From: Novosphingobium sp. 9
GTDB lineage: Bacteria; Pseudomonadota; Alphaproteobacteria; Sphingomonadales; Sphingomonadaceae
DNA length: 64,000 nt
Assembly: GCF_025340265.1 (NCBI RefSeq)
Contig: NZ_CP022708.1
Coordinates: 147,501-211,500 of the forward strand
Direction: 5' to 3'
Below, in pieces: positions 1 to 64,000 of the stretch (position 1 is the first letter of the stretch; each line of letters opens with the position of its first letter). The position numbers and the translations under genes were made by a program. The notes under the pieces are model-generated. The model was not told where the DNA came from, searched no databases, and saw only the letters and a program-made list of their open reading frames with translations.

Positions 1-2139
1 GCCGATCTTGAGTGGCAGCGGCAGGCCTGCGTCCTGTGTCGTCCCGACACGATGCTGCCAGATGACCTTGTTGGTCTTGAGGTCAATTCCGGCGACATAG
101 CCCCATGGCGGCTGCATGCACGGCATGCCCAGCGGGGAAAGGAAGGCGCTCAGGTTCACACCATAAGGCGTGCCGTACATCGGCTGCACGCCGGTTTCGC
201 TACCCGCCGGGTGGTCCTTGGTGGGATGCGAAGGGTTGTCCGGACCGCGCTTCATCAGCTTCGAGACGAAGGGAACCGTCATCGGGTTGGTGATCGCGAT
301 CTGGCGCTGCGGATCGACCGAGATGCCGCCCCATTCGAACATGCCCAGATTGCCGGGGAACACCAGCGTTCCCTGCAGCGAGGGCGGCGTGAACGGACCT
401 TCGTAGCGCAGACGCTTGAACATGATGCGGCAGGCGAGTTGGTCGAACATCGTCGCGCCCCACATGTTTGCATCGGTCAGGTTATCCTTGGGACGCAGCG
501 ACAGTTCGGAGAACGGCTGCGTCTTGGAGAGCCAGTCTCCGGCGACAGCGCCCTGCGGCACGGCCTTTTCAGGCGCGGGCACGATGGGCTTGCCGGTGCG
601 GCGGTCCAGCACGAAGATATTGCCGGTCTTGGCGGGGGCATAGATCGCCGGGACCATGCCGTGTGCGGTCTGGACGTCCATCAGCGTCGGCTGCGAAGGC
701 ACGTCCATGTCCCACAGGTCATGGTGCACGGTCTGGTAGGACCACACGCGCTTGCCCGTGGCGATGTCCAGCGCGACGATCGAGCTGGCATAGCGCTCGT
801 TATCGGGCTTGCGGTTGCCGCCGAAGATGTCGGGCGTCTCCACGCCGGTCGGGATATAGACCAGACCCAGCTTCTCGTCCGCCGAGGATACGATCCACGA
901 GTTGGGCGAGTTGGGCGTGAAGTGGTGCGTAGCCGAAGGCAGCTGGTTTTCGTTCTTCGCGCCCGGATCCCAGGCCCAGACGAGGCGGCCGGTATAGATG
1001 TCATAGCCACGCACCGCACCCGAAGGTTCGTTCGTGGAATAGTTGTCCGTCACCGCCCCGGTGACGATCAGGATCTGCTTCGTCGCCACCGGCGGCGAGG
1101 TGCCTTCGAGGAAGCCCTTTTCGGTGACGTTCATCGACTGGTTGAGGTTGAGCGTGCCGTGTGCGCCGAAGTCTTCGCAAGGGCGCCCCGTCAGTGCGTC
1201 CAGCGCGATCATGCGACCATCGTTGGTCGGCAGGAAGACGCTCTGGCGACACTGTGCGGGAACCGGCTTGCCCTGCGTATCAACCGCATTGGCGGGCGCG
1301 GCATGGTATGCCAGGCCACGGCAGGTCAGGTGCTGGAAAGTGTTGTTCGCCTGCAACTTGGGATCATACTTCCACACCTGCTTGCCGGTGGCGGCATCAA
1401 GCGCGAAGACGATCTGGTGGGGCGAGCACAGATAGACAAGGTTGCCGATCTTGATCGGGGTCACCTCGAAAGTGCTCTCCACCGGATCGGCTTTGCCCAG
1501 CGCGGGCATGTCGCCGGTGCGGAACGTCCAGGCGACCTGTAGCTTATCCGCGTTTTCCGGCGTGATCTGCGTCAACGGCGAGAACCGCTTCCCGGCATTG
1601 TCGCGGCCATAGGCCTGCCAGTCATCGGGAGACATGCCATCGGCCAGGTTCACCGGACCGGAAACGCCGGGAAGATTTCCGACCGTTGCCACGCTGTCAC
1701 GCGTCAGGGAGAAGCCGACGATGCACACCGCGATCGCCAGAACCGCACCCAGCGGCCAGCGTAAGGGACGCGTCCCTGCCGGATGCGCGCGCACCACCCA
1801 GGGCAGCAGCAGCCAGATGCCGAGCGGAACGAGGACGTCACCCCGCGCCGCCAGACGCCAGAAATCGAACCCTGCCTCGCTCACGGCCCAGACCATCGTT
1901 GCGGCGATGATAAGGGCATAAAGCGGATAGGCGAAGCGATGCCCGCGCCACAGCAGCAATGCCGTGACCGCCATCGCGGCACCCGCGATGACGTAATAGA
2001 CCGAGCCTCCGAGTGCTGCCAGCCAGCCACCTGCCACCACAAGGACGACAGCGATCAGCAGTACGAGCACTGATGTGATTTTCAGCCACAGGCCGGTCCG
2101 GGAACGGGGGGCGCTTCCCGGCGCGCTGAGTATTTCCAT
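1..2139 (-). CDS. gcd: Membrane-bound PQQ-dependent glucose dehydrogenase (3' end outside window)
   Basis: Oxidises D-glucose to glucono-1,5-lactone on the periplasmic face and passes electrons to ubiquinone. The frame stays open from the ATG at 2139 to the left edge, giving 713 residues of a family usually near 800. Roughly the first 140 residues are hydrophobic segments (for example LVPLGIWLLLPWV), as in the five-helix membrane anchor of this family. The rest is a PQQ beta-propeller with typical stretches such as WQAYGRDNAGKRFSPLTQI, HHDLWDMDVPSQPTL and GNLGMFEWGGISVDP. An AGGA lies about 10 bases before the ATG. I checked the frame at several points and found no break. It lies 72 bp downstream of the OprB porin gene on the same strand, so the two probably form a glucose-oxidation operon. 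Confidence 0.93.
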   Translation of the reverse strand, partial: MEILSAPGSAPRSRTGLWLKITSVLVLLIAVVLVVAGGWLAALGGSVYYVIAGAAMAVTALLLWRGHRFAYPLYALIIAATMVWAVSEAGFDFWRLAARGDVLVPLGIWLLLPWVVRAHPAGTRPLRWPLGAVLAIAVCIVGFSLTRDSVATVGNLPGVSGPVNLADGMSPDDWQAYGRDNAGKRFSPLTQITPENADKLQVAWTFRTGDMPALGKADPVESTFEVTPIKIGNLVYLCSPHQIVFALDAATGKQVWKYDPKLQANNTFQHLTCRGLAYHAAPANAVDTQGKPVPAQCRQSVFLPTNDGRMIALDALTGRPCEDFGAHGTLNLNQSMNVTEKGFLEGTSPPVATKQILIVTGAVTDNYSTNEPSGAVRGYDIYTGRLVWAWDPGAKNENQLPSATHHFTPNSPNSWIVSSADEKLGLVYIPTGVETPDIFGGNRKPDNERYASSIVALDIATGKRVWSYQTVHHDLWDMDVPSQPTLMDVQTAHGMVPAIYAPAKTGNIFVLDRRTGKPIVPAPEKAVPQGAVAGDWLSKTQPFSELSLRPKDNLTDANMWGATMFDQLACRIMFKRLRYEGPFTPPSLQGTLVFPGNLGMFEWGGISVDPQRQIAITNPMTVPFVSKLMKRGPDNPSHPTKDHPAGSETGVQPMYGTPYGVNLSAFLSPLGMPCMQPPWGYVAGIDLKTNKVIWQHRVGTTQDAGLPLPLKIG

Positions 2140-2211
2140 GGTTTTCAGTTCCTGTTGAACATCAACAAAGTCGGTGCTTCCCGCCGGAAGGGGGAGGCAC
2201 GACGACAAATC

Positions 2212-3576
2212 TCAAAGTGTAAAGGCGCTCTTCAGGCCAAGAATGACCTCGTCCGTGCGTGAGCGGTAACCGCCCGGATCGACGATGTACTGCACGTTGG
2301 GGCGCAGCATGACGCCGGGCATCAGGTGCAGCGAATAATAGAACTCGCCGACATATTCGGCATGCGCTCGCTCGCTGCGCGGATCGGCCAGTTGTTCGGC
2401 ATAGGCCGCGCGGGCGTTCACGTTGGTACGGCCCACGAAGAGTGCCACGTCATCCTCGGGTCGGCCGGCGAAAGGCGCGGTCCAGATCGCTGCGGCAGTC
2501 ACCTGATCGTCGGTCCGCGCGGTGCGGCGGTCGGCCTGCGTGTAGTTGAGCTGGATGCTCAGGCCGCTGGTTGTCGTAGGGCCTTTGACCGGATCGTCGA
2601 CATATGTGCCGGTCAACTGCTGGCGGATCGCGATATAGGCGCCGTAGCGTCCCTTACGACGCAGTGGGTCGATATCACGGTCACCCACCAGTTGGTGATC
2701 AACCGCCAACTGCAGGTCATCGGCATGTTGCGTGTTGTACCAACCACCGATCTTGTAGACGCCGGGAAGGCCGTGTGCCCCCAAGTGCGCAATCCAGCCG
2801 AATTCGACCGGTACGGTCACGCCGTCCGCGCCGGCGTGGTTCAGGGCGAAATTGTTGTCCAGATTGTGGGTATTGGCCTCATAGACCCCTGCCATCGCAT
2901 ACCAGTTGCGACGTGTGACCTTTCCGACCGCGCCCCACTGGCTGACCGGCCAGTTGTACCAGTAATCGCCGACCAGGTTGCCGACGGCGGCGCCGCAGAA
3001 CGTCAGGTTCTGGGCGTCGCAGCCCAGCGATTCAAAGTCCGAGCCCATCGTCAGGCGGCCCGCCTTGATATCCACGCCGGGGGCGACTTGCTGGTCCCAG
3101 TAGAACTCGGTCAGGCGCCAGGTCTGGCCGCGTCCCCAAGCTTCCTGCACAAGCTGCAAGGTATCAAGCCCTGCCTTGTCAACCAGACTGGGGCCGTGCC
3201 GATAGGTGATCGTACCATGGAGCGATCCACCCCGGAACCCCGCGATCTTGTCCATATCCAATGTGACGCCCGCTGTGACCTGGCCGATGGCGGTGGCATC
3301 CTTGTTCGTGCCGCCGCTGGCGTTTGCCGCGAACTCGTTGCCGTAGGAAAGATTGAGATCGATGCCCTTGTCATCGAGATCAGAGCGGACACCGCCCCAG
3401 TCCCCGCCGATAGTATCTCCCCACTTGCTGGCAGGTATTGCGACATCGTCCGCGTCTTGGGCTTGCGCCACACCCGCGAAGCCTTCGGGGCTGAAGGAAA
3501 GGATAGCTGCGGTAGAAATGACAAGCCGACGCAATCCCCGCCGCCCGCATTTATGTCTCTGAGACGATTTGCCCAT
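2212..3576 (-). CDS. Carbohydrate-selective porin, OprB family
   Basis: Outer-membrane beta-barrel that lets sugars into the periplasm. I chose the ATG at 3576 (454 aa) because it begins a basic N-terminus and hydrophobic signal peptide ending AQA-QD near residue 36. A reading from 3693 would add 39 residues that do not resemble a secretion signal. The mature part has OprB features: KWGDTIGGDWGGVRSDLDD at the start, many aromatic strand motifs (WGRGQTWRLTEFYWDQQ, YNTQHADDL), a PGVMLRPNVQYIVDPGG segment near the end and a terminal Phe (FTL). It sits just upstream of gcd, matching a role in delivering glucose to the periplasmic dehydrogenase. The exact sugar cannot be read from the sequence. 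Confidence 0.9.
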   Translation of the reverse strand: MGKSSQRHKCGRRGLRRLVISTAAILSFSPEGFAGVAQAQDADDVAIPASKWGDTIGGDWGGVRSDLDDKGIDLNLSYGNEFAANASGGTNKDATAIGQVTAGVTLDMDKIAGFRGGSLHGTITYRHGPSLVDKAGLDTLQLVQEAWGRGQTWRLTEFYWDQQVAPGVDIKAGRLTMGSDFESLGCDAQNLTFCGAAVGNLVGDYWYNWPVSQWGAVGKVTRRNWYAMAGVYEANTHNLDNNFALNHAGADGVTVPVEFGWIAHLGAHGLPGVYKIGGWYNTQHADDLQLAVDHQLVGDRDIDPLRRKGRYGAYIAIRQQLTGTYVDDPVKGPTTTSGLSIQLNYTQADRRTARTDDQVTAAAIWTAPFAGRPEDDVALFVGRTNVNARAAYAEQLADPRSERAHAEYVGEFYYSLHLMPGVMLRPNVQYIVDPGGYRSRTDEVILGLKSAFTL

Positions 3577-4322
3577 TATATTTGCACCCGAATTGTATAT
3601 TGTTTTTTGTAAGCGCAACAGCTTGCGCGTGCCGCTTTGCGGCTCGCGAAGTGAGCGTTGGCCAAGGACAGCAAGCCCGACCGCATCTTGCATCGCAATT
3701 CAAAGTGCACTTATGCGCTTTGCCGCCATGTGCAAATGCAACTAATCAAACATAGCGAGCGTTAATTTCATCAGCCTGCCACCCTGCAAGCGCAGACGAT
3801 GAATATTCCGCCGGGAATGTTTCCCGCGGAATATTCAGCTGGAAGGCAAGACGCCGAATGATCGGATTAATGCTGAAATGCGTGATGCATTTTTCGCTCT
3901 TCGGGCCCTTTAAGGAAGAGAGGACTTGAATTCTGCCGGTAAGGCCTGTGTTCCGCGAAGGCTACAAGATCCGCATCTGGCCTTTCAAAGCAGCGAGACT
4001 GCAAACCTTTCGGGCGGGTCAATGTAGAAAGACTGTCTACACAATGGCCTGTTACGATCAGGTGGATCTCATGCGCTGATCAAAGAATGCAGATTGTGCT
4101 AGCAACATGGTCACGGCTTCACGTCCCCGCCCAATACGCTCGGCAGAGAAACAACTGTCGCGTCGCCTCTTGTCCTTAAAATCAAGATAAAAGGTGTCCA
4201 GAAATACAACGGTTTGTTGCCAGCAGGCGATCCGCTGGTAGGACTAGCTTTTTTAATTAACTTCGAGATATTCCGGCAGCGCTCGATGCCCGGCAGGTCA
4301 ATGTACCGTGTAAGTGCGCTTG
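3577..4322. other. Intergenic region, no gene recognised
   Basis: About 750 bp between two minus-strand genes. No frame with coding character was found. It contains the long hairpin at 3801-3836 and AT-rich patches (around 4240-4265). It should hold the promoter for the porin/gcd pair and the end of the transcript from the 4.3-6.6 kb genes. Confidence 0.6.
3801..3836. repeat. Long bulged hairpin in the oprB upstream region
   Basis: Perfect 11-base arms GAATATTCCGC and GCGGAATATTC enclose a second inverted repeat, GGGAA-TGT-TTCCC, with one unpaired C. Together they fold into a 16-bp stem with a 3-base loop. No T-run follows on either strand, so it is not a standard intrinsic terminator. It lies about 225 bp upstream of the porin start and could be a regulator site or an RNA structure. 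Confidence 0.6.
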
Positions 4323-5498
4323 TCAGTCAGGTGGATTGATAGGCACCCGAGCCACCAGAAATGGTGGTTTGCGCATGTCCTGCCCGTTATTGAGCCGGGG
4401 AAGCCGTGTCCACTGTCCAAGCGTGACGTAAACATAATGGCCGTCCGCGAAGATACCATCGGGCCAGACGAAGCGTGGATCGCGGGTAATCAGGTCAAAG
4501 CTGCCATCAAGGTTGCGCCGGAAGATCGCATCATGCTCGCCTGCGGTGGTGTAGATGCGTCCCCAGGGGTCGGAGGCAAGGCCGTCGGCCGAGCCTTTTT
4601 CGCCTTCGTCGACAATCGCCTTGGCAAGGGCTGCATCGCCCACCGAGAAATCGGCGAGAAGGGCGGTAGGCAGGCTATAGAGACGGTGGCTGCTGAGCGG
4701 CGCATAGTAGAGCCGGTCGCTGTTGCGGCTCAGCGTTACACCGTCCACGCCGCCACCCGGAAAGCTCGGGTTCGCAGGGTCGGCGCGCAGGGGCTTGCCC
4801 CCCAGGAACGTGAGGAAGCCGGGATCGGCCATCACTGACTTGTCCCCGCTCAACACGCGGCGCTGGCGGCCGCTGGCGATGTCCACCACCACGAGCGCGG
4901 GATGCCCGTCGAACGAGGAGTCCGAGATATAGGCAGTACCCGCAGCGCCGTGGGTGAGGTCCACGCGCAGATCGTTGAGATGGCTGCCCGGCAGCGTCGC
5001 GTCATCGAGCAGCACTTTGGCAAAGACCTTGCCGGTGGCGGGATCGATGCCCAGCAATTTGGCGCCGCCCGGAGGGATTGGCTGCCCCTTGATCTTGCCG
5101 TCGTCGATCACCCACAGCCGTCCGCGCGTGTCGGTGGTCAGACCATGGGGCGAGATCAGACGGTCGGCAGCCTTGCCCGTGGTGGCTGCCGACAGCGCGA
5201 CCGAAGGGTAGGGGCTAAGCTTGCCGTCTTTCCATTCGGCCAGAACCGGGCCCGGATGGTCGCCGTCATGCTTGGGAAAGGTCAGGAACAATCGCCCGTT
5301 CACCACCGCGATACCCGATGGATCGGGCGCCTGAACCTCGGCGACGATCTCGACCTCGCCGCTTGCGGCGAAGCCCGGATCGGTGTTGTCCAGCACCGCA
5401 GGGATAGAAGATGGCGTCTGGGCGTGGGCAAACGATGTCATTCCCAGTGCAGCGAACGAAACCACGATGTGCGATGCAGAAGCGCGTAACAGCCTCAT
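4323..5498 (-). CDS. Secreted MRJP/yellow-family beta-propeller protein (lactonase-like)
   Basis: 391 residues with a signal peptide ending HAQ near residue 27. The mature protein looks like a six-bladed propeller of the major royal jelly/yellow type, with stretches such as PSGIAVVNGRLFLTFP, SPHGLTTDTRGRLWVIDD, HLNDLRVD, GVDGVTLS and WPDGIFADGHYVYVT. Bacterial members are usually annotated L-dopachrome-tautomerase-related or SMP-30-like, and their substrates are mostly unknown. A periplasmic sugar lactonase acting on glucose dehydrogenase product is possible from context but unproven. Its ATG overlaps the stop codon of the upstream aldo/keto reductase gene by 4 bp (ATGA), so the two are co-translated. 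Confidence 0.8.
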   Translation of the reverse strand: MRLLRASASHIVVSFAALGMTSFAHAQTPSSIPAVLDNTDPGFAASGEVEIVAEVQAPDPSGIAVVNGRLFLTFPKHDGDHPGPVLAEWKDGKLSPYPSVALSAATTGKAADRLISPHGLTTDTRGRLWVIDDGKIKGQPIPPGGAKLLGIDPATGKVFAKVLLDDATLPGSHLNDLRVDLTHGAAGTAYISDSSFDGHPALVVVDIASGRQRRVLSGDKSVMADPGFLTFLGGKPLRADPANPSFPGGGVDGVTLSRNSDRLYYAPLSSHRLYSLPTALLADFSVGDAALAKAIVDEGEKGSADGLASDPWGRIYTTAGEHDAIFRRNLDGSFDLITRDPRFVWPDGIFADGHYVYVTLGQWTRLPRLNNGQDMRKPPFLVARVPINPPD

Positions 5499-6556
5499 CC
5501 CAGATGCGGCCCGATAAGCGCCAGGTCAGCGGCGGACAGCCGGTCAGAGGCGCTGTCCAGCTGGTGCCAGTAGGGATAGAGCAGCGGCGGACGACTGACC
5601 GCCTCCAGTTTGCTCACCTCTTCGGTGCTGAGGATAGTCTGTGCCGCATCGAGGTTGGCGGCCAGCTGTTCTTCGTTGCGGGCGCCGATCACGAGACTGG
5701 AAACGGAAGGGCGGGTCAGCAACCAGGCCAGAGCGACCTGCGCAGGCGAAGTGTTCTCGCGGTTCTCTGCAATTTCGACCAGTGCTTCGACGATGTTGTA
5801 AAGCGCCTCTACGTCGCGGACGGGCGGCTCATTCCAGTTTGCCGCCTTGCGGGTGCCTTCGGGTTCGGGTTTGCCGCGCCGGTACTTGCCCGACAGCAGA
5901 CCGCCTGCCAGTGGGGACCAGATCACGCTGCCCAGCCCCTGATCGACGCCGATGGGCAGAAGCTCGTACTCTGCTTCACGGGCCTGCAAGGTATAGTGGA
6001 TTTGCTGGGCGACGGGTCGGATCAATCCTTCTCTCTCGGCCGTCGCGATCATTTTCATTACATGCCAGCCGGAGAAATTGGAAACGGCCACATAGCCAAT
6101 CTTACCCGACCGGGTCAGATCATCGAATGCCGCCAGGGTTTCTTCCAACGGGGTCAGGCCATCCCATTCGTGGCACCAGTACAGATCGATATGATCGGTA
6201 CGCAGGCGCTTGAGGCTGTCTTCGCAGGCGCGCACGATGTGATGGCGTGAAAGACCGCGCTCGTTCGGGCCTTTGGAGCCGGTTGGAAAGCGCACCTTGG
6301 TGCCGAGGATCAACTTCTCCCGGCGGCCTTCAGTCAGCGCCTCGCCGATAATTTCTTCCGACATGCCGGCGGAATAGATATCTGCGGTATCGATGCTGTT
6401 GACGCCGGCATCGAGGCACATGTCGATCTGGCGTTGGGCGCCTTGCATATCGGTGTTACCAGTCTTGGCGAAAGCACCCTGTCCACCGAACGTCATGGTG
6501 CCCAGGGTCAGCATGGAAATCTTGAGGCCGGATCGGCCGAGCAGGCGATATTCCAT
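5495..6556 (-). CDS. Aldo/keto reductase
   Basis: NAD(P)H-dependent oxidoreductase of 353 residues, normal for the family. It starts with the typical EYRLLGRSGLKIS and has the catalytic tetrad: Asp56 and Tyr61 (SIDTADIYS), Lys87 (GTKVRF) and His129 (WCHEW). The cofactor-binding end SSLVIGARNEEQL is also present. A good ribosome site (AAGGAG, about 9 bases upstream) supports the ATG at 6556. Its stop overlaps the start of the MRJP-type gene. It is related to the YghZ/YajO-like aldehyde reductases; the substrate is not known. Two inverted repeats upstream (6632-6687) are candidate control sites. Confidence 0.93.
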   Translation of the reverse strand: MEYRLLGRSGLKISMLTLGTMTFGGQGAFAKTGNTDMQGAQRQIDMCLDAGVNSIDTADIYSAGMSEEIIGEALTEGRREKLILGTKVRFPTGSKGPNERGLSRHHIVRACEDSLKRLRTDHIDLYWCHEWDGLTPLEETLAAFDDLTRSGKIGYVAVSNFSGWHVMKMIATAEREGLIRPVAQQIHYTLQAREAEYELLPIGVDQGLGSVIWSPLAGGLLSGKYRRGKPEPEGTRKAANWNEPPVRDVEALYNIVEALVEIAENRENTSPAQVALAWLLTRPSVSSLVIGARNEEQLAANLDAAQTILSTEEVSKLEAVSRPPLLYPYWHQLDSASDRLSAADLALIGPHLG

Positions 6557-6631
6557 GGGTGCTGGCTCCTTTGGTTAAGGGGTTGGGGCGAACTCTCAGC
6601 GTAGCCGGGTCGGCCTTGCATTTAGCAAGAT

Positions 6632-6687
6632 AATCAATGGCATCAGCTATAATGCCTTTGATTACGTCTGGGTTGCATCAGGATGCA
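6632..6687. promoter_or_regulatory. Two inverted repeats upstream of the aldo/keto reductase
   Basis: At 6632-6663 two 12-base arms match at 11 of 12 positions around an 8-base spacer (AATCAATGGCAT and its partner). At 6674-6687 TGCATC-AG-GATGCA is a perfect palindrome followed by a T6 run on the plus strand. They lie 76-131 bp before the reductase start. The first looks like a binding site for a dimeric regulator; none is encoded next to it. Confidence 0.5.
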
Positions 6688-6794
6688 TTTTTTAGGGCAA
6701 CAGCTCAAAGCTAGACTCAAGAGGGCCGATAAAGGCCTGATCGGCGCTCAGCGAGTGGTCCGGGTTGATTGTTAGTGCATGATCGCCTCCGACG

Positions 6795-6947
6795 CTATTG
6801 CCGCCCTTGGGTGGGGCGAAGCGGAACCGGAGGGCGGCCATGGCGGCGTTGCATTTCCGGGGCCGGCGGCCGATAGCCCAATGAGCTATGTGGCCTGACT
6901 TTGTTGTAATGCCACCGCCAAGCTTCGGTCACGATTTTCCCATACTT
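6795..6947 (-). pseudogene. IS3-family transposase (OrfB) C-terminal fragment
   Basis: About 50 codons ending at a stop at 6795 read as the end of an IS3-type integrase-domain transposase: EAWRWHYNKVRPHSSLGYRPP. That NxVRPHSSLGYRPP ending is diagnostic for OrfB of the IS3/IS407 type. The catalytic domain upstream is missing and the frame then turns into unrelated sequence, so this is a relic. No terminal repeats were seen. Confidence 0.8.
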
Positions 6948-7494
6948 CGGGGGTGCCGGAGATCGTCGATGACAACGTGCATCTCGTTGGCGGAAAGGGG
7001 GAGGCTGCAGCTTGGAGAATTGTACAGGCGAACTGGAAGGCATGGATACGTTCCTCGACGATGATGCCGAGGGTTGGGCGACGATCCACTGACACCTGCA
7101 GCGGTTTGCGCCTTGTGATCCTTCAAGCGCTGTGAGTGTCGGAAGGCTGGCAATCATCAGCGCCGACACATCAGGAACAGTCCGGGCGTCCCGGGCCCTT
7201 GCGGCCCTGGCCGCGCTCTACCTCCGCTTGCGCTTCGGCCGAGCCCCCGGAAGGGTCTCGTCGGCATAGCCGTAACGATCGCCCGACGCTTGGGAGCGCC
7301 CCGCGGTGCAGGCGCGCCCTGCGGTCGCCGCGTGAGGGCACGCGGGGGCGTTGGGCGTTGGGCTTGGCGGCTCCAGGTGACGGGGGCGTCGCTACCCGAT
7401 AGCCCCGCCTCGCCGGGGCGCAACCCGGCCGCTTGGGCGGACCGGGTCTTCCACTTCGTTGCAGCCTTGCAGGTGCGTCCCGCCTTGGCCGGCG
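6948..7494. other. Non-coding or scrambled DNA between mobile relics
   Basis: About 550 bp with several short open frames, none resembling a known protein. It becomes very GC-rich from about 7190. It joins the IS3 fragment to the traA fragment and is probably rearranged mobile DNA. Confidence 0.5.
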
Positions 7495-8830
7495 GGGCTG
7501 AACGACGAGGCCCGCCAGCGTCTTCGCGAGGCCGGCGATCTGGGCGAGGACGTGCGCGTGCAGGTTGAGCGCGGCACCCGCGACTTTGCCACGGGAGACC
7601 GGGTGATGTTCCTGAAGAACGAGCGCAGTCTGGGGGTGAAGAATGGAACGCTCGGCACTGTGCGCAGCGTCAATGCACTGGCCATGGGCGTGACCCTCGA
7701 CGATGGCACCTGCGTAGCCTTCGACCTCAAGGACTATGACCGGCTCGATCACGGCTATGCCGCCACCCTTCACAAGGCACAGGGCATGACCGTTGACCGC
7801 GTCCATGTCCTGGCCACGCCAGGTCTCGATCGTCACAGTGCCTATGTGGCCCTGACCCGGCACCGGGCCGGGGTCGAGCTGCACTATGGGCAGGACGACT
7901 TTGCCGATCACACCAGGCTGGCGCGCGCGCTCAGCCGGGATCGCGGCAAGGACATGGCGACGGATTATGGCAAGACGCCAGAGGAGGAGGCGCACGTTCG
8001 GCAGGTCGAACCGGCGGGCCGTACATCCCGCAGCCGCTTCGATGGGCTACGCCTGCCCAGTGGTCCGCTCATCGATCCGGGCAAGGCAGGCCCCGTCCAT
8101 GCGCCGCCGGCCAAGAGAGAGTCGGCGGCCAGGACACCGGACACCGGGGCCCCGCGCAAGGGGCGCTTCGATGGTCTGGTGCTGAAGCTCCCCGATCATG
8201 TGCGGCGCACGCTGGAGCCAGAGCCCAATCCGGCCTCGGCATCTGCCCCGCAACTCTCGGCAGAGGCACAAGCCGAGGCGCGCGCCATGCAGTTGCGCGA
8301 AGAGCGGACCGAGGCCTTGAAGCGCCATGCCCGCGCTGTTGCTGCCGTCTTCGAGGCCCGCGAGGCCGGGCAGCGGGCAAGCCCGGAGCAATGGTCCGAG
8401 CTCGAAGCCTCGCGCACCCACTTCGAGGCGCTGCGCCCCTACGGCGCACACGATGCCGAGAAAGCCTACGTGAAGGAGCCCGAGCTGGCCCATGAAGCGG
8501 CATAGGGGCGGATCAACCGGGCAGTGCGTGCGCTGCAGCTGGAGACGCAACTGCGCACCGATCCCGAACTGCGTGCCGACCGGTTCGTCGCCAACTGGAC
8601 GGCGCTCAGGACGAAGAGCGAGCAGCAGTATGTGGCAGGCCATATGAGCGCCCGCCGGGAAACCCGGGCGGTGATGGCAGACCTTGCCCACAACCTCCAT
8701 CGCGATCCTCAGCTCGAATCGGTGCTGGCCCAACGCAAGCAGCAACTCGGCATCAGGTTCACCACCGGGCGCTCGTTGGGCGACGATCTTGCGAGCAGCC
8801 TGGGGCTGGGACGGGGCAGGGGCTCGGATT
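7495..8830 (+). pseudogene. traA: Ti-type conjugative relaxase TraA, C-terminal remnant with in-frame stop
   Basis: The frame encodes the last helicase part of a TraA/MobA-type relaxase: FATGDRVMFLKNERSLGVKN, HGYAATLHKAQGMTVDRVHV, YVALTRHR and the downstream charged helical tail. The N-terminal relaxase and most of the helicase are missing, since recognisable sequence begins abruptly near 7495. A TAG at 8503-8505 interrupts the frame, and the same frame then continues with family-like sequence (INRAVRALQLETQLRTDPEL). This is not a homopolymer indel, so it looks like true decay. It is evidence of an earlier conjugative plasmid or integrative element. The end is approximate because the frame runs into DUF6118-like sequence. 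Confidence 0.85.
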
Positions 8831-9275
8831 GTAGGGGCGCCGACGTGCTGCAATCTGCGAGTCGCGATCGTCAACATCTGCGCTTCGTTCAAGCCGGTAT
8901 CGCAGGGCTGCTGGCAGGAATCGTCCTGTGGTCCTTCCTTCCCGGCGTCATCGCCTGGTCGTTGCCCGCTTCATGGCATGCACCCGATAGATGGTGGCGC
9001 GTACCTTTGGGATGGAGGTGCCGGTGATGACGTCGGAGGTCTTTGCGCAGCAGATGGCCCGCGCGGCAGCCGCCTCGCGGGAGGAGGACGGCCAGCGATC
9101 TGGGCATGAGCGTGGCCGATGCAGGGATGCGGTTGCTGCAGGAGGGAGATCCGGAGCGGTGGGAGGTGCTGCAGATGGCGGGAGCGGTGAAGGGGAATGA
9201 GACTACGCTCAAGGAGTGTGCCAAACGGGCGCTGAAGACGGGCAGGGCGGTGACGTGCCCCGTTAAGGTGGTTCG
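8831..9275 (+). pseudogene. DUF6118-like gene remnant, frameshifted
   Basis: Pieces in different frames resemble the second half of the DUF6118 proteins found beside traA in sphingomonad plasmids. One hydrophobic segment reads GLLAGIVLWSFLPGVIAWSL and is followed by SWHAPDR. After a shift near 8990 comes MVARTFGM, and after a second shift near 9095 comes the typical end with LLQEGDPERWEVLQMAG and ALKTGRAVTCPVKV. The first piece is in frame with the end of the traA remnant, so a deletion probably fused the two genes before further decay. The family assignment is from memory of its pattern and is moderately sure. Confidence 0.6.
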
Positions 9276-9330
9276 TCGCGAAGCCGCTTCAAGAGTTCCT
9301 CAATCATAGCAATCGAAGAGTCCTGCGCAT

Positions 9331-10578
9331 TCAAGGGGTGAGAACCACCATCGATACGCCGTGTGCGGGAACTTGCGCCGACCACGATTTCGACATCTTG
9401 CCCAGATCGCGATGGCCCCAGAGATCGCGGACCGACAGCACGGCGGCCGGTTTGTAGTCCAACTGAGACCAGTCGACCGACAGACGCATCGGCGCATCGC
9501 CGCGATTGAACAGCAGCACTGCCCGTCGCCCGTCCGTCAGCGTGCGGACCCAGACTTCGCCGTCCCCCTGTCGCGAGATGCGCCGCCCCTGACGGCCCAG
9601 CGCGTCCTGATCGACCGCGATGACTTCGCGGTTCATCAGAATTGCAGCGGTTCCGGGTGTCATGGCGGCGATATCGTTGCCCGCGATCAGCGGTGCTGCC
9701 ATCATCGCCCAGAGCGAGAAATGGCTGCGGTACTCGGTGTCGGTCATGCCGCCGTTGCCCACTTCGAGCATGTCGGGGTCGTTCCAGTGGCCGGGCCCGG
9801 CGAAGGGCCAGAGCGGTTCGTTGAGATCGACGATGTCGGTCATGCCCAGGGCATAACCATGCTTGCCGCTCCACTTGTCGGTGATGTCGGGCGTCGTGCG
9901 CCACAGATTGCCGATCTTCGCCGCCCACAGCCAGGGACGCGTGCTGCCCCATTCGCACAGCGAGAATACGATGTCGCGCCCGGTGGCACGCAAGGCATCC
10001 GCCATCAGTGCATAGGCTTCCTGGGAATCGCGCGATCCGGTGGAGCACCAGTCGTACTTCAGGTAATCGACGCCCCATCCGGCATACGTCTGGGCATCCT
10101 GAAACTCGTGCCCCTGGCTGCCGGGGCGGCCGCCGCAGGTCTTGCTTCCGGCATCGGAATAGATACCGAACTTCAGGCCTCTGGTGTGGATATAGTCGGC
10201 CAGCGCCTTGATACCGTGGGGAAACGCCTTGGCATTGGCGGTGATGAAGCCCTTGTCGTCCCGCGCCCCGTGCCAGCAGTCGTCGATCACCACATACTGA
10301 TAGCCCGCCGCTTTCATGCCCGATGAAACCATGGCATCGGCAGTATCGCGAATGGTCTGTTCGGAGATGTTGCAGGCGAACCGGTTCCAGCTGTTCCAGC
10401 CCATCGGCGGGGTGAGTGCCAGCCCGTTGGCGTGGCGCGCGGGATCGAGCGAAGGCGGAAGCCGGTTGGGGTCGATGTCGTCCGCCAGTGCGGGACGGGC
10501 GATCAGCGCCAGCAAGAGCGTCAACAGCGCGGCGCGAAGCAGGGGCATGCGTGATTTCAGGGACATCGGGGCTCTCAT
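9331..10578 (-). CDS. Alpha-galactosidase, GH27
   Basis: Removes terminal alpha-1,6-galactose from galactomannan- or raffinose-type glycans. 415 residues with an N-terminal signal peptide (hydrophobic stretch about 11-32), so periplasmic or exported. GH27 hallmarks: TPPMGWNSWN (57-66), YVVIDDCW, KFGIYSDAG, the nucleophile Asp176 in YLKYDWC and the acid/base region GPGHWNDPDMLEVGNGG (261-277). A C-terminal beta-sandwich domain follows. The ATG at 10578 overlaps the stop of the GH3 gene by 4 bp; an internal ATG at 10566 has an RBS-like GAGAGC before it and is the alternative. It is the last gene of the receptor-halogenase-GH3-GH27 operon. Confidence 0.93.
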   Translation of the reverse strand: MRAPMSLKSRMPLLRAALLTLLLALIARPALADDIDPNRLPPSLDPARHANGLALTPPMGWNSWNRFACNISEQTIRDTADAMVSSGMKAAGYQYVVIDDCWHGARDDKGFITANAKAFPHGIKALADYIHTRGLKFGIYSDAGSKTCGGRPGSQGHEFQDAQTYAGWGVDYLKYDWCSTGSRDSQEAYALMADALRATGRDIVFSLCEWGSTRPWLWAAKIGNLWRTTPDITDKWSGKHGYALGMTDIVDLNEPLWPFAGPGHWNDPDMLEVGNGGMTDTEYRSHFSLWAMMAAPLIAGNDIAAMTPGTAAILMNREVIAVDQDALGRQGRRISRQGDGEVWVRTLTDGRRAVLLFNRGDAPMRLSVDWSQLDYKPAAVLSVRDLWGHRDLGKMSKSWSAQVPAHGVSMVVLTP

Positions 10579-13097
10579 TTGGGGCAGACGGCGCCAGTGG
10601 GGTCCGCATCCAGTTCGACATCGGCGATCGAGAAAGTCAGGCCGCTGTCACCATCGAGCACGAAAGGTTGCGAAACGCGGTTCATGTCGGCGCCCGCTTG
10701 CTGGAAGCACGCGAGAAGCACTTTCACGCTGCCCCACTGGCCGGGTGGGGCCGTGAACACTTGCGCGGCGTCCAGCCGGGCCTTGCCAAGGCCCAGAGTT
10801 GCGCCCTTGAGCGAACCGCTGTCGAGGCGATAGTTCACGCGCAGCGTCAGTTGCGCGTTGGTCTGGCGCCCCAGATCGACTTGCGGACCTGCGATGCGAG
10901 CCTGCCCCGGGCCGGTGAACGCGAACTGCCGTGCGCCCTCCTGTTTCCCCGCGCCGTCGACATTGCGAACCTCGACGGCGCCTTGCGTCTCCAGTTTCCA
11001 GGGAGGCACGAAACGTCCGGGCCGGTAATAGAGCGAGATGTTGGCCAGCGAGGCGTCGAGACCGGCCTCTTCGCTGAGGCGGGAAACCGTCACATGATCG
11101 GCGTAGGTCAGGCCGTAGCCGTAAGCGAACTGCGGATCGTAGCCCGGCTGGCCGACGTTGTTCGCGAACTGTGCCGCCGTCTTTGGCCACGAGTAGCTGA
11201 GCTTGCCGCGAAAATCGTGAGAGGGCTTGCCGTCGCGTCCGGCCACCAGCACATCGGCGATGCCTTCTCCTTCCGAGCCGGGAAGGAAGGCGGCGACGAA
11301 GGCATCGGAGGCGTTGATCTCCGGGTTCACCCACAAGGCACGGCCGGACAGAAACACCGAGACGGTGGGAATGCCTTGCGCCTTCAGGGCCTTCAACTGC
11401 GCCAGCGCCTGCTTGTCTCCCGGCTGGAATTCCAGCGTCGAGATGTCGCCGACCATTTCCGCATAAGGTGTCTCGCCAAACACCACCACGGCAACATCCG
11501 GGCGCGGGCCGTGGACCGTGCCGTCGGTGCTGAGCGTGGCGCTGCCGCCTGCCTTCTCGATGGCGGACTTGAGGCCTGCCCAGATCGTGGTCGCACCGGG
11601 GAAATCGGCATTGGTGTTGCCGGTGCCCTGCCACGAAAGGGTCCAGCCGCCCGATTGCAGGCCGATGTCATCGGCATGGGAGCCGGTCACGAGCACGCGC
11701 TGGCCGGGCCGGATCGGCAGCAGGCCGCCGTTGTTCTTGAGCAGCACCAGCGATTCCGCCACCGCCTGCCGCGCCACCGCACGATGCGCCGGAATGCCTA
11801 GCTGCGACTGGTGTTCGAAGGGCCGCGCCGGATCGAACAGGCCGAGCTTCAACTTCACCCGCAGGATACGGCGCACGGCATCGTCGATGCGCGACATCGG
11901 GATCTTGCCCTCGCGCACTTCATGCTCGGTATTCTCGTAAAGCGCTTTCCAGTCCTGCGGGACCATGGCCATGTCGAGACCGGCGTTGAAGGTCTGTGCG
12001 CAATCGGCATTGGTGCAGCCGGGAATCTGGCCGTGTGCGTTCCAGTCGCCCACCACGAAGCCCTGGAACCCGAACGCGCCTTTCAGCACGCCGGTCAGCA
12101 GCGAGGTGTTGCCGTGGTTCTTCACGCCGTTCCATGACGAGAAGCTCGCCATGACCGTCATCGCGCCTGCATCGATCCCGCCGATGTAGCCGGGAGCATG
12201 GACCTTGATGAGCGTTTCCTCGGACACTTGCGCATCGCCCTGATCGATCCCGTCGTGCGTGCCGCCATCGGCGAGGAAGTGCTTGATCGAGGCCGCGACC
12301 TGTCCGTTCTGGATGCGCCCTTTTCCCGGTGCCCCCTGAAGCCCGCGCACCATGGCGGCGGCATATTCGCGGGTGATTTCGGGGCGTTCGCTATAGCCCT
12401 CGAAGGCGCGGCCCCAGCGGTCGTCCTGCGGTACGGTGACGGTCGGCGCAAAGGCCCAGTCGAAGCCCGAAGCGGCGCTCTCGGCGGCGGTCACTTCGCC
12501 GATCTTCTCGATCAGCGCGGGATCGCGCATCGCGCCGAGTCCGACGTTGTGCGGAAAGATCGTGGCGCCGAACACGTTGGAATTGCCGTGGACGGAATCC
12601 ATTCCGAAGATCGTGGGAATGGGCACATGGCCGGGGCGCTGCTCCAGCGAGACCTTGCGAAAGGCATCGGCAGTCGCGATCCAGTCACCCACCGGCCCGC
12701 GATCGTTGCCGCTGAGCGGGGGATCGTTGCCTCCGCCCAGCACCGAGCCGAGCGGGTATTCGCGCAAGTCTTCGGGCTTCACCGAGGCGATGGAGCCCTG
12801 GATCATCTGGCCGACCTTCTCGTGCAGCGTCATGCGCGCCATCAGCGCGGTGATTTTCGCCTCGGTCTCGGGATCGACCAGACCCACGCTGTGCGCTCTG
12901 GGCCAGAGTGCCGGATGCGCCGTGGCCGCATTCGCGGGCGCTCCGGCGGAGAGTGCAGCACCGGATGCCGGAGGAGGGGAGGCGTCCGGTGCTGCACTCT
13001 CCGCCAGCGCAACCGAGGCGCAGGTCAGCGCCGAGGCGGCCATCAGGCCGGCGGCCGACAGGCGGCGATGAGAGAGGGGCGAGCGGGATTTCGTCAT
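10575..13097 (-). CDS. GH3 beta-glucosidase / glucan 1,4-beta-glucosidase
   Basis: Exo-acting beta-glycosidase. I chose the ATG at 13097 (840 aa): it overlaps the halogenase stop by 4 bp and begins a signal peptide ending near ALAES (residues 31-34). Upstream extension in the same frame is only antiparallel shadow. GH3 features: QMIQGSIASV, FGMDSVHGNSNV, KHFLADGG (272-279) and the nucleophile Asp351 in FVVGDWNAHGQ. A second domain (LVLLKNNGGLLPI, GGWTLSWQGTGN, YGYGLTY) and a C-terminal sugar-binding-like domain ending near DADPTGAVCPK follow. Related proteins are annotated 1,4-beta-D-glucan glucohydrolase. The natural linkage cannot be read directly. Confidence 0.92.
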   Translation of the reverse strand: MTKSRSPLSHRRLSAAGLMAASALTCASVALAESAAPDASPPPASGAALSAGAPANAATAHPALWPRAHSVGLVDPETEAKITALMARMTLHEKVGQMIQGSIASVKPEDLREYPLGSVLGGGNDPPLSGNDRGPVGDWIATADAFRKVSLEQRPGHVPIPTIFGMDSVHGNSNVFGATIFPHNVGLGAMRDPALIEKIGEVTAAESAASGFDWAFAPTVTVPQDDRWGRAFEGYSERPEITREYAAAMVRGLQGAPGKGRIQNGQVAASIKHFLADGGTHDGIDQGDAQVSEETLIKVHAPGYIGGIDAGAMTVMASFSSWNGVKNHGNTSLLTGVLKGAFGFQGFVVGDWNAHGQIPGCTNADCAQTFNAGLDMAMVPQDWKALYENTEHEVREGKIPMSRIDDAVRRILRVKLKLGLFDPARPFEHQSQLGIPAHRAVARQAVAESLVLLKNNGGLLPIRPGQRVLVTGSHADDIGLQSGGWTLSWQGTGNTNADFPGATTIWAGLKSAIEKAGGSATLSTDGTVHGPRPDVAVVVFGETPYAEMVGDISTLEFQPGDKQALAQLKALKAQGIPTVSVFLSGRALWVNPEINASDAFVAAFLPGSEGEGIADVLVAGRDGKPSHDFRGKLSYSWPKTAAQFANNVGQPGYDPQFAYGYGLTYADHVTVSRLSEEAGLDASLANISLYYRPGRFVPPWKLETQGAVEVRNVDGAGKQEGARQFAFTGPGQARIAGPQVDLGRQTNAQLTLRVNYRLDSGSLKGATLGLGKARLDAAQVFTAPPGQWGSVKVLLACFQQAGADMNRVSQPFVLDGDSGLTFSIADVELDADPTGAVCPK

Positions 13098-14659
13098 GTC
13101 TGTTCCTGGGCAACCTGTTGAGGGCGATGGACGGGGGAGGGCGCTGCTGTTGCGGCGCCGGTCCCGGTCAGAAAGTCGGCATGGGATGGCGCGGCAGCGC
13201 TGGCCTGCGTCAGGGCCTCGTCCATGCGGGTAAAGGCGGTGGCGAGATCGGTGTCGGCCATCCGGTCGGCCAGCGGATCGTGGCGCACAGGCAGCAGGTC
13301 GAACCCTGCGAACATCGACAGCCAGCTCGGCGGCTGGAACGTATCCCATTCGAGACGCGGCAGCTTGCCCGCCTGGGTGAATGCCGCGATCCGCGCTTGC
13401 AGTGTATCCGGCAGATCGAGCCCACGGGCGCGATCCCACAGCGTTTCGCCATCGCGACGGTTGGCCCAGTAGTGCAGCAGCAGGAAATCGCGGATGCGCG
13501 CGTATTCCAGCGTCGTGATCCGGTTGAACTCGGCAGCGAGGGCGGGGGCGAAGCCGCGGTCGGGGAAATGGTTCAGCAGGCGCTCGATGCCGCTCTGGAT
13601 CAGGGTGATGCTGGTCGATTCCAGAGGTTCCAGAAAACCTGCCGCCAGTCCGATGCCCACGCAGTTGCGTTCCCATATCCGCACGCGGTGTCCGGCGCGG
13701 AAACGCAGCAGGTTGGGCTGGCTGAGCGCCTCGCCTTCGAGCGAGCCCAGCAGCACCGCCGTCGCCTCGTCATCGCTGATCAGGCTGCCGTCGTAGACAT
13801 AGCCATTGCCGACCCGGTGCTGGAGCGGGATGCGCCACTGCCAGCCTGCCGTCCGTGCCGTCGCGCGGGTATAGGGGGTGATGGCATCGCCGTGGACGCA
13901 TGCCATGGCGACCGCGCGATTGCAGGGCAGCAGATCGCCCCAGTCCTCGAACGGCACGCCAAGCGCACTACCCAGCAGCAGGCTGCGAAATCCCGAGCAA
14001 TCGACGAACAGGTCTGCCTCCAGAACCTGCTCGTCCTCCAGCACGACATGGGTAATGTCGCCGCTTTCTGGGTGAAGCGTCACGTCACGTACTTTGCCTT
14101 GCACATGCCGGACGTTCAGCTCGTCGCGCGCGCGGCGGGAAAGGTAGGCGGCGAACAGACCCGCGTCGAAGTGGATCGCCCAGTCGAAGTTGCCCAGATC
14201 GTTGGGCACTGGCTCGGCGGGAAGCAGGACCTGCCCTGCCATCGCCAGCCGGGTGGGCAGGCAGTAGTGTGCCAGCGGCGTCCTGTCGCCAGCCGCGCGG
14301 CGCTTGAGCCAGTACTGGTGAAAGGGGACGCCGAAGGCATCGGCGCCGTAGCGACCGAACGGGTGGAAGAAGCTCTCCCCCCGGCCCGACCAGTCGCGGA
14401 ATTCGATCCCCAGCTTCACGGTGCCCTGGGTCTGATGCATGACGTCGAAGATATCGGCATCTATCGCGCGCAGGTAATCGCGGATTGCGGGCACGGTGGC
14501 TTCCCCCACGCCGACCGTTCCGATCTCGGGACTTTCGACAAGGGTTATGGCAATCGGCAGGCCCTTGAGGCGGACCGCCAGCAGATTGGCGGCCATCCAT
14601 CCGGCCGTGCCGCCACCGACGATAAGGATGGATCGGATCGCATGTTCGGACATCGGCAA
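13094..14659 (-). CDS. Tryptophan-halogenase-family flavoprotein
   Basis: FAD-dependent protein of the PrnA/RebH superfamily, 521 residues. It has the dinucleotide motif GGGTAGW (15-21), the halogenase lysine at Lys82 (TVKLG, equivalent to Lys79 of PrnA), the WQWRIP motif (273-278) and the GFLEPLEST segment with Glu344 (341-349). The halogenation residues are therefore present. In sphingomonads and Caulobacter such genes are often found directly downstream of TonB receptors in glycan loci, with no known halogenated product. The natural role, halogenation or another oxidation, is unknown. An alternative start is the second ATG at 14653. It lies between the receptor and GH3 genes, with a 4-bp overlap at its end. 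Confidence 0.9.
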   Translation of the reverse strand: MPMSEHAIRSILIVGGGTAGWMAANLLAVRLKGLPIAITLVESPEIGTVGVGEATVPAIRDYLRAIDADIFDVMHQTQGTVKLGIEFRDWSGRGESFFHPFGRYGADAFGVPFHQYWLKRRAAGDRTPLAHYCLPTRLAMAGQVLLPAEPVPNDLGNFDWAIHFDAGLFAAYLSRRARDELNVRHVQGKVRDVTLHPESGDITHVVLEDEQVLEADLFVDCSGFRSLLLGSALGVPFEDWGDLLPCNRAVAMACVHGDAITPYTRATARTAGWQWRIPLQHRVGNGYVYDGSLISDDEATAVLLGSLEGEALSQPNLLRFRAGHRVRIWERNCVGIGLAAGFLEPLESTSITLIQSGIERLLNHFPDRGFAPALAAEFNRITTLEYARIRDFLLLHYWANRRDGETLWDRARGLDLPDTLQARIAAFTQAGKLPRLEWDTFQPPSWLSMFAGFDLLPVRHDPLADRMADTDLATAFTRMDEALTQASAAAPSHADFLTGTGAATAAPSPVHRPQQVAQEQT

Positions 14660-14739
14660 CGCTCCATGAAGCAGCGTCTGGCAGGCTTTCCCTCGCCGCA
14701 GACCTGAAAAAAGGCGCGACGAGGGAAGGTCGGCAGGGA

Positions 14740-17700
14740 TCAGAACTTCACGCGCACACCTGCGGTGTATCGCCGCTCGAAGATGTTGTTGTAGGCGCTC
14801 TCGTCCTTCCAGGTGAGATAGTAGTGCTCGTACTCGCCGGTGAGGTTCGAGCCCTGTGCATAGACGGTGACGTTGGGCGTCACGTCATAGCTGAGCGAGG
14901 CGTCGACGTAGTTGGTCGGAGCCTGATACAGTTCCAGCCCGCTGATGCCGCCAAAGTCCGATTGCACGGCGCGCTTCGACCGGAAGTTCCAGGCGACGCG
15001 GGCCTGGAAACGCGAGTCCTGATAGAACAGCGCGGCGTTGGTCTGGAATTCCGAGTTGTCCTGGAAGGGCACCTTGTTCCCGGCCAGATCCTTCTGCCCG
15101 GAGTCCGAGGGCGACCAGGTGAAGTTTGTGTCGATGCCGAAGTTGCGCACGATGTTCGGCATGAAGCCGAGATCGCCGAACGACAGCTTGGCACCCGCTT
15201 CGATACCCTGAAGCGTGCCGCCAGTGCCTTGTACCGGCGTGCTGATCGACACAGTGCGATTGCGGACCACGCCATCGTTGTCGGGAAGGTCCGTGCGGAT
15301 GACGTTGCCGCTCTGGATGAAGCTGTCGACGGCGATGTGGAAGGCACCGAGGCTGAGCAGGCTGGCGCGGCCCAGATACCATTCCAGCGAGGCATCGAGG
15401 TTGGTCGCACGCCACGGATCGAGTTGCGGGTTGCCGCTCTGGCTGCCGCCGGTGACGCGGAACACCGGGTTGCCCGGATCGCTGGTGTCGATCGCATAGT
15501 TAGGTGTCAGGCCGCCGCCCCACTGCGCCAGATCGAGCAGGGTCATGGTCTTGGTGAAGGCCACGCGGAACTTCAGGTTGTGCGAAAAGTCGAAAGCCAG
15601 ATTGATTGCGGGCAGGATGTCGGTGAAGTTGCGCTTGGTCTCAACGCTTCCGGCGAGCGTATTGGCCATGCCGTAAGGCTGCGGCGAGCCGGTGACATAC
15701 TGGGTGATGTCGAGCCGGGTATTGATCACCTTGACGCCGCCGTTGCCGCTGAACGGCACGCCGAAGAAGTTGCCGTGGAAGTCCATCTGCGCGTAACCGG
15801 ACAGCTGCTTCACGCCGACCCGGAACGAGGCGCCGGGGTTCATCACCTCGACGTTGCCCGGATAGAACGAGTTCTGGAAGGCAAGCGCATTGTCCATCGC
15901 CGCGGGATCGAGCACGTACATGCTCGGAACACCGGCGACGCCGGGATTGAACAGCTTGACCTGCCCGTTCAGCGTGGGGTCGTTCGCCTTGCGGGTCAGC
16001 CCGGCGGTGTAATAGCCCGAAGCGTCACCGGCGCTGCACGAGGCATCGCTCATCGGCACGTCGAAAGCCTTCCATTTGACGAGGCATCCGTTCGGATCGC
16101 TGGCCTCCCCGGCGTAGAGCGGCGCGGCCCGATCAAACTCGTAATCGTTAATCGAACGTTCGGAGTAACGCCCGCCGAAGCTGATGGTCAGTTCGGGGGA
16201 AGCCTCGTAGCTGGCATCGGCGCGCAGCACCTTGAGATCGCCCTTGCGGCGATAGTTGCCTTCGGACGATGTCGTCTTGAGGGCATAGTCGTTGATGTTG
16301 CCCAGTTCGTTCAGCAACTGCGAGGGCAGGGTGAAGACCGGCTGGTTGCCGGTGAAGTCGACGGTGGCAGGCAGGGAATTGAGCCCGGCGACGGTGTTGA
16401 CCTGATAGCCGTCGGGATTGAACGCGATATCGCCCGTGGGATAGTGGCCGATCCCGCCGGGTTGCCATTGCGAGCCGTCGCTCATGCTGAACTGCATATA
16501 GCTTTGGTCGTAATATTGATGGGCCTTGCCGTAGATGCCGCGAACGGAAGCCTTGAAGGGGCCTCCGTTGTCGAACTTCAGCTCGGCGTTGTAGTTCTGC
16601 GATTCCGACTGATAGCGGTCGTTCTGCGCATAGGAATCGAAGTTGCCGAGATCGTAGTTGTAAACCTGCGTGGTATTGATGTTGTACGTGCGCCCATCGC
16701 TGCCGACATAAGTGGCGCCGGTATCGCGGGACTGGCCGGGCACGAATTCGGCGGCCTGCCAGTTGACGTCCTGCATCTGGAAACCGGCGGTGCGGTCATG
16801 CTCGTCCTGCTTGGTGTAGAAGCCGTCGAGGTTGAGCGTCAGTGCATCGCTGATGATCCACTGGGCCGAGGCGTTGATGCCCAGGCGCTGGCGCTGGTTG
16901 ATCTTGTTCCAGCCGGTGAAACCCTGCGGCACGATGAAGGCATCGTTGGAATCGCCGTCGCCGTTGACGTCCACGCCGCCAGCCACAGGTGTGCCGCGTG
17001 CGCGGGTCGCGGGCGAGAACCCGCCGCTGGAGGTCGCATCTGCCGTGCCTTCGTTATGCAGCGTGGCGCCGTAACCTTCCTGAATGCCGTTGTGCGAGTT
17101 CGACAGGCGCACATCGGAATAGGCCGCGCTGACGAGGAAGCCGAAGCGATCATTATGCCAGGCGATCAGGCCGTTGAAGTTGGGGTCGAACTCATGCTTG
17201 GTCTTGTCGCCATAGGCGCCTTCGGCAGCAGCGGCGAAGGTGAAGCCTGACTTGAGATCGAACGGGCGACGGGTGCGCAGGTCCACGGTGCCTGTGATGC
17301 CTGCATTCAGCAGGCTGGCGGTGCTGGACTTGATGACGTCGGCCCCTGCGAACAGCTGCGAGGGGATGTCGTTGAAATTGGGCTGGATCGTGGTGATCGA
17401 CTGGGCGCCGAGATAGGCTTCGCCATTCAGCAGCGTCGTGACCTGGGGAAGGCCGCGGATGTTGATGGTCGAGCCTTCACCGGCACTGCGCAGGATCTGA
17501 ACGCCGGGAATGCGTTGCAGCGAGTCCGAAATCGTCACGTCAGGAAGCTTGCCGATGTCTTCGGCCGAGATCGAATCGACGACCGACGTCGCATCGCGCT
17601 TGGTGGCGATGGCGCGTTCCTGCGATCCGCGGATGCCGGTCACGACGATATCCGCTGCGCTCTGCTGGTCGCTTGATGTGGCAGTTGGCACATCGGTCTG

Positions 17701-17874
17701 CGCCGTGGCGGTGCCGGCCTGCACGGCGGCGGGCGCTGCCTGAAGGGCGGTTATCGCCGGATTGCCCATGGGGGCTACCGCGTTTTGTGCCTGTGCCTGT
17801 TGCGCCATGCCCATGACGGTAAGCGAACTGGCTGTGAGCAGGGCACCACGCAGCCTAAGACCAAGATGGCTCAT
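14740..17874 (-). CDS. TonB-dependent outer-membrane receptor (glycan locus)
   Basis: Energy-dependent importer of large ligands, 1044 residues. A signal peptide (about 1-29, ending AQA) is followed by a short linker, then DIVVTGIRGSQERAI and a plug domain with ISAEDIGKLPDVTISDSLQR and VTTLLNGEAYLGAQ. A long 22-strand-type barrel ends in aromatic-terminated VRVKF. The length and the conserved GKLPD box fit the large sphingomonad/xanthomonad receptors used for oligosaccharides. The start is supported by GGAG about 10 bases upstream. It is the first gene of a four-gene minus-strand operon with the halogenase-like protein, GH3 and GH27, which suggests its cargo is a plant oligosaccharide. Confidence 0.95.
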   Translation of the reverse strand: MSHLGLRLRGALLTASSLTVMGMAQQAQAQNAVAPMGNPAITALQAAPAAVQAGTATAQTDVPTATSSDQQSAADIVVTGIRGSQERAIATKRDATSVVDSISAEDIGKLPDVTISDSLQRIPGVQILRSAGEGSTINIRGLPQVTTLLNGEAYLGAQSITTIQPNFNDIPSQLFAGADVIKSSTASLLNAGITGTVDLRTRRPFDLKSGFTFAAAAEGAYGDKTKHEFDPNFNGLIAWHNDRFGFLVSAAYSDVRLSNSHNGIQEGYGATLHNEGTADATSSGGFSPATRARGTPVAGGVDVNGDGDSNDAFIVPQGFTGWNKINQRQRLGINASAQWIISDALTLNLDGFYTKQDEHDRTAGFQMQDVNWQAAEFVPGQSRDTGATYVGSDGRTYNINTTQVYNYDLGNFDSYAQNDRYQSESQNYNAELKFDNGGPFKASVRGIYGKAHQYYDQSYMQFSMSDGSQWQPGGIGHYPTGDIAFNPDGYQVNTVAGLNSLPATVDFTGNQPVFTLPSQLLNELGNINDYALKTTSSEGNYRRKGDLKVLRADASYEASPELTISFGGRYSERSINDYEFDRAAPLYAGEASDPNGCLVKWKAFDVPMSDASCSAGDASGYYTAGLTRKANDPTLNGQVKLFNPGVAGVPSMYVLDPAAMDNALAFQNSFYPGNVEVMNPGASFRVGVKQLSGYAQMDFHGNFFGVPFSGNGGVKVINTRLDITQYVTGSPQPYGMANTLAGSVETKRNFTDILPAINLAFDFSHNLKFRVAFTKTMTLLDLAQWGGGLTPNYAIDTSDPGNPVFRVTGGSQSGNPQLDPWRATNLDASLEWYLGRASLLSLGAFHIAVDSFIQSGNVIRTDLPDNDGVVRNRTVSISTPVQGTGGTLQGIEAGAKLSFGDLGFMPNIVRNFGIDTNFTWSPSDSGQKDLAGNKVPFQDNSEFQTNAALFYQDSRFQARVAWNFRSKRAVQSDFGGISGLELYQAPTNYVDASLSYDVTPNVTVYAQGSNLTGEYEHYYLTWKDESAYNNIFERRYTAGVRVKF

Positions 17875-18243
17875 TCCCTCAACACTCCTCTCCTAACGCG
17901 CTGACAACGCGTTTTTTTAGCGGGAAGGGCGCGATACCCGGCGATCTTTGACTTGTCGCTTCTGCCCCGTTTCGTCACGGCATCATGTTAAGATTCGCAA
18001 CAATCCAGAAATCTCTGCAATCTGCCTGTCCGTCAACTTAAATATTTTGATTTGTTTTAGTTAAGGTGATGATTACGTTTGCAATGGCGTGAATCCGGGG
18101 CCTCGCTCAGGGTTAGGTATCTCGCTCGATACATATAAAATAAATCAATTGTCTTATTATTGGGAATTGCGCATGTTGCCTCTTCAATTCCGATAAGAGG
18201 GCGCCCCCAAGCAGGGCAGGCGAACAGGGAGAGGCAGGACATT
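17875..18243. promoter_or_regulatory. Divergent promoter region between the TonB receptor and ROK kinase
   Basis: About 370 bp between oppositely transcribed sugar genes, AT-rich in 18030-18180. It contains the palindrome at 17895-17913. A TTGACG that could be a -35 element reads on the minus strand near 18030. Exact promoters cannot be assigned with confidence. Confidence 0.55.
17895..17913. promoter_or_regulatory. Inverted repeat in the TonB receptor 5' leader
   Basis: AACGCG-CTGACAA-CGCGTT is a perfect 6-base inverted repeat 21 bp upstream of the receptor start, followed by T7 on the plus strand. It could be an operator for a sugar-responsive repressor or a small hairpin. No regulator gene lies nearby. 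Confidence 0.45.
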
Positions 18244-19206
18244 ATGCGCGGCAAACTGACCGTAGAAGACCGTGGGCCGGTCAGGATTGGCATCGATTTC
18301 GGCGGAACCAAGATCGAGGGCGCGGCGCTCGATGCTGCCGGTAACATATTGCTGCGCAAGCGCTTGCCCACGCCTGCGGCATATGATGCTGCGCTTACGG
18401 CAGTCCGAGACGTGGTCATGGATATTGAGGCCCAACTGGGAAGCGGGGCAACGGTCGGGATCGGCACGCCCGGCTCTCTGGTCGCTGCGACGGGGCGCAT
18501 GCGCAACGCCAATGTCACCTATCTCAACGAGCAACCGTTCCTGCACGACCTGCATGAGGCTCTGGGCCGCGATGTGCGACTGGCCAACGATGCCAACTGT
18601 TTTGCCCTGTCCGAGGCGATCGACGGTGCGGCGGCGGGAAGCGAAAGCGTTTTCGGCCTGATCATCGGCACCGGATGCGGTGGCGGATTGGTGTTGGGCG
18701 GCAAGGTTCTGAACGGCCCGCATGGTCTGGCAGGCGAATTGGGGCATGTGCCCCTGCCGGACCCGCAAGGTGAGGAGCTACCTCTGCCGCCGTGCTGGTG
18801 CGGGCAGCGTGGATGCCTTGAATCGTGGATATCCGGTACGGGTTTCCAGCGTTCGCATACTGTCGCAACAGGGCGCGACATGACGGCGCCGGAGATCGTT
18901 GCTGCGGCGGGGCAGGGCGATGGCCCCGCCCGTGCAGCGCTTGACGGTTTTCGTGATCGCCTCGCGCGGGCACTGGCGCTGGTCGCGAACATGGTCGACC
19001 CCGACGTGTTCGTGCTGGGCGGAGGCATGTCCAATGTCGAAGCTATTTATGACGGCCTTGCAGAAGCGATCCGGGCGCGCAGCTTTTCGGGAGCCTGGGC
19101 GGGGTCGGTTGTCCCTGCGCGTTGGGGTGACAGTTCGGGGGTGCGCGGCGCGGCGTTCCTCTGGGAGATCGAGGAAGCTCGCGCGCAGGCGCGAAGTCTC
19201 GCCTGA
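18244..19206 (+). CDS. ROK-family sugar kinase (fructokinase/mannokinase type)
   Basis: ATP-dependent hexose kinase in the cytoplasm. I chose the ATG at 18244 (320 aa), preceded by a GGGAGAGGCAGGA ribosome-binding stretch; a reading from 18160 adds residues unlike the family. Motifs: phosphate loop GIDFGGTKIEG (16-26), GIGTPGSL, NDANCFALSEA, the glycine-rich GTGCGGGLV, and the ROK zinc site made by GELGHV and CWCGQRGCLESWISG. No DNA-binding domain is present, so it is an enzyme, not a ROK repressor. Its placement divergent from the receptor operon suggests it phosphorylates a released hexose such as mannose, fructose or glucose. Confidence 0.9.
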   Translation: MRGKLTVEDRGPVRIGIDFGGTKIEGAALDAAGNILLRKRLPTPAAYDAALTAVRDVVMDIEAQLGSGATVGIGTPGSLVAATGRMRNANVTYLNEQPFLHDLHEALGRDVRLANDANCFALSEAIDGAAAGSESVFGLIIGTGCGGGLVLGGKVLNGPHGLAGELGHVPLPDPQGEELPLPPCWCGQRGCLESWISGTGFQRSHTVATGRDMTAPEIVAAAGQGDGPARAALDGFRDRLARALALVANMVDPDVFVLGGGMSNVEAIYDGLAEAIRARSFSGAWAGSVVPARWGDSSGVRGAAFLWEIEEARAQARSLA

Positions 19207-19250
19207 GCGCGGCATGGCCAATCGGCCAGCGCGACCGGTCGGGAGCCGAG

Positions 19251-20778
19251 TCAGGGCGCGTCGCGCAGGGCACAGGTTTCGTGCGACAGGCCCGTGACCA
19301 CCTGCGGACCTGCCGCCGTGAATTCCAGCGTCTGCCCTGCGTTGCCAAAGCGCGGCCAGATCGGAACCATCGGCCCGGCAGGTATGCCGCTGCGGGCAAA
19401 GCTGGCCCAGTATGCAGCCAGCGGCGCGGTTGCATCCGGTGCAGCCCCCGTCTGTCCCAGCACGAAGCGGATTTCCGATCCGTGGGTGACAGGCGTGCCG
19501 TTCGGCCCGTCGAGGTCGAACTGGTAATGCCACGTCGAGCCGCCTGCGTTCTCGCGCAGGGCCGCGACATGCAGCGAAGGGCAGCGGAAGGTCAAATCGT
19601 TCGCCAGCCGCAGGGCAAGATCGTCCGGCGGTGTCGCGCCCGGTGCCAGCCCGTATGCGGCCATAGCCTGCGCCGCAGTCTTGCCGAAGCCTTGCGCGAT
19701 GGCACGTTCGGGACTGCCGTAAAGGCCCAGTTCGTGGCGATTGTTGCCGATGATGAGCGGGATCTCCGCCCCGCGCCGTGCAGCAGGTCATCCTGCGGCG
19801 TTCGCGTCAGCACGCTGCCATCGACGACCGCCTGCAACCAGATGAAGCTGTCGTCGTCCAGTCCGGGAACGTCGGTATGTTCGGCGGCTTCGATCAGGGC
19901 GTTCCCGGGAAGGGCGCGCAACTGGGCTGCCGTGGGATGCGGCGGTGCGCCTGCCGTACGAACGATGGTTTCTCCCAGCGCCTCGTTCTGTTTCAGCGTG
20001 CGGGGGGAAGGCCGAAGCCCGGCGTGCCGCTTTCCTCGATGGCTTTGGCAAAAAGGCTTCTTGCGCCGGGCAGCAGCATCTGCAGGCCGACATCCTGCGC
20101 GCCCGCGGACTCTCCGAACAGCGTGACGTTGTCGGGATCGCCGCCGAACTTCGCGATATTCTCCCGGACCCAGCGCAACGCGGCCTGCTGGTCCATCAGC
20201 GCATAGTTGCCCGAATGCGTGCCCAGCGCCGGGTGGGACAGGAACCCCAGCGCGGATAGCCTGTACTGGATGCTGACGAGCACGATGCCGCGCTGCACGA
20301 TACGCGATTCCACCGTGCCCGCGCCGCTGCCGCCCCGATTGCCGCCGCCGTGGATCCACACCATCACCGGCAAGGGGGCGGAGGGCGCCACCGACGGGGT
20401 GCCGACATCGAGGTAGAGACAGTCCTCCGACTGGTTCGCAGCCGCAGTGTGGTTCCAGCCATAGTCGATCTGCAGGCACGCCGGGGCGCTGCGGGACGCA
20501 TCGCGAATGCCCTGCCATCTGGCGGGCGGAACCGGCGCATGCCAGCGCAGGCGTCCAATGGGCGGTGCGGCAAAGGGAATGCCCCGGAACAGGGCGCGAC
20601 CATCGGGCATCCGCTCGCCGCGTATCGTGCCTTCGGGAAGAGATACGAGCGGTTCGGGGGGCGACGATGGCACCGCTGGCGGAGCAGTTGAGGATGATGG
20701 CTCGGCTGCCAGCCTCCCTGTCATTCCTGCCATCGTCACGACAAGAGCGGCGATGGCTACGCTTACCGCACGGTTCAT
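19251..20778 (-). CDS. Type-B carboxylesterase, secreted; two probable homopolymer frameshifts
   Basis: Serine esterase of the COesterase family with a signal peptide (MNRAVSVAIAAL start at 20778). Seen across three frames: FRGIPFAAPPIGRLRW, SEDCLYLDV, WIHGGGNRGGSG, the nucleophile elbow TLFGESAGAQDVG, then (after a shift at the G6 run 20002-20007) LPGNALIEAAEHTDV, and (after a shift at the C4 run 19769-19772) AEIPLIIGNNRHELGL and a C-terminal part ending ALRDAP. Adding one base to each run restores a 509-residue protein, the normal family length. The start overlaps the corrected SGNH stop (ATGA). It may remove acyl groups from plant polysaccharides. If the shifts are real, it is a pseudogene. 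Confidence 0.82.
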
Positions 20779-21583
20779 GGGACTTGCGCTGCCGCGAGAG
20801 CCTTCGGAGCGGGGAGGCGAGGGCTTTGGCAAACACCGCTTCGGCGACCTGGTCCATCACGGCATAGCCGTCGGGCGTCGGGTGGACGTGATCCTTCGTC
20901 AGGCCCTCGCGCGCGCCAAGCCCGTCGCCTTTGAGGGCGCTCCAGTAGTCGGCATACGTCGCGCCTGCGGCCTTGGCATAGGCCTGTATCCATGCGTTGA
21001 GGCGCTGAATGCGCGGGCCGGTATCAAGTCCGGGGCGCCAGGGAAACTGGTCCGCGGGCGGGATCGAGGCCAGGATCACGCGGATGCCGTGTGCCTGTGC
21101 CATTTCGGTCATGCTGCGCAGGTTGCCCTCGATCTGCTCGTCGGTCATCGGGCCGGTGTTGGCGGCGATATCGTTGGTGCCCGCCATGATCTGCACGGCC
21201 TCGGGCCTCAGATCGATCACGTCCTGCCGGAAGCGGACGAGCATCTGCGAGGTGGTCTGGCCACCAATCCCGCGCCCGATCCGGCCCGGCGTGAAGAACG
21301 CGCGATCGAGATCGAACCAGCCCTGTGTGATGGAATCGCCGATCAGCACGATCCTGGGCCGGGTGCCGGACGCGACGATGGCGGCATCGTCGGCGCGATA
21401 CCGGGCAGTCCAGGCCCAGTCGACCTGAAGGCGGACCTGTGCCGCCTGATCCGCATTCAGCGCGATGGTCGTCCCGTCGGCGCTGAAACTGGGCGGGGCT
21501 GCGGTTTGGGCCTGTACCGGCGCTGCGAAGGAGGCCGACGCGCCGATCAGCGCGGCGGCGAGAACCGACAGGGCGCGCATCAT
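20775..21583 (-). CDS. SGNH/GDSL hydrolase, secreted; one probable frameshift near its end
   Basis: Esterase/acetylesterase of the SGNH fold with a signal peptide ending VQAQ near residue 26. Block I is VLIGDSITQGW (catalytic Ser in GDS), block II has Gly in GIGGQTTSQML, block III is MAGTNDIA and block V is DHVHPTPDGY (Asp/His). The frame as given runs past the natural end. One extra base in the G4 run at 20811-20814 gives the ending ASPAPKALAAAQVP and a TGA at 20775-20777 overlapping the carboxylesterase ATG, 269 residues in all. The start overlaps the GH2 stop (ATGATG). It is probably a glycan deacetylase acting with GH2. Confidence 0.85.
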
Positions 21584-24500
21584 GGTCTGTCTCCAACAGC
21601 GATCGTCTGGGGGGCGACATTGAAGCCGCGCAAGTGCACGGTGGGCGCATCGCCCGCCAGTGCGGCGGGAGCGGTGATCGTCACGTCACGGCTCTCGCCC
21701 GGCAGCAGCGAGATGTAGTTGTCGGTGAAGTAGGCGGGCAACACCTGCTTGCCGGACCTGTCGAAGAGCGTGAGCTTGGCTTGCAGCGCGGCATGCGTGC
21801 CCGGGTTCGACAGGGTGACGACGATACGCGTATCGCTTCCGCCGTCCTTGTCGTCCGTACCAGCCGTGCGGGCATGCGCGGTGAGGGCAACCGGCGCCAT
21901 CGTACTCAGCGCCCGAAGTTCCGCGTCACTGCCAGCCTGCCAGTAGAAATTGTCGGACAGGCGCAGGCCTGCGTTATTGCGCGCTTCCAGCCGGACGAAT
22001 ACGGGGCCGCTGGCCATCAGCGGCGCCAGATCCAGTGTGAAGGCATCGACAGTGGCGCCCGCTGCGCTTTGCAGCGTTGCCTCGCGCCGGGCCAGTTCAT
22101 GCCCGTCGAGACCCTGTACGATGGCGGTGACATGCACGCCTGCAAGCGGCGATTGCCGGTTGTTGACCAGGATCACCTTGTGATCGGGCAGGTTCATCTG
22201 GACATGGACCGGCTCCGAAGCCTTCTTCATGCCGTAGAACGCGCCGTGGGTGTCGTAGTCGGATGAAAAGACCTGCCAGGCGGAACTCGGCCAGGCAGGC
22301 TGGGTCATCCACAGCATCCGCCCGGAATTGGTGCGCCACAGTCCGGCGTTCATGCCCTCGAAAATGGCGCGGTAGCTTTCGTACTCCAGCATCTGCGCCT
22401 TGCGTGCAAAGTCGGGCAGGCTGTCGGGTTTGCCGAATTCGCGGTCCATGGCATCGGTGAAGCTCTTGACCGCGCCGTTCCCGGTCTGGTGCCAGTCGTG
22501 ATAGGCCCAGGTGTCGCTGATCGGCCAGCGCTCGCTTGCCGGAACCGTGCGCTCCCAGGATTCCAGCGTCGGGAACGAGGGGGTGCCCACCTCGACCGCG
22601 AAGCCCTTGGAATATTCGGTGAAGTACTTTTCGGGTTCGCGCCAGTTGTAAGGCCCGGAATCGTGCAGGTTGATGGTGTTGGACGAGGGCATGTACAGCC
22701 GGGTGCCGTCATCCTTCTGAAGCATCGCGGCCAGCCCTTCGTTGAGGATCGGCTGGGGTACGCCTTCGTTGCGCCCGAACCACAGCACGATCGAGGGATG
22801 GTTGCGGAAGCGCTTCACCACATCCTCGGCATTGGCCATGTAGAGTGCCGGGTCCTGTGCCTCGATATTGTAGTTCTGCGTCGATTCCCAGAAATCGCTC
22901 ATGACCATCAGGCCATATTCGTCGGCGAGATCGAAGAAGCTCTCTTCGGTGTTCTGGCCCACCCAGTTGCGGATGATGTTGACGTGAGCATCGCGGTGCA
23001 GCTTGAAATAGGGCTCCAGATGAGCCCGGTCGACGCGCTTGAGGAAATCGTCCATGCCCACCGAGCCGCCGCGTGCGGCAATGCGCACGCCGTTCACGCG
23101 GATCACCAGGAACGGAGAAAGGCCATCGTCACCCGCAATCGGCGTGACGGCGGGTGACTTTTGCGCGCCGGGCGTAAAGGAGTAGGCCCAGCCGTTGGGC
23201 ACCTTGCGGATCGCCTCGTGGCGGACATCCATGAGCGTTTGCCCCTCGGTGCGCGCCTTGTCGAAATCGAGCAGCGCGCGGTCGAGGCCGCCCTTGTCGT
23301 CCACCAGCGAGAGCTCGTACGTGACCTGCCGCATGCCGAAGCGCAGCGTCTTCGTATCCGAGGTTCGCCCGTCGATGGCGGTCGTCAGATGCAGCGTGTG
23401 AAGTGCCGGATCGCCGTAGCCGTTGGGCCACCACAGGCGGGGATGCTGCACGGCAAGCGCGGAATCGGTGGCGGGGGAGAAACGCACCTGCACGGTGGCG
23501 CGTGCCGGAACGGTAATCGTACGCTGCACGGCCACATCGTCGAACGCCGCGCGAACGGTGGCACTGACCGGCCGATCGGACGTGTTGGCTACCGGTACGG
23601 TAATTTCGACATTGGCGATGGAATTGTCCGGACGCGGCAGCGTGGTGACGACTTGCGGATCACCCAGCCGCAGCTTGTCTGTGGCGACGAGTTGCACGCT
23701 CTGCCACAGGCCGGTCTCCCGGTCGCGAATGGTGGGAATCCAGTCCCACCCTTCGGACGAGCCGAACGTGGGGCCGTCAAGCATCATCGCGCCGCCGTTC
23801 TCGCCTACCCCCGAGGTCAGCGATTCCTCCTGCGCATGGCCAGGGTGTGGTGGGGGAGAAATGCGGATCGCGATGGCGTTGCGGCCGGGCCTGAGCAATC
23901 CGCTCACATCGAAACGGCCGCGGATGAAGGCGCCGGTGGTGTCGCCCACCTCGGTGCCGTTGACCCATAACTTCGCATGGTAGTTGGCACCGTTCAGCAG
24001 CAGCTCCAGAGACTTGCCGACCGCCTCCGGGGGGAGATCGAAGCTGGTGCGATACCAGTAGTCCTGGTGGGCGAGCTTCTCGGGGATGGCGAGATTGTTC
24101 AGCCCGTGTGCGGGATCGGGATAGACCCCCCGGTCGATGAAGGTGGTGAGGACAGTGCCCGGAACGGTCGCCGGGTACCAGATGCCGACGCGCATGTCGG
24201 GGCGGTAGTCCGCGCGCGAGAGGACGCTGCCGGCTGCGGCGATATCGGGGGCCTGCGCGAGATACCAGTTGCCAAGCGTCCAGTGTCCTTCACTGTCGGA
24301 CGAAAGCGCCTGCCTGCTTCCCAGCGGCCGGGAAACAGGCGCATCGGGCGGCGTTGCGCTGGTCGGCAGCGTGGCGGGGTCCTGTGCAACGATCTGGCCT
24401 TCCATCTGGTGCGTCTGGAGCGGCCAGTGCGGGCTGGTCTGGAGAAAAGGCAGAAGGCTTGCATCGGGGGAGCCGTTGTCGCTGCGGCCGCCGGAGTACC

Positions 24501-25067
24501 TGCGCCTGTATCGAGGCGCAGGCCAGCGATACGGGCCGTCATGCCCCCAGAGGGGCGATCGGTAGGCACGGCTACGAGTGAGATCGGTCCGGCAGGCAGC
24601 GATGCGGCGACTTGCCCAACTGCTTGTCCGTCAACGTAGAATGTCTGGCGTCCGTTCAGCGATACCAGGGCATAGCGGTGCCATCCCGTTGGCGTTCGAG
24701 GGGTTTTGCCGGAGATGGTGCGATGGCCTGCGCGCAGCATCGGGCGCCCCTGCTCAAGCTGAAGCGACAGCAGCGTCTGCGAAGGGTCTTGCGTGTCTGC
24801 GGACGATGAAACCGTGTCCGTTTGTTTGGGAGCGGATTTCAAGGCGATGAGCGTGCCGGACGAGACATCCGGCAGGTCCGCCCAGAAGGTTATCGACCAG
24901 GTGCCTGCAGGAAGATCGACTTGCTGTGACCATTCCGGTCCCGCCGATATGGTGGCCAGATTGAAAGGCCCCGCCACTTGTGATTGCGCTTCCCATGGAA
25001 GCAGCAACATGCTCGCCAGTGTGCCTGCGCCAAGACAGGTGTGCCAAGCTTTCGCCGGTTTGCCCAT
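21580..25067 (-). CDS. GH2-family exo-glycosidase with N-terminal LamG-like domain; one probable frameshift
   Basis: Large secreted glycoside hydrolase, 1162 residues once one base is added to the G5 run at 24466-24470 (joining APP to DASLLPFLQ). The N-terminus has a signal peptide (about 1-30) and a concanavalin-like domain (WSITFWADLP, GWHRYALVSLNGRQTFYVDG). Next come the GH2 sugar-binding domain (NYHAKLWVNGTEVGDTTGAF, GRNAIAIRI), an Ig-like domain and the TIM barrel with VNIIRNWVGQNTEE and the acid/base Glu in WFGRNEGVPQ. C-terminal Ig-like domains close it. The closest types are beta-mannosidase/exo-beta-glucosaminidase-like GH2 enzymes; beta-mannosidase would fit the GH27 neighbour but is an inference. 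It is the first gene of a coupled GH2-SGNH-carboxylesterase operon. Confidence 0.85.
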
Positions 25068-25445
25068 TCCTATCCTATCCCTGTTTTATGTTCTGCTTCT
25101 CACAAGTATGAGCAGAGAAACATTTATCTCGAAAAAAGACAAATTGTTTTGTCTATTTGGGTGATGTCGCCTTCGTTGTTCGAGAAAGCGGGGAAGGCCT
25201 TTGATAAATCCAGTTCGTTAAGGGATAGAGGCGAGCAAACCGGCCCGCACGCGACATCGCGACCCGCGGTGCGTCGCGTAACGCCCGCTATGCCGTAGCA
25301 GGCTGATGATCTCCGGTTCATTGGTGCTAAGTTGCTTGGGATGCGATGGGGAAGCTGCGGAAAACATCTTCCCTTAGGAATCTGGCGCCGTCATGCGCCT
25401 GAGGGCAGGCTTCAGATCATGGGCGCGTCCATGCTTATTCCTTCG
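25068..25445. promoter_or_regulatory. Upstream region of the GH2 operon with palindrome AGACAAA-TTGT-TTTGTCT
   Basis: About 380 bp without a gene. At 25137-25154 a perfect 7-base inverted repeat with a 4-base spacer lies 70 bp before the GH2 start. A related AGACAATTG string occurs on the minus strand of the ROK upstream region near 18150. It is a candidate operator. Confidence 0.45.
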
Positions 25446-26636
25446 TCAACTGAAGGCGGCGCCCTGTGTCTGGACCTGAAGGGTATAAAGCGATTGACCG
25501 CAGCACATCATGAGCATGTTCCGCTTGGGTCCGGCGAAGGTGAGGTTGGCGCATAATTGTGGCAAACGAATGCGGCCGAGCAGCTTTCCGGTCGGTGACA
25601 ATACCTGTACGCCGCCATATCCCATCGGGCCGTTCACGCCGCACCACAGATTGCCGTTTACGTCGACCCGGAACCCGTCCGGGCTGCACTTCACCCCATC
25701 CACCGTCATGTCGCTGAACAGGCGCTGGCGGCTGACCGTCTTGCCGTTCACATCGAAGGCATAGATCACGGACTTGCCGCCTTGATGTGTGTCGCCCGGC
25801 GCCCGCCCTGTGCTGGCAACGTAGAGCGTCTTGTAATCCGGGGAAAAGGCGATGCCGTTGGGATCCGGCAGATCCTTTTCGTCGATGACCTTGCTGATCG
25901 CGCCGTCCGCATTGATGCGATAGCAGTTGCCCGGGCCGCGCACCCGGCCGCCTGCAAGGCCCGCCAGTTCCGAGCCGATGCGCGGGTTGAGGCGGCCTGC
26001 GGCATTGCTTGGACCTCCTACGAAATCGGGATGGCCTTCGGACAGTGTGTCGCCATATCCGGGGTCCGTGAACCAGATACTGCCATCGGCATGAACGGCG
26101 ATGTCGTTGGGGGAATTGAGCCCCTTGCCCTCGAAGCCATCAGCCAGAACGGTGATCGTTCCGTCATGCTCGTGCCGCACGATCCGGCGGAAGAGATCCT
26201 CGCATACGATCTGCCGCCCTTGCGCATCGAAGGCATTACCGTTCGAATTGAACGACGGAGAGCGAAACGCCGTGATTTCTCCGGTCTCCCAGATATAGCG
26301 GTACTGCTTGTCCGCCTGCACGTCGCTGAAGACCAGATACTGGCCCTGTGCGGACCATGCCGGTCCTTCGAGCCAGAGCCCCTTGTCCCAGATCCGGCGG
26401 ATTTGCGTGATGCCCAGTAGCAGGTCGTTGAAGGCAGGGTCGATGACCAGGATATCGGGATCGGGATAGATCACCGGGTCGGCATTCGCGCCCCAGGCGC
26501 GGGGCGGATCGGTGATGACACTGCGTGGCTGGGGCCTTGTCAGCACGCCCTGGGCCATGGCCGAGGAAGGCAGGCATGCCACGGCACTCAGCAGACCCAT
26601 GGCAGATCGCCTGTTCAAAACCAGTTCGTTGCTCAT
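25446..26636 (-). CDS. SMP-30/gluconolactonase-family sugar lactonase, exported
   Basis: 396 residues with an N-terminal twin-arginine-like signal (LNRRSAMGLLSA, cleavage near AMAQ). Six-bladed propeller signatures of SMP-30/gluconolactonase: EGPAWSAQGQYLVFSDVQADK, NSNGNAFDAQGRQIVCE, the metal-site region GLNSPNDIAVHADGSIWFTD and DPNGIAFSPDYKTLYVASTG, and DGFRVDVNGNLWC. Such enzymes open aldonolactones to aldonic acids. It starts 4 bp after the MFS transporter gene with a clear GGAG site, so the two form an operon for a sugar-acid or lactone route. Confidence 0.9.
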   Translation of the reverse strand: MSNELVLNRRSAMGLLSAVACLPSSAMAQGVLTRPQPRSVITDPPRAWGANADPVIYPDPDILVIDPAFNDLLLGITQIRRIWDKGLWLEGPAWSAQGQYLVFSDVQADKQYRYIWETGEITAFRSPSFNSNGNAFDAQGRQIVCEDLFRRIVRHEHDGTITVLADGFEGKGLNSPNDIAVHADGSIWFTDPGYGDTLSEGHPDFVGGPSNAAGRLNPRIGSELAGLAGGRVRGPGNCYRINADGAISKVIDEKDLPDPNGIAFSPDYKTLYVASTGRAPGDTHQGGKSVIYAFDVNGKTVSRQRLFSDMTVDGVKCSPDGFRVDVNGNLWCGVNGPMGYGGVQVLSPTGKLLGRIRLPQLCANLTFAGPKRNMLMMCCGQSLYTLQVQTQGAAFS

Positions 26637-26640
26637 TCGA

Positions 26641-28002
26641 TCATACTCCTTCGGGCAGGCAGTGTGTGGTGGATGGTGGTGTTCCGCCCCGCTTCCGGAA
26701 GGTCAGCAGGACCAGCCCACCAGCCGCGACCAGGCATAGGCCGAGTGTGGCCAGACCGATCTCGTCCGATCCGAAATGGTCGCGCGCGATCCCCAGAATG
26801 GACGGACCGGCAAAGCCGCCGATGTTGCCCAGTGAATTGATGGCGGCGGCCGCTGCAGCAACGGCGCGACCTGACAGGCGCTCTCCCGGCAGGCTCCAGA
26901 ACAGCGCCGATGCTGTCATGGCGCCGGCCATGGCGAGGGTCATCGTGATCAGCGTGACCGATAGGTGCCCCGCGCCCCAACGCGCGCCGGCAATCAGAGC
27001 AAGGCCGCCAAGGATTGCCGAGCCGACCATCATCGCTTTCTTGGTCCCGGTCCGTTCCGCATGGCTGGACGCTACAATCATGCCGACGGCACAACCGATA
27101 TAGGGCACGGCGGAATAGAGCCCGATGGCGAAACTGCTCTTCACGCCGCTGGCGCTGACCAGTGTCGGCAACCAGAAATTGATGCCATAGACCCCGATCA
27201 CCATCAGGAACCAGATCGCCATCAGCGCCCACAGCAGGGGGAGGCGTATGACCTGCCCCAGCGGCATATCCGTGCGCTTTTGGTCCTGTCGTTCGACGGC
27301 ATCGACCACCGCCTCGATTTCCTCGGACGAAAGCCAAGACGCCTGTCGTGGTCCATCTATGAGCGTGCGTGCGACAATGAGGCCCAGCACGATTGCCGGC
27401 ACGGCCTCGATCACGATCATCCAGCGCCATCCGGCAAAACCAAGCGCCCCGTCGAGCGTCGACAGCAGCCAGCCGGATAGGGGCAATCCGACGACGAAGG
27501 AAATCGGCTGAGCCGCCATGAGAATGGAAAAGACGCGGCCTTGTCGCTCGGGCGGAAGCCAGTAATTGAAGTAAAGCACAAGCCCCGGAAAGAAGCCTGC
27601 TTCTGCCGCCCCCAGCAGGAATCGCAGGGCCAGGAACACCCACTGCTCCGTGTGCGGCCCGATGAGATGCGCTATCGGGGCAATAGCTGCCAGCATGGCT
27701 GCCACCACTCCCCAGGTGATCATAATCCGGGCAATCCAGAAGCGTGCGCCGACCTTGTGAAGGACCAGGTTGCTGGGAACTTCGCACAGGAAATATCCGA
27801 TGAAGAATATGCCTGCACCAAGTCCAAAAACCGTATCGGTAAGGCCAAGGTCCCCGAGCATCTGCAACTTGGCGAGGCTGATATTTACCCTGTCGATGTA
27901 GGCAACGATGTAGCACACCAGCAGCAAAGGCATGATGCGCAGCAAAATCTTGCGATAGAGCGCATCATTGGCAGAGCGCATTTCTCCACGAACGGCAGGC
28001 AT
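26641..28002 (-). CDS. MFS transporter, anion:cation symporter type
   Basis: Inner-membrane importer with about 12 hydrophobic segments, 453 residues from the ATG at 28002. That ATG has AGAGGA six bases upstream; the ATG at 28026 lacks a site at a good distance. It has family traits of the ACS group (sugar acids, phthalate, tartrate): RIMPLLLVCYIVAYIDRVNI, GIFFIGYFLCEVPSN, RFLLGAAEAGFFPGLVLYF and WLPPERQGRVFS. With the SMP-30 lactonase directly downstream, the likely cargo is a sugar acid such as galactonate or gluconate, but this is an inference. Confidence 0.92.
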   Translation of the reverse strand: MPAVRGEMRSANDALYRKILLRIMPLLLVCYIVAYIDRVNISLAKLQMLGDLGLTDTVFGLGAGIFFIGYFLCEVPSNLVLHKVGARFWIARIMITWGVVAAMLAAIAPIAHLIGPHTEQWVFLALRFLLGAAEAGFFPGLVLYFNYWLPPERQGRVFSILMAAQPISFVVGLPLSGWLLSTLDGALGFAGWRWMIVIEAVPAIVLGLIVARTLIDGPRQASWLSSEEIEAVVDAVERQDQKRTDMPLGQVIRLPLLWALMAIWFLMVIGVYGINFWLPTLVSASGVKSSFAIGLYSAVPYIGCAVGMIVASSHAERTGTKKAMMVGSAILGGLALIAGARWGAGHLSVTLITMTLAMAGAMTASALFWSLPGERLSGRAVAAAAAAINSLGNIGGFAGPSILGIARDHFGSDEIGLATLGLCLVAAGGLVLLTFRKRGGTPPSTTHCLPEGV

Positions 28003-29052
28003 CGGCTTCCTCTCCAAAGGATCCATCTGGCGCAGCGGGGTTCCTTGCGGACTGCGATGGCCTGGAAGGGCGCTCGCTGCGCTGGTTTATAGAGCTGCTC
28101 GCACGGGCTTGCCGGCGCAGCGGTATAATCCGCCTTGAAGAACGGACATCGTTGATTTGTAGGAGTATAAATTCTGGCCGTTTGCCGTCAACCCATGCCT
28201 TGGAGGGATCGTTGCAAACGGTCTTTCCTGGGGTAGGCGCTTATCCGCCGATTGTCGTCGCATCGTTGGGCGCGGTATTTTTGTTCTCAGGCTGTGCAGG
28301 CCTGGAGCGCCTCGATCAATTGTCTGATAAGATATGGTCGAAATCGGTGCTGTGCATAAGCTCTCTCCCGCCCACGCGCAGATCGATTTCGCGTCTACCG
28401 GCGTCAGCCAGTCAATCATTCAGTTTTTGCAGCCGAACATCGGAATAGCTAGATTGGCCGGCTTGAACACCTTGGAAACCACACCCTCTTTCGCCTTCGC
28501 TTTAGTGTGCTTCACACTCCAGCAGGTATCGCGGAGCCAGTACAGCGGCTGCAGCATCAAGGATTTTGAACATGGGCACCGGGTCGAACAGCGGACTGCC
28601 AGCTTTATCATGAAAACTATGGCGCAGCGCCGCCGCCAGCGGTTCGCGGAAAACCTCGAATCTACGACTATCCCCAAGCACCTCGACGGGTCGTGCGCTG
28701 CGCGCAATGCAAAATGTCGGTTCGAAGGCTCAAGCGGCCCGCGGGTCCTGTCTTCATCACCCCCGGCTGTCGGGTAAAGGCAGTGGATCACTTCAACTCG
28801 GTAGGCGCTACGAGTTTTTCAAGGTATGCAGCTAACTTGGCCGCGAGCAGGGCGTGGTTCAAAGAAGCGGAAAGCTGACTCTAAAGCATTTCGTCATGTT
28901 TAAAAAACACTCTGCCGTATATTCGATAAAATGGGGTATTAATGGGGGTGCTGATCAATCAGCTTTATTGAATTATATATTAAAATCAAAAATTTATATT
29001 GAATTTTAATCCAAAAAATATCCTGCCCCGCAACCATTCTGAATACACACAC
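28003..29052. other. Long non-coding stretch next to a mobile-DNA segment
   Basis: About 1 kb. Short frames exist on both strands but none resembles a protein I know. 28880-29030 is strikingly AT-rich compared with the rest of the window. Two similar strings, TGGGGTATTAATGGGGGT near 28931 and a GGGGGTATT near 29187, flank the AT-rich stretch and could be integrase arm sites. It probably belongs to the integrated element relic. Confidence 0.5.
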
Positions 29053-29088
29053 GCCGTCCCGGTTAAGCCGAGGGCGGCTTTCTTGTAT
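29053..29088 (+). terminator. Intrinsic-terminator-like hairpin
   Basis: Arms at 29053-29060 and 29072-29078 pair over 7 bp with one bulged T, followed by a T-rich tail (TTTCTTGTATTTTATTTT). No gene precedes it on the plus strand now, so it may be left over from a lost gene. Confidence 0.5.
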
Positions 29089-29225
29089 TTTATTTTAGCA
29101 GTTTACGCCCGAAATCAGAGCGCTGCGGCATCCCACGCAAACCCGCCACATCCCAGGACAGCGATTTGCATTTTGGGGTGCCGATGGGGGTATTATCCAC
29201 TCGCCCAGAATGGATACCCCCAATC

Positions 29226-29626
29226 ATGTCGATCACCGATCTCGAAGCCAGGTACGCCCCCAAGCGTGCGCGTGATTACATGCTCACCGATGGTGGCGGC
29301 CTGCACCTGCTGGTGCGGCCCAACGGCACCAAGCTGTGGCGGATGAAGTACCGCTTTGCCGACAAGGAGAAGCTCCTATCCTTCGGCCCCTATCCCGAGG
29401 TCAGTCCGGCAGATGCGCGACTGCGCCGCGCGGAGGCCAAGCTCGCCCTGCACAGCGTCGAGGCGCGCTCGACGTCAGTCGCCGCCTCAAGCAGCATGTA
29501 AGTCAGATCTATCGCTTTGCGATCCCGCAGGGCTGGGCGGACAAGGATCCGGCCGAGCATCTTACCGACCTGCTCCAGCCCAAGCGACGCGTGCGGCATA
29601 TGGCGCGTGTAGGGGGAGGAGAGCCT
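29226..29626 (+). pseudogene. Tyrosine recombinase (integrase with arm-binding N-domain), internally deleted
   Basis: The ATG at 29226 opens a DUF4102-type arm-binding domain: YMLTDGGGLHLLVRPNGTKLW, RMKYRF and LLSFGPYPEVSPADARLRR. After about 80 residues the frame shifts, and the next recognisable part (SRRLKQHVSQIYRFAIPQGW, then PKRRVRHMARV) belongs to the end of the core-binding domain. About 100 residues between them are missing. The catalytic domain with its R-H-R-Y residues is absent: sequence ends at the IS630 element at 29626. It is a dead integrase marking a former island. Confidence 0.85.
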
Positions 29627-29640
29627 AGAGCGGATTTCGA

Positions 29641-30587
29641 TCAGTCTGGATCATATCCGCAAGAGCTGAAGTAATTGGCGCATTCGGCGGGTTGGAAGAT
29701 GTCGACGAGCTTTCCGATGAGGCTCCACAGACCGCTGACTGTTCGCTCCCCGATTTTCCTTAGGAGGGCCTTGAGGCGGGAGAAAGCCTTCTCGATCGGA
29801 TTGAAGTCCGGGCTGTAGGGCGGAAGGAAGCGCAGTGTCGCACCTGCTGCTTCGATCCGATCCCGGACAGCCGGACGCTTATGGCTCGACAGATTGTCCA
29901 TTATGACGATGTCACCTGGCCGCAGTTCAGGTACGAGAACCTGGGCCACGTAGGCCTCGAACCAATCGCCGTTGATGGGACCGTCCAGTACCATCGGTGC
30001 GACCATGCCCGTCATGCGCAGAGCCGCGACCAGCGTAGTGGTCTTGCGGTGCCCGTGAGGGAAACCCATCCGCAGTCGCTCGCCTTTGGCACAGCGGCCA
30101 TGGCTGCGGGTCATGTTGGTGGCGGTCCAGGTTTCATCGATGAAGACCAGGCGTCCTGGTTCGAGGTCGACCTGCCCCTCGAACCAATCATGCCGCTGCT
30201 TCAGGACGTCGGGACGGTCCTGCTCGATTGCATGGCCAGTCTTTTTTTGCGCGTCATGCCCCGACGTACAAAAAACCGATGAAGTCCCGCTACCGAGACG
30301 ATCAGTCCGGCTGCGGCCAGATCCACCCGTAGTTCTTCCAGCGAAATGTCCTTCCGCGCCTCCCAGACAGCGAGGACTTCCGCCGCTCGTTCCTCGATCC
30401 GGCGCGAACGCACATCACCGCCTTGCGGTTTGGCGGCAAAGGCGCCCGTGTCGCGCCGAAGTGCATGCCAGCGGATCGCCGTCGAGGGGGCAACACCAAA
30501 TCGCGCCGCCGCCGCCCGGCAACTCAATCCGTTATCGATCGCTGCCAAAAGCCGCGAGCGCAAATCCATCGAAAGCGGATGACCCAT
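29641..30587 (-). CDS. IS630-family transposase, made by -1 frameshifting
   Basis: DDE transposase in two phases. The first (30587 to 30201) has the helix-turn-helix domain: MDLRSRLLAAIDNG, CRAAAARFGVAPSTAIRW. The second (to 29641) has the catalytic domain: VFIDETWTATNMTRSHG (first Asp), VIMDNLSSHK (second Asp) and FLPPYSPDFNPIEKAFSRLK (Glu). A run of seven A then G (30248-30241) at the junction is a slippery site: reading back one base gives KKKTGHAIEQDRPDVLKQRH, which joins the domains without loss. IS630 elements are known to use such signals. Without the shift only the DNA-binding part is made. Confidence 0.9.
30241..30248 (-). promoter_or_regulatory. Slippery heptamer for -1 frameshifting (A_AAA_AAG)
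   Basis: CGC AAA AAA AGA in the first phase becomes AAA AAA AAG after a -1 slip, exactly at the point where the two halves of the IS630 transposase join. Confidence 0.75.
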
Positions 30588-30677
30588 CCATGCCAGCCTC
30601 CTTCACCAGCACGGATTATGAATCACAAAACGCTATCGTAGGGAATCCCTACCGATTCATACCGGTCGAAATCCGCT

Positions 30678-30962
30678 CTAGCTGACGATGCCGGCATGGT
30701 AGAGCAGCCCTGCACCGGGCGGGACGATCCCCGCCTCGAGCCCGGTGAAGAACTCCTCGACCGTGCGGTGGCGGGCGCGGGTGAGATCGCGCCCGGCCCG
30801 GGTCTGGCGCAGTACCACCGGCATCTCCGAAACGCTCTCCACCGATGACGCCCGCGCCGCGCCCGGACGGGTGAGAACGGGCAGCGCGATCGGCGCGATG
30901 ACGAAACCACCGAGCAATGCGCGGCGCGAGGTCGGCGAAGTGCCCGAGGGGGCGACCGGCAA
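30678..30962 (-). CDS. Small hypothetical protein with Tat-like N-terminus (doubtful)
   Basis: 94 codons from a TTG, reading SPTSRRALLGGFVIAPIALP near the start, which resembles a twin-arginine or phage-island protein N-terminus. The rest (TVEEFFTGLEAGIVPPG) is not recognised. The stop shares the TA target base pair with the IS630 insertion but would exist without the element too. There is no clear ribosome site. It may be the front of a truncated gene. Confidence 0.3.
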   Translation of the reverse strand: MPVAPSGTSPTSRRALLGGFVIAPIALPVLTRPGAARASSVESVSEMPVVLRQTRAGRDLTRARHRTVEEFFTGLEAGIVPPGAGLLYHAGIVS

Positions 30963-31298
30963 AGGTTCGCGGTGTGTTGAAATCGTGACGGCATGACGGA
31001 GCCTGCACGCTGGCGTGCCTCATGCGTGAGCACGGGCGGTGCAGGCGGTGTCCTCTGGTCGGTCGCGTGGTTGCGGCTGTCGCAAACTATCCGGTCGATA
31101 ATGCCGATCCGACAGGTCTTTATAATTGTGCAGTGCCCCGTCCGCATTGGCATACAAGGGTGTCAGCTTCTGCCGGTGCCGTGCGTTATGGCTTTTGTAG
31201 AAGAAGCCGGTCTCACTGCAGGAAGAATCTTGTGGGACCGCTAGGCGATGATGTCGACGCAAGCAATGAGGTTAGGTGTGAGCGAACGGAACGCATTT

Positions 31299-32231
31299 AT
31301 GAAGGAAAGGCTGAACAATGTGGTGAACGGACGGCGTCTCGCGATTGATCCGCGGGCACTGATGACCTTTCGCGCAGTTTGTCAGGCGGGCTCGATCAGC
31401 GGAGCTGCACGGGATCTCAATATTTCTCAGCCGTCGGTCTCGAACACCATTGCTTTGCTTGAACGCAGTCTCGGCGCCAGCCTTTTTGCGCGTGGGCGCG
31501 GAGGAATTACGCTGACATCAGAGGGCGAAGCGCTGCAACGTCGGGCAGAGGCCTTGGCAACACTGCTGGTCGACGCTGCTCTTGATATTGATAATGCACG
31601 TCTCGGCATCGCGGGGCCGTTACGCGTTGCAGGAACGCCCGGTGCACTGCTGACACTGTTGCCTGGCGTGATTCCTGAGGTGGAAGCGCAAGTCGGAAAA
31701 TTTTCCCTCAGTGTGCTGGAGCGTGATGATGCTCAATTGCTGGACATGCTGCGAAAGGGGGTGATCGAGTTGGCATTTGTCACCACTCGGATTGAGCAGC
31801 GCCCGGATGACATGGCGGAAGTCACATGCGCGAGCGATCCGTTTTCGCTGGTTGTAGGCGCGCAGCACTTTGATCTGGGCAACGAGATATCCCTGCAAGA
31901 TGCTGCGGCATGGAACTGGGTTCTGCCCGAGGCACGCGGCGCCTTTCGCAGGCAGGTCGATGCGCTGTTCCTTTCGGCGGGGGTGAGCGTGCCACTGACG
32001 GCGATCCGCTGCGATTCGCTGCTGACCACCCGTGCCATCGTTCGCGAGACGGACCGGGTGACGGTGCTGCCGCGTACCGTGGTGGGCGAGGATATCGCCA
32101 ATGGTTCGTTGCGCGCGATCACTATCCGCGAGGCGGAATTCGACAGGAATGTCGGTGTGTTACACCTCGCGAACCAGCCACTTTCACCGCTCGCGCAAGT
32201 GCTGTTCGAGGCCCTGCCAAGGCTGGAGTGA
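31299..32231 (+). CDS. LysR-type transcriptional regulator of the aromatic/glycoside cluster
   Basis: 310 residues from the ATG at 31299; an upstream ATG at 31248 is also possible. The N-terminal winged helix-turn-helix reads ALMTFRAVCQAGSISGAARDL, then NISQPSVSNTIALLERSLG and LFARGRGGITLTSEG. A substrate-binding domain follows (VAGTPGALLTLLPGVIPEVE, VIELAFVTTRIEQRP, WNWVLPEARG). It sits just before the catabolic genes and in the same direction. A perfect T-N11-A palindrome lies in the 122-bp gap between it and the amidohydrolase gene, so it very likely controls that operon in response to a pathway aromatic compound. Confidence 0.93.
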   Translation: MKERLNNVVNGRRLAIDPRALMTFRAVCQAGSISGAARDLNISQPSVSNTIALLERSLGASLFARGRGGITLTSEGEALQRRAEALATLLVDAALDIDNARLGIAGPLRVAGTPGALLTLLPGVIPEVEAQVGKFSLSVLERDDAQLLDMLRKGVIELAFVTTRIEQRPDDMAEVTCASDPFSLVVGAQHFDLGNEISLQDAAAWNWVLPEARGAFRRQVDALFLSAGVSVPLTAIRCDSLLTTRAIVRETDRVTVLPRTVVGEDIANGSLRAITIREAEFDRNVGVLHLANQPLSPLAQVLFEALPRLE

Positions 32232-32245
32232 TCCGGGCCTGCATT

Positions 32246-32264
32246 CCATAGTTACAGACTATGG
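32246..32264. promoter_or_regulatory. LysR-type operator (T-N11-A palindrome)
   Basis: CCATAG-TTACAGA-CTATGG has perfect 6-base arms and contains the classic LysR box ATAG-N7-CTAT, that is T-N11-A. It is 90 bp upstream of the amidohydrolase start and 15 bp after the LysR stop, where an activator site for the catabolic operon is expected. Confidence 0.75.
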
Positions 32265-32353
32265 AGATCGAAATATTCATTATTTTACATGGTATCCGCG
32301 AGGTTTTACACCGGATCAGAACCCAGAACACAAACGATTGGGGTAGAGGAACC

Positions 32354-33589
32354 ATGCGGACACTGATCCGTAACATCACCATCTTCGACGGCACGGGAGC
32401 ACCGCTGCAGCGCGGCCGGGTATTGATCGAGGATGAGCGCATCGCCGATGTCTCGCTGGGCGAGAGCGCCATGCCGGACCTTGCGGCGGATATCGTGATC
32501 GACGGGCGCGGGATGACGCTGATGCCCGGCCTGATCGATGCGCATACGCACCTGACCTGGGCATCCTCGACCGAGAAGGTCTATCACCAGTTCATTCTGC
32601 CGCCGGACGAATTGAAGGTCGCGGCCTGGCGCAACGCGCGCGTGCTGCTCGACCATGGCTATACCAGCCTCTATTCCGCCGGTGCGCTGGGGGACGGCAT
32701 CGAGCCGGAGCTGGCCCGCGCGATCGAGCGGGGCGAGACGCCGGGGCCGCGTCTGGTGCCCTCCACGCTGGAGCGCAGCCCGGAAGGCGGCGAAGGGGTC
32801 GAGACTGGCGACGTGTTCAACGGTCGCGGACCCGATGCGATGCGCGCTTTCGTCGGTTACTGTGCGGACGAAGGGGTGAAGTCGATCAAGCTGGTGGTTT
32901 CGGGCGAGGATGCGCTCAAGCCCAATTCGGCGATGGACGTGCTTTATACCCGCGACGAGATGATGGCGGCGGGCGAGGCAACCCGCGAGGCGGGCCTGTG
33001 GATCGCCTGCCACGTCTATTCGGGCGAGGCGATCGGCCTGGCGCTCGATGCAGGCGCGCGCATCCTCTATCACTGCTCATTCGCAGACGAAGCCGCGATC
33101 GATCGCATGGCGGCTGACAGGGACACCTTCTTCTACGCGCCGGGGCCGGGTGTGTCGGTTGCCGCGCTCGAAGCCAATCCGCCGCCGCATGTCGACATGA
33201 CGCACATGAAGGCCAGCGCGCGGATGCGCCTCGATATCGAGGCCAAGCTGGTGCCCGAACTGAAGAAGCGCGGCGTGCGCATCCTGATCGGTGGCGATTA
33301 CGGTTTCCCGTTCAATCCGCATGGCCGCAATGCCCGCGATCTTGAGCATTTCGTGACCTATTACGGCTTCACGCCGGCAGAGGCGCTCCGCGCCGCAACC
33401 CAGTACGGCGGCGAACTGATGGGGATTGAGACCGGGCTGGTGAAGCAGGGCTATCTTGCCGACCTGCTGCTGGTCGATGGCGATCCGACGCAGGATGTCA
33501 CCATCCTCCAGAACCCTGCCAATATCCGCATGATCATGAAGGACGGCGCGCTCCACAAAGCGCTGACCGAGCCCGAAACCGCGAGCTGA
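32354..33589 (+). CDS. Amidohydrolase-family metal hydrolase
   Basis: Metal-dependent hydrolase, 411 residues from the ATG at 32354 (AGAGGA five bases upstream). It resembles imidazolonepropionase-like members: start LIRNITIFDGTGAPLQRGRVLIEDERI, first metal pair His64 and His66 in GLIDAHTHL, a lysine in SIKLVVSGED that could be a carboxylated ligand, further His in ACHVYSGEA and LYHCSFAD, and Asp in LIGGDYGFPF. The C-terminus has GLVKQGYLADLLLVDGDP. It is the first gene after the operator. In an aromatic pathway it may hydrolyse a ring-fission product or an amide/lactone; the substrate is unknown. Confidence 0.9.
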   Translation: MRTLIRNITIFDGTGAPLQRGRVLIEDERIADVSLGESAMPDLAADIVIDGRGMTLMPGLIDAHTHLTWASSTEKVYHQFILPPDELKVAAWRNARVLLDHGYTSLYSAGALGDGIEPELARAIERGETPGPRLVPSTLERSPEGGEGVETGDVFNGRGPDAMRAFVGYCADEGVKSIKLVVSGEDALKPNSAMDVLYTRDEMMAAGEATREAGLWIACHVYSGEAIGLALDAGARILYHCSFADEAAIDRMAADRDTFFYAPGPGVSVAALEANPPPHVDMTHMKASARMRLDIEAKLVPELKKRGVRILIGGDYGFPFNPHGRNARDLEHFVTYYGFTPAEALRAATQYGGELMGIETGLVKQGYLADLLLVDGDPTQDVTILQNPANIRMIMKDGALHKALTEPETAS

Positions 33590-33593
33590 CCCG

Positions 33594-35120
33594 ATGCAAC
33601 ATGATGTGGTCATCATTGGCTGCGGACCTGTCGGTGCGCTGGCCGCGAACCTCCTCGGCCTGAACGGACTGACCGTTCTGGTGCTGGAAAAGGAGCTGGA
33701 ACATTATCCGCTGCCGCGCGCGGTGCACCTCGATCACGAGATGATGCGCCTGTTCCAGTCCGCCGGCGTTATCGATGCGGTGGAGCCGGACATGGTGGCC
33801 ACTGACGGCCACCTGCACATTGGTGCCGATCATGGCGTCATCCGCTACATGGGGACGGTTGGCCGTCCGCGTCCGTTCGGCTGGGCGAACGATTACTTCT
33901 TTTACCAGCCCGAACTGGAAACGCATCTGCGCGAAGGCATGGCGCGGCTGGATAGCGTTTCGCTCCAGCTGGGCGCGACGTTCCTCGGGCTGGATCAGGA
34001 TGCGGGCGGCGCCACGGTGCGCTATCGGCAGGACGGGCACGAACATGCGGTGCGCACCCGCTGGGTGATTGCCTGTGACGGCGCGCGCAGCACGGTGCGC
34101 AAGGCGATGGGCGTCGCACTCGACGATTTGCGCTTCGAGGAGCCGTGGCTGGTGGTCGATGCCGAGGTCGAGGGCGGCGTCAGCTTCCCGCCGATCTCGG
34201 GCGTGCCTGCCGATGCCGATTTGCAGCGCCTGTCCGTAATGATGTGTGATCCCGCGCGCCCGGCGACGGTTGTTCCGGGACGCCGCGACCATCGTCGCTG
34301 GGAGTTCATGCTGCTGCCCGGCGAGGACGATGCCGAGATGATGCGCCCGGAAAAGGTGCGCGAACTGGTCGGCGCGTGGATGAAGGACGTGCCGCACACT
34401 ATCTTGCGCGCGGCGACCTATCGCTTCCATGGCCTTGTCGCCGAGCGCTGGCAGATGGGCCGGGCGTTTCTGGCGGGCGATGCCGCGCACCAGACGCCGC
34501 CGTTCTTCGGGCAGGGCATGTGCCATGGCCTGCGCGATGTGGCGAACCTAGCCTGGAAGATGGCCGCGATCGCCAATGAGGGGGCTGACGAGGCGATCCT
34601 GGACACCTACCAGCCCGAGCGGGACCCGCATGTTCGCGCGGTGATCGGCGCTGCGGTGAACGCCGGACGCTACATCTGCGAACTCGATCCCGCAAAGGCG
34701 GCAGTGCGCGATGCGGAAATTCGCGAGCGGGCCAGGAGCGGCGAAACCGCGCACGACCTGATCCCCGCCATCGGCGCCGGACTGGTCATGCCCAGCAAGG
34801 GCGCAGGCGCGCGCTTTGTCCAGCCGCTGTTGCAGAACGGCGGTCGGCTCGACGATCTGGCCGGGGGCGGCTGGCGGTTGTTCGTACGCGGATCGGGCGG
34901 TGGGCTGCCTGCGTGCGGGGTCGCGGTGATCGGCGCTGCGCACCTGCCGGATGGCGGCGCGGTAACACGCTGGCTTGACGATCACGAAGCCGACGCGGTG
35001 CTCATACGCCCCGACCACTACGTTTTCGGCACCGAGAAAGGGCGCGGTGCCGCACTGCTGGCCGCCCGGCGCAAGATGCTCTTCGGGAACGCAACAGAAC
35101 ATCAGGAGCAGGCCGCATGA
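33594..35120 (+). CDS. FAD-dependent aromatic monooxygenase, MhpA-like
   Basis: Class A flavin hydroxylase of 508 residues that would add a hydroxyl to a phenolic ring before cleavage. FAD-binding GCGPVGAL (9-16), then LVLEKELEHYPLPRAVHLDHE. The DG motif is in VIACDGARSTVRKAMGV, and the second FAD motif is FLAGDAAHQTPPFFGQGMCHG with Asp296. A thioredoxin-like C-terminal domain follows, as in MhpA and related enzymes. It starts 4 bp after the amidohydrolase stop and overlaps the GlcG-like gene by 4 bp. Its closest functional analogues include 3-(3-hydroxyphenyl)propionate hydroxylase and flavonoid monooxygenases; the true substrate is not visible. Confidence 0.93.
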   Translation: MQHDVVIIGCGPVGALAANLLGLNGLTVLVLEKELEHYPLPRAVHLDHEMMRLFQSAGVIDAVEPDMVATDGHLHIGADHGVIRYMGTVGRPRPFGWANDYFFYQPELETHLREGMARLDSVSLQLGATFLGLDQDAGGATVRYRQDGHEHAVRTRWVIACDGARSTVRKAMGVALDDLRFEEPWLVVDAEVEGGVSFPPISGVPADADLQRLSVMMCDPARPATVVPGRRDHRRWEFMLLPGEDDAEMMRPEKVRELVGAWMKDVPHTILRAATYRFHGLVAERWQMGRAFLAGDAAHQTPPFFGQGMCHGLRDVANLAWKMAAIANEGADEAILDTYQPERDPHVRAVIGAAVNAGRYICELDPAKAAVRDAEIRERARSGETAHDLIPAIGAGLVMPSKGAGARFVQPLLQNGGRLDDLAGGGWRLFVRGSGGGLPACGVAVIGAAHLPDGGAVTRWLDDHEADAVLIRPDHYVFGTEKGRGAALLAARRKMLFGNATEHQEQAA

Positions 35121-35548
35121 AACTGACGCTGAAGAATGCGCGGGTGATCGTCGACGATACGCTTGCCGCCGCGCGCGACAGGGGCGCACAGCCGCTTGCC
35201 GTGATCGTCCTCGACGAAGGCGCGCATCCGATGGCTTTCGCGCGGGAGGACGGGGCCAGTCTGTTCCGTTTCGACATTGCCCGCGCCAAGGCCGCAGGCG
35301 CGCTTGGCATGGGTGCGGATACGGCGGTGCTGGCAGAGCGGGCCAGGGGCAATCCGGTGTTCTTCCAGAGCCTGGCCACGGCGGTCGGCGGCCAGATGGC
35401 GTTCTCGCCCGGCGGTGTGCTCGTGCGCGACGAGAGCGGCACCGTTATCGGCGCGGTGGGCGTCAGCGGCGACACTGGAGAATGCGATGCCGAATGCGCG
35501 GCAGCGGGGATCGCGGCCGCCTTTATCAGGAAGGGAATCTGCTCGTGA
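35117..35548 (+). CDS. GlcG/HbpS-family (DUF336) protein
   Basis: 143-residue GlcG-fold protein: ARVIVDDTLAAARDRG, PLAVIVLDEGAHPMAFAREDG, FDIARAKAAGALGMG and the conserved end GVLVRDESGTVIGAVGVSGDT with DAECAAAGIAA. Members bind haem or small ligands and recur in glycolate and aromatic catabolic operons, usually with unknown function. Here it is sandwiched between the monooxygenase and the dioxygenase with overlaps at both ends (ATGA and GTGA), which points to a role in the same step, for example as an accessory protein or isomerase. Confidence 0.9.
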   Translation: MKLTLKNARVIVDDTLAAARDRGAQPLAVIVLDEGAHPMAFAREDGASLFRFDIARAKAAGALGMGADTAVLAERARGNPVFFQSLATAVGGQMAFSPGGVLVRDESGTVIGAVGVSGDTGECDAECAAAGIAAAFIRKGICS

Positions 35549-36441
35549 CCATCCGTCTGCGCAGCATCGAACTGGCGCTGCCCGATCCGGCAGCGGCAGC
35601 GGCGTTCATGACCGGCATCTGGGGCATGGCCGAGGCCGGAGAGCAGGGCGGCACGCGCTATCTGCGCGGTTCCGGCCCGTTCCCCTACCTCGTCGCGCTG
35701 GAGCCTTCGGAAAGCGAGTTTGTGCGCACGACGACCTTCGTGTGCGATGCGGCTGACCTTGCCGCGCTGTCAGCGCGGGTGAGCGAGGCGGGGTGGACGG
35801 CGGCGCCTGTTACCTCGTCCGATCCGGGCGGTGGCCATGGCCTGCTGGTCGAGCTGCCCGAGGGCGTGCTGCTGCGCTTTCTCGTCGACGCAGCGGAAGT
35901 TGCGCCGATCGCGGGCAAGGACCTGCCGGTCAAGCTCACGCATGTGGTGTTCAACGCAGCGGATGCGGAAGGGTGCGGCGATGCCGTGGAGCAGGTGCTC
36001 GGCTTCCGCGTGTCGGACCGTACCAAGGGTATGGTTTTCGTGCGCTGCAACGACAGCCACCATTCCACCGCCTTTGCTCGCGCTGGGTTCACCTCGCTCA
36101 ACCACGTCGCTTTCGAGATGGAGGATATCGACGCGGTGATGCGCGGCATCGGCCGCTTGCGCGATCATGCGCAGGTGCCTGCCTGGGGACCGGGCCGCCA
36201 TGGGCCGGGTGCCAATGTCTATGCCTATTACATCGCGCCGTTCGGCCCGGTGATCGAGTTCTCCACGGCGGTCGAGAAGGTGGCCGAGGACTATCGGGTC
36301 GGTGCGCCGGATGACTGGACCTGGCCTGAAGGCCGGATCGACCAGTGGGGCATGTCGGACAAGGATTTCGAGGGCTTGCGCCGCGCCGAGGAGCGCTTCC
36401 GCTTCCGGCGCGACTGGGAGCCTGCGCCGCTGGGCGCCTGA
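35545..36441 (+). CDS. Type I extradiol ring-cleavage dioxygenase (VOC family)
   Basis: Cleaves a catecholic ring next to its hydroxyl groups using Fe(II). The start is a GTG at 35545 overlapping the previous stop (GTGA), with AGGAAGGGA upstream; 298 residues. Two VOC modules. By pattern with BphC-type enzymes the metal ligands are His133 (KLTHVVF), His219 (GPGRHGPG) and Glu239 (PVIEFS), and the catalytic His is His187 (SLNHVAFE). All are present, so it should be active. A longer frame from 34975 is only overlap with upstream genes. It follows the hydroxylase and precedes the FAH-type hydrolase, giving the usual hydroxylation, cleavage, hydrolysis order. Confidence 0.92.
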   Translation: MTIRLRSIELALPDPAAAAAFMTGIWGMAEAGEQGGTRYLRGSGPFPYLVALEPSESEFVRTTTFVCDAADLAALSARVSEAGWTAAPVTSSDPGGGHGLLVELPEGVLLRFLVDAAEVAPIAGKDLPVKLTHVVFNAADAEGCGDAVEQVLGFRVSDRTKGMVFVRCNDSHHSTAFARAGFTSLNHVAFEMEDIDAVMRGIGRLRDHAQVPAWGPGRHGPGANVYAYYIAPFGPVIEFSTAVEKVAEDYRVGAPDDWTWPEGRIDQWGMSDKDFEGLRRAEERFRFRRDWEPAPLGA

Positions 36442-36470
36442 ATGCAGCATTTGCGAAGAAAGAGACGGAC

Positions 36471-37304
36471 ATGACGCAGTACATCAGCTTCAAGCGCCCT
36501 GACGGCACCGCCAGCTTCGGCCGCCTTGAAGGCGGGACGGTGCACGATCTGGGCGCGCCCGGTGGCGATGCATGGTTGAAGGATGCGCTCGGCGGCGATC
36601 TGGCGGCTCTGGCTGTCACCGGCGAGTATGCGCGCGCCGAGGTTACGCTGCTGCCGGCGGTGCCCAACCCCGAGAAGATCCTGTGCGTGGGCCTGAACTA
36701 TGCCACCCACGTTGCCGAGACCGGGCGCGAGCAGAAGGATCATCCCGCGATCTTCACCCGCTGGGCCGACAGCCTGATCGCCGATGGTGAGCCGATGGTC
36801 CGTCCGCCCGAAAGCGAGCGTTTCGACTACGAGGGTGAACTCGCCATCGTGATCGGCAAGCCGGGGCGTCGCATTTCCAAGGCTGATGCGATGGATCACA
36901 TCGCCGGTTATGCGGTGTTCAACGACGGCTCGATCCGCGACTGGCAGCGCCACAACATCCAGTTCACGCCGGGCAAGACCTGGCCCGGCACCGGCGCCTT
37001 CGGTCCGGCGATGATCCCGGCGCACGAGGTGTCCGATCTCACTTCGCTGCGGGTGCAGACGCGCCTCAACGGCGAACTGCTGCAGGACCAGCCGATCTCG
37101 GACCTGATCTGGGATATTCCGACGGTGATCGAATACTGCTCCACTTTCACCACCCTCAATCCCGGTGACGTAATCGCCACCGGTACACCGGGCGGTGTCG
37201 GCGACAAGCGCAAGCCGCCGCTCTACATGAAGGCGGGTGACACCGTGGAAATATCGGTCGGGCCGATCGGGACTTTGACCAATCCGGTAATCGACGAAAT
37301 CTGA
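36471..37304 (+). CDS. Fumarylacetoacetate hydrolase family protein
   Basis: Cytoplasmic hydrolase or hydratase for ring-fission products, 277 residues from the ATG at 36471. FAH-fold motifs: KILCVGLNYATHVAETG, FDYEGELAIVIGK with metal ligands Glu121 and Glu123, the third ligand Asp152 in GYAVFNDGSIRDWQ, then KTWPGTGAFGPAMIP and GDVIATGTPGGVGDKRKPP. It starts 29 bp after the dioxygenase. The expected job is C-C bond hydrolysis or hydration of the meta-cleavage product. The family also includes oxaloacetate decarboxylases and hydratases, so the exact reaction is open. Confidence 0.92.
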   Translation: MTQYISFKRPDGTASFGRLEGGTVHDLGAPGGDAWLKDALGGDLAALAVTGEYARAEVTLLPAVPNPEKILCVGLNYATHVAETGREQKDHPAIFTRWADSLIADGEPMVRPPESERFDYEGELAIVIGKPGRRISKADAMDHIAGYAVFNDGSIRDWQRHNIQFTPGKTWPGTGAFGPAMIPAHEVSDLTSLRVQTRLNGELLQDQPISDLIWDIPTVIEYCSTFTTLNPGDVIATGTPGGVGDKRKPPLYMKAGDTVEISVGPIGTLTNPVIDEI

Positions 37305-37368
37305 ATTTTCGCCCTTCAATACTCAAAACTCAAAAAACAAACCAAATACCTGTCAGGGAGAACAGACC

Positions 37369-39642
37369 ATGCAAAAGACTGGGCAAAAGACCAGGCAATT
37401 CGCTCTGCTGTGCGGCGTCGCGGTTTCGGCTTTCGGCGTTCCGGCCATGGCGCAGGACGCCACCAGCGCCGAACCCGCCGCTGCTGCACCGCCGCCGTCG
37501 GAAATCATCGTCACCGCGCAGCGCCGCGCCGAAAAGGTGACGGAAGTTCCGATCTCGATCACCGTCGCCAGCGCCGCGCAGCTTGAGCGCCAGCAGGTGA
37601 ATACCGTGAACGATCTGGCCCGCATTGCGCCGAGCCTCGAGATTCAGGCGGCGCCGGGCCAGAACACCGGTGGCGGCGGTTCGATCCGCGGCATCGGCAC
37701 GATGACCTTTTCGCCAGGCGCGGTGGCTTCGGTGGGCGTGGTCGTCGATCAGGTCAGCCAGGGCAACGCCAATATTTCCGATCTGTTCGACGTTGCCCGT
37801 GTCGAGGTGCTGAAAGGCCCGCAGGGCACCCTGTTCGGCCTGACCACTTCTGCGGGCGTCATCAACATCACCACCAACGCGCCCAAGTTCGGCGAGTTTT
37901 CCGCCCGCGTGCGCACCGAACTGTCGAACGCGGGAACCGCCGGTGCCAAGTACGGCAATCAGGTGGTGCAGGGCGTCGTCAATATTCCGATCTCGTCCAA
38001 CATGGCCGCGCGCATTTCCGGCGTTGCCAACTTGCGTCAGGGCGTGGACCGCAATGCCACGACTGGCGATCTCAACGACAACAACCGCTATTCGGTGCGC
38101 GGCCGCCTGCTGTGGGAGCCGACCGATCGCCTGACCGTGAACCTGATCGGCGACTATGCGCATTCCAGCGCGGAGAACGGCGGCGACTTCTTCACCTTCA
38201 TCAAGACCAGTGGCCCCGGCTCGTTCTTCGGCGGCGCGGGCTATGACGCGGTGGGCATCACCGATCGCCTCGCCAGCTGCGGTGTGACCGTGAAGGAGGG
38301 CAACCGCGACTACTGCACCAGTTCGCACTACAAGGGCACGACGAGCAACTACGGCGGGTCGGTGCAGGTGGACTATGCCGCCGATCCCTTCACACTGACC
38401 TCAATCACCGCCTATCGCAAGTCGGGCGAACTGGGCTCTGGCGCCTCTTCCAACGTCTTCCGTGGCGATCCGCTGGAATTGCAGGTGGAAAACGAACCGG
38501 TTGATCGCAACCTGAACCTCTTTACGCAGGAATTCCGCGTCAGTTCGGCAGCCACCAACACTATCGAATATACCGTGGGGGCGTTCTATTCGAACCAGAA
38601 GCAGAATCGCGATCCCGAGACGGTGAACGTCACGCTGGTTCCGGCGGAAAATGTTGTGATCCCGATCGCCTCTACGACGGTTCCCGCGCTGACGATCCGC
38701 GATGAATCGCTGGCGTTCTTCGGGCAGGCGACCACGCACATCGGGGATTCTCTGCGCCTCATCACCGGCACGCGCTACACCACCGATCGTTTGTCGCTGC
38801 AGATGCCGAGCACTGCCGATACCGTGCTCAATGCCGAGGAATGGTCGTGGCGTCTGGGCGCGCAATACGATCTGGCGCGCAACACGATGGCCTATGCCAC
38901 CGTTTCGCGCGGCTTCAAGGGTGGCCAGATCGCGGTGCCGACCGATGGCCGCACGCCCTATGTCGTCCTGCCGGAAATCCCGACCAGCTACGAAGTGGGC
39001 TTCAAGTCCACGCTGTTCGGCGGCTGGGTGGCCGATGTCAGTGCGTTCTACATGAAGATCGACAACTTCCAGGCGCAGAGCTGCACCGTGGATGGAACCG
39101 GCGTGATCTCGTGCGACCAGAAGAACGTGAACGGCGTGAAGACGCGCGGCGTCGAGGTGAATTTCTTCGGCAACATCACCCCGAACCTCTCGCTCAACAC
39201 CGGCTTCATCTATGCCAAGGCGACCTATCCCAAGGGCTATCTCGGCACCGACGGCACGGACATCGGCGGCAGCCAGCTGGCCTATTCGCCCCGCTACAAG
39301 TTCACGCTTTCGGGTGAATACACCGTTCCGATCGGCGAGCGTCTGGGCGCTTTCCTGGCAGCGGATACCGTGTGGAAGTCGCGCATCCGCTATGAGGAGA
39401 ATTCCTATTCGGGCACGACTTTCCGCCCGCACTGGATGGTCGGCGGCCGGATGGGGCTGCGAACGCAGGACCAGCGTTATCAGGTCTCGGTCTTCGTGCG
39501 AAACCTGTTCAACGTGCATGAGCCGTCGCTGATGCAGAGCAGCTTCCCCTATACGACGGACAGCGGCGAGGCGAATGTCGGGGCGATCTATGGCCCGCAG
39601 TCGTTCCGCAACGTCGGCATCAGCCTCGATGCCAAGTTCTGA
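37369..39642 (+). CDS. TonB-dependent receptor (aromatic/glycoside cluster)
   Basis: Outer-membrane active importer, 757 residues. Signal peptide ending MAQDA near residue 26. TonB box region EIIVTAQRRAEKVTEVPISI, plug domain with ARIAPSLEIQAAPGQ, SIRGIGT, VEVLKGPQGTLFG and GVINITTNAP. A barrel with SRGFKGGQI and VRNLFNVHEPS ends in a terminal Phe (SLDAKF). AGGGAGA lies before the ATG. The shorter length and VTAQRRAE box match receptors of the kind used in sphingomonads for aromatic and small plant ligands. It sits between the ring-cleavage genes and the glycosidases, so its cargo is probably the intact phenolic glycoside. Confidence 0.95.
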   Translation: MQKTGQKTRQFALLCGVAVSAFGVPAMAQDATSAEPAAAAPPPSEIIVTAQRRAEKVTEVPISITVASAAQLERQQVNTVNDLARIAPSLEIQAAPGQNTGGGGSIRGIGTMTFSPGAVASVGVVVDQVSQGNANISDLFDVARVEVLKGPQGTLFGLTTSAGVINITTNAPKFGEFSARVRTELSNAGTAGAKYGNQVVQGVVNIPISSNMAARISGVANLRQGVDRNATTGDLNDNNRYSVRGRLLWEPTDRLTVNLIGDYAHSSAENGGDFFTFIKTSGPGSFFGGAGYDAVGITDRLASCGVTVKEGNRDYCTSSHYKGTTSNYGGSVQVDYAADPFTLTSITAYRKSGELGSGASSNVFRGDPLELQVENEPVDRNLNLFTQEFRVSSAATNTIEYTVGAFYSNQKQNRDPETVNVTLVPAENVVIPIASTTVPALTIRDESLAFFGQATTHIGDSLRLITGTRYTTDRLSLQMPSTADTVLNAEEWSWRLGAQYDLARNTMAYATVSRGFKGGQIAVPTDGRTPYVVLPEIPTSYEVGFKSTLFGGWVADVSAFYMKIDNFQAQSCTVDGTGVISCDQKNVNGVKTRGVEVNFFGNITPNLSLNTGFIYAKATYPKGYLGTDGTDIGGSQLAYSPRYKFTLSGEYTVPIGERLGAFLAADTVWKSRIRYEENSYSGTTFRPHWMVGGRMGLRTQDQRYQVSVFVRNLFNVHEPSLMQSSFPYTTDSGEANVGAIYGPQSFRNVGISLDAKF

Positions 39643-39692
39643 AGCCCCAGGTTCTGAAGCGACTGCCTGAAACGACCGGAGAGAAACCGACG

Positions 39693-40568
39693 ATGACCGG
39701 ACCCCAACCCGCCGAAATCCGCAGGGCCATCATGGCGATGGGCAGCGGGATGGGGCCGCAGGTCGTGGCGGCGTGCCGCGACCTGTTCGCCGCCGAACAG
39801 CAGGGGCTGGCCGAGAAGATCGCTCCGGTGGCGCTCGATTGCGCCTATGGCGATGATGCGCGCCATCGGCTCGACCTCTATCGCGATAGTGAGCATGAGG
39901 GCCTTCCCGTCCTGCTGTTCGTCCATGGCGGCGGTTTCCTGATGGGTGACAAGGGGGGCGAGGGCTCGCAGAGCGGCTGGTCGAGCGCCCATATCGGGCG
40001 CTGGGCCGCAGCCAACGGCATGCTGGGCGCAGTGATGAACTATCGCCTTGCGCCCGATCACCAATGGCCAGCCGGGGCGCAGGACGTCGGCGCCGCAGTG
40101 GCATGGCTGCGCGAAAATGCTGCGCAGCATGGCGGCGATCCGGCGCGGATCGTGGTGATGGGCACGTCGGCGGGGGCGGTGCATGTCGCGGGCTTCCTGC
40201 GCGACGATCCGCACCATGCCGATCTCGTGAAAGCGGCGATCCTGCTGTCCGGGCTCTACGGATTCACCCCTCTCGATGACCGGGACGAGCGCTATTACGG
40301 GCCTCAGGCGGATTACGCATCCCGCATGCCGCTGGGGGCTGTCGTTGCGACCGGTCTACCGCTCTACCTCGCCGGGGCGCAGTACGATCCGCCGCGCTTC
40401 CAGCGGGAGTGGGCCGGGCTGATGCAGGCGCGTTTGGAGCGCCACGGCACTCTGCCGCGCGGCTATCTCGCCAGCGGGCACACCCACTACACACTGCCGA
40501 TGCATCTTGGCACTTCGGACACGCGCCTGTCCGATGAGCTTCTCACCTTCCTTTCTGACACCCTGTGA
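39693..40568 (+). CDS. Alpha/beta-hydrolase esterase (HSL/BD-FAE type)
   Basis: Esterase of 291 residues with no signal peptide. Oxyanion motif FVHGGGF (77-82), nucleophile Ser159 in VVMGTSAGAVHVAG and catalytic His in LASGHTHYTLP (around 268); an Asp lies in the expected region between. Alternative starts include Met14. Placed between the receptor and the beta-glucosidase, it may remove acyl groups (acetyl, malonyl, feruloyl) from acylated glycosides, which is an inference. Confidence 0.9.
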   Translation: MTGPQPAEIRRAIMAMGSGMGPQVVAACRDLFAAEQQGLAEKIAPVALDCAYGDDARHRLDLYRDSEHEGLPVLLFVHGGGFLMGDKGGEGSQSGWSSAHIGRWAAANGMLGAVMNYRLAPDHQWPAGAQDVGAAVAWLRENAAQHGGDPARIVVMGTSAGAVHVAGFLRDDPHHADLVKAAILLSGLYGFTPLDDRDERYYGPQADYASRMPLGAVVATGLPLYLAGAQYDPPRFQREWAGLMQARLERHGTLPRGYLASGHTHYTLPMHLGTSDTRLSDELLTFLSDTL

Positions 40569-40579
40569 AAGAGGCCGAT

Positions 40580-41929
40580 ATGACCGAGAATTTCCGGATG
40601 GACCGCCGTGCGTTGCTGGCCGTCGGCGCAGGAGCAGGGGCGCTTGCAGGGCTTGCGCCTTTGAGCGCAAGGGCTGCGGCAAAGGCGGCTGTAGCGAAAG
40701 CATCCACGCCATTTCCCAAAGGCTTCTTCTGGGGCGCCGCGACGGCACCGCATCAGGTCGAGGGGAACAACATCGCCTCGGACCTGTGGTTCCTCGAACA
40801 TCAGCAACCGACCGTCTTTGCCGAGCCTTCGGGCGATGCGGTGAACAGTCTGGAATTGTGGCCGACCGATCTCGATATCGTGAAGGGGCTGGGCCTCAAC
40901 AGCTATCGCTTCGGCATCGAGTGGGCACGGATCGAGCCGGAGAAGGGCCTGATCTCGCGCGGGATGCTCGATCACTACAAGGCGATGGTGGCCGGGTGCC
41001 GGGATCGCGGGATCGCGCCACTGGTGACGTTCAATCATTTCACCGCGCCGCGGTGGTTCAGCGCAATGGGCGGCTGGACCAATCCCGACGCGCCTGCGCT
41101 TTTCGCGAACTACTGCGACAAGGTCGCCCGCGCGATCGGCGCCGATATCGGCATGGCGATGACGCTGAACGAGCCGAACATCCTGCTGCTGCTGCGCAAG
41201 ATCCTGCCGCCGCCGGTATGGGACGCGCAGCGCGCCACCGTGCAGGCCGCCGCCAAGCGTCTGGGCGTCGCGAGGTTCGTCTGCGCCAATGTGGCCGGGC
41301 CAGAGGATATCGACGCCATCGAGCATGGCCTTGCCGCCGGGCACAAGGCGGCGCGCGCGGCGATCAAGGCAGTGCGCGGCGATCTGCCGGTGGGCTTTAC
41401 GCTCTCGATCATCGACGAGGAGGCGGCGGGCAAGAACTCGCTGCGCGATGCCGTTCGCCAAGAGCTGTATGGCATGTGGCTGGAGATCGCGAAGGGCGAC
41501 GATTTCATCGGCGTGCAGAACTACGAACGCGCGGTCTGGAACGACAAGGGGCGTCTTCCGGCACCGGACGGTGCGGATCGCAACTGGTCGGGAACCGAGG
41601 TCTATGCGCCCTCGCTCGCCGGGGCTGTGAAGTACGCCCATGAAGCAACCGGCGTGCCGATCCTGGTTTCGGAGCATGGCGTCGGCACGGACGACGACAC
41701 GCTCCGCGCCCGCTTCATTCCGGCGGCGTTGCGCGATTTGCGGCAGGTGATGGCCGATGGCGTGCCGGTGCTGGGCTATGTGCACTGGTCGCTGCTCGAC
41801 AACTACGAGTGGATCTTCGGGTACAAGCCGCATTTCGGGCTGTGCAGTGTCGACCGCGAGACTTTCGTACGGACGCCCAAACCCAGCGCGCGGGTGCTGG
41901 GGGCGATCGCCGCGCGCGGATCGATCTAG
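40580..41929 (+). CDS. GH1 beta-glucosidase, exported
   Basis: 449 residues from the ATG at 40580 (AGAGG upstream). A GTG at 40565 that overlaps the previous stop is an alternative start. The N-terminus is a twin-arginine-like signal (RMDRRALLAVGAGAGAL), so it is periplasmic. GH1 motifs: FPKGFFWGAATAPHQVEG, SYRFGIEWARIEP, the acid/base Glu198 in TLNEPN, the nucleophile Glu365 in ILVSEHG and VHWSLLDNYEW near the end. It would remove beta-glucose left on a flavonoid after the rhamnosidase acts. Confidence 0.93.
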   Translation: MTENFRMDRRALLAVGAGAGALAGLAPLSARAAAKAAVAKASTPFPKGFFWGAATAPHQVEGNNIASDLWFLEHQQPTVFAEPSGDAVNSLELWPTDLDIVKGLGLNSYRFGIEWARIEPEKGLISRGMLDHYKAMVAGCRDRGIAPLVTFNHFTAPRWFSAMGGWTNPDAPALFANYCDKVARAIGADIGMAMTLNEPNILLLLRKILPPPVWDAQRATVQAAAKRLGVARFVCANVAGPEDIDAIEHGLAAGHKAARAAIKAVRGDLPVGFTLSIIDEEAAGKNSLRDAVRQELYGMWLEIAKGDDFIGVQNYERAVWNDKGRLPAPDGADRNWSGTEVYAPSLAGAVKYAHEATGVPILVSEHGVGTDDDTLRARFIPAALRDLRQVMADGVPVLGYVHWSLLDNYEWIFGYKPHFGLCSVDRETFVRTPKPSARVLGAIAARGSI

Positions 41930-41940
41930 GTCTTGTCGCG

Positions 41941-41960
41941 GGCTGGCGGTTGCGCCAGCC
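41941..41960 (+). other. Perfect hairpin between the GH1 and GH106 genes
   Basis: GGCTGGCG-GTTG-CGCCAGCC is a perfect 8-bp stem with a 4-base loop 11 bp after the GH1 stop. No T-run follows, so it is more likely an mRNA processing or stability element than a terminator. Confidence 0.5.
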
Positions 41961-42029
41961 TGATGATCGCAGAAGAAAATATCGGCCAAAGCCTGCAACG
42001 GGCGGGGCTGGAAAAATCGGGAGTTGGAA

Positions 42030-45000
42030 ATGTCGCGCAGGCGCTTTCGGATCATGCTTTGTCTCGCCAGTGGCCTTGTCGCCGCGCCCGTTCTGGCGGG
42101 GGAGCCTGCCACCTCGGGAAGCGCGCAGGCACCTGCCGCCACCGACAGCGTACTGGCGCAGGAGTTCCGCGATCCCCCGGCCTCTGCCCGCCCGCGCGTG
42201 TGGTGGCACTGGATGAACGGCAACATCACCAAGGATGGCATCGCCAAGGATCTGGCGTGGATGAAGTCCGTCGGTATCGGCGGTGTCCAGAATTTCGATG
42301 CCAATCTCCAGACCCCGCAGATCGTGGACAAGCGGCTGGCCTATATGACGCCTGAGTGGAAGGATGCCTTTCGCTTCGCGGTGCAGGAAGCGGACCGGCA
42401 GGGGCTGGAGTTTGCCATCGCCTCCTCGCCCGGCTGGTCGGAGACCGGCGGGCCGTGGGTCGCGCCCAAGGATGGCATGAAGAAGCTGGTCTGGTCGAGC
42501 GTCTCGCTCGCATCGGGGCAGCGACTGACCGGTGCGCTGCCCGCGCTGCCTGGCACGACCGGCCCCTTTCAGGACCTGCATCCTGCGCTCGGCATCGAGG
42601 AAATGATTTCCGGGCACCCTGCGCCCGCGGCGGGGCATTTCACCGGGAGTGGCCCGGTTCTGGCCTATTCGGTCTCCGAGGTGGCGGCATTGCCCATGCC
42701 TCAGGCGCACGACGGGCTGGGCAACGCGCTCGCCGCCGGTGCGCTGTCGGACAGCGATCTCGGCGCGGGGTCACGCTGGCGCGCAAGGACGGCACCGCGC
42801 CGGTGCTGCGGCTGGACTATCCGAAAGCCGTGACGATGCGCAGCGTCACGCTGTTCTTGCCGGACGTCGTAATTCCCTTTTCGGGTTCACCATTTCTTGC
42901 CGCTGTGGAGGCGAGCGAGGATGGCACGACCTGGACCAAGATCACCGACCTTACGCTCAGCGGTGTACCCACGACGGCCAGCTTTCCGGCGGTGACGGCT
43001 GCGCATTTCCGTGTCGTTCTGAACCCTGCGCCACTTCATGGCGGGCTGGGCTCTCCGGCACCGGGTGTGGCGATGGGGGGGCTGTTCGACGGCATCGGCG
43101 CGGCTATGGCGAAGAAGCCCCTGATCGTCGGCACTTTCGCGCTCACGTCGCAAGCGCGGGTGGACCGGTTCGAGACCAAGGCCGGTTTCGTGATGAGCCC
43201 GGACTATTATGCGCTGGGATCGGTGAACGATGCCGTACGTGGTATCGATGCCGCGAAGGTCATCGACCTGACGGACCGGGTGAAAGCGGATGGCACGCTT
43301 GACTGGACCGCGCCAAAGCTCCCCAAAGGGCAGTACTGGCAGGTCCTGCGGCTCGGCTGGTCGCTGCTGGGCACGACCAATCACCCGGCGACACCCGAGG
43401 CGACCGGTCTGGAAGTCGACAAGTACGACGGCAAGGCGGTGGAGGCCTATCTCGACCATTATCTGGGCATGTATCGCGAGACGGTGGGCGATGGCCTGAT
43501 CGGCCAGCACGGCATCCGTGCACTGCTGACGGACTCGATCGAGGCGGGCGAGGCGAACTGGACGCCGCAGATGATCGCGAAATTCCGGGCCTTGCGCGGC
43601 TATGACCCCACGCCCTGGCTACCCGCGCTGACCGGTGTTCTCGTCGGCTCGCGTGAGGATACCGATCGCTTCCTCTACGATTATCGCCGCACACTGGCAG
43701 ACCTGCTGGCCAGCGAGCACTACGGCACTATCGCGCGCGTTGCCCATGCCAACGGCCTCAAGCTCTATGGCGAGGCGCTGGAGGATCATCGCCCGATGCT
43801 GGGCGACGACATGACCATGCGCAGCCACACCGATGTGCCGATGGCGGCGATGTGGGCGTTCAACAAGGCCGAGGGGCCGCGCCAGTCGCTGGTCGCCGAC
43901 ATCAAGGGCGCTGCCTCGGTTGCGCACCTTTACGGGCAGAACCTTGTCGCGGCGGAATCGATGACCTCGCAGATGGCGCCCTGGGCTTTTGCGCCGAAGG
44001 ATCTGAAGCACGTTATCGATCTGGAGTTCGTGACCGGCGTCAACCGCCCGGTGGTGCATACCTCGGTCCATGTCCCGGTGGATGACAAGAAGCCGGGCCT
44101 CTCGTTGTTTATCTTCGGGCAGTACTTCAACCGGATGGAGAGCTGGTCCGGCATGGCGAAGCCGTGGGTGGATTATATCTCGCGCTCCTCGCTGATGTTG
44201 CAGCAAGGGCGCAACGTGGCCGATCTGGCCTATTTCCATGGCGAGGAGGCGCCGCTGACCTCGCTCTATGGCGATAAGCCGGTCGCCGACGCGCCTGTTA
44301 CCCATGCCTATGATTTCCTGAACTTCGATGCTCTGAACACGCTGCTGACCAATGACGGGACCGATGTCGTGACGCCCGCAGGCGCGCGTTATCGCGCGAT
44401 CTATCTCGGCGGTTCGTCCAGCCGGATGACGCTGGCGGCGCTGCGTCGCCTGTCCGCTCTCGTTGAGGGCGGGGCGACGGTGATCGGCGAGAAACCGCAG
44501 CTTTCGCCCAGCCTCGTCGCCAGTGAGCAGGGCGAGGGCGCGCAGTGGATGAGCCTTGTCGACCGGCTGTGGCCGGGTGGCGGGCAGGCCATGATCGGCA
44601 AGGGCCGGGTTATCGCCTCGCACGACGTGGAAGGCGCGCTTGCGGGGATGGGCGTCGCGCCCGATTTCCGCTTCACCGGGGCCGCGGCGGGCGTGGCCAT
44701 CCCCTTCGTCCATCGCCGCGACGACAAGGGCGATATCTATTATCTCTCGAACCCGGCCGACACCGCGCAGACCATCGAGGCGCATTTCCGCGTGACCGGA
44801 AAGCGCCCCGAACTGTGGCACCCCGAGACCGGAACGTCCGAGCCGGTAAGTTACCGGATCGTCGAGGGCGAGACGATCGTGCCGCTCTCGCTCACCGCCG
44901 ATGACGCCGTCTTCGTGGTGTTCCGCGAACCGACCACGCAGGCTGGCTTTACCGTGCCCACGCCGGTTTCGCATGCCCTGGCGGGTGATCTCGACAGTGG

Positions 45001-45460
45001 CTGGAAGGTCGCCTTCCAGCCGGATCGCGGCGCTCCGGTATCAGCGAACCTGCCCCGGCTGGGTTCGTTGAGCGAAAGCGCCGATCCGGGTATCAAATAT
45101 TTCTCCGGTGTGGCGACCTATTCGCGCCGCTTCACAGTCCCCGCGTCACACAAGGCCGGCACGCCCTTGTGGCTTGACCTTGGGCAGGTCGGCGATCTGG
45201 CTGCGGTTCGGGTCAACGGTGTCGCGGTCGGCACCGTCTGGCATGCGCCTTACCGGCTGGATATCGGCAAGGTGGTGAAGGCGGGCGCCAACACGCTGGA
45301 GGTGCAGGTCGCCGATACCTGGGTCAATCGCCTGATCGGTGATGCCCAACCCGGCGCGAAGGCGATCACCTGGACGGCGATGCCGACTTATCGTGCCGAT
45401 GCGCCGCTGCGACCCTCCGGCCTTATCGGTCCGGTGCGCCTGTGGGAGGAAGGGAAGTGA
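42030..45460 (+). CDS. GH106 alpha-L-rhamnosidase, secreted; one probable frameshift
   Basis: Releases terminal L-rhamnose from rutinosides and similar glycosides. ATG at 42030, preceded by GGGAG; signal peptide ending VLAGE near residue 24. GH106 pattern: RPRVWWHWMNGNITKDGI, DLAWMKSVGIGGVQNFD, LEFAIASSPGWSETGGPW, HGIRALLTDSIEAGEANW and GEALEDHRPMLGDDMTMR. The C-terminus has sugar-binding beta domains (WLDLGQVGDLAAVRVNG). The frame breaks at the G4 run 42767-42770; one extra G gives LGAGVTLARKDGTAP and a single 1143-residue protein, normal for the family. Characterised GH106 enzymes include one from Novosphingobium sp. PP1Y (from memory). It overlaps the next gene by 4 bp. Confidence 0.88.
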
Positions 45461-45954
45461 GCGAGACGAGTGTTCTGCCGGTCGAGCCGGGCGCGATCTC
45501 TGCGTCCGACTTCATCCGCCGCGAGACGTTGACCAGTGTGGCGATCAACACCGTCCTCAGTCTGGCCTTTTTTCTCGTGGTGTTTCGTCTGGAGGCGCGA
45601 GTGCCGGTCTGGGGCCTTGGCAACCTCGTTTTCGATACTCTGCCGCAGAGCTTCATGATCACGCTGATGGGGGTACTGGTGCCGGGTCTGATAGCGCGCG
45701 CAAAGCGGCAGGCAGGCAAGGTTGAGGCGTTATCGGAGCGCTCGATCCTGCCGTATTCGCCATGGGTACGTGCGATCGCGATGGCGCTGGTCTCGGCGCT
45801 GGTCTGTTCGGCAATCGCGCTGGCGATATTCGCTGCCTTGGGCTGGCAGGACGTGAACTGGTGGTGCGCATTGGGTGGCAAGCTGGTTTTCGGTGCCATG
45901 CTGGCACTGGTTGTAACGCCTGTAGGTCTTCGGGCAGCACTGGTCCCACGGTGA
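45457..45954 (+). CDS. Small integral membrane protein of unknown function
   Basis: 165 residues from a GTG at 45457 that overlaps the GH106 stop (GTGA) with a strong GGAGGAAGGG upstream. Four hydrophobic segments: INTVLSLAFFLVVF, FMITLMGVLVPGLI, IAMALVSALVCSAIALAIFA and KLVFGAMLALVVTPVG. I do not recognise a family. Tight coupling to the rhamnosidase suggests a role tied to this locus, perhaps transport or membrane anchoring, but nothing in the sequence proves that. Confidence 0.75.
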   Translation: MSETSVLPVEPGAISASDFIRRETLTSVAINTVLSLAFFLVVFRLEARVPVWGLGNLVFDTLPQSFMITLMGVLVPGLIARAKRQAGKVEALSERSILPYSPWVRAIAMALVSALVCSAIALAIFAALGWQDVNWWCALGGKLVFGAMLALVVTPVGLRAALVPR

Positions 45955-46379
45955 TTAGCATGCTTGGGCCAAGCGGCAGGTAATTAACTGTGCTGCCGTT
46001 TCGCTGGGACTATGGCAATACTAGCGGATCGGCTACATCGTCGCTTGATGACTGTATGTACCAGTTCGATAACAGCGGAGGCGATACGCAGCATCCTTAA
46101 TCATTGTATTTTTGCGCAGTAAGTCATTGTCATGACGGCCAGATCCGGAGAACTGTCATCTGCAGGATAGCTTGTGATGATAGGTGAGGTCGGGGCTTAG
46201 GGCAACGGCACTTCGATCGTCGCTCCGGCCAACAGGGAGGGGTTCACCGAGTGGCAGTGGGTCTCGATCAAGAGGGAAGCAAGCGCCGGCATACCCGTTC
46301 TGACGGGATGCCCTGGGCGGATACGCCGCGCGAGGGGGAGAAAACAGGATAGGCTCCTCTTCGCGCGGCACAGGCGCAA
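45955..46379. other. Intergenic region with a weak terminator-like hairpin
   Basis: 425 bp between the end of the phenolic-glycoside cluster and the end of the poxB-like gene (convergent). CGGCAG (45974-45979) and CTGCCG (45993-45998) form a short stem followed by TTT, a weak plus-strand terminator candidate. No convincing gene is present. Confidence 0.45.
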
Positions 46380-48092
46380 TCAGGTCAGGGCACCACGCAG
46401 CAGCCCCTTCACATCCTCGGCTCGGCCCGCAAGCACGGCCTTGGCCGAATAGAGCGCGGTGCCGAAAACCTGACTGGCCTGTACCTTGGGCGGCATCACC
46501 AGTTCCATGCGATCGGTAACGACATCGAGCAGTGCGGGGCCGGGCGTTGCCAGCCAGTCTCGCACGGCATTGTCCAGATCGCTGGCCTTTTCCACGCGCC
46601 GTGCCCAGAAGCCGATGGCCTCGGCAACCCGTGCGAAGTCGGGATTCTTGAGGTTGGTGTAGGAGTCGAGCAGCCCTTCGACCTTCTGTTCAAGCTCCAC
46701 GAAGCCCAGCGAACTGTTGTCGAACACACAGACCTTGATCGGCAGGTCTTCCTGAATGGCGGTCAGCAGGTCGCCCAGCAGCATGGCAATGCCGCCGTCG
46801 CCCGAAAGCGAGATGACCTGACGGCCGGGGCAGGCTGCCTGCGCACCCAGTGCATTGGGCATGGCATTGGCCATTGTCCCATGCGTCAGCGAGATCACCG
46901 TGCGGTTCCGGCCGGTCGCAGGGACATGGCGCAGGCACCACACCATCGGGGAGCCGCCATCGGCCGTCCACACGGCGTCAGGCTGCGCGTGTCTGGCGAT
47001 GGTCTCGGTCAGATACTGCGGATGGATCGGCACCTTGTCATTGGCCACGGCATGCTTGGACTGTTCGCTCTGGGCCTTGGCGTGATGCTTCAGGCACTGG
47101 TCGAGGAAGGCGCGATCATCCTTTGGGGTGATCATCGGCAGCAGCGCATCGAGCGTCGAGCGCACATCGCCGACTGCGGCGATGTCTACCGGATGGCGGC
47201 GACCAAGGTGGGTGCCGTCAAGATCGATCTGCAGGATCGTCGCTTTTTCGGGATAGAACTGGCGCCACGCGAAGTCACAGCCGAGCAGCAGCAGCGTATC
47301 GCACGCGGTCAGCGCGTGATAGCCCGCTTCGGAACCGAACACACCGGTCATGCCTACGAGGTAGGGGTTGTCGTGTTCCAGAAAATCCTTGGCACGCGAG
47401 GTATGCGCCACCGGCGCCTTCAGCTTTTCGGCCAGCGCGATCACCTGATCGTGGGCTTCATGCGTTCCCGAACCGCCATAGATCGCGACTTTTCTGCCGG
47501 CGTTCAGGGCTGTTGCCAGTTGCTCCAGTTCTGTCTGCGCAGGAAGCGTCCGCGGTGTCGCGCGATGGACGCGGAAGGCAGGCTCGTCGGGCGCCTTGGC
47601 GCTGGAGACGTCGGCAGGAACGATCAGCACCGCAACGCCTTTCTTCGCGATCGCGGCTTGTGCGGCCATCGCGGTCATGCGGCGGGCCTGTCCGGGTGTG
47701 CGGATCTCCTCGCAGAATACCGAACAGCTCTGGTAGATCGGTTTGTAGTCCACTTCCTGCGGGAAATCGAAGCCGAGTTCGTCGCGTACGATCTGGCTGG
47801 CGATAAGGACTACCGGCGCCCGGTTGCGATGACTGTCGAACAGGCCGTTGATAAAGTGCAGGCTACCGGGACCGCATGAACCGGCGCAGGCGGTGAGGTC
47901 GCCTGTCACCATGGCGTCGGCTCCTGCGGCGAACCCACCGGCTTCCTCATGGCGCATGTGAACCCAGCGGATTTGCGAGCGACGGATCGAGTCGGTGACA
48001 TGGTTGAGCGTGTCACCCGGAACGCCGTAACAGCGGCGTACACCGGCCTGCTCCAGCGTTTCAACGATGACATCTGCGACGGTCTGGGACAT
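46380..48092 (-). CDS. poxB: Thiamine-diphosphate pyruvate dehydrogenase/oxidase, PoxB-like
   Basis: 570 residues, typical of pyruvate:quinone oxidoreductase, which turns pyruvate into acetate and CO2. The ATG at 48092 has AAGGAG nine bases upstream. TPP enzyme features: Glu in VHMRHEEAGGFAAGAD, TACAGSCGPGSLHFING, the FAD/central domain (VAIYGGSGTHEAHDQVI) and the TPP motif GDGG at 431-434 with DNSSLGFVELEQ. A C-terminal membrane-lipid binding end as in E. coli PoxB is not obvious. It lies 51 bp downstream of a LysR gene on the same strand, which may control it. Confidence 0.88.
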   Translation of the reverse strand: MSQTVADVIVETLEQAGVRRCYGVPGDTLNHVTDSIRRSQIRWVHMRHEEAGGFAAGADAMVTGDLTACAGSCGPGSLHFINGLFDSHRNRAPVVLIASQIVRDELGFDFPQEVDYKPIYQSCSVFCEEIRTPGQARRMTAMAAQAAIAKKGVAVLIVPADVSSAKAPDEPAFRVHRATPRTLPAQTELEQLATALNAGRKVAIYGGSGTHEAHDQVIALAEKLKAPVAHTSRAKDFLEHDNPYLVGMTGVFGSEAGYHALTACDTLLLLGCDFAWRQFYPEKATILQIDLDGTHLGRRHPVDIAAVGDVRSTLDALLPMITPKDDRAFLDQCLKHHAKAQSEQSKHAVANDKVPIHPQYLTETIARHAQPDAVWTADGGSPMVWCLRHVPATGRNRTVISLTHGTMANAMPNALGAQAACPGRQVISLSGDGGIAMLLGDLLTAIQEDLPIKVCVFDNSSLGFVELEQKVEGLLDSYTNLKNPDFARVAEAIGFWARRVEKASDLDNAVRDWLATPGPALLDVVTDRMELVMPPKVQASQVFGTALYSAKAVLAGRAEDVKGLLRGALT

Positions 48093-48143
48093 GCGGGAAA
48101 CTCCTTGGGGTCGGCCAAGCAAGTCTCGGGAGAGGTTAAGGTT

Positions 48144-49075
48144 TCATGCGTTGTCCGCAAGTGGGGATGAGGGAGGGGCATCTCCGGCTGCCTGCTGGAA
48201 AAGCAGTGCGCGCAGCCAGCCTTGCGTGGGGTCGCGGTGGCTTCGCTCATGCCACACGGCGATCTTGCTGAAGCCGGGCACGTCGATCGGCGGCGGATAC
48301 GCCACGATGCCCGGAGCATGCCGGAAAAGCCGCGAAGGGGCGACCGTTACCAGATCGGTTGTGCGCAGCAGATCAGCGAGCGCCTGAAAGCTGCCGAGAG
48401 ATGCCTGTACCCGTCGCGAGCGACCGATCGCGGCCAGGGCCGTGTCGGTCACGCCGGAGAAATCGTCGCCGCCCAGGGAAACCAGCGCATGATCGAGCGC
48501 GCAGAACGTGTCGAGGTCGGGCAATGCTCCGGCGACCGGATGATCGGCCCGCATCGCGACAACGTAATGCTCATCGAACAGGTGGCGGGAGCGCAGCGAT
48601 CCCGGTGCCATCTGCGGCGTGGTCAGCGCCAGATCGAGGTCGCCATTGTCGAACCATGCGCCCAGTTCGACCTCGGGTACGGGTTGGACCGAAACCCGTA
48701 TTCCTGGAGCAAGCGAGCGAAGGCGTGAAAGACAGGGCAAGGCAAGAGTGTGAAGCGCATAATCGGTCGCAGCAATACGCCATGTGCCTCGGGCGCTCGA
48801 CGGGTCGAAAATGGGGGCTGGAACAGGCTGTCCAATTCGTCCAGCGCCTGCCGGAGCGGTGCAGCCAATTGCAATGCGCGCTCAGTCGGCACGATGCCGC
48901 GCTGCCCCCGAACGAACAGTGGGTCGGCAAACGCTTCCCTTAGCCGTGCGAGCATGCCGCTGACTGCCGGTTGCGACAAGTTGAGCCGACTGGCGGCCCG
49001 CGTCACGCTACGTTCGACCAGCAGGGCGTCGAGCGCTTTGAGGAGATTGAGGTCGAAAATCTTGATATCAGTCAT
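48144..49075 (-). CDS. LysR-type regulator; one probable homopolymer frameshift
   Basis: The N-terminal part has the LysR helix-turn-helix: DLNLLKALDALLVERSVTRA, NLSQPAVSGMLARLREAFADP and LFVRGQRGIVPTERA. The frame breaks at the G5 run 48813-48817. With one extra base it reads FQPPIFDPSSARGTWRIAAT and continues into the effector domain (PGIRVSVQPVPEVELGAWF, GDLDLALTTPQ, ADLLRTTDLVTVAPSRLF). The repaired protein has 310 residues, normal for the family; LTTRs of this NodD/PcaQ-like pattern keep the IAATDYAL segment. It is just upstream of poxB and divergent from the SRPBCC gene. It would be a pseudogene if the shift is real. Confidence 0.85.
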
Positions 49076-49191
49076 GGCGATGACGATCATCCGGAGTCAT
49101 AATTGGAATAATGGCTGAGCGAGGAGCAAATGAACAGCCGCAAGGTGAATACAGATGGTGTTCGCCATGAAATATCGAGTGAGATCCTACG

Positions 49192-49707
49192 ATGAACGCC
49201 ATTTTCTGGCCGGAAGGTTACATTCCCGGCTTTGCCGACAATTTTGCCTCGAACGAGATGATCGTGGCTGGACTCACCGCCGACCAGGTGTGGCCACTGT
49301 TGGCCAACGCTGAAGTGTGGCCGAGCTACTACGCGAATTGCGCTGACATTGCCTTCCCCGATGGGAATGGTCCGGTGCTTGCAGAGGGGACTCGTTTCTT
49401 TTTCCGCACCTTCGGCTTTCCTGTCGATTGCGAAGTGACCGAATATGTTGCTCCGCAGGCTGGAGCGCCGGGCCGTGTCGCGTGGCATGGCTGGTCGGGT
49501 GAGGGCGATGAGCGGCTTGACGTGCATCATGCTTGGTTGATCGAAGATATTGAGGGCGGCCGGGTGCGCGTCCTCACGCAGGAAACCCAGAACGGCAACC
49601 CTGCAAAGGCGCTGGCGGCAGCCGTGCCGAACCCGATGATCAATGGCCATGATGAATGGCTGCGCGGGATGCTCGCTGCTGCGCGCGAGGGTTTGGCGCA
49701 AGCTTGA
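49192..49707 (+). CDS. SRPBCC-fold (polyketide cyclase/START-like) protein
   Basis: 171 residues with the SRPBCC lipid/ligand-binding pattern: SNEMIVAGLTADQVWPLLAN at the start of the fold, VWPSYYANCADIAF, FFFRTFGFPVDCEVTEYV, and an amphipathic last helix (DEWLRGMLAAAREGLAQA). Such proteins bind hydrophobic ligands or are uncharacterised enzymes. It is divergent from the LysR gene, a common arrangement for a LysR target. Confidence 0.85.
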   Translation: MNAIFWPEGYIPGFADNFASNEMIVAGLTADQVWPLLANAEVWPSYYANCADIAFPDGNGPVLAEGTRFFFRTFGFPVDCEVTEYVAPQAGAPGRVAWHGWSGEGDERLDVHHAWLIEDIEGGRVRVLTQETQNGNPAKALAAAVPNPMINGHDEWLRGMLAAAREGLAQA

Positions 49708-49716
49708 GGAATAAAG

Positions 49717-49751
49717 CGTGCGGACGAAGGGGTATTCCCGTCGTCCGCACG
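49717..49751. terminator. Bidirectional terminator between convergent SRPBCC and SDR genes
   Basis: Perfect 11-base arms CGTGCGGACGA and TCGTCCGCACG, with inner GGG/CCC pairing. T-rich tail (TTCATTTCTT) on the plus strand and CTTTATTCC on the minus strand. Confidence 0.85.
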
Positions 49752-49759
49752 TTCATTTC

Positions 49760-50446
49760 TTACCAGGCGTGCGGCTCGCCGGTCCACTTGTACAGGCCGC
49801 CTGACATGTCCGGCGTGAGCCGCCCGGCAAGAGCGACGATGCCCGACGCGCTTTCCTGCGGCGTAATGTCGGCGCCGGGGCCACCCATGTCGGTCTGCAC
49901 CCAGCCCGGATGGACGCTGATGGCGATGATGCCGCGATCCGTCGTGCCGGTCGCGACCTGCTGCGTCAGCTTGTGCACTGCGGCCTTGGACGTGCAGTAG
50001 ATTTCCGCGCCCGGATGCGTCCAGGTCGATGCGCCCATCTGGCTGCCGAAATTGACGACCCTGCTGCCTTCGCGGAGCCGGGGAAGGAACGCCTGAAACA
50101 CGCGCATCGGGCCGATGACGTTGACGTTCAGGACGCCCAGCCATTCGTCGAAATCGGCATGCTCGACCTGCGATGCGCGCGGGCCCAGAACGCCAGCCAC
50201 ATTATACAGGATATCGACCGGCGTATCTCCGGTATCGGCCGTACCTTGCCGCACCGATTCGTCCTCGGAAACATCCATGGCATGAAGCGTGATGAGGCCC
50301 TCGCTGTCGGCAGCCAGCGCGTTGAGTTCGGCGGCGCCATCGGGATCGCGGAGCAGGGCGAAGATGCGATCGCCCTTGGCAAGGTGGAGCTTCACGATTT
50401 CGAGCGCGATGCCGCGCCCCGCGCCGGTAATGGCGATATTGGCCAT
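49760..50446 (-). CDS. Short-chain dehydrogenase/reductase (C-factor-like)
   Basis: NAD(P)-dependent oxidoreductase of 228 residues. Cofactor motif TGAGRGIAL (7-15), NVAG at 82-85, and the catalytic residues Ser135 (NFGSQMG), Tyr150 and Lys154 (YCTSKAA). Also VHPGWVQTDMGGPGAD, typical of the CsgA/C-factor subgroup. AAGGGA lies before the ATG. The substrate is unknown. Confidence 0.93.
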   Translation of the reverse strand: MANIAITGAGRGIALEIVKLHLAKGDRIFALLRDPDGAAELNALAADSEGLITLHAMDVSEDESVRQGTADTGDTPVDILYNVAGVLGPRASQVEHADFDEWLGVLNVNVIGPMRVFQAFLPRLREGSRVVNFGSQMGASTWTHPGAEIYCTSKAAVHKLTQQVATGTTDRGIIAISVHPGWVQTDMGGPGADITPQESASGIVALAGRLTPDMSGGLYKWTGEPHAW

Positions 50447-50647
50447 GATGAAAATCCCTTGAGTGACAGGCCGGGCAGGATATGCCCTTGGGCCAAGCGG
50501 TTGAAGAGGCTACAGGTTCCTTCCGACCTCATGCGTTCGATATCGGACAGGACAGCGTTTTGGAAAGGATGCGGCTTTCCTTGACTTTTCGGCAGCCGAT
50601 GCCTAGTTGCCGTCCTTTCCGAACTCTCGAATTTTCACGGAGTGCCC

Positions 50648-50992
50648 ATGGCGCGCGTTACTGTCGAAGATTGCGTCGACAAGATCCCCAACCGTTTCGA
50701 CCTGGTCCTGCTGGCTGCGCAGCGTGCGCGCGAGATCTCGGGTGGTGCGGAACTCACGCTCGAGCGCGATCGTGACAAGAACCCCGTCGTCGCCCTTCGC
50801 GAGATCGCGGAAGAAACCGTGACGCCCAAGATTCTCAAGGAAACGCTGGTCACCTCGATGCAGCGTTACCTGCCGGAAGACGATGACGAGATGGACGATG
50901 TCGGCTCGCTGAGCCAGTCGGCCGAAGCGCTGCGCATCACGGCTTCGGCGCCGACGCGCAACACCTCGCTGGGCGCCGATTACGACGGTTGA
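50648..50992 (+). CDS. rpoZ: RNA polymerase omega subunit
   Basis: 114 residues starting [20 protein letters not shown], then [11 protein letters not shown] and the conserved [15 protein letters not shown], as in alphaproteobacterial RpoZ. It stabilises the beta' subunit and is part of the ppGpp-binding surface in many bacteria. The ATG at 50648 has GGAG at a 7-base distance; a GTG two codons upstream is less likely. A long acidic C-terminal tail ([10 protein letters not shown]) is normal in this group. Confidence 0.96.
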
Positions 50993-51038
50993 TCCCCGGC
51001 ACTTGACCTTGCCGGGATGAGGCGCAAGTCTCTTCCCG

Positions 51039-51917
51039 GTGAAGGACAAGAACCGAAAACTTCCCCGGATCGCAGGGTTCGCCATGGGCGGCGTGCGAAA
51101 GCCGGATGAAGCCGCCAGACATCCTGGTGAGCAGGACGCTGATGGCGCGCTTGCACCTGCTGGTGCGACGATCGCCGTGTACAGCGTCAAAGGTGGCGTC
51201 GGAAAGACGACCTTCGCGGCCAACCTTGCCTGGTGTTCCAGTGCAATGACCGGGCACCGTACCTTGTTGTGGGATCTCGATGCCGCAGGCGGATCGGGAT
51301 TTCTCTACGATCTTCAGCCACAATCGACGCATCTTGTCGAAGAGGTCTTCACGCGCGGCCGTGCCGTTGCGAAGCTGATCCAGCATACCTCTTATGCCGG
51401 GCTGGATGTGCTGCCGGCCGATGACAGCATCCGTGCGCTCGATTCCCGGCTCCTGCAGATCGGCAAGCGCAAGCGACTGGCGCGGCTGACCGAGGAACTG
51501 ACGCAGCATTATCCCCGCGTAGTGCTGGATTGCCCGCCGGTGATGAACGAACTGTCCGCCCAGATCATTCGCGCGGCCGATCTCGTGATCGTGCCGTTGC
51601 CGCCTTCGCCGCTTTCGGCGCGGGCGCTTGATCTGGTGGTCCGTGAGATCGCCGGGGCTGGAAAACGACACCCGCCGATCCTGCCTGTTCTCTCGATGCT
51701 CGACTTGCGTCGCGGTCTCCACCGGGAAGTGCGCGCCGCGCAGCCGGAGTGGCCCTCGGTGCCCTATGCCAGCGTGGTTGAACAGGGTGCCGTGCAGCGT
51801 CAGCCGGTAGGCGTATTGTCGCCGAAAAGCGCAGCGGCGCAGGCGTTTGCCGGTCTTTGGTCCGCGATCGAGCGCAAGTTGCAGGGTGGCCGTGCCGGAG
51901 GCTTCGCCGAACTCTAG
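51039..51917 (+). CDS. ParA/MinD-like ATPase
   Basis: P-loop ATPase, up to 292 residues from the GTG at 51039; an ATG at 51084 is also possible. Deviant Walker A KGGVGKTT at 51-58, switch I-like WDLDAAGGSGFLYDLQP, Walker B VVLDCPPVMNE and VIVPLPPSPLSARALDL. The C-terminus has VPYASVVEQGAVQRQPVG, as in ParA proteins that act alone rather than with ParB. No parB-like gene or parS site is next to it, so it probably positions some other cargo in the cell. Confidence 0.9.
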   Translation: MKDKNRKLPRIAGFAMGGVRKPDEAARHPGEQDADGALAPAGATIAVYSVKGGVGKTTFAANLAWCSSAMTGHRTLLWDLDAAGGSGFLYDLQPQSTHLVEEVFTRGRAVAKLIQHTSYAGLDVLPADDSIRALDSRLLQIGKRKRLARLTEELTQHYPRVVLDCPPVMNELSAQIIRAADLVIVPLPPSPLSARALDLVVREIAGAGKRHPPILPVLSMLDLRRGLHREVRAAQPEWPSVPYASVVEQGAVQRQPVGVLSPKSAAAQAFAGLWSAIERKLQGGRAGGFAEL

Positions 51918-51978
51918 ACCTGCATTGCGCTGCAGCGATCCGTACGGCACACTCGCGACCAGCGGATTGCTGGGGGCG

Positions 51979-53070
51979 ATGATGAGTGCAGGGGAAGGAC
52001 TGGCGGAACTGGGGCAGGGGGCGTTGCTTTCGGCGGCTGTGGACGGCGGTGGTGTCGAACCGCACGGTGCGCAAAGCGATGGCCATACCCATGAAACGGC
52101 CTGCCTCAACTGCGGGACGGGGCTGATCGGCTCTCACTGCCATGTCTGCGGGCAGGCGGCGCATGTCCACCGGACGCTGGGCGCGTTCTTCCACGATCTG
52201 CTGCACGGCGTCTTCCATTTCGAGGGGCGGGTCTGGCGCACGCTGCCCTTACTGGTTTTGCATCCGGGGCGACTGACGCGGCAATATATCGCGGGTAAAC
52301 GGGCGAGTTACGTGTCGCCGATCGCGCTGTTCCTGTTCTTCGTCTTCGTGATGTTCGCGGTGTTCCATGCCGTGGAAGACCACGAGGGCGGACACGCCAC
52401 AGCGGCAGTATCAGACCCTTCCGCCATCGAGAAAGCCATATCCACCAGTGAGTTGAAACTTGGCCAGTTGAAGGCTGAACGGGGCCGACTGATCGCCGCC
52501 GGGCGCGATACCGATCAGATTGACAAGCAGATCGACAATGCCCAGGATGGCCTTGATGTCCTGCATGGCACGCGCGATGCCCTGTCGGACAAGGGCGGGA
52601 ATCTGGTGGCCAGCGGGACGTCGATTTCGCAACTCGACAAGACATTGCGCCCGCGTATCGTCGGCGCGATCCGCAAGTTCCAGAGCAATCCCGACCTCGC
52701 GATCTACAAGATACAGACCTATGCCTACAAATACAGCTGGGCGCTGATTCCGATTTCGGTGCCTTTCCTTTGGCTGCTTTTCCCGTTCTCCCGACGATAC
52801 CACTTGTACGATCACACCGTTTTCGTGACGTATTCACTGTGCTTCATGACACTTCTGGTGATCGTGGCGATGCTCTGCTCGGCCATTGGCTGGGGAGGGC
52901 TGGTGGGTGTGCTCGTCTTCCTTCCGCCGCTGCACATGTATCGACAGTTGCGCGGTGCCTATCTGGTCAGCCGCTGGGGTGCGCTCTGGCGAACGGGCAT
53001 GCTGGTGTGGTTCGCGGCGATGGCCCTGACGCTGTTTTTCGTGATGATCATGGCGCAGACCAGCTTTTGA
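51979..53070 (+). CDS. DUF3667 membrane protein with zinc-ribbon
   Basis: 363 residues from the ATG at 51979 (a second ATG follows directly). A CLNCGTGL...CHVCGQ zinc ribbon sits near residues 35-55, followed by the DUF3667 core GAFFHDLLHGVFHFEGRVWR and LTRQYIAGKRASYVSPIALFL. A first membrane span, a long soluble helical loop (about 135-240), then three more spans (SWALIPISVPFLWLLFPF, TLLVIVAMLCSAIGW and a last one near the end). Function unknown in the family. Confidence 0.88.
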   Translation: MMSAGEGLAELGQGALLSAAVDGGGVEPHGAQSDGHTHETACLNCGTGLIGSHCHVCGQAAHVHRTLGAFFHDLLHGVFHFEGRVWRTLPLLVLHPGRLTRQYIAGKRASYVSPIALFLFFVFVMFAVFHAVEDHEGGHATAAVSDPSAIEKAISTSELKLGQLKAERGRLIAAGRDTDQIDKQIDNAQDGLDVLHGTRDALSDKGGNLVASGTSISQLDKTLRPRIVGAIRKFQSNPDLAIYKIQTYAYKYSWALIPISVPFLWLLFPFSRRYHLYDHTVFVTYSLCFMTLLVIVAMLCSAIGWGGLVGVLVFLPPLHMYRQLRGAYLVSRWGALWRTGMLVWFAAMALTLFFVMIMAQTSF

Positions 53071-53202
53071 GCGGTTTTCGCCCGCTTGCGAGTAGTGTCG
53101 GCACCGTTTGAAGCGTAGAGGTGCGTCCGGCAGGGCAGAGCACATGTCCGCCATGGTCAAGCCGACCCGCCTGTCGCTTTCGCGAACCGATTGCCCAAAG
53201 CA

Positions 53203-53235
53203 AAGGGGCGTCGGACCCTTGGTCCAACGCCCCTT
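53203..53235 (-). terminator. Intrinsic terminator of ftsH
   Basis: AAGGGGCGT and ACGCCCCTT arms with inner GGACC/GGTCC pairing. On the minus strand a TTTGCTTT tail follows. It lies 80 bp after the ftsH stop; the plus-strand DUF3667 gene ends upstream, so it may serve both. Confidence 0.8.
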
Positions 53236-53313
53236 CCTGCATTCTCCATGAAGGAGAACCGTGGTTCGTTCATCCGGTTCCCGTTCGGTGGAACGGACCG
53301 GAAAATTTCACCG

Positions 53314-55251
53314 TCAGATACCCTGCGCTGCCGGGCCGCCGGAGAAGCGCTTGCCCGCCTTGGGGATCGACGAGCCACGCACGGCCACGGGCTTGCCCGC
53401 AGCCAGCGTCATGTCGCCGGGGCGGTCGAGCTTGCCGGTTTCCAGCAACTGCTTGATGTCATCGCCTGTCAGCGTTTCGTATTCCAGCATCGCCAGCGCC
53501 AGCGTGTGGAGTTCCTCGTTGCGATCGGTGAGGATCTGCGTCGCGCGGGCGTGGGCGTTGTCGACCAGTTCGCGGATCTCGCTGTCGATCAGCTTGTTGG
53601 TCTCGTCCGATCCCATGATGCGCTGCGAGGCGCCCATGCCGAGATAGCCTTCCTGCTGGTCTTCGTACTGGAGCGGACCGAGCTTGTCGGACATGCCCCA
53701 TTTCGTGACCATCGAGCGGGCGAGGCCGGTGGCGTACTGGATATCGCCTGAGGCGCCCGAGGAGACCTTGTCGTAACCAAAGATCAGTTCTTCGGCGACA
53801 CGGCCACCCATGGCGACCGAGAGGTTCGCCAGCATCTTGTCGCGGTGATACGAATAGCTGTCACGCTCAGGCAGGCGCATGACCATGCCCAGCGCGCGAC
53901 CGCGCGGGATGATCGTGGCCTTGTGGATCGGATCGGACGCCGGTTCATGCACCGAGACGAGCGCGTGGCCCGCTTCGTGATAGGCGGTCATCTTCTTCTC
54001 GTCCTCGGTCATGACCATCGAGCGGCGTTCCGCGCCCATCATCACCTTGTCCTTGGCGTCCTCGAACTCCTGCATCGCGACGAGGCGCTTGCTGCGGCGC
54101 GCGGCCAGCAGTGCGGCTTCGTTGACGAGGTTGGCGAGGTCCGCACCCGAGAAACCGGGCGTGCCGCGTGCGATCACGCGCGGGTTCACGTCGGGCGCCA
54201 GCGGCACCTTCTTCATGTGAACGGCCAGGATCTTCTCGCGACCATCGATGTCGGGCACCGGCACCACGACCTGACGGTCGAAACGGCCGGGGCGCAGCAG
54301 CGCGGGATCGAGCACATCGGGGCGGTTGGTCGCCGCGATGATGATGATGCCCTCGTTCGCCTCGAAGCCGTCCATCTCGACGAGCAGCTGGTTCAGCGTC
54401 TGCTCGCGTTCGTCGTTCGAGTTGCCGAGGCCCGAGCCGCGATGACGGCCCACGGCGTCGATCTCGTCGATGAAGACGATGCATGGCGCATTCTTCTTGG
54501 CCTGCTCGAACATGTCGCGCACGCGGCTTGCGCCGACGCCGACGAACATTTCGACGAAATCCGAACCCGAGATCGTGAAGAACGGAACGCCTGCCTCCCC
54601 GGCGATGGCGCGGGCGAGCAGGGTCTTGCCGGTGCCGGGCGAGCCGACCAGCAGCGCGCCCTTGGGAATCTGGCCGCCGAGCTTGGAGAAGCGGCCCGGA
54701 TCGCGCAGGAACTCGACGATCTCTTCGAGTTCCTCGCGTGCTTCGTCGATACCGGCAACGTCGTCGAAGGTGACGCGACCGGCGCGTTCTGTCAGCAGCT
54801 TGGCCTTGGATTTTCCGAAGCCCATCGCCCCCGAACCGCCGCCCTTCTGGACCTGTCGCAGTGCGAACACGGCAATGCCCAGAAGCAGCAGGAATGGCAG
54901 GAAATTGGCGAGCACATACAGCAGCATACTGCCTTGCTCGGGCGACTTGCCAGCATAGCGCACGTCATGGTCCTGAAGTAGCTGGACCAGTGAAGTGTCG
55001 TTGGCGACAGGAATGGTCGAGAAATTCTCGCCGTTCTTCAGCTTGCCGTCGATGCGGTCGTCGCCGATATCGACGGAGGCGACGGTGTCCTGCGCGACTT
55101 TGGCGCGGAAGTCCGAATAGGGGATCAGCGGGCCGCTTTCGGCACGTGATCCGAACATCGATACCACCAGAAGCAGGGCCAGGAAGATACCGCCCCATAC
55201 GAAGAGGCTCTTCACCCAGGGATTGCCGTTAGGCTGGTCGTCGTTGTTCAT
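53314..55251 (-). CDS. ftsH: ATP-dependent zinc metalloprotease FtsH
   Basis: Membrane-anchored AAA+ protease that degrades unstable membrane and regulatory proteins. 645 residues. Two N-terminal membrane spans (about 14-33 and 109-132), Walker A GSPGTGKT (203-210), Walker B IVFIDEID (258-265), arginine-finger region [10 protein letters not shown] (318-327) and zinc motif HEAGH (425-429) with a third ligand in [15 protein letters not shown]. The C-terminal tail is slightly shorter than some and ends GPAAQGI. A normal single copy by appearance. Confidence 0.97.
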
Positions 55252-55310
55252 CTTGGAGGGAATCCGTCCTTTCTCCTCGCCAATGTAGGCGCCTTGGAGT
55301 GAACTGCAAG

Positions 55311-55844
55311 TTAGCGGGCGTCACCAAGATACGCTTGTCCCTGATCCGGCGCGGGAAGAGCGGCAAGAAGCCGTGCCCGCGCAAGGTCTTTCGGGCGCCC
55401 GAAGCTCAGAAAAAGAGCGTGAAGTTCAACACGTGAGGGGATGTAGAGCCTTGCGCCGGAAAGATCGATCGAAACGCGGGTTTGCGGCATTACGCGATTC
55501 CATTTCGGTCCATCTGGCCGCTGGAAATCCCGCGCGTGAAAGTCTGCCATGAAATCGACAGGTAGAGCGGTAGATTGCCAGGTGGCGAAGCGGGCCGAAC
55601 GGAAGCGCTCGTTCGCCGTGCCGGGGCCTACGGCGAGCCCTAGGCGCGGCAGGATCGTGTTGGCGTCTGGAACCGAAAGCAGCACATCGACATCGGCCAC
55701 CTCGATCGGCGCGGCACCGTGCAATGCGGCGGCAGCGCTGGCGATGATCCACCAGCGCTCGCGCGCTCCGGTCATGATCGCGGCGACATCAAGCAGAGTG
55801 TTGCGCAGGGCAGGAGCGAGGTCTGGAAGTGGCACGGGGCTCAT
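55311..55844 (-). CDS. Nucleotidyltransferase-fold hypothetical protein
   Basis: 177 residues. The segment [16 protein letters not shown] followed by [10 protein letters not shown] resembles the minimal nucleotidyltransferase core (two Asp before a strand); later [15 protein letters not shown] and a helical end. The first glycine motif is weak, so catalysis is uncertain. Its ATG overlaps the stop of the upstream histidine kinase by 4 bp. Confidence 0.7.
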
Positions 55845-56908
55845 GTATGCGGAAGCAGGTGTTCGTGCGGCAAGGTGAGCGTGGAGACCACGCCGCAGGG
55901 GGCATCGCCTTCGGATCGGTCATTTTCGAGCAGCAGTTCTGCGCTCAGTTGGTGTGCCATGACATGAGACAGGCGCAAGCCGACGCTGGTGGCGGCCTGC
56001 CCGTCGAAAGCGGACGGCAGGCCGGGGCCCCGATCCCGCACACGGATGGAGATCCCGCCGGAGGCAGCATCATGAAGGCAGTGGATGTGGACCGTGCCGA
56101 CATGATCCGGGCAGCCATGCTCGACCGCGTTGGCGATCGCTTCTGCAACAATCAGCGCCACTGGAATTGCGGCACCTTGTCGCAAGGCCCGGCCCGAATG
56201 GGCTTCGACGTGGATGGTCACGCCGGCATGAGTGGTGGCGATGGCAAGTTTCGTCGCAAGGTCGGTAATGAAGGTGTCCAGCGGCACGTCGTCGCCGTGG
56301 TGGCGATAGAGTTCGCGTTGGATGTTGCCGATCACCTGCAGGCGCCGGGCGGCATCGTCCAGTGCAGCGCGCGCGGCGGGATCGCTCAGTCCACGCTGTT
56401 GCAGCGATAGCATGGCGCCGATCATCTGCAGATTGTTGCCGACACGGTGCTGGAGTTCCTGAAACAGGACTTCCGCACGGGTCGCCAGCCGTCCGCGCTC
56501 TTCCGCAAGGTCGTGTACGGTCTCGCGCGCGGCGCTGAGGCGACGGTTCGCGGCCTGCATCAGGTGAACGAGCGCGATATCGACTGCCACGACGAAGCCG
56601 TAGAAGCTCAGCGCGACCTGCGTCCGCGCGTCGAACGTGAAGCTCCCGCGCGGAGCAATGAAAAAGTACCATGCGAAAATGCCGCAAACCAGCGCGGCGG
56701 CGATGCCGGGGCGCGGCCCAAACAGGAACGATGTCAGGATCACGGCAGGGAAAAAGGTCAGGTAAGGGTAACCCGGTGGGAAGGCAGCATCGAGTTGCCA
56801 ACGCAGAGCAAGTGCAACAAGGCTGAGCACGACAGCAAAGGCATATCCGGCAGCTGGCTTGTCCGGCAGCAGCGGCAGGCGTTCTATCAAGGTCGGGTGC
56901 TGACCCAA
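55841..56908 (-). CDS. Membrane sensor histidine kinase, HWE/HisKA_2 type with DUF4118
   Basis: 355 residues starting at a TTG at 56908 with GGAG seven bases upstream; no better ATG is near. The N-terminus has four membrane spans in a DUF4118/KdpD-like sensor (GYAFAVVLSLVALAL, TFFPAVILTSFLFGPRPGIA, LSFYGFVVAVDIALVHL). The phosphoacceptor His154 is in FQELQHRVGNNLQMIGAML, typical of HisKA_2. The ATPase domain has EAIANAVEHG and DRGPGLP. Kinases of this type often act in the alphaproteobacterial general stress response or light signalling; no response regulator is adjacent. Confidence 0.9.
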   Translation of the reverse strand: MGQHPTLIERLPLLPDKPAAGYAFAVVLSLVALALRWQLDAAFPPGYPYLTFFPAVILTSFLFGPRPGIAAALVCGIFAWYFFIAPRGSFTFDARTQVALSFYGFVVAVDIALVHLMQAANRRLSAARETVHDLAEERGRLATRAEVLFQELQHRVGNNLQMIGAMLSLQQRGLSDPAARAALDDAARRLQVIGNIQRELYRHHGDDVPLDTFITDLATKLAIATTHAGVTIHVEAHSGRALRQGAAIPVALIVAEAIANAVEHGCPDHVGTVHIHCLHDAASGGISIRVRDRGPGLPSAFDGQAATSVGLRLSHVMAHQLSAELLLENDRSEGDAPCGVVSTLTLPHEHLLPHT

Positions 56909-57101
56909 TCGTTGCTCCCTTCAGCCGTGGCCGGAAGCGGACATCGCCCGTCCTTGCGGTGCTTTCATGTCAGTCGGGCAGATGGCGACCGTTTTTCAAC
57001 CGAAAAGACGGTCGGCGCGGCGTTTTGTTCCGCCGCTGCCGGTCTTGCGGAGTATCGGGGTAATGAATACCTTCTAAACAGGTATAACTGAAAGGCCGCA
57101 C

Positions 57102-57959
57102 ATGCCCGACAGCACATCTTTGGGAACGTTCCTGCGCGATCGGCGCGAACGCATGGACCCGCAGGATTTCGGCTTTCCGGCGGGCCGTCGCCGCACGCCG
57201 GGGCTGCGGCGCGAGGAACTGGCCCAGCTCGCGAACATCAGCGCCACCTGGTACACTTGGCTTGAGCAGGGACGCGGCGGGGCGCCGTCTGCGGACGTGC
57301 TCGACCGTTTGGCGCGCGCGATGCTGCTGACCGATGTCGAGCGCGAGCATCTGTTTCTCGTCGCGCTGGGGCATGCGCCCGACGTGCGGGTAAAAGCGGT
57401 CGAGGACCCGCAAGGCGTGACGCAGCGCTTGCAGGGCGTGCTCGATGCGCTCGATCCGGCTCCGGCCATGATCAAGAACGCCCTGTGGGATATCATCGCG
57501 TGGAACCGCGCGGCGAGCGTCGTTCTGACGGATTACGCCACCATTCCGCCGCGCGATCGCAATGTGCTGCGCATGATGTTCCGCGATGACCGGGTGCGCG
57601 GCCATCAGGAGAACTGGGAAAGCGTGGCGCGCATGGTGGTCGCGGTGTTTCGTGCCGATGTGGCGCGTGCAGGGGCGCAGGACCGAGCGCAGGCGCTGGT
57701 CGACGAGATGTGCGAGACCAGCGCGGAGTTTCGCCGCCTGTGGCACGACCGCGACGTCAGCGCTTTCGGCGGCGGGATCAAGCGTATCCGCCATGCCGAA
57801 CTGGGCGAGCTGGCGCTGGAGTTTTCAGGGTTCGCAGTGGATGGGCGGACCGATCTGGCGATGATCGTCTACAACCCCGTCGATCCGGCGGATCGCGATC
57901 GCATCCGGCAACTTTGCGCAAGCCGCGCGACAGAAAAAGTTCTCGAATCAGTAGCGTGA
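57102..57959 (+). CDS. XRE-family regulator with MmyB-like ligand-binding domain
   Basis: 285 residues. Helix-turn-helix in RRTPGLRREELAQLANISAT and YTWLEQGRG (about residues 28-60), the hallmark start of the MmyB group. The C-terminal domain (PAMIKNALWDIIAWNRAAS, FGGGIKRIRHAELGELALEF) is the PAS-like fatty-acid-binding domain described for MltR/MmyB-type proteins. AAGG lies eight bases before the ATG. Divergent from the histidine kinase gene; target genes unknown. Confidence 0.92.
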   Translation: MPDSTSLGTFLRDRRERMDPQDFGFPAGRRRTPGLRREELAQLANISATWYTWLEQGRGGAPSADVLDRLARAMLLTDVEREHLFLVALGHAPDVRVKAVEDPQGVTQRLQGVLDALDPAPAMIKNALWDIIAWNRAASVVLTDYATIPPRDRNVLRMMFRDDRVRGHQENWESVARMVVAVFRADVARAGAQDRAQALVDEMCETSAEFRRLWHDRDVSAFGGGIKRIRHAELGELALEFSGFAVDGRTDLAMIVYNPVDPADRDRIRQLCASRATEKVLESVA

Positions 57960-58132
57960 GCGCGCGGTGGAGGGGCGGATGCCCTTGCGCCCGATCATGC
58001 TGCATTGCGGTGTATGGGCGATGAATTATGCACAGCCCACCGTTCACCGCGCGACGAACCGTGCAAGACGAACGGCAACCTTCCGGGTCGGCAGGTGTCC
58101 CGGTTACACTCTCCTGCCTATAACTTTCTCCC

Positions 58133-58639
58133 ATGAAGTGGGTTCCCGCAGCAGCTCTGATCGCGTCGCTCTTTGCAACGCCCGTTATGGCCTCGCCGCT
58201 GCAGTGCGCGCCCTATGCCCGCGAACATTCCGACGTCGACCTGCACGGCAATGCCGCCACCTGGTGGACGCAGGCCGCCGGCACTTACGAGCGTGGCCAC
58301 GATCCGCGCACCGGTGCCGTTCTGGTGTTCAAGGCCACCGGCTCGATGCCCTACGGCCACGTCGCGGTGATCGAGAAGGTCGTCGATGCGCGCCACGTCA
58401 TCCTCAACCACGCCAACTGGTCGCGCCCCGGCATGGTCGAGCGTGACGCGATGGCAGAGGACGTCTCGGCAGCGGGGGACTGGTCGGACGTGCGCGTGTG
58501 GTACAGCCCGACGCATTCGCTCGGCCTGCGCCCGAACGCGGCCTTCGGCTTCATCTACGGCCCGGAAGAAGCAGATGTCCCTGCGGCAGATACCGCCATC
58601 GCCAGCAGCGATGCGGATACGGCCTCTTCGGCGGGCTGA
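58133..58639 (+). CDS. Secreted CHAP-domain protein
   Basis: 168 residues with a signal peptide ending VMASP near residue 21. CHAP (cysteine-histidine amidase/peptidase) pattern: Cys25 in LQCAPYAR, WWTQAAGTYERG, PRTGAVLVFKATGSMPYGHVAVIEKV with His76, and LNHANW with Asn92. The catalytic Cys, His and polar third residue are present, so it could cut peptidoglycan cross-links. No ribosome site is clear. A low-complexity Ala/Asp/Ser tail ends the protein. Confidence 0.88.
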   Translation: MKWVPAAALIASLFATPVMASPLQCAPYAREHSDVDLHGNAATWWTQAAGTYERGHDPRTGAVLVFKATGSMPYGHVAVIEKVVDARHVILNHANWSRPGMVERDAMAEDVSAAGDWSDVRVWYSPTHSLGLRPNAAFGFIYGPEEADVPAADTAIASSDADTASSAG

Positions 58640-58654
58640 TCGCAACAGCTCACC

Positions 58655-58706
58655 CTCATACGAAAAGGCCCGCGCGGATCGCTCCACGCGGGCCTTTTCG
58701 TATGAG
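58655..58706. terminator. Bidirectional terminator between the CHAP gene and dnaB
   Basis: Perfect 20-base inverted repeat (CTCATACGAAAAGGCCCGCG and its complement) with a 12-base loop. AAAA/TTTT inside the arms gives T-runs after the GC core on both strands. It separates two convergent genes. Confidence 0.93.
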
Positions 58707-58730
58707 GGGCACTGAGCCCGAAGATTGCAA

Positions 58731-60290
58731 TCAGTCGTCCGAGCCGTACTGGTTGGCGCGCAGGTCGTCGTGCGCGAGGTCCGAGAACTTGGTGATCCGC
58801 GCCTCGAAGCGCAGGCGCACCTTGCCGGTGGCGCCGTGGCGCTGCTTGGCGATGATGAGTTCGGAAAGTCCGGTGACTTCCTCCATCTTCGCGCGCCAGC
58901 TTTCCCACTTGTCCTTCACGTCGGGCGTATCGGTATCGCTGGGGAATTTCGGCTCGGTCGCCTTCACGTAATAGTCTTCGCGGAACACGAACCAGACCAT
59001 GTCCGCGTCCTGCTCGATCGAGCCCGATTCACGAAGGTCGGACAGCATCGGGCGCTTGTCTTCGCGCTGTTCCACCGCACGCGAAAGCTGCGAGAGCGCG
59101 ATCACCGGAACGTGCAGTTCCTTGGCCAGCGTCTTCAAACCGCGCGAGATTTCGGAAATTTCGTTCACGCGGTTGTCGGTGGCACGGCCCGAGCCCTGCA
59201 ACAGCTGGAGATAGTCGATCACCACCAGCCCGATATCGTGGCGGCGCTTGAGGCGGCGCGCGCGGGTGCGCAGGCCCGCAATGGTGAGGCCCGGCGTATC
59301 GTCGATATAGAGCGGCAGCTCGGCAAGGCGCTGGCTGGCGAACGAGAGCTGCTGGAAGTCCTCGCGGCTGATCTTGCCCATGCGCAGCGCTTCGGAACTG
59401 ATACCCGATTGCTCGGCAAGAATACGCGTCGCCAGCTGGTCGGCGCTCATTTCGAGGCTGAAGAAGGCGACGGCCGAGCCGACCGACTTCTCGGTGGTGA
59501 TGCCGTCGGCATGGTCGCGCTGAAGGCGATCCGCCGCGTTGAAGGCGATGTTGGTGACGAGCGAGGTCTTGCCCATGCCGGGACGTCCGGCAAGGATGAT
59601 AAGGTCGGAATCGTGCAGGCCGCCGATCTTCTCGTTTACCGAATTGAGGCCGGTGGTCTTGCCCGAGACGTGGCCGCCCGAATTGAACGCCTTTTCGATC
59701 GCCTGGATCGCGGTGCGGGTGGCAACGCCGAAGCTCTGCGCCTCGCTCTGCGTCGCGGCGCCTTCGGCCACCTTGTAGAGCGCGGCTTCGGCGCGTTCGA
59801 CCTGCTCCAGCGGCTCGACCGATTCCGAGGTGTCCATCGCGCTTTCGACGAGGTTGCGCCCCACCGAGATCAGCTCGCGCAGCAGGGCGAGGTCGTAGAT
59901 CTGGTCGGCCAGTTCGCGCGGCGCCAGCAGGCCCTGTCCGTCTGCGGTCAGGCGGGCAAGGTAGCCCACGCCGCCCAGCGCCTTCAGCGCCTCGTCCGAT
60001 TCGAAGTAGGGACGCAGCGTGACCGGCGTCACGACTGCCTTGCGATCGAGCAGGTTGAGCACGCGCTCGTAGATGCGGGCATGGACCGGCTCGAAGAAGT
60101 GCGCAGGCGTCAGCTGCGTCTGCAGTTCCTCGATCACCCGGTTGTCGATCAGCACTGCACCCAGGAAGGCGGCCTCGGCCTCGACGTTGGAGGGCAGGGT
60201 GCGTCCCTGCTCGCCCGCGGAACTGCCGGAATCGCCGGGGGCTGCCGCTGCCGAAGGGACGGCGCGTACGAGAGTGCTTTCGGATGCCAT
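58731..60290 (-). CDS. dnaB: Replicative DNA helicase DnaB
   Basis: Hexameric helicase of the replication fork. I give the ATG at 60290 (519 aa); earlier starts at 60305 or a GTG at 60356 are possible since no ribosome site is convincing. N-terminal domain PSNVEAEAAFLGAVLIDNRV, then FEPVHARIYERVLNLLDR. Helicase domain with LNEKI-like SVNEKIGGLHDSDLIILAG, Walker A GRPGMGKTS, Walker B VVIDYLQLLQG, LSQLSRAVEQREDKRPMLSD and DLRESGSIEQDADMV. No intein or duplicated partner is present. Confidence 0.95.
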   Translation of the reverse strand: MASESTLVRAVPSAAAAPGDSGSSAGEQGRTLPSNVEAEAAFLGAVLIDNRVIEELQTQLTPAHFFEPVHARIYERVLNLLDRKAVVTPVTLRPYFESDEALKALGGVGYLARLTADGQGLLAPRELADQIYDLALLRELISVGRNLVESAMDTSESVEPLEQVERAEAALYKVAEGAATQSEAQSFGVATRTAIQAIEKAFNSGGHVSGKTTGLNSVNEKIGGLHDSDLIILAGRPGMGKTSLVTNIAFNAADRLQRDHADGITTEKSVGSAVAFFSLEMSADQLATRILAEQSGISSEALRMGKISREDFQQLSFASQRLAELPLYIDDTPGLTIAGLRTRARRLKRRHDIGLVVIDYLQLLQGSGRATDNRVNEISEISRGLKTLAKELHVPVIALSQLSRAVEQREDKRPMLSDLRESGSIEQDADMVWFVFREDYYVKATEPKFPSDTDTPDVKDKWESWRAKMEEVTGLSELIIAKQRHGATGKVRLRFEARITKFSDLAHDDLRANQYGSDD

Positions 60291-60468
60291 AAGGGTTGCA
60301 ACCATGCGCGCGAACCGGCCCGGCTTCAAGCTGCGGCCCGGATGATTTGTTTCCACAGGGTGTGGACGGAGAGGGACAGGTCCGTCCGGCGGCCATTTGC
60401 CCCTGCCGCTTTTTCAGGTGCCGCTCCCTTGCCGCATACCCCTGTGACCGCGTAAGGCTTCGAGGATC

Positions 60469-60951
60469 ATGGCCGATCCGCGCATCTCCCACATCGAACT
60501 CGACGAGGCGACCATTCTGTGGCGCAACGCAGATATCGAGCAGGAGCGGCGGATTGCGATTTTCGACCTGATCGAAGACAGCGTTTTCAAGCCCTTGCGT
60601 GCGTTCGAGAGCGGCCATGAAGGGCCTTACCGCCTGCACCTTTCGGTCCGCGACGGGCGGCTGTCGATGAAGATCGCCGACGAGGCGGGCGCGGAAGTCG
60701 AATCGCTCTTGCTCGGCCTTGCGCGGTTCCGGCGCTCGATCCGCGAATATTTCGCGATCTGCGAGAGTTACTATCAGGCCATCCGTAAGGCGACGCCGCA
60801 GGAGATCGAGACGATCGACATGGCCCGCCGCTCCATCCACAACGAGGCGGCGGAAATCCTGATCGAGCGTCTCGACGGCAAGATCGAGACCGATTTCGTC
60901 ACTGCGCGGCGGCTGTTCACGCTGATCTGCGTCCTTCATATCCGGGGCTGA
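60469..60951 (+). CDS. UPF0262 family protein
   Basis: 160 residues matching the alphaproteobacterial UPF0262 pattern: DEATILWRNADIEQERRIAI, FDLIEDSVFKP, GPYRLHLSVRDGRL and the end TDFVTARRLFTLICVLHIRG. Function unknown. First gene of a plus-strand run with GH25 and cdd; divergent from dnaB. Confidence 0.92.
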   Translation: MADPRISHIELDEATILWRNADIEQERRIAIFDLIEDSVFKPLRAFESGHEGPYRLHLSVRDGRLSMKIADEAGAEVESLLLGLARFRRSIREYFAICESYYQAIRKATPQEIETIDMARRSIHNEAAEILIERLDGKIETDFVTARRLFTLICVLHIRG

Positions 60952-60960
60952 AGAATACCG

Positions 60961-61671
60961 ATGGCTCGCAAGAAGCGCCGGGTCGGGCAGGCCCGACTGA
61001 TCCTGATCGTCGTCATCGTGCTGGCGCTGCTGGCGGCGGTCGGCAGCGGCATTGCCTGGTGGCACCTGCGCCACTGGACCCCGCCGCATGACGCCTATCC
61101 GATGCAGGGCGTGGAAGTGAGCGATGCCGATGGCGATATCGCCTGGGATTCGCTCAAGGCCATCGGCGTGAAGTTCGCCTATATCGATGCGAGCGCCAGC
61201 GCCTTTGCGCGCGATCCGCGCTTCGTCGCCAATCTGGAGCACGCGCGCGCAGCCGGCTTGCAGGTGGGCGCGGTGCATCTTTACGACCCGTGCCAGCCCG
61301 CGCAGAACCAGGCGGCGAACTTCGTCGTCACCGTGCCGCGCGATCTTACCATGCTGCCGCCTGCGGTCGAGCTGGACCGCCTTGCGGACGATTGCCCGGT
61401 GCACGTCAGCGAGGCCAAGGTCGAGAGCGAGCTGATGACCTTCCTCAACCAGATCGAGACGCACACCGGAAAGCCCGTGATCCTGAAGGTTACGCCGCGC
61501 TTCCAGTCCCGCTACGACATCTCCGCAAAGCTCGATCGAAACCTGTGGCTGGTGCGCGATCGCGTGCAGCCCGACTATGCCGGTCGTCCCTGGACGATGT
61601 GGACCGCCAATTCCGACTACCTCAACGAAGTGACCGAGCACGGTTTGCGTTGGGTCGTCGTCCAGCCCTGA
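60961..61671 (+). CDS. GH25-family lysozyme-like protein, membrane anchored
   Basis: 236 residues. One N-terminal membrane segment (about 12-33, LILIVVIVLALLAAVGSGIA) then a GH25 barrel: MQGVEVSDADGDIAWDSL (Asp in the first strand), KFAYIDASASAFARDPRF, GAVHLYDPCQPAQNQAANF, AVELD with Asp and Glu of the active-site strand, and a C-terminal MWTANSDYL. The usual D-x-E catalytic pair of GH25 is slightly changed (VELD), so activity is likely but not certain. It would cut peptidoglycan glycan strands in the periplasm. Confidence 0.85.
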   Translation: MARKKRRVGQARLILIVVIVLALLAAVGSGIAWWHLRHWTPPHDAYPMQGVEVSDADGDIAWDSLKAIGVKFAYIDASASAFARDPRFVANLEHARAAGLQVGAVHLYDPCQPAQNQAANFVVTVPRDLTMLPPAVELDRLADDCPVHVSEAKVESELMTFLNQIETHTGKPVILKVTPRFQSRYDISAKLDRNLWLVRDRVQPDYAGRPWTMWTANSDYLNEVTEHGLRWVVVQP

Positions 61672-61682
61672 GGGATGAGATC

Positions 61683-62141
61683 ATGAGCGAAGAGACGGCC
61701 CGCCTGCAACGCGACGCCCTGCTGGCCACCGCCCGCGAGGCCGCGCGTGGGGCCTATGCGCCTTATTCGAAGTTCCATGTCGGTGCGGCGCTGCTGCTGG
61801 AAGACGGCACTGTCGTCACCGGCGCGAATGTCGAGAATGCCAGCTATGGCCTCTCGCTCTGCGCCGAGACGGTGGCGATCGCCAAGATCCTGTCTACCGG
61901 CAAAACGCCGAAGCTGGAGGCGGTTGCCGTCACCGGCGGTCTGGCAGGGGCGCCGGGCGCGGGCGACACGGTGACGCCGTGCGGACGCTGCCGTCAGGTG
62001 CTGAACGAACTTGCCCAACTGGGCGGGACCGATCCGGTCGTGTGGAGCGACGGCGCCGAGGGTCCGCTGGAAATGCGCCTGTCAGAGATGTTGCCCCACG
62101 CCTTCGGTCCGGCGCATCTGGGGATTACGGGGCGGGGATAA
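61683..62141 (+). CDS. cdd: Cytidine deaminase
   Basis: Pyrimidine salvage, cytidine/deoxycytidine to uridine. 152 residues from the ATG at 61683. Motifs: YAPYSKFHVGAALL (25-38), zinc ligand Cys60 and catalytic Glu62 in LCAETVAI, and Cys100 and Cys103 in PCGRCRQVLNEL. This is the small tetrameric form. It follows GH25 by 11 bp. A longer upstream frame is only overlap with the GH25 gene. Confidence 0.95.
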   Translation: MSEETARLQRDALLATAREAARGAYAPYSKFHVGAALLLEDGTVVTGANVENASYGLSLCAETVAIAKILSTGKTPKLEAVAVTGGLAGAPGAGDTVTPCGRCRQVLNELAQLGGTDPVVWSDGAEGPLEMRLSEMLPHAFGPAHLGITGRG

Positions 62142-62150
62142 CCTCATATC

Positions 62151-62257
62151 GTCATCCCAGTCCTTCGCTGGCGCTCAGGATAAACTGCCCTGCGGGCAAG
62201 CTGGGATCGTCGTGAATTTAGCGCGACATTGAGAGCGGTCCCAGCCTTCGCTGGGAC
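62151..62257. repeat. REP-like palindromic repeats
   Basis: Two related units: GTCATCCCAG ... CTGGGATCGTCG (62151-62212), also containing CCAG-TCCTTCG-CTGG, and GTCCCAG-CCTTCG-CTGGGAC (62238-62257). This CCCAG-TTCGCTGG theme is common as scattered intergenic repeats in sphingomonads. They lie between cdd and a convergent gene and may act as terminators. Confidence 0.7.
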
Positions 62258-62290
62258 GACGGTGTGGGGGAGGGCAAACCTCCCCCGATT

Positions 62291-62917
62291 TCACTGACGC
62301 AGGGACGATCCCGGCGCATTGCCCGGCAGCACGCCCACGAAGGGCGCATCAGGAGCGGGCTGCTTCGTCTCCAGCCCTAACACCGTCTGCAACAGCATCC
62401 AGCCCGAAGTGAACCCGCGCCGGGTGTCGTCGCAGACCGGGCAGGCGCCCCAGTCCCGCGCGAGGCGAGCGAGGGAGCGCTGGCGGCCGACTGAACCTTC
62501 GAGATCGCTGACCAGGAACGAGCGGAACGGCAGTTCGCGGCGCGGCACTGCGCCGAAGCGGGCAAGGCGTTCGTCGGCGCCGGGCAGGTCGAGGTCCGGC
62601 GGGTTGACGATGATGGCGCCGGTCACGGCGTTTTCGGGACCTACGGCCTCGAATTCCACCCACCAGGCCAGCGCCAGTGCGGCGATATCCTCGGTCACGA
62701 TCACCACGGGCCGGTCGGCCCGCTGGATCGCGAGGTTCAGCTTGTTCACCCAGGTATTGCGGTGCGGTTCGTCCCACAGCCCGAGTTCGAGGATCTGCGC
62801 ATCGGCACTCCAGCGGCTCCAGCGCGTCATCCAGTGCCCTTCGGTGAGCGGGGCGCCCGGCACCATCAGGATCAGCGGTTGGTGGGCATGGTCTTCAGGG
62901 TAACGGTAGATCGTCAT
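62291..62917 (-). CDS. RBBP9/YdeN-like alpha/beta-hydrolase with lost catalytic serine
   Basis: 208 residues from the ATG at 62917 (a start at 62932 is possible). The overall plan matches the small RBBP9/YdeN hydrolases: HQPLILMVPGAPLTEGHWMTRW, LNLAIQRADRPVVIVTEDIAALALAWW, AIIVNPPDLDLPG and PFRSFLVSDLEGSV. In active members the elbow reads roughly VAHSLG...W. Here it is VTEDIA...WW, so the nucleophilic Ser is gone. The last motif GFTSGW also lacks the usual context. It is probably a pseudo-enzyme with a binding or structural role. Confidence 0.75.
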   Translation of the reverse strand: MTIYRYPEDHAHQPLILMVPGAPLTEGHWMTRWSRWSADAQILELGLWDEPHRNTWVNKLNLAIQRADRPVVIVTEDIAALALAWWVEFEAVGPENAVTGAIIVNPPDLDLPGADERLARFGAVPRRELPFRSFLVSDLEGSVGRQRSLARLARDWGACPVCDDTRRGFTSGWMLLQTVLGLETKQPAPDAPFVGVLPGNAPGSSLRQ

Positions 62918-63093
62918 CGGCTCTCTCCACATGCTGTGCGGAAATGGGCCCGGTCGACTCTGTTTACGTCCCGAGTGAGAGCAAATTTATCATAACTGAT
63001 ATGGTAGACAATAGCCTTGCGGCGATCCGAAGAGGCGATGCGCCGAAAGGACAGGCGCGGTTCGGCCGATAGACAGCCGAACCGCGCGAAACC

Positions 63094-64000
63094 TCAGTTT
63101 TCGTAGCCGACCAGCCATTCCAGCAGCGTCGCCATGCAGTCGCGACCCAGCTGCGCCGAGCGCTCCGGGCTCCACGCCTGTGCGGCATCGGGGGCGTCGT
63201 CGTTGTCCTTGAAGGGCATTTCCAGTGTCATCGAAACCGCGCCGAATCGTTCCGCCAGCTGGTTCGTCGACATGGTGAGATTGGCCGCACCTGCGCGCGC
63301 TTCGGGATAGCCGAGCTTGCGCTGGAAATCGGGCGTGCGGCGGTCGAGCAGTTCGGCGTAGCGGTCATAGCCCGCCTGCTGGGTGTCCTTGTGCGAGGGG
63401 ATGCCGTGGAACCCTGCCAGGAACACCGCCGGAATCGCCTCGTCGCCGTGGACGTCCATCGCAAAGTCGACGCCGGTCGCGTCCATCGCATTGCGGATCG
63501 CCAGCACTTCGGGCGAACGCTCGGGCGTGGGCTCGGCCCATTCGCGGTTGAGGTTCACGCCCGCGGCGTTGGTGCGCAAGTGGCCGCGGAACGAGCCGTC
63601 CGGATTGGCATTGGGCACGACATGGAACGAACAGCGGCGGCGCAACTCGCGGCCCACGGAGTTCGCCGGATCGGCCAGCACGTCGAGCGCGCCTTCCATC
63701 CACCATTCGGCCATCGATTCGCCGGGATGCTGGCGGGCATAGAGCCACACTTGCGTCGGACCCTCGCCCATTTCGAGGCAGTCGATCGCGCGCCCGTCAA
63801 GCGTGGTGCCCAGCATGCGATGCGAGACGCCGGGGGCGGCGGCGACGACGTCGGCGATCAGGTCGTCATGGCGCTCCAGCGAATAGGGCGCGAAATAGGC
63901 GAACCAGGCAAGATCGCCTTCCGGGCGATAGCGGATCGTCAGCGTGCCGCCCTCGACGGTGGCGTCATAGCTGGTTTCGGCAAGGCCCCAGAACTGCCGG
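63094..64000 (-). CDS. M14-family zinc carboxypeptidase, cytosolic CCP-like (5' end outside window)
   Basis: The frame is open to the right edge, giving 302 residues of the C-terminal part. Before the catalytic domain is the CCP-type beta domain with [18 protein letters not shown]. Zinc ligands His and Glu in [14 protein letters not shown] and His in FAMDVHGDE; also [21 protein letters not shown], and the catalytic Glu in [12 protein letters not shown]. Related to the N-carboxypeptidases that trim acidic tails in eukaryotes; the bacterial substrate is unknown. No signal peptide can be judged. Confidence 0.9.

Follow-up and report, generated by a model that had tools for sequence, protein, structure and literature searches.

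A conserved LysR-linked locus of Novosphingobium sp. 9 with a predicted role in growth on a phenolic rhamno-glucoside

The gene run and its products

The window (the whole stretch of 64,000 nucleotides that was analysed) lies on contig C2 (1.385 Mb) of the Novosphingobium sp. 9 genome (4.39 Mb, two contigs). It contains a run of eleven genes on the + strand, from 31248 to 45954, and each gene listed here is an ORF at the position given:

31248-32231, +, LysR-family regulator, the first gene of the run (PF00126 and PF03466 above cut-off)
32232-32353, +, gap with a conserved TATTTT element, a possible LysR operator/promoter and a ribosome-binding site (alignment of 56 gaps, including that of the window)
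32354-33589, +, amidohydrolase (Amidohydro_1, Xaa-Pro dipeptidase/ochratoxinase-like; Pfam above cut-off; no export signal seen)
33594-35120, +, class A FAD monooxygenase of the MhpA-like subfamily (PF01494; NF004829, 483 bits, cut-off 390)
35117-35548, +, HbpS/GlcG-like protein (PF03928 above cut-off)
35545-36441, +, type I extradiol (VOC) ring-cleavage dioxygenase (PF00903; motifs; match to 3b59)
36471-37304, +, FAH-family hydrolase/isomerase (PF01557, 225 bits; nearest to HpaG-type enzymes)
37369-39642, +, TonB-dependent receptor with a signal-peptide-like N-terminus (PF00593, PF07715)
39693-40568, +, HSL-type alpha/beta hydrolase, an esterase (PF20434/PF07859; HGGG and GTSAG motifs; no export signal seen)
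40580-41929, +, GH1 beta-glucosidase with a Tat-like signal (PF00232; TLNEP and SEHG motifs)
42024-45460, +, GH106 alpha-L-rhamnosidase, in two parts because of a frameshift near 42770 (42024-42833, N part; ~42770-45460, C part)
45442-45954, +, small hydrophobic protein (ORF)

The original prediction, made from the sequence alone, had named these genes in this order on one strand. The ORFs lie where it had placed them, the Pfam cut-offs are passed and the catalytic motifs are present. The stop/start overlaps that it had reported were also found at several junctions (35117-35120, 35545-35548, 45442-45460 and, with the first of the GH1 starts, 40565-40568), suggesting that the run is an operon. 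A motif check and an alignment with 3b59 confirm the key residues claimed for the dioxygenase: the ligand motifs of H133, H187 and E238 are kept, giving the two His and one Glu iron ligands of a type I extradiol enzyme, as are the catalytic His and Tyr motifs. The GH1 protein has both the acid/base (TLNEP) and the nucleophile (SEHG) motifs in addition to PF00232; the nucleophile motif of GH1 enzymes is usually TENG. The N-termini of the GH1 and GH106 proteins are both twin-arginine-like when judged by eye, which would fit the removal of sugars in the periplasm that had been proposed. The small hydrophobic protein matched no Pfam or NCBIfam family, and the nine proteins that it matched in a large protein search include one that its source calls MHYT domain-containing. 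None of the products of the run was recognised as an inner-membrane carrier for the aglycone.

The gap between the LysR and amidohydrolase genes is 78-145 bases long in the 56 aligned gaps (window included). It carries an A/T-rich element that ends in TATTTT and is conserved in at least 90% of them. An operator had been predicted here; the conserved element is there, and it is a plausible candidate for the LysR operator.

Just to the left of the run (29166-30587) are remnants of mobile elements, namely a piece of a DDE_3 transposase and two items judged by eye, an ORF with a helix-turn-helix and an N-terminal piece resembling an integrase. The left part of the window (2212-24405) holds other sugar genes: an OprB porin, an aldo/keto reductase, an alpha-galactosidase, a GH3 enzyme, a TonB receptor, a ROK protein and a GH2 glucosaminidase-like enzyme.

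Conservation in relatives and linkage to glycosidases

Named genomes were scanned with the window monooxygenase and the best 80 of 105 loci were kept. These 80 are from Novosphingobium, Sphingobium, Sphingomonas, Caulobacter, Alteromonas, Marinomonas and others, and the monooxygenases nearest to that of the window are from Novosphingobium. At least 9 kb was available on each side of the monooxygenase in 67 of the 80 (the full-flank set), where the presence of each gene was scored with its own identity threshold, the loosest being that for the TonB receptor (25%). The counts were FAH 67, VOC 63, HbpS 63, esterase 62, amidohydrolase 60, TonB receptor 59, GH1 57, LysR 56, GH106 44 and small protein 38. 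The locus is common among relatives. All of the loci with GH106 also have GH1, and neither glycosidase was present in 10 of the 67. Five Sphingomonas loci (L070, L074, L076, L079 and L082) lack the VOC gene of the run; ahead of LysR, on the other strand, they have a divergent VOC gene (40-42%).

The FAH, VOC and HbpS genes are retained in all 10 glycosidase-free loci, the esterase and amidohydrolase in 7 each, the TonB receptor in 6 and LysR in 4; the last two are found in 53 and 52, respectively, of the 57 loci with glycosidases. Because the esterase is kept in 7 of these 10 loci, it belongs with the ring block rather than with the sugar genes. In Massilia, an amidohydrolase of the Amidohydro_2 family (with 54% kin in Rhizobium) takes the place of the window's enzyme, which hints that the amidohydrolase step may be a single reaction performed by replaceable enzymes. 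A receptor dedicated to the locus had been described. The TonB receptors of the relatives, however, split into two dissimilar clusters, each of 30 loci (position confirmed in part of the loci), perhaps tuned to different glycosides, and the wording therefore needs care.

The linkage of the ring genes to GH106 was counted in two samples. In the genus sample (149 genomes) the monooxygenase was matched in 65; an identity of 63% or higher was required of orthologs, which left 45. The other 20 (41-46%) were counted as negative, and 8 of them have GH106. A GH106 gene is present in 43/45 genomes with an ortholog vs 29/104 others (odds ratio 56; Fisher p about 1e-15, uncorrected for kinship), and in 51/65 vs 21/84 if all matched genomes are taken as positives. 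It lies within 17 kb of the monooxygenase in 30 of the 45, and GH1 lies within 7.2 kb in 31, all GH106 matches but only part of the GH1 matches having been used in this count. In the remaining 15 genomes GH106 is off the monooxygenase's contig; 2 of these have no GH106 at all and, of the other 13, two are assembled into 2 and 4 contigs. The family sample (249 genomes) gave 16 matches to the monooxygenase, of which 6 reached 64% identity and were used. All 6 have GH106 vs 19/243 of the others (Fisher p about 6e-7, again uncorrected for kinship), within 10 kb in five and on separate contigs in the sixth.

The position of GH106 relative to the ring genes varies. Of the 44 full-flank loci that have it, 28 carry it downstream and 10 upstream on the same strand; in reversed orientation it is downstream in 4 and upstream in 2. 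A quick tree was made of 68 monooxygenases, with good support for 25 of 64 inner branches, and on it the five arrangement states (one of them 'none', for loci that lack GH106 within about 10 kb) need a minimum of 17 changes, the mean for shuffled states being 32. Presence or absence needs 15 changes, 9 of which are forced by well-supported branches. The four classes of orientation and position and the 17 or more changes argue for repeated re-association of GH106 with the ring block. Given these changes and the genus counts, the ring-cleavage block and the glycosidases are joined not by chance. This supports the proposal that the sugar and aromatic halves form one functional unit; the search for co-occurrence in sphingomonad genomes that had been suggested along with it has thus been run, and independent, random association was not seen. 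The accompanying statement that such halves are normally not joined was too strong, since a monooxygenase ortholog lies within 17 kb of GH106 in 30 of the 149 genus genomes.

Proposed function and alternative readings

The counterpart of the locus in Novosphingobium sp. PP1Y is on the Mpl plasmid, with a GH106 gene directly upstream of LysR. The C part of that GH106 matches PDB 6q2f with 2029 bits over 890 residues and is in practice the same protein; the C part of the window GH106 matches 6q2f with 1435 bits. We take 6q2f to be RHA-P, the characterised rhamnosidase of PP1Y. RHA-P is active on the flavonoid glycosides naringin and rutin. The available text of PMC10591481 has nothing on PP1Y; that of PMC6828813 describes RHA-P as a characterised GH106 rhamnosidase from this strain.

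The gene families and motifs of the run, the conserved linkage of the ring block to the glycosidases and the match of the PP1Y GH106 to 6q2f suggest that this is a LysR-controlled, conserved locus for growth on a phenolic rhamno-glucoside, a reading to which we give a probability of about 0.65. Several observations weigh against it: the GH106 frame is broken in the assembly, neither glycosidase is within reach in 10/67 loci, GH106 is off the monooxygenase's contig in 15/45 genus genomes, the genome has no match above cut-off to NF053535 (a rhamnose-pathway hydrolase) and no aglycone carrier was recognised in the run. In its favour, the genome also has four matches to LigA (protocatechuate cleavage) and one to rhaM.

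The TonB receptor would bring the glycoside across the outer membrane. In the periplasm, GH106 would cut off the rhamnose and GH1 the glucose, both the export of these enzymes and the order of the two steps being predicted. The aglycone, or a fragment of it, would then pass into the cytoplasm through a carrier other than the recognised products of the run. There the FAD monooxygenase may hydroxylate the ring beside an existing hydroxyl to give a catechol, which the VOC enzyme would open by extradiol cleavage. The FAH enzyme, the esterase-like hydrolase and the amidohydrolase would hydrolyse the product towards central metabolites, the amidohydrolase possibly acting on a lactone or ester. We infer the roles of the amidohydrolase, the esterase, the HbpS-like protein and the LysR operator.

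An analogy with naringenin breakdown in Herbaspirillum had been drawn for the ring enzymes. Hydroxylation in that Fde system is described as the work of the FAD monooxygenase FdeE together with the Rieske protein FdeD (PMC8552027). No Rieske protein was found beside the window monooxygenase: Pfam showed none among the ten run proteins scanned, and a Massilia Rieske query matched only itself in a tblastn search of the window and a set of related loci. A Massilia plasmid carries two sets of genes near each other, the first with an amidohydrolase, a VOC enzyme, an FAH enzyme and an MhpA-like monooxygenase, and the second an FMO (374 aa)-VOC-Rieske triad that from its make-up is probably the Fde counterpart. 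The window monooxygenase is 43% identical to the MhpA-like enzyme (both NF004829) and 26% identical to the triad FMO, which belongs to NF005313 and served as a stand-in for FdeE. The genome's own kin of the triad FMO (44%) is at C2:621378-622421 and adjoins a second VOC gene (C2:620453-621268), this pair being ~440 kb from the run. The window monooxygenase is therefore unsupported as an ortholog of FdeE, for which the pair at C2:620-622 kb fits better, and the Herbaspirillum analogy is a loose one.

The region around this pair (C2:612-630 kb, outside the window) holds genes for an FAH enzyme, a cyclase, an alpha/beta hydrolase, a VOC enzyme, a 371-aa FAD monooxygenase, a LysR regulator, a GMC oxidoreductase, an MFS-like ORF, a Gfo/Idh oxidoreductase and a TIM-barrel protein with 635 bits to PDB 8ro4 (2-hydroxy-3-keto-glucal hydratase). 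By its gene content it looks like oxidative sugar removal joined to the Fde-like pair.

The best-known substrates of GH106 enzymes are flavonoid diglycosides. Because of GH106, a flavonoid remains likely as the aglycone; the ring enzymes give no such pointer. We infer that a flavonoid is the most likely class, with a phenylpropanoid or coumarin next. In the latter case the ring block could be a route of the hcdABC type for a hydroxyphenylpropionate derived from a coumarin or phenylpropanoid glycoside. In Pseudomonas mandelii 7HK4, a class A FAD hydroxylase, a type I extradiol dioxygenase and an FAH hydrolase are encoded in one operon, hcdABC, which acts on 3-(2,4-dihydroxyphenyl)propionate from 7-hydroxycoumarin (PMC6222606), and the same three enzyme classes are adjacent in the window. 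The score of the window monooxygenase above the NF004829 (MhpA-like) cut-off and the separate, more Fde-like pair in the genome are consistent with such a route. However, HcdA, HcdB and HcdC are described as having no substantial homology to the Mhp enzymes of Escherichia coli (PMC6222606), so the MhpA-like match of the window enzyme does not point to HcdA, and the likeness is at the level of enzyme class. In addition, GH106 is best known from flavonoid diglycosides. BT_0986, another member, acts on pectin (PMC6828813). The available text on hcd mentions no neighbouring sugar genes. We consider an aglycone other than a flavonoid doubtful, though with a modest chance of being correct.

A second alternative concerns GH106 itself. 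The original prediction had taken it as a plain single gene and missed a frameshift near 42,770. The PF17132 profile matches in two pieces (765 and 248 bits, above cut-off), and profile positions 2-166 and 176-743 match in different frames, the N part in that of 42024-42833 and the C part in that of the ORF whose end is at 45460. Between ~42,700 and 42,850 there is also a change in which frame is richest in GC at third positions. In each of the seven relatives with matches on either side of the break the frame stays the same, and no sign of a programmed frameshift was seen there. It could be argued that GH106 is a true pseudogene in this strain and that the locus now serves for glucosides only: the frameshift is present in the assembled sequence, and GH1 occurs without GH106 within about 10 kb in 13/67 full-flank loci. 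However, the C part still has the catalytic glutamate motifs, with TDSIE, YGEALE and AAESMT stretches opposite those of BT_0986, E593 included, and so retains the active-site glutamates of BT_0986 and RHA-P. E561 of BT_0986 is not conserved in the window GH106; nor is it in RHA-P (PMC6828813).

Moreover, the assembly looks indel-prone. Frameshift-like breaks were called where overlapping frames coincide with a switch in codon usage, this stricter detector having replaced an earlier one (87 events) that also caught ordinary gene junctions. The genome has 16 such breaks in 0.50 Mb (32 per Mb), including that in GH106, over the window, 20 spaced pieces and two more chosen on other grounds. The 80 related loci have 4 in 1.61 Mb (2.5 per Mb), a rate ~13 times lower, although the choice of these controls by a good monooxygenase match may be slightly to their advantage. 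Other such breaks are, for example, near position 8067 of L124 (C2:612000-630000) and near 2327 and 14110 of L133. The difference in rate makes an assembly error the likely cause of the GH106 frameshift, and a true pseudogene is improbable.

Alternatively, a block for phenolic acids and a general block for plant sugars could lie side by side with no relation between the two halves. The ring genes of Massilia, Alloyangia and N. aromaticivorans have no annotated glycosidases within 10-14 kb, 10/67 loci lack both GH1 and GH106, and the left part of the window has other sugar genes. This is very unlikely, however, in view of the strong co-occurrence in the genus and family samples, the repeated re-association on the monooxygenase tree and the ring genes of Rhizobium brockwellii, which adjoin a GH3 enzyme and sugar ABC transporter genes. 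Finally, a role for the FAH enzyme in L-rhamnose breakdown rather than ring cleavage can be given almost no chance: diketo-deoxyrhamnonate hydrolase is its second-best NCBIfam match and the genome has no better match to that family, but the score (151 bits) is far below the cut-off of 500 and FAH stays with VOC in all 10 glycosidase-free loci.

Returning to growth on a phenolic rhamno-glucoside, plant-associated sphingomonads encounter phenolic glycosides, and a conserved locus in which uptake, deglycosylation and ring cleavage are linked would be a genetic marker for their use. It would also be a native setting for GH106 rhamnosidases, which are of biotechnology interest, and a source of enzymes whose chemistry merits study (the monooxygenase, the amidohydrolase and the HbpS-like protein). 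A broader proposal is that sphingomonads have an uptake-to-ring-cleavage system for rhamnosylated phenolics with a non-Fde ring route (MhpA-like monooxygenase, type I dioxygenase, FAH enzyme and exchangeable amidohydrolase), that C2:612-630 kb is a second route with an Fde-like pair and oxidative (3-keto) sugar removal, and that phenolic glycosides are divided between these two complete routes. This is possible but tentative, and falls short of being probable.

Comparison with known systems

A description of the whole locus, or of its PP1Y counterpart as a whole, was not found in the literature searched, whose coverage leaves out most subscription journals. In the fde operon of Herbaspirillum seropedicae, for naringenin, an FAD monooxygenase is followed by a glyoxalase-type dioxygenase, as in the window, and the A-ring is cleaved (PMC11303751, PMC8552027, PMC11069340). 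In contrast with the window, FdeE acts together with a Rieske protein and no glycosidases are named in the available text; the window monooxygenase also differs in subfamily from the Massilia triad FMO used as the FdeE stand-in. The inducible ifc cluster of Variovorax, for isoflavones, likewise has an FAD monooxygenase, a glyoxalase-type dioxygenase and an alpha/beta hydrolase (PMC11069340), its putative glyoxalase being 66% identical to FdeC (PMC8552027, PMC11069340). It differs in having cupins, and the accessible parts of its description name no rhamnosidase or FAH enzyme (PMC11069340).

The mhp pathway for 3-hydroxyphenylpropionate shares the monooxygenase subfamily NF004829 with the window. 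MhpB, however, is a type III dioxygenase, whereas the window dioxygenase is a type I VOC enzyme. The window ring block is like hcdABC in enzyme class; the description of that operon, in the text available, names neither glycosidases nor a TonB receptor (PMC6222606). Finally, the PP1Y locus differs from that of the window in the upstream position of its GH106 gene and in its TonB receptor and small hydrophobic protein, which are only 28% and 32% alike, respectively. It has in common with the window GH106, LysR, the amidohydrolase, the monooxygenase, HbpS, VOC, FAH, the esterase and GH1, at 63-79% identity.
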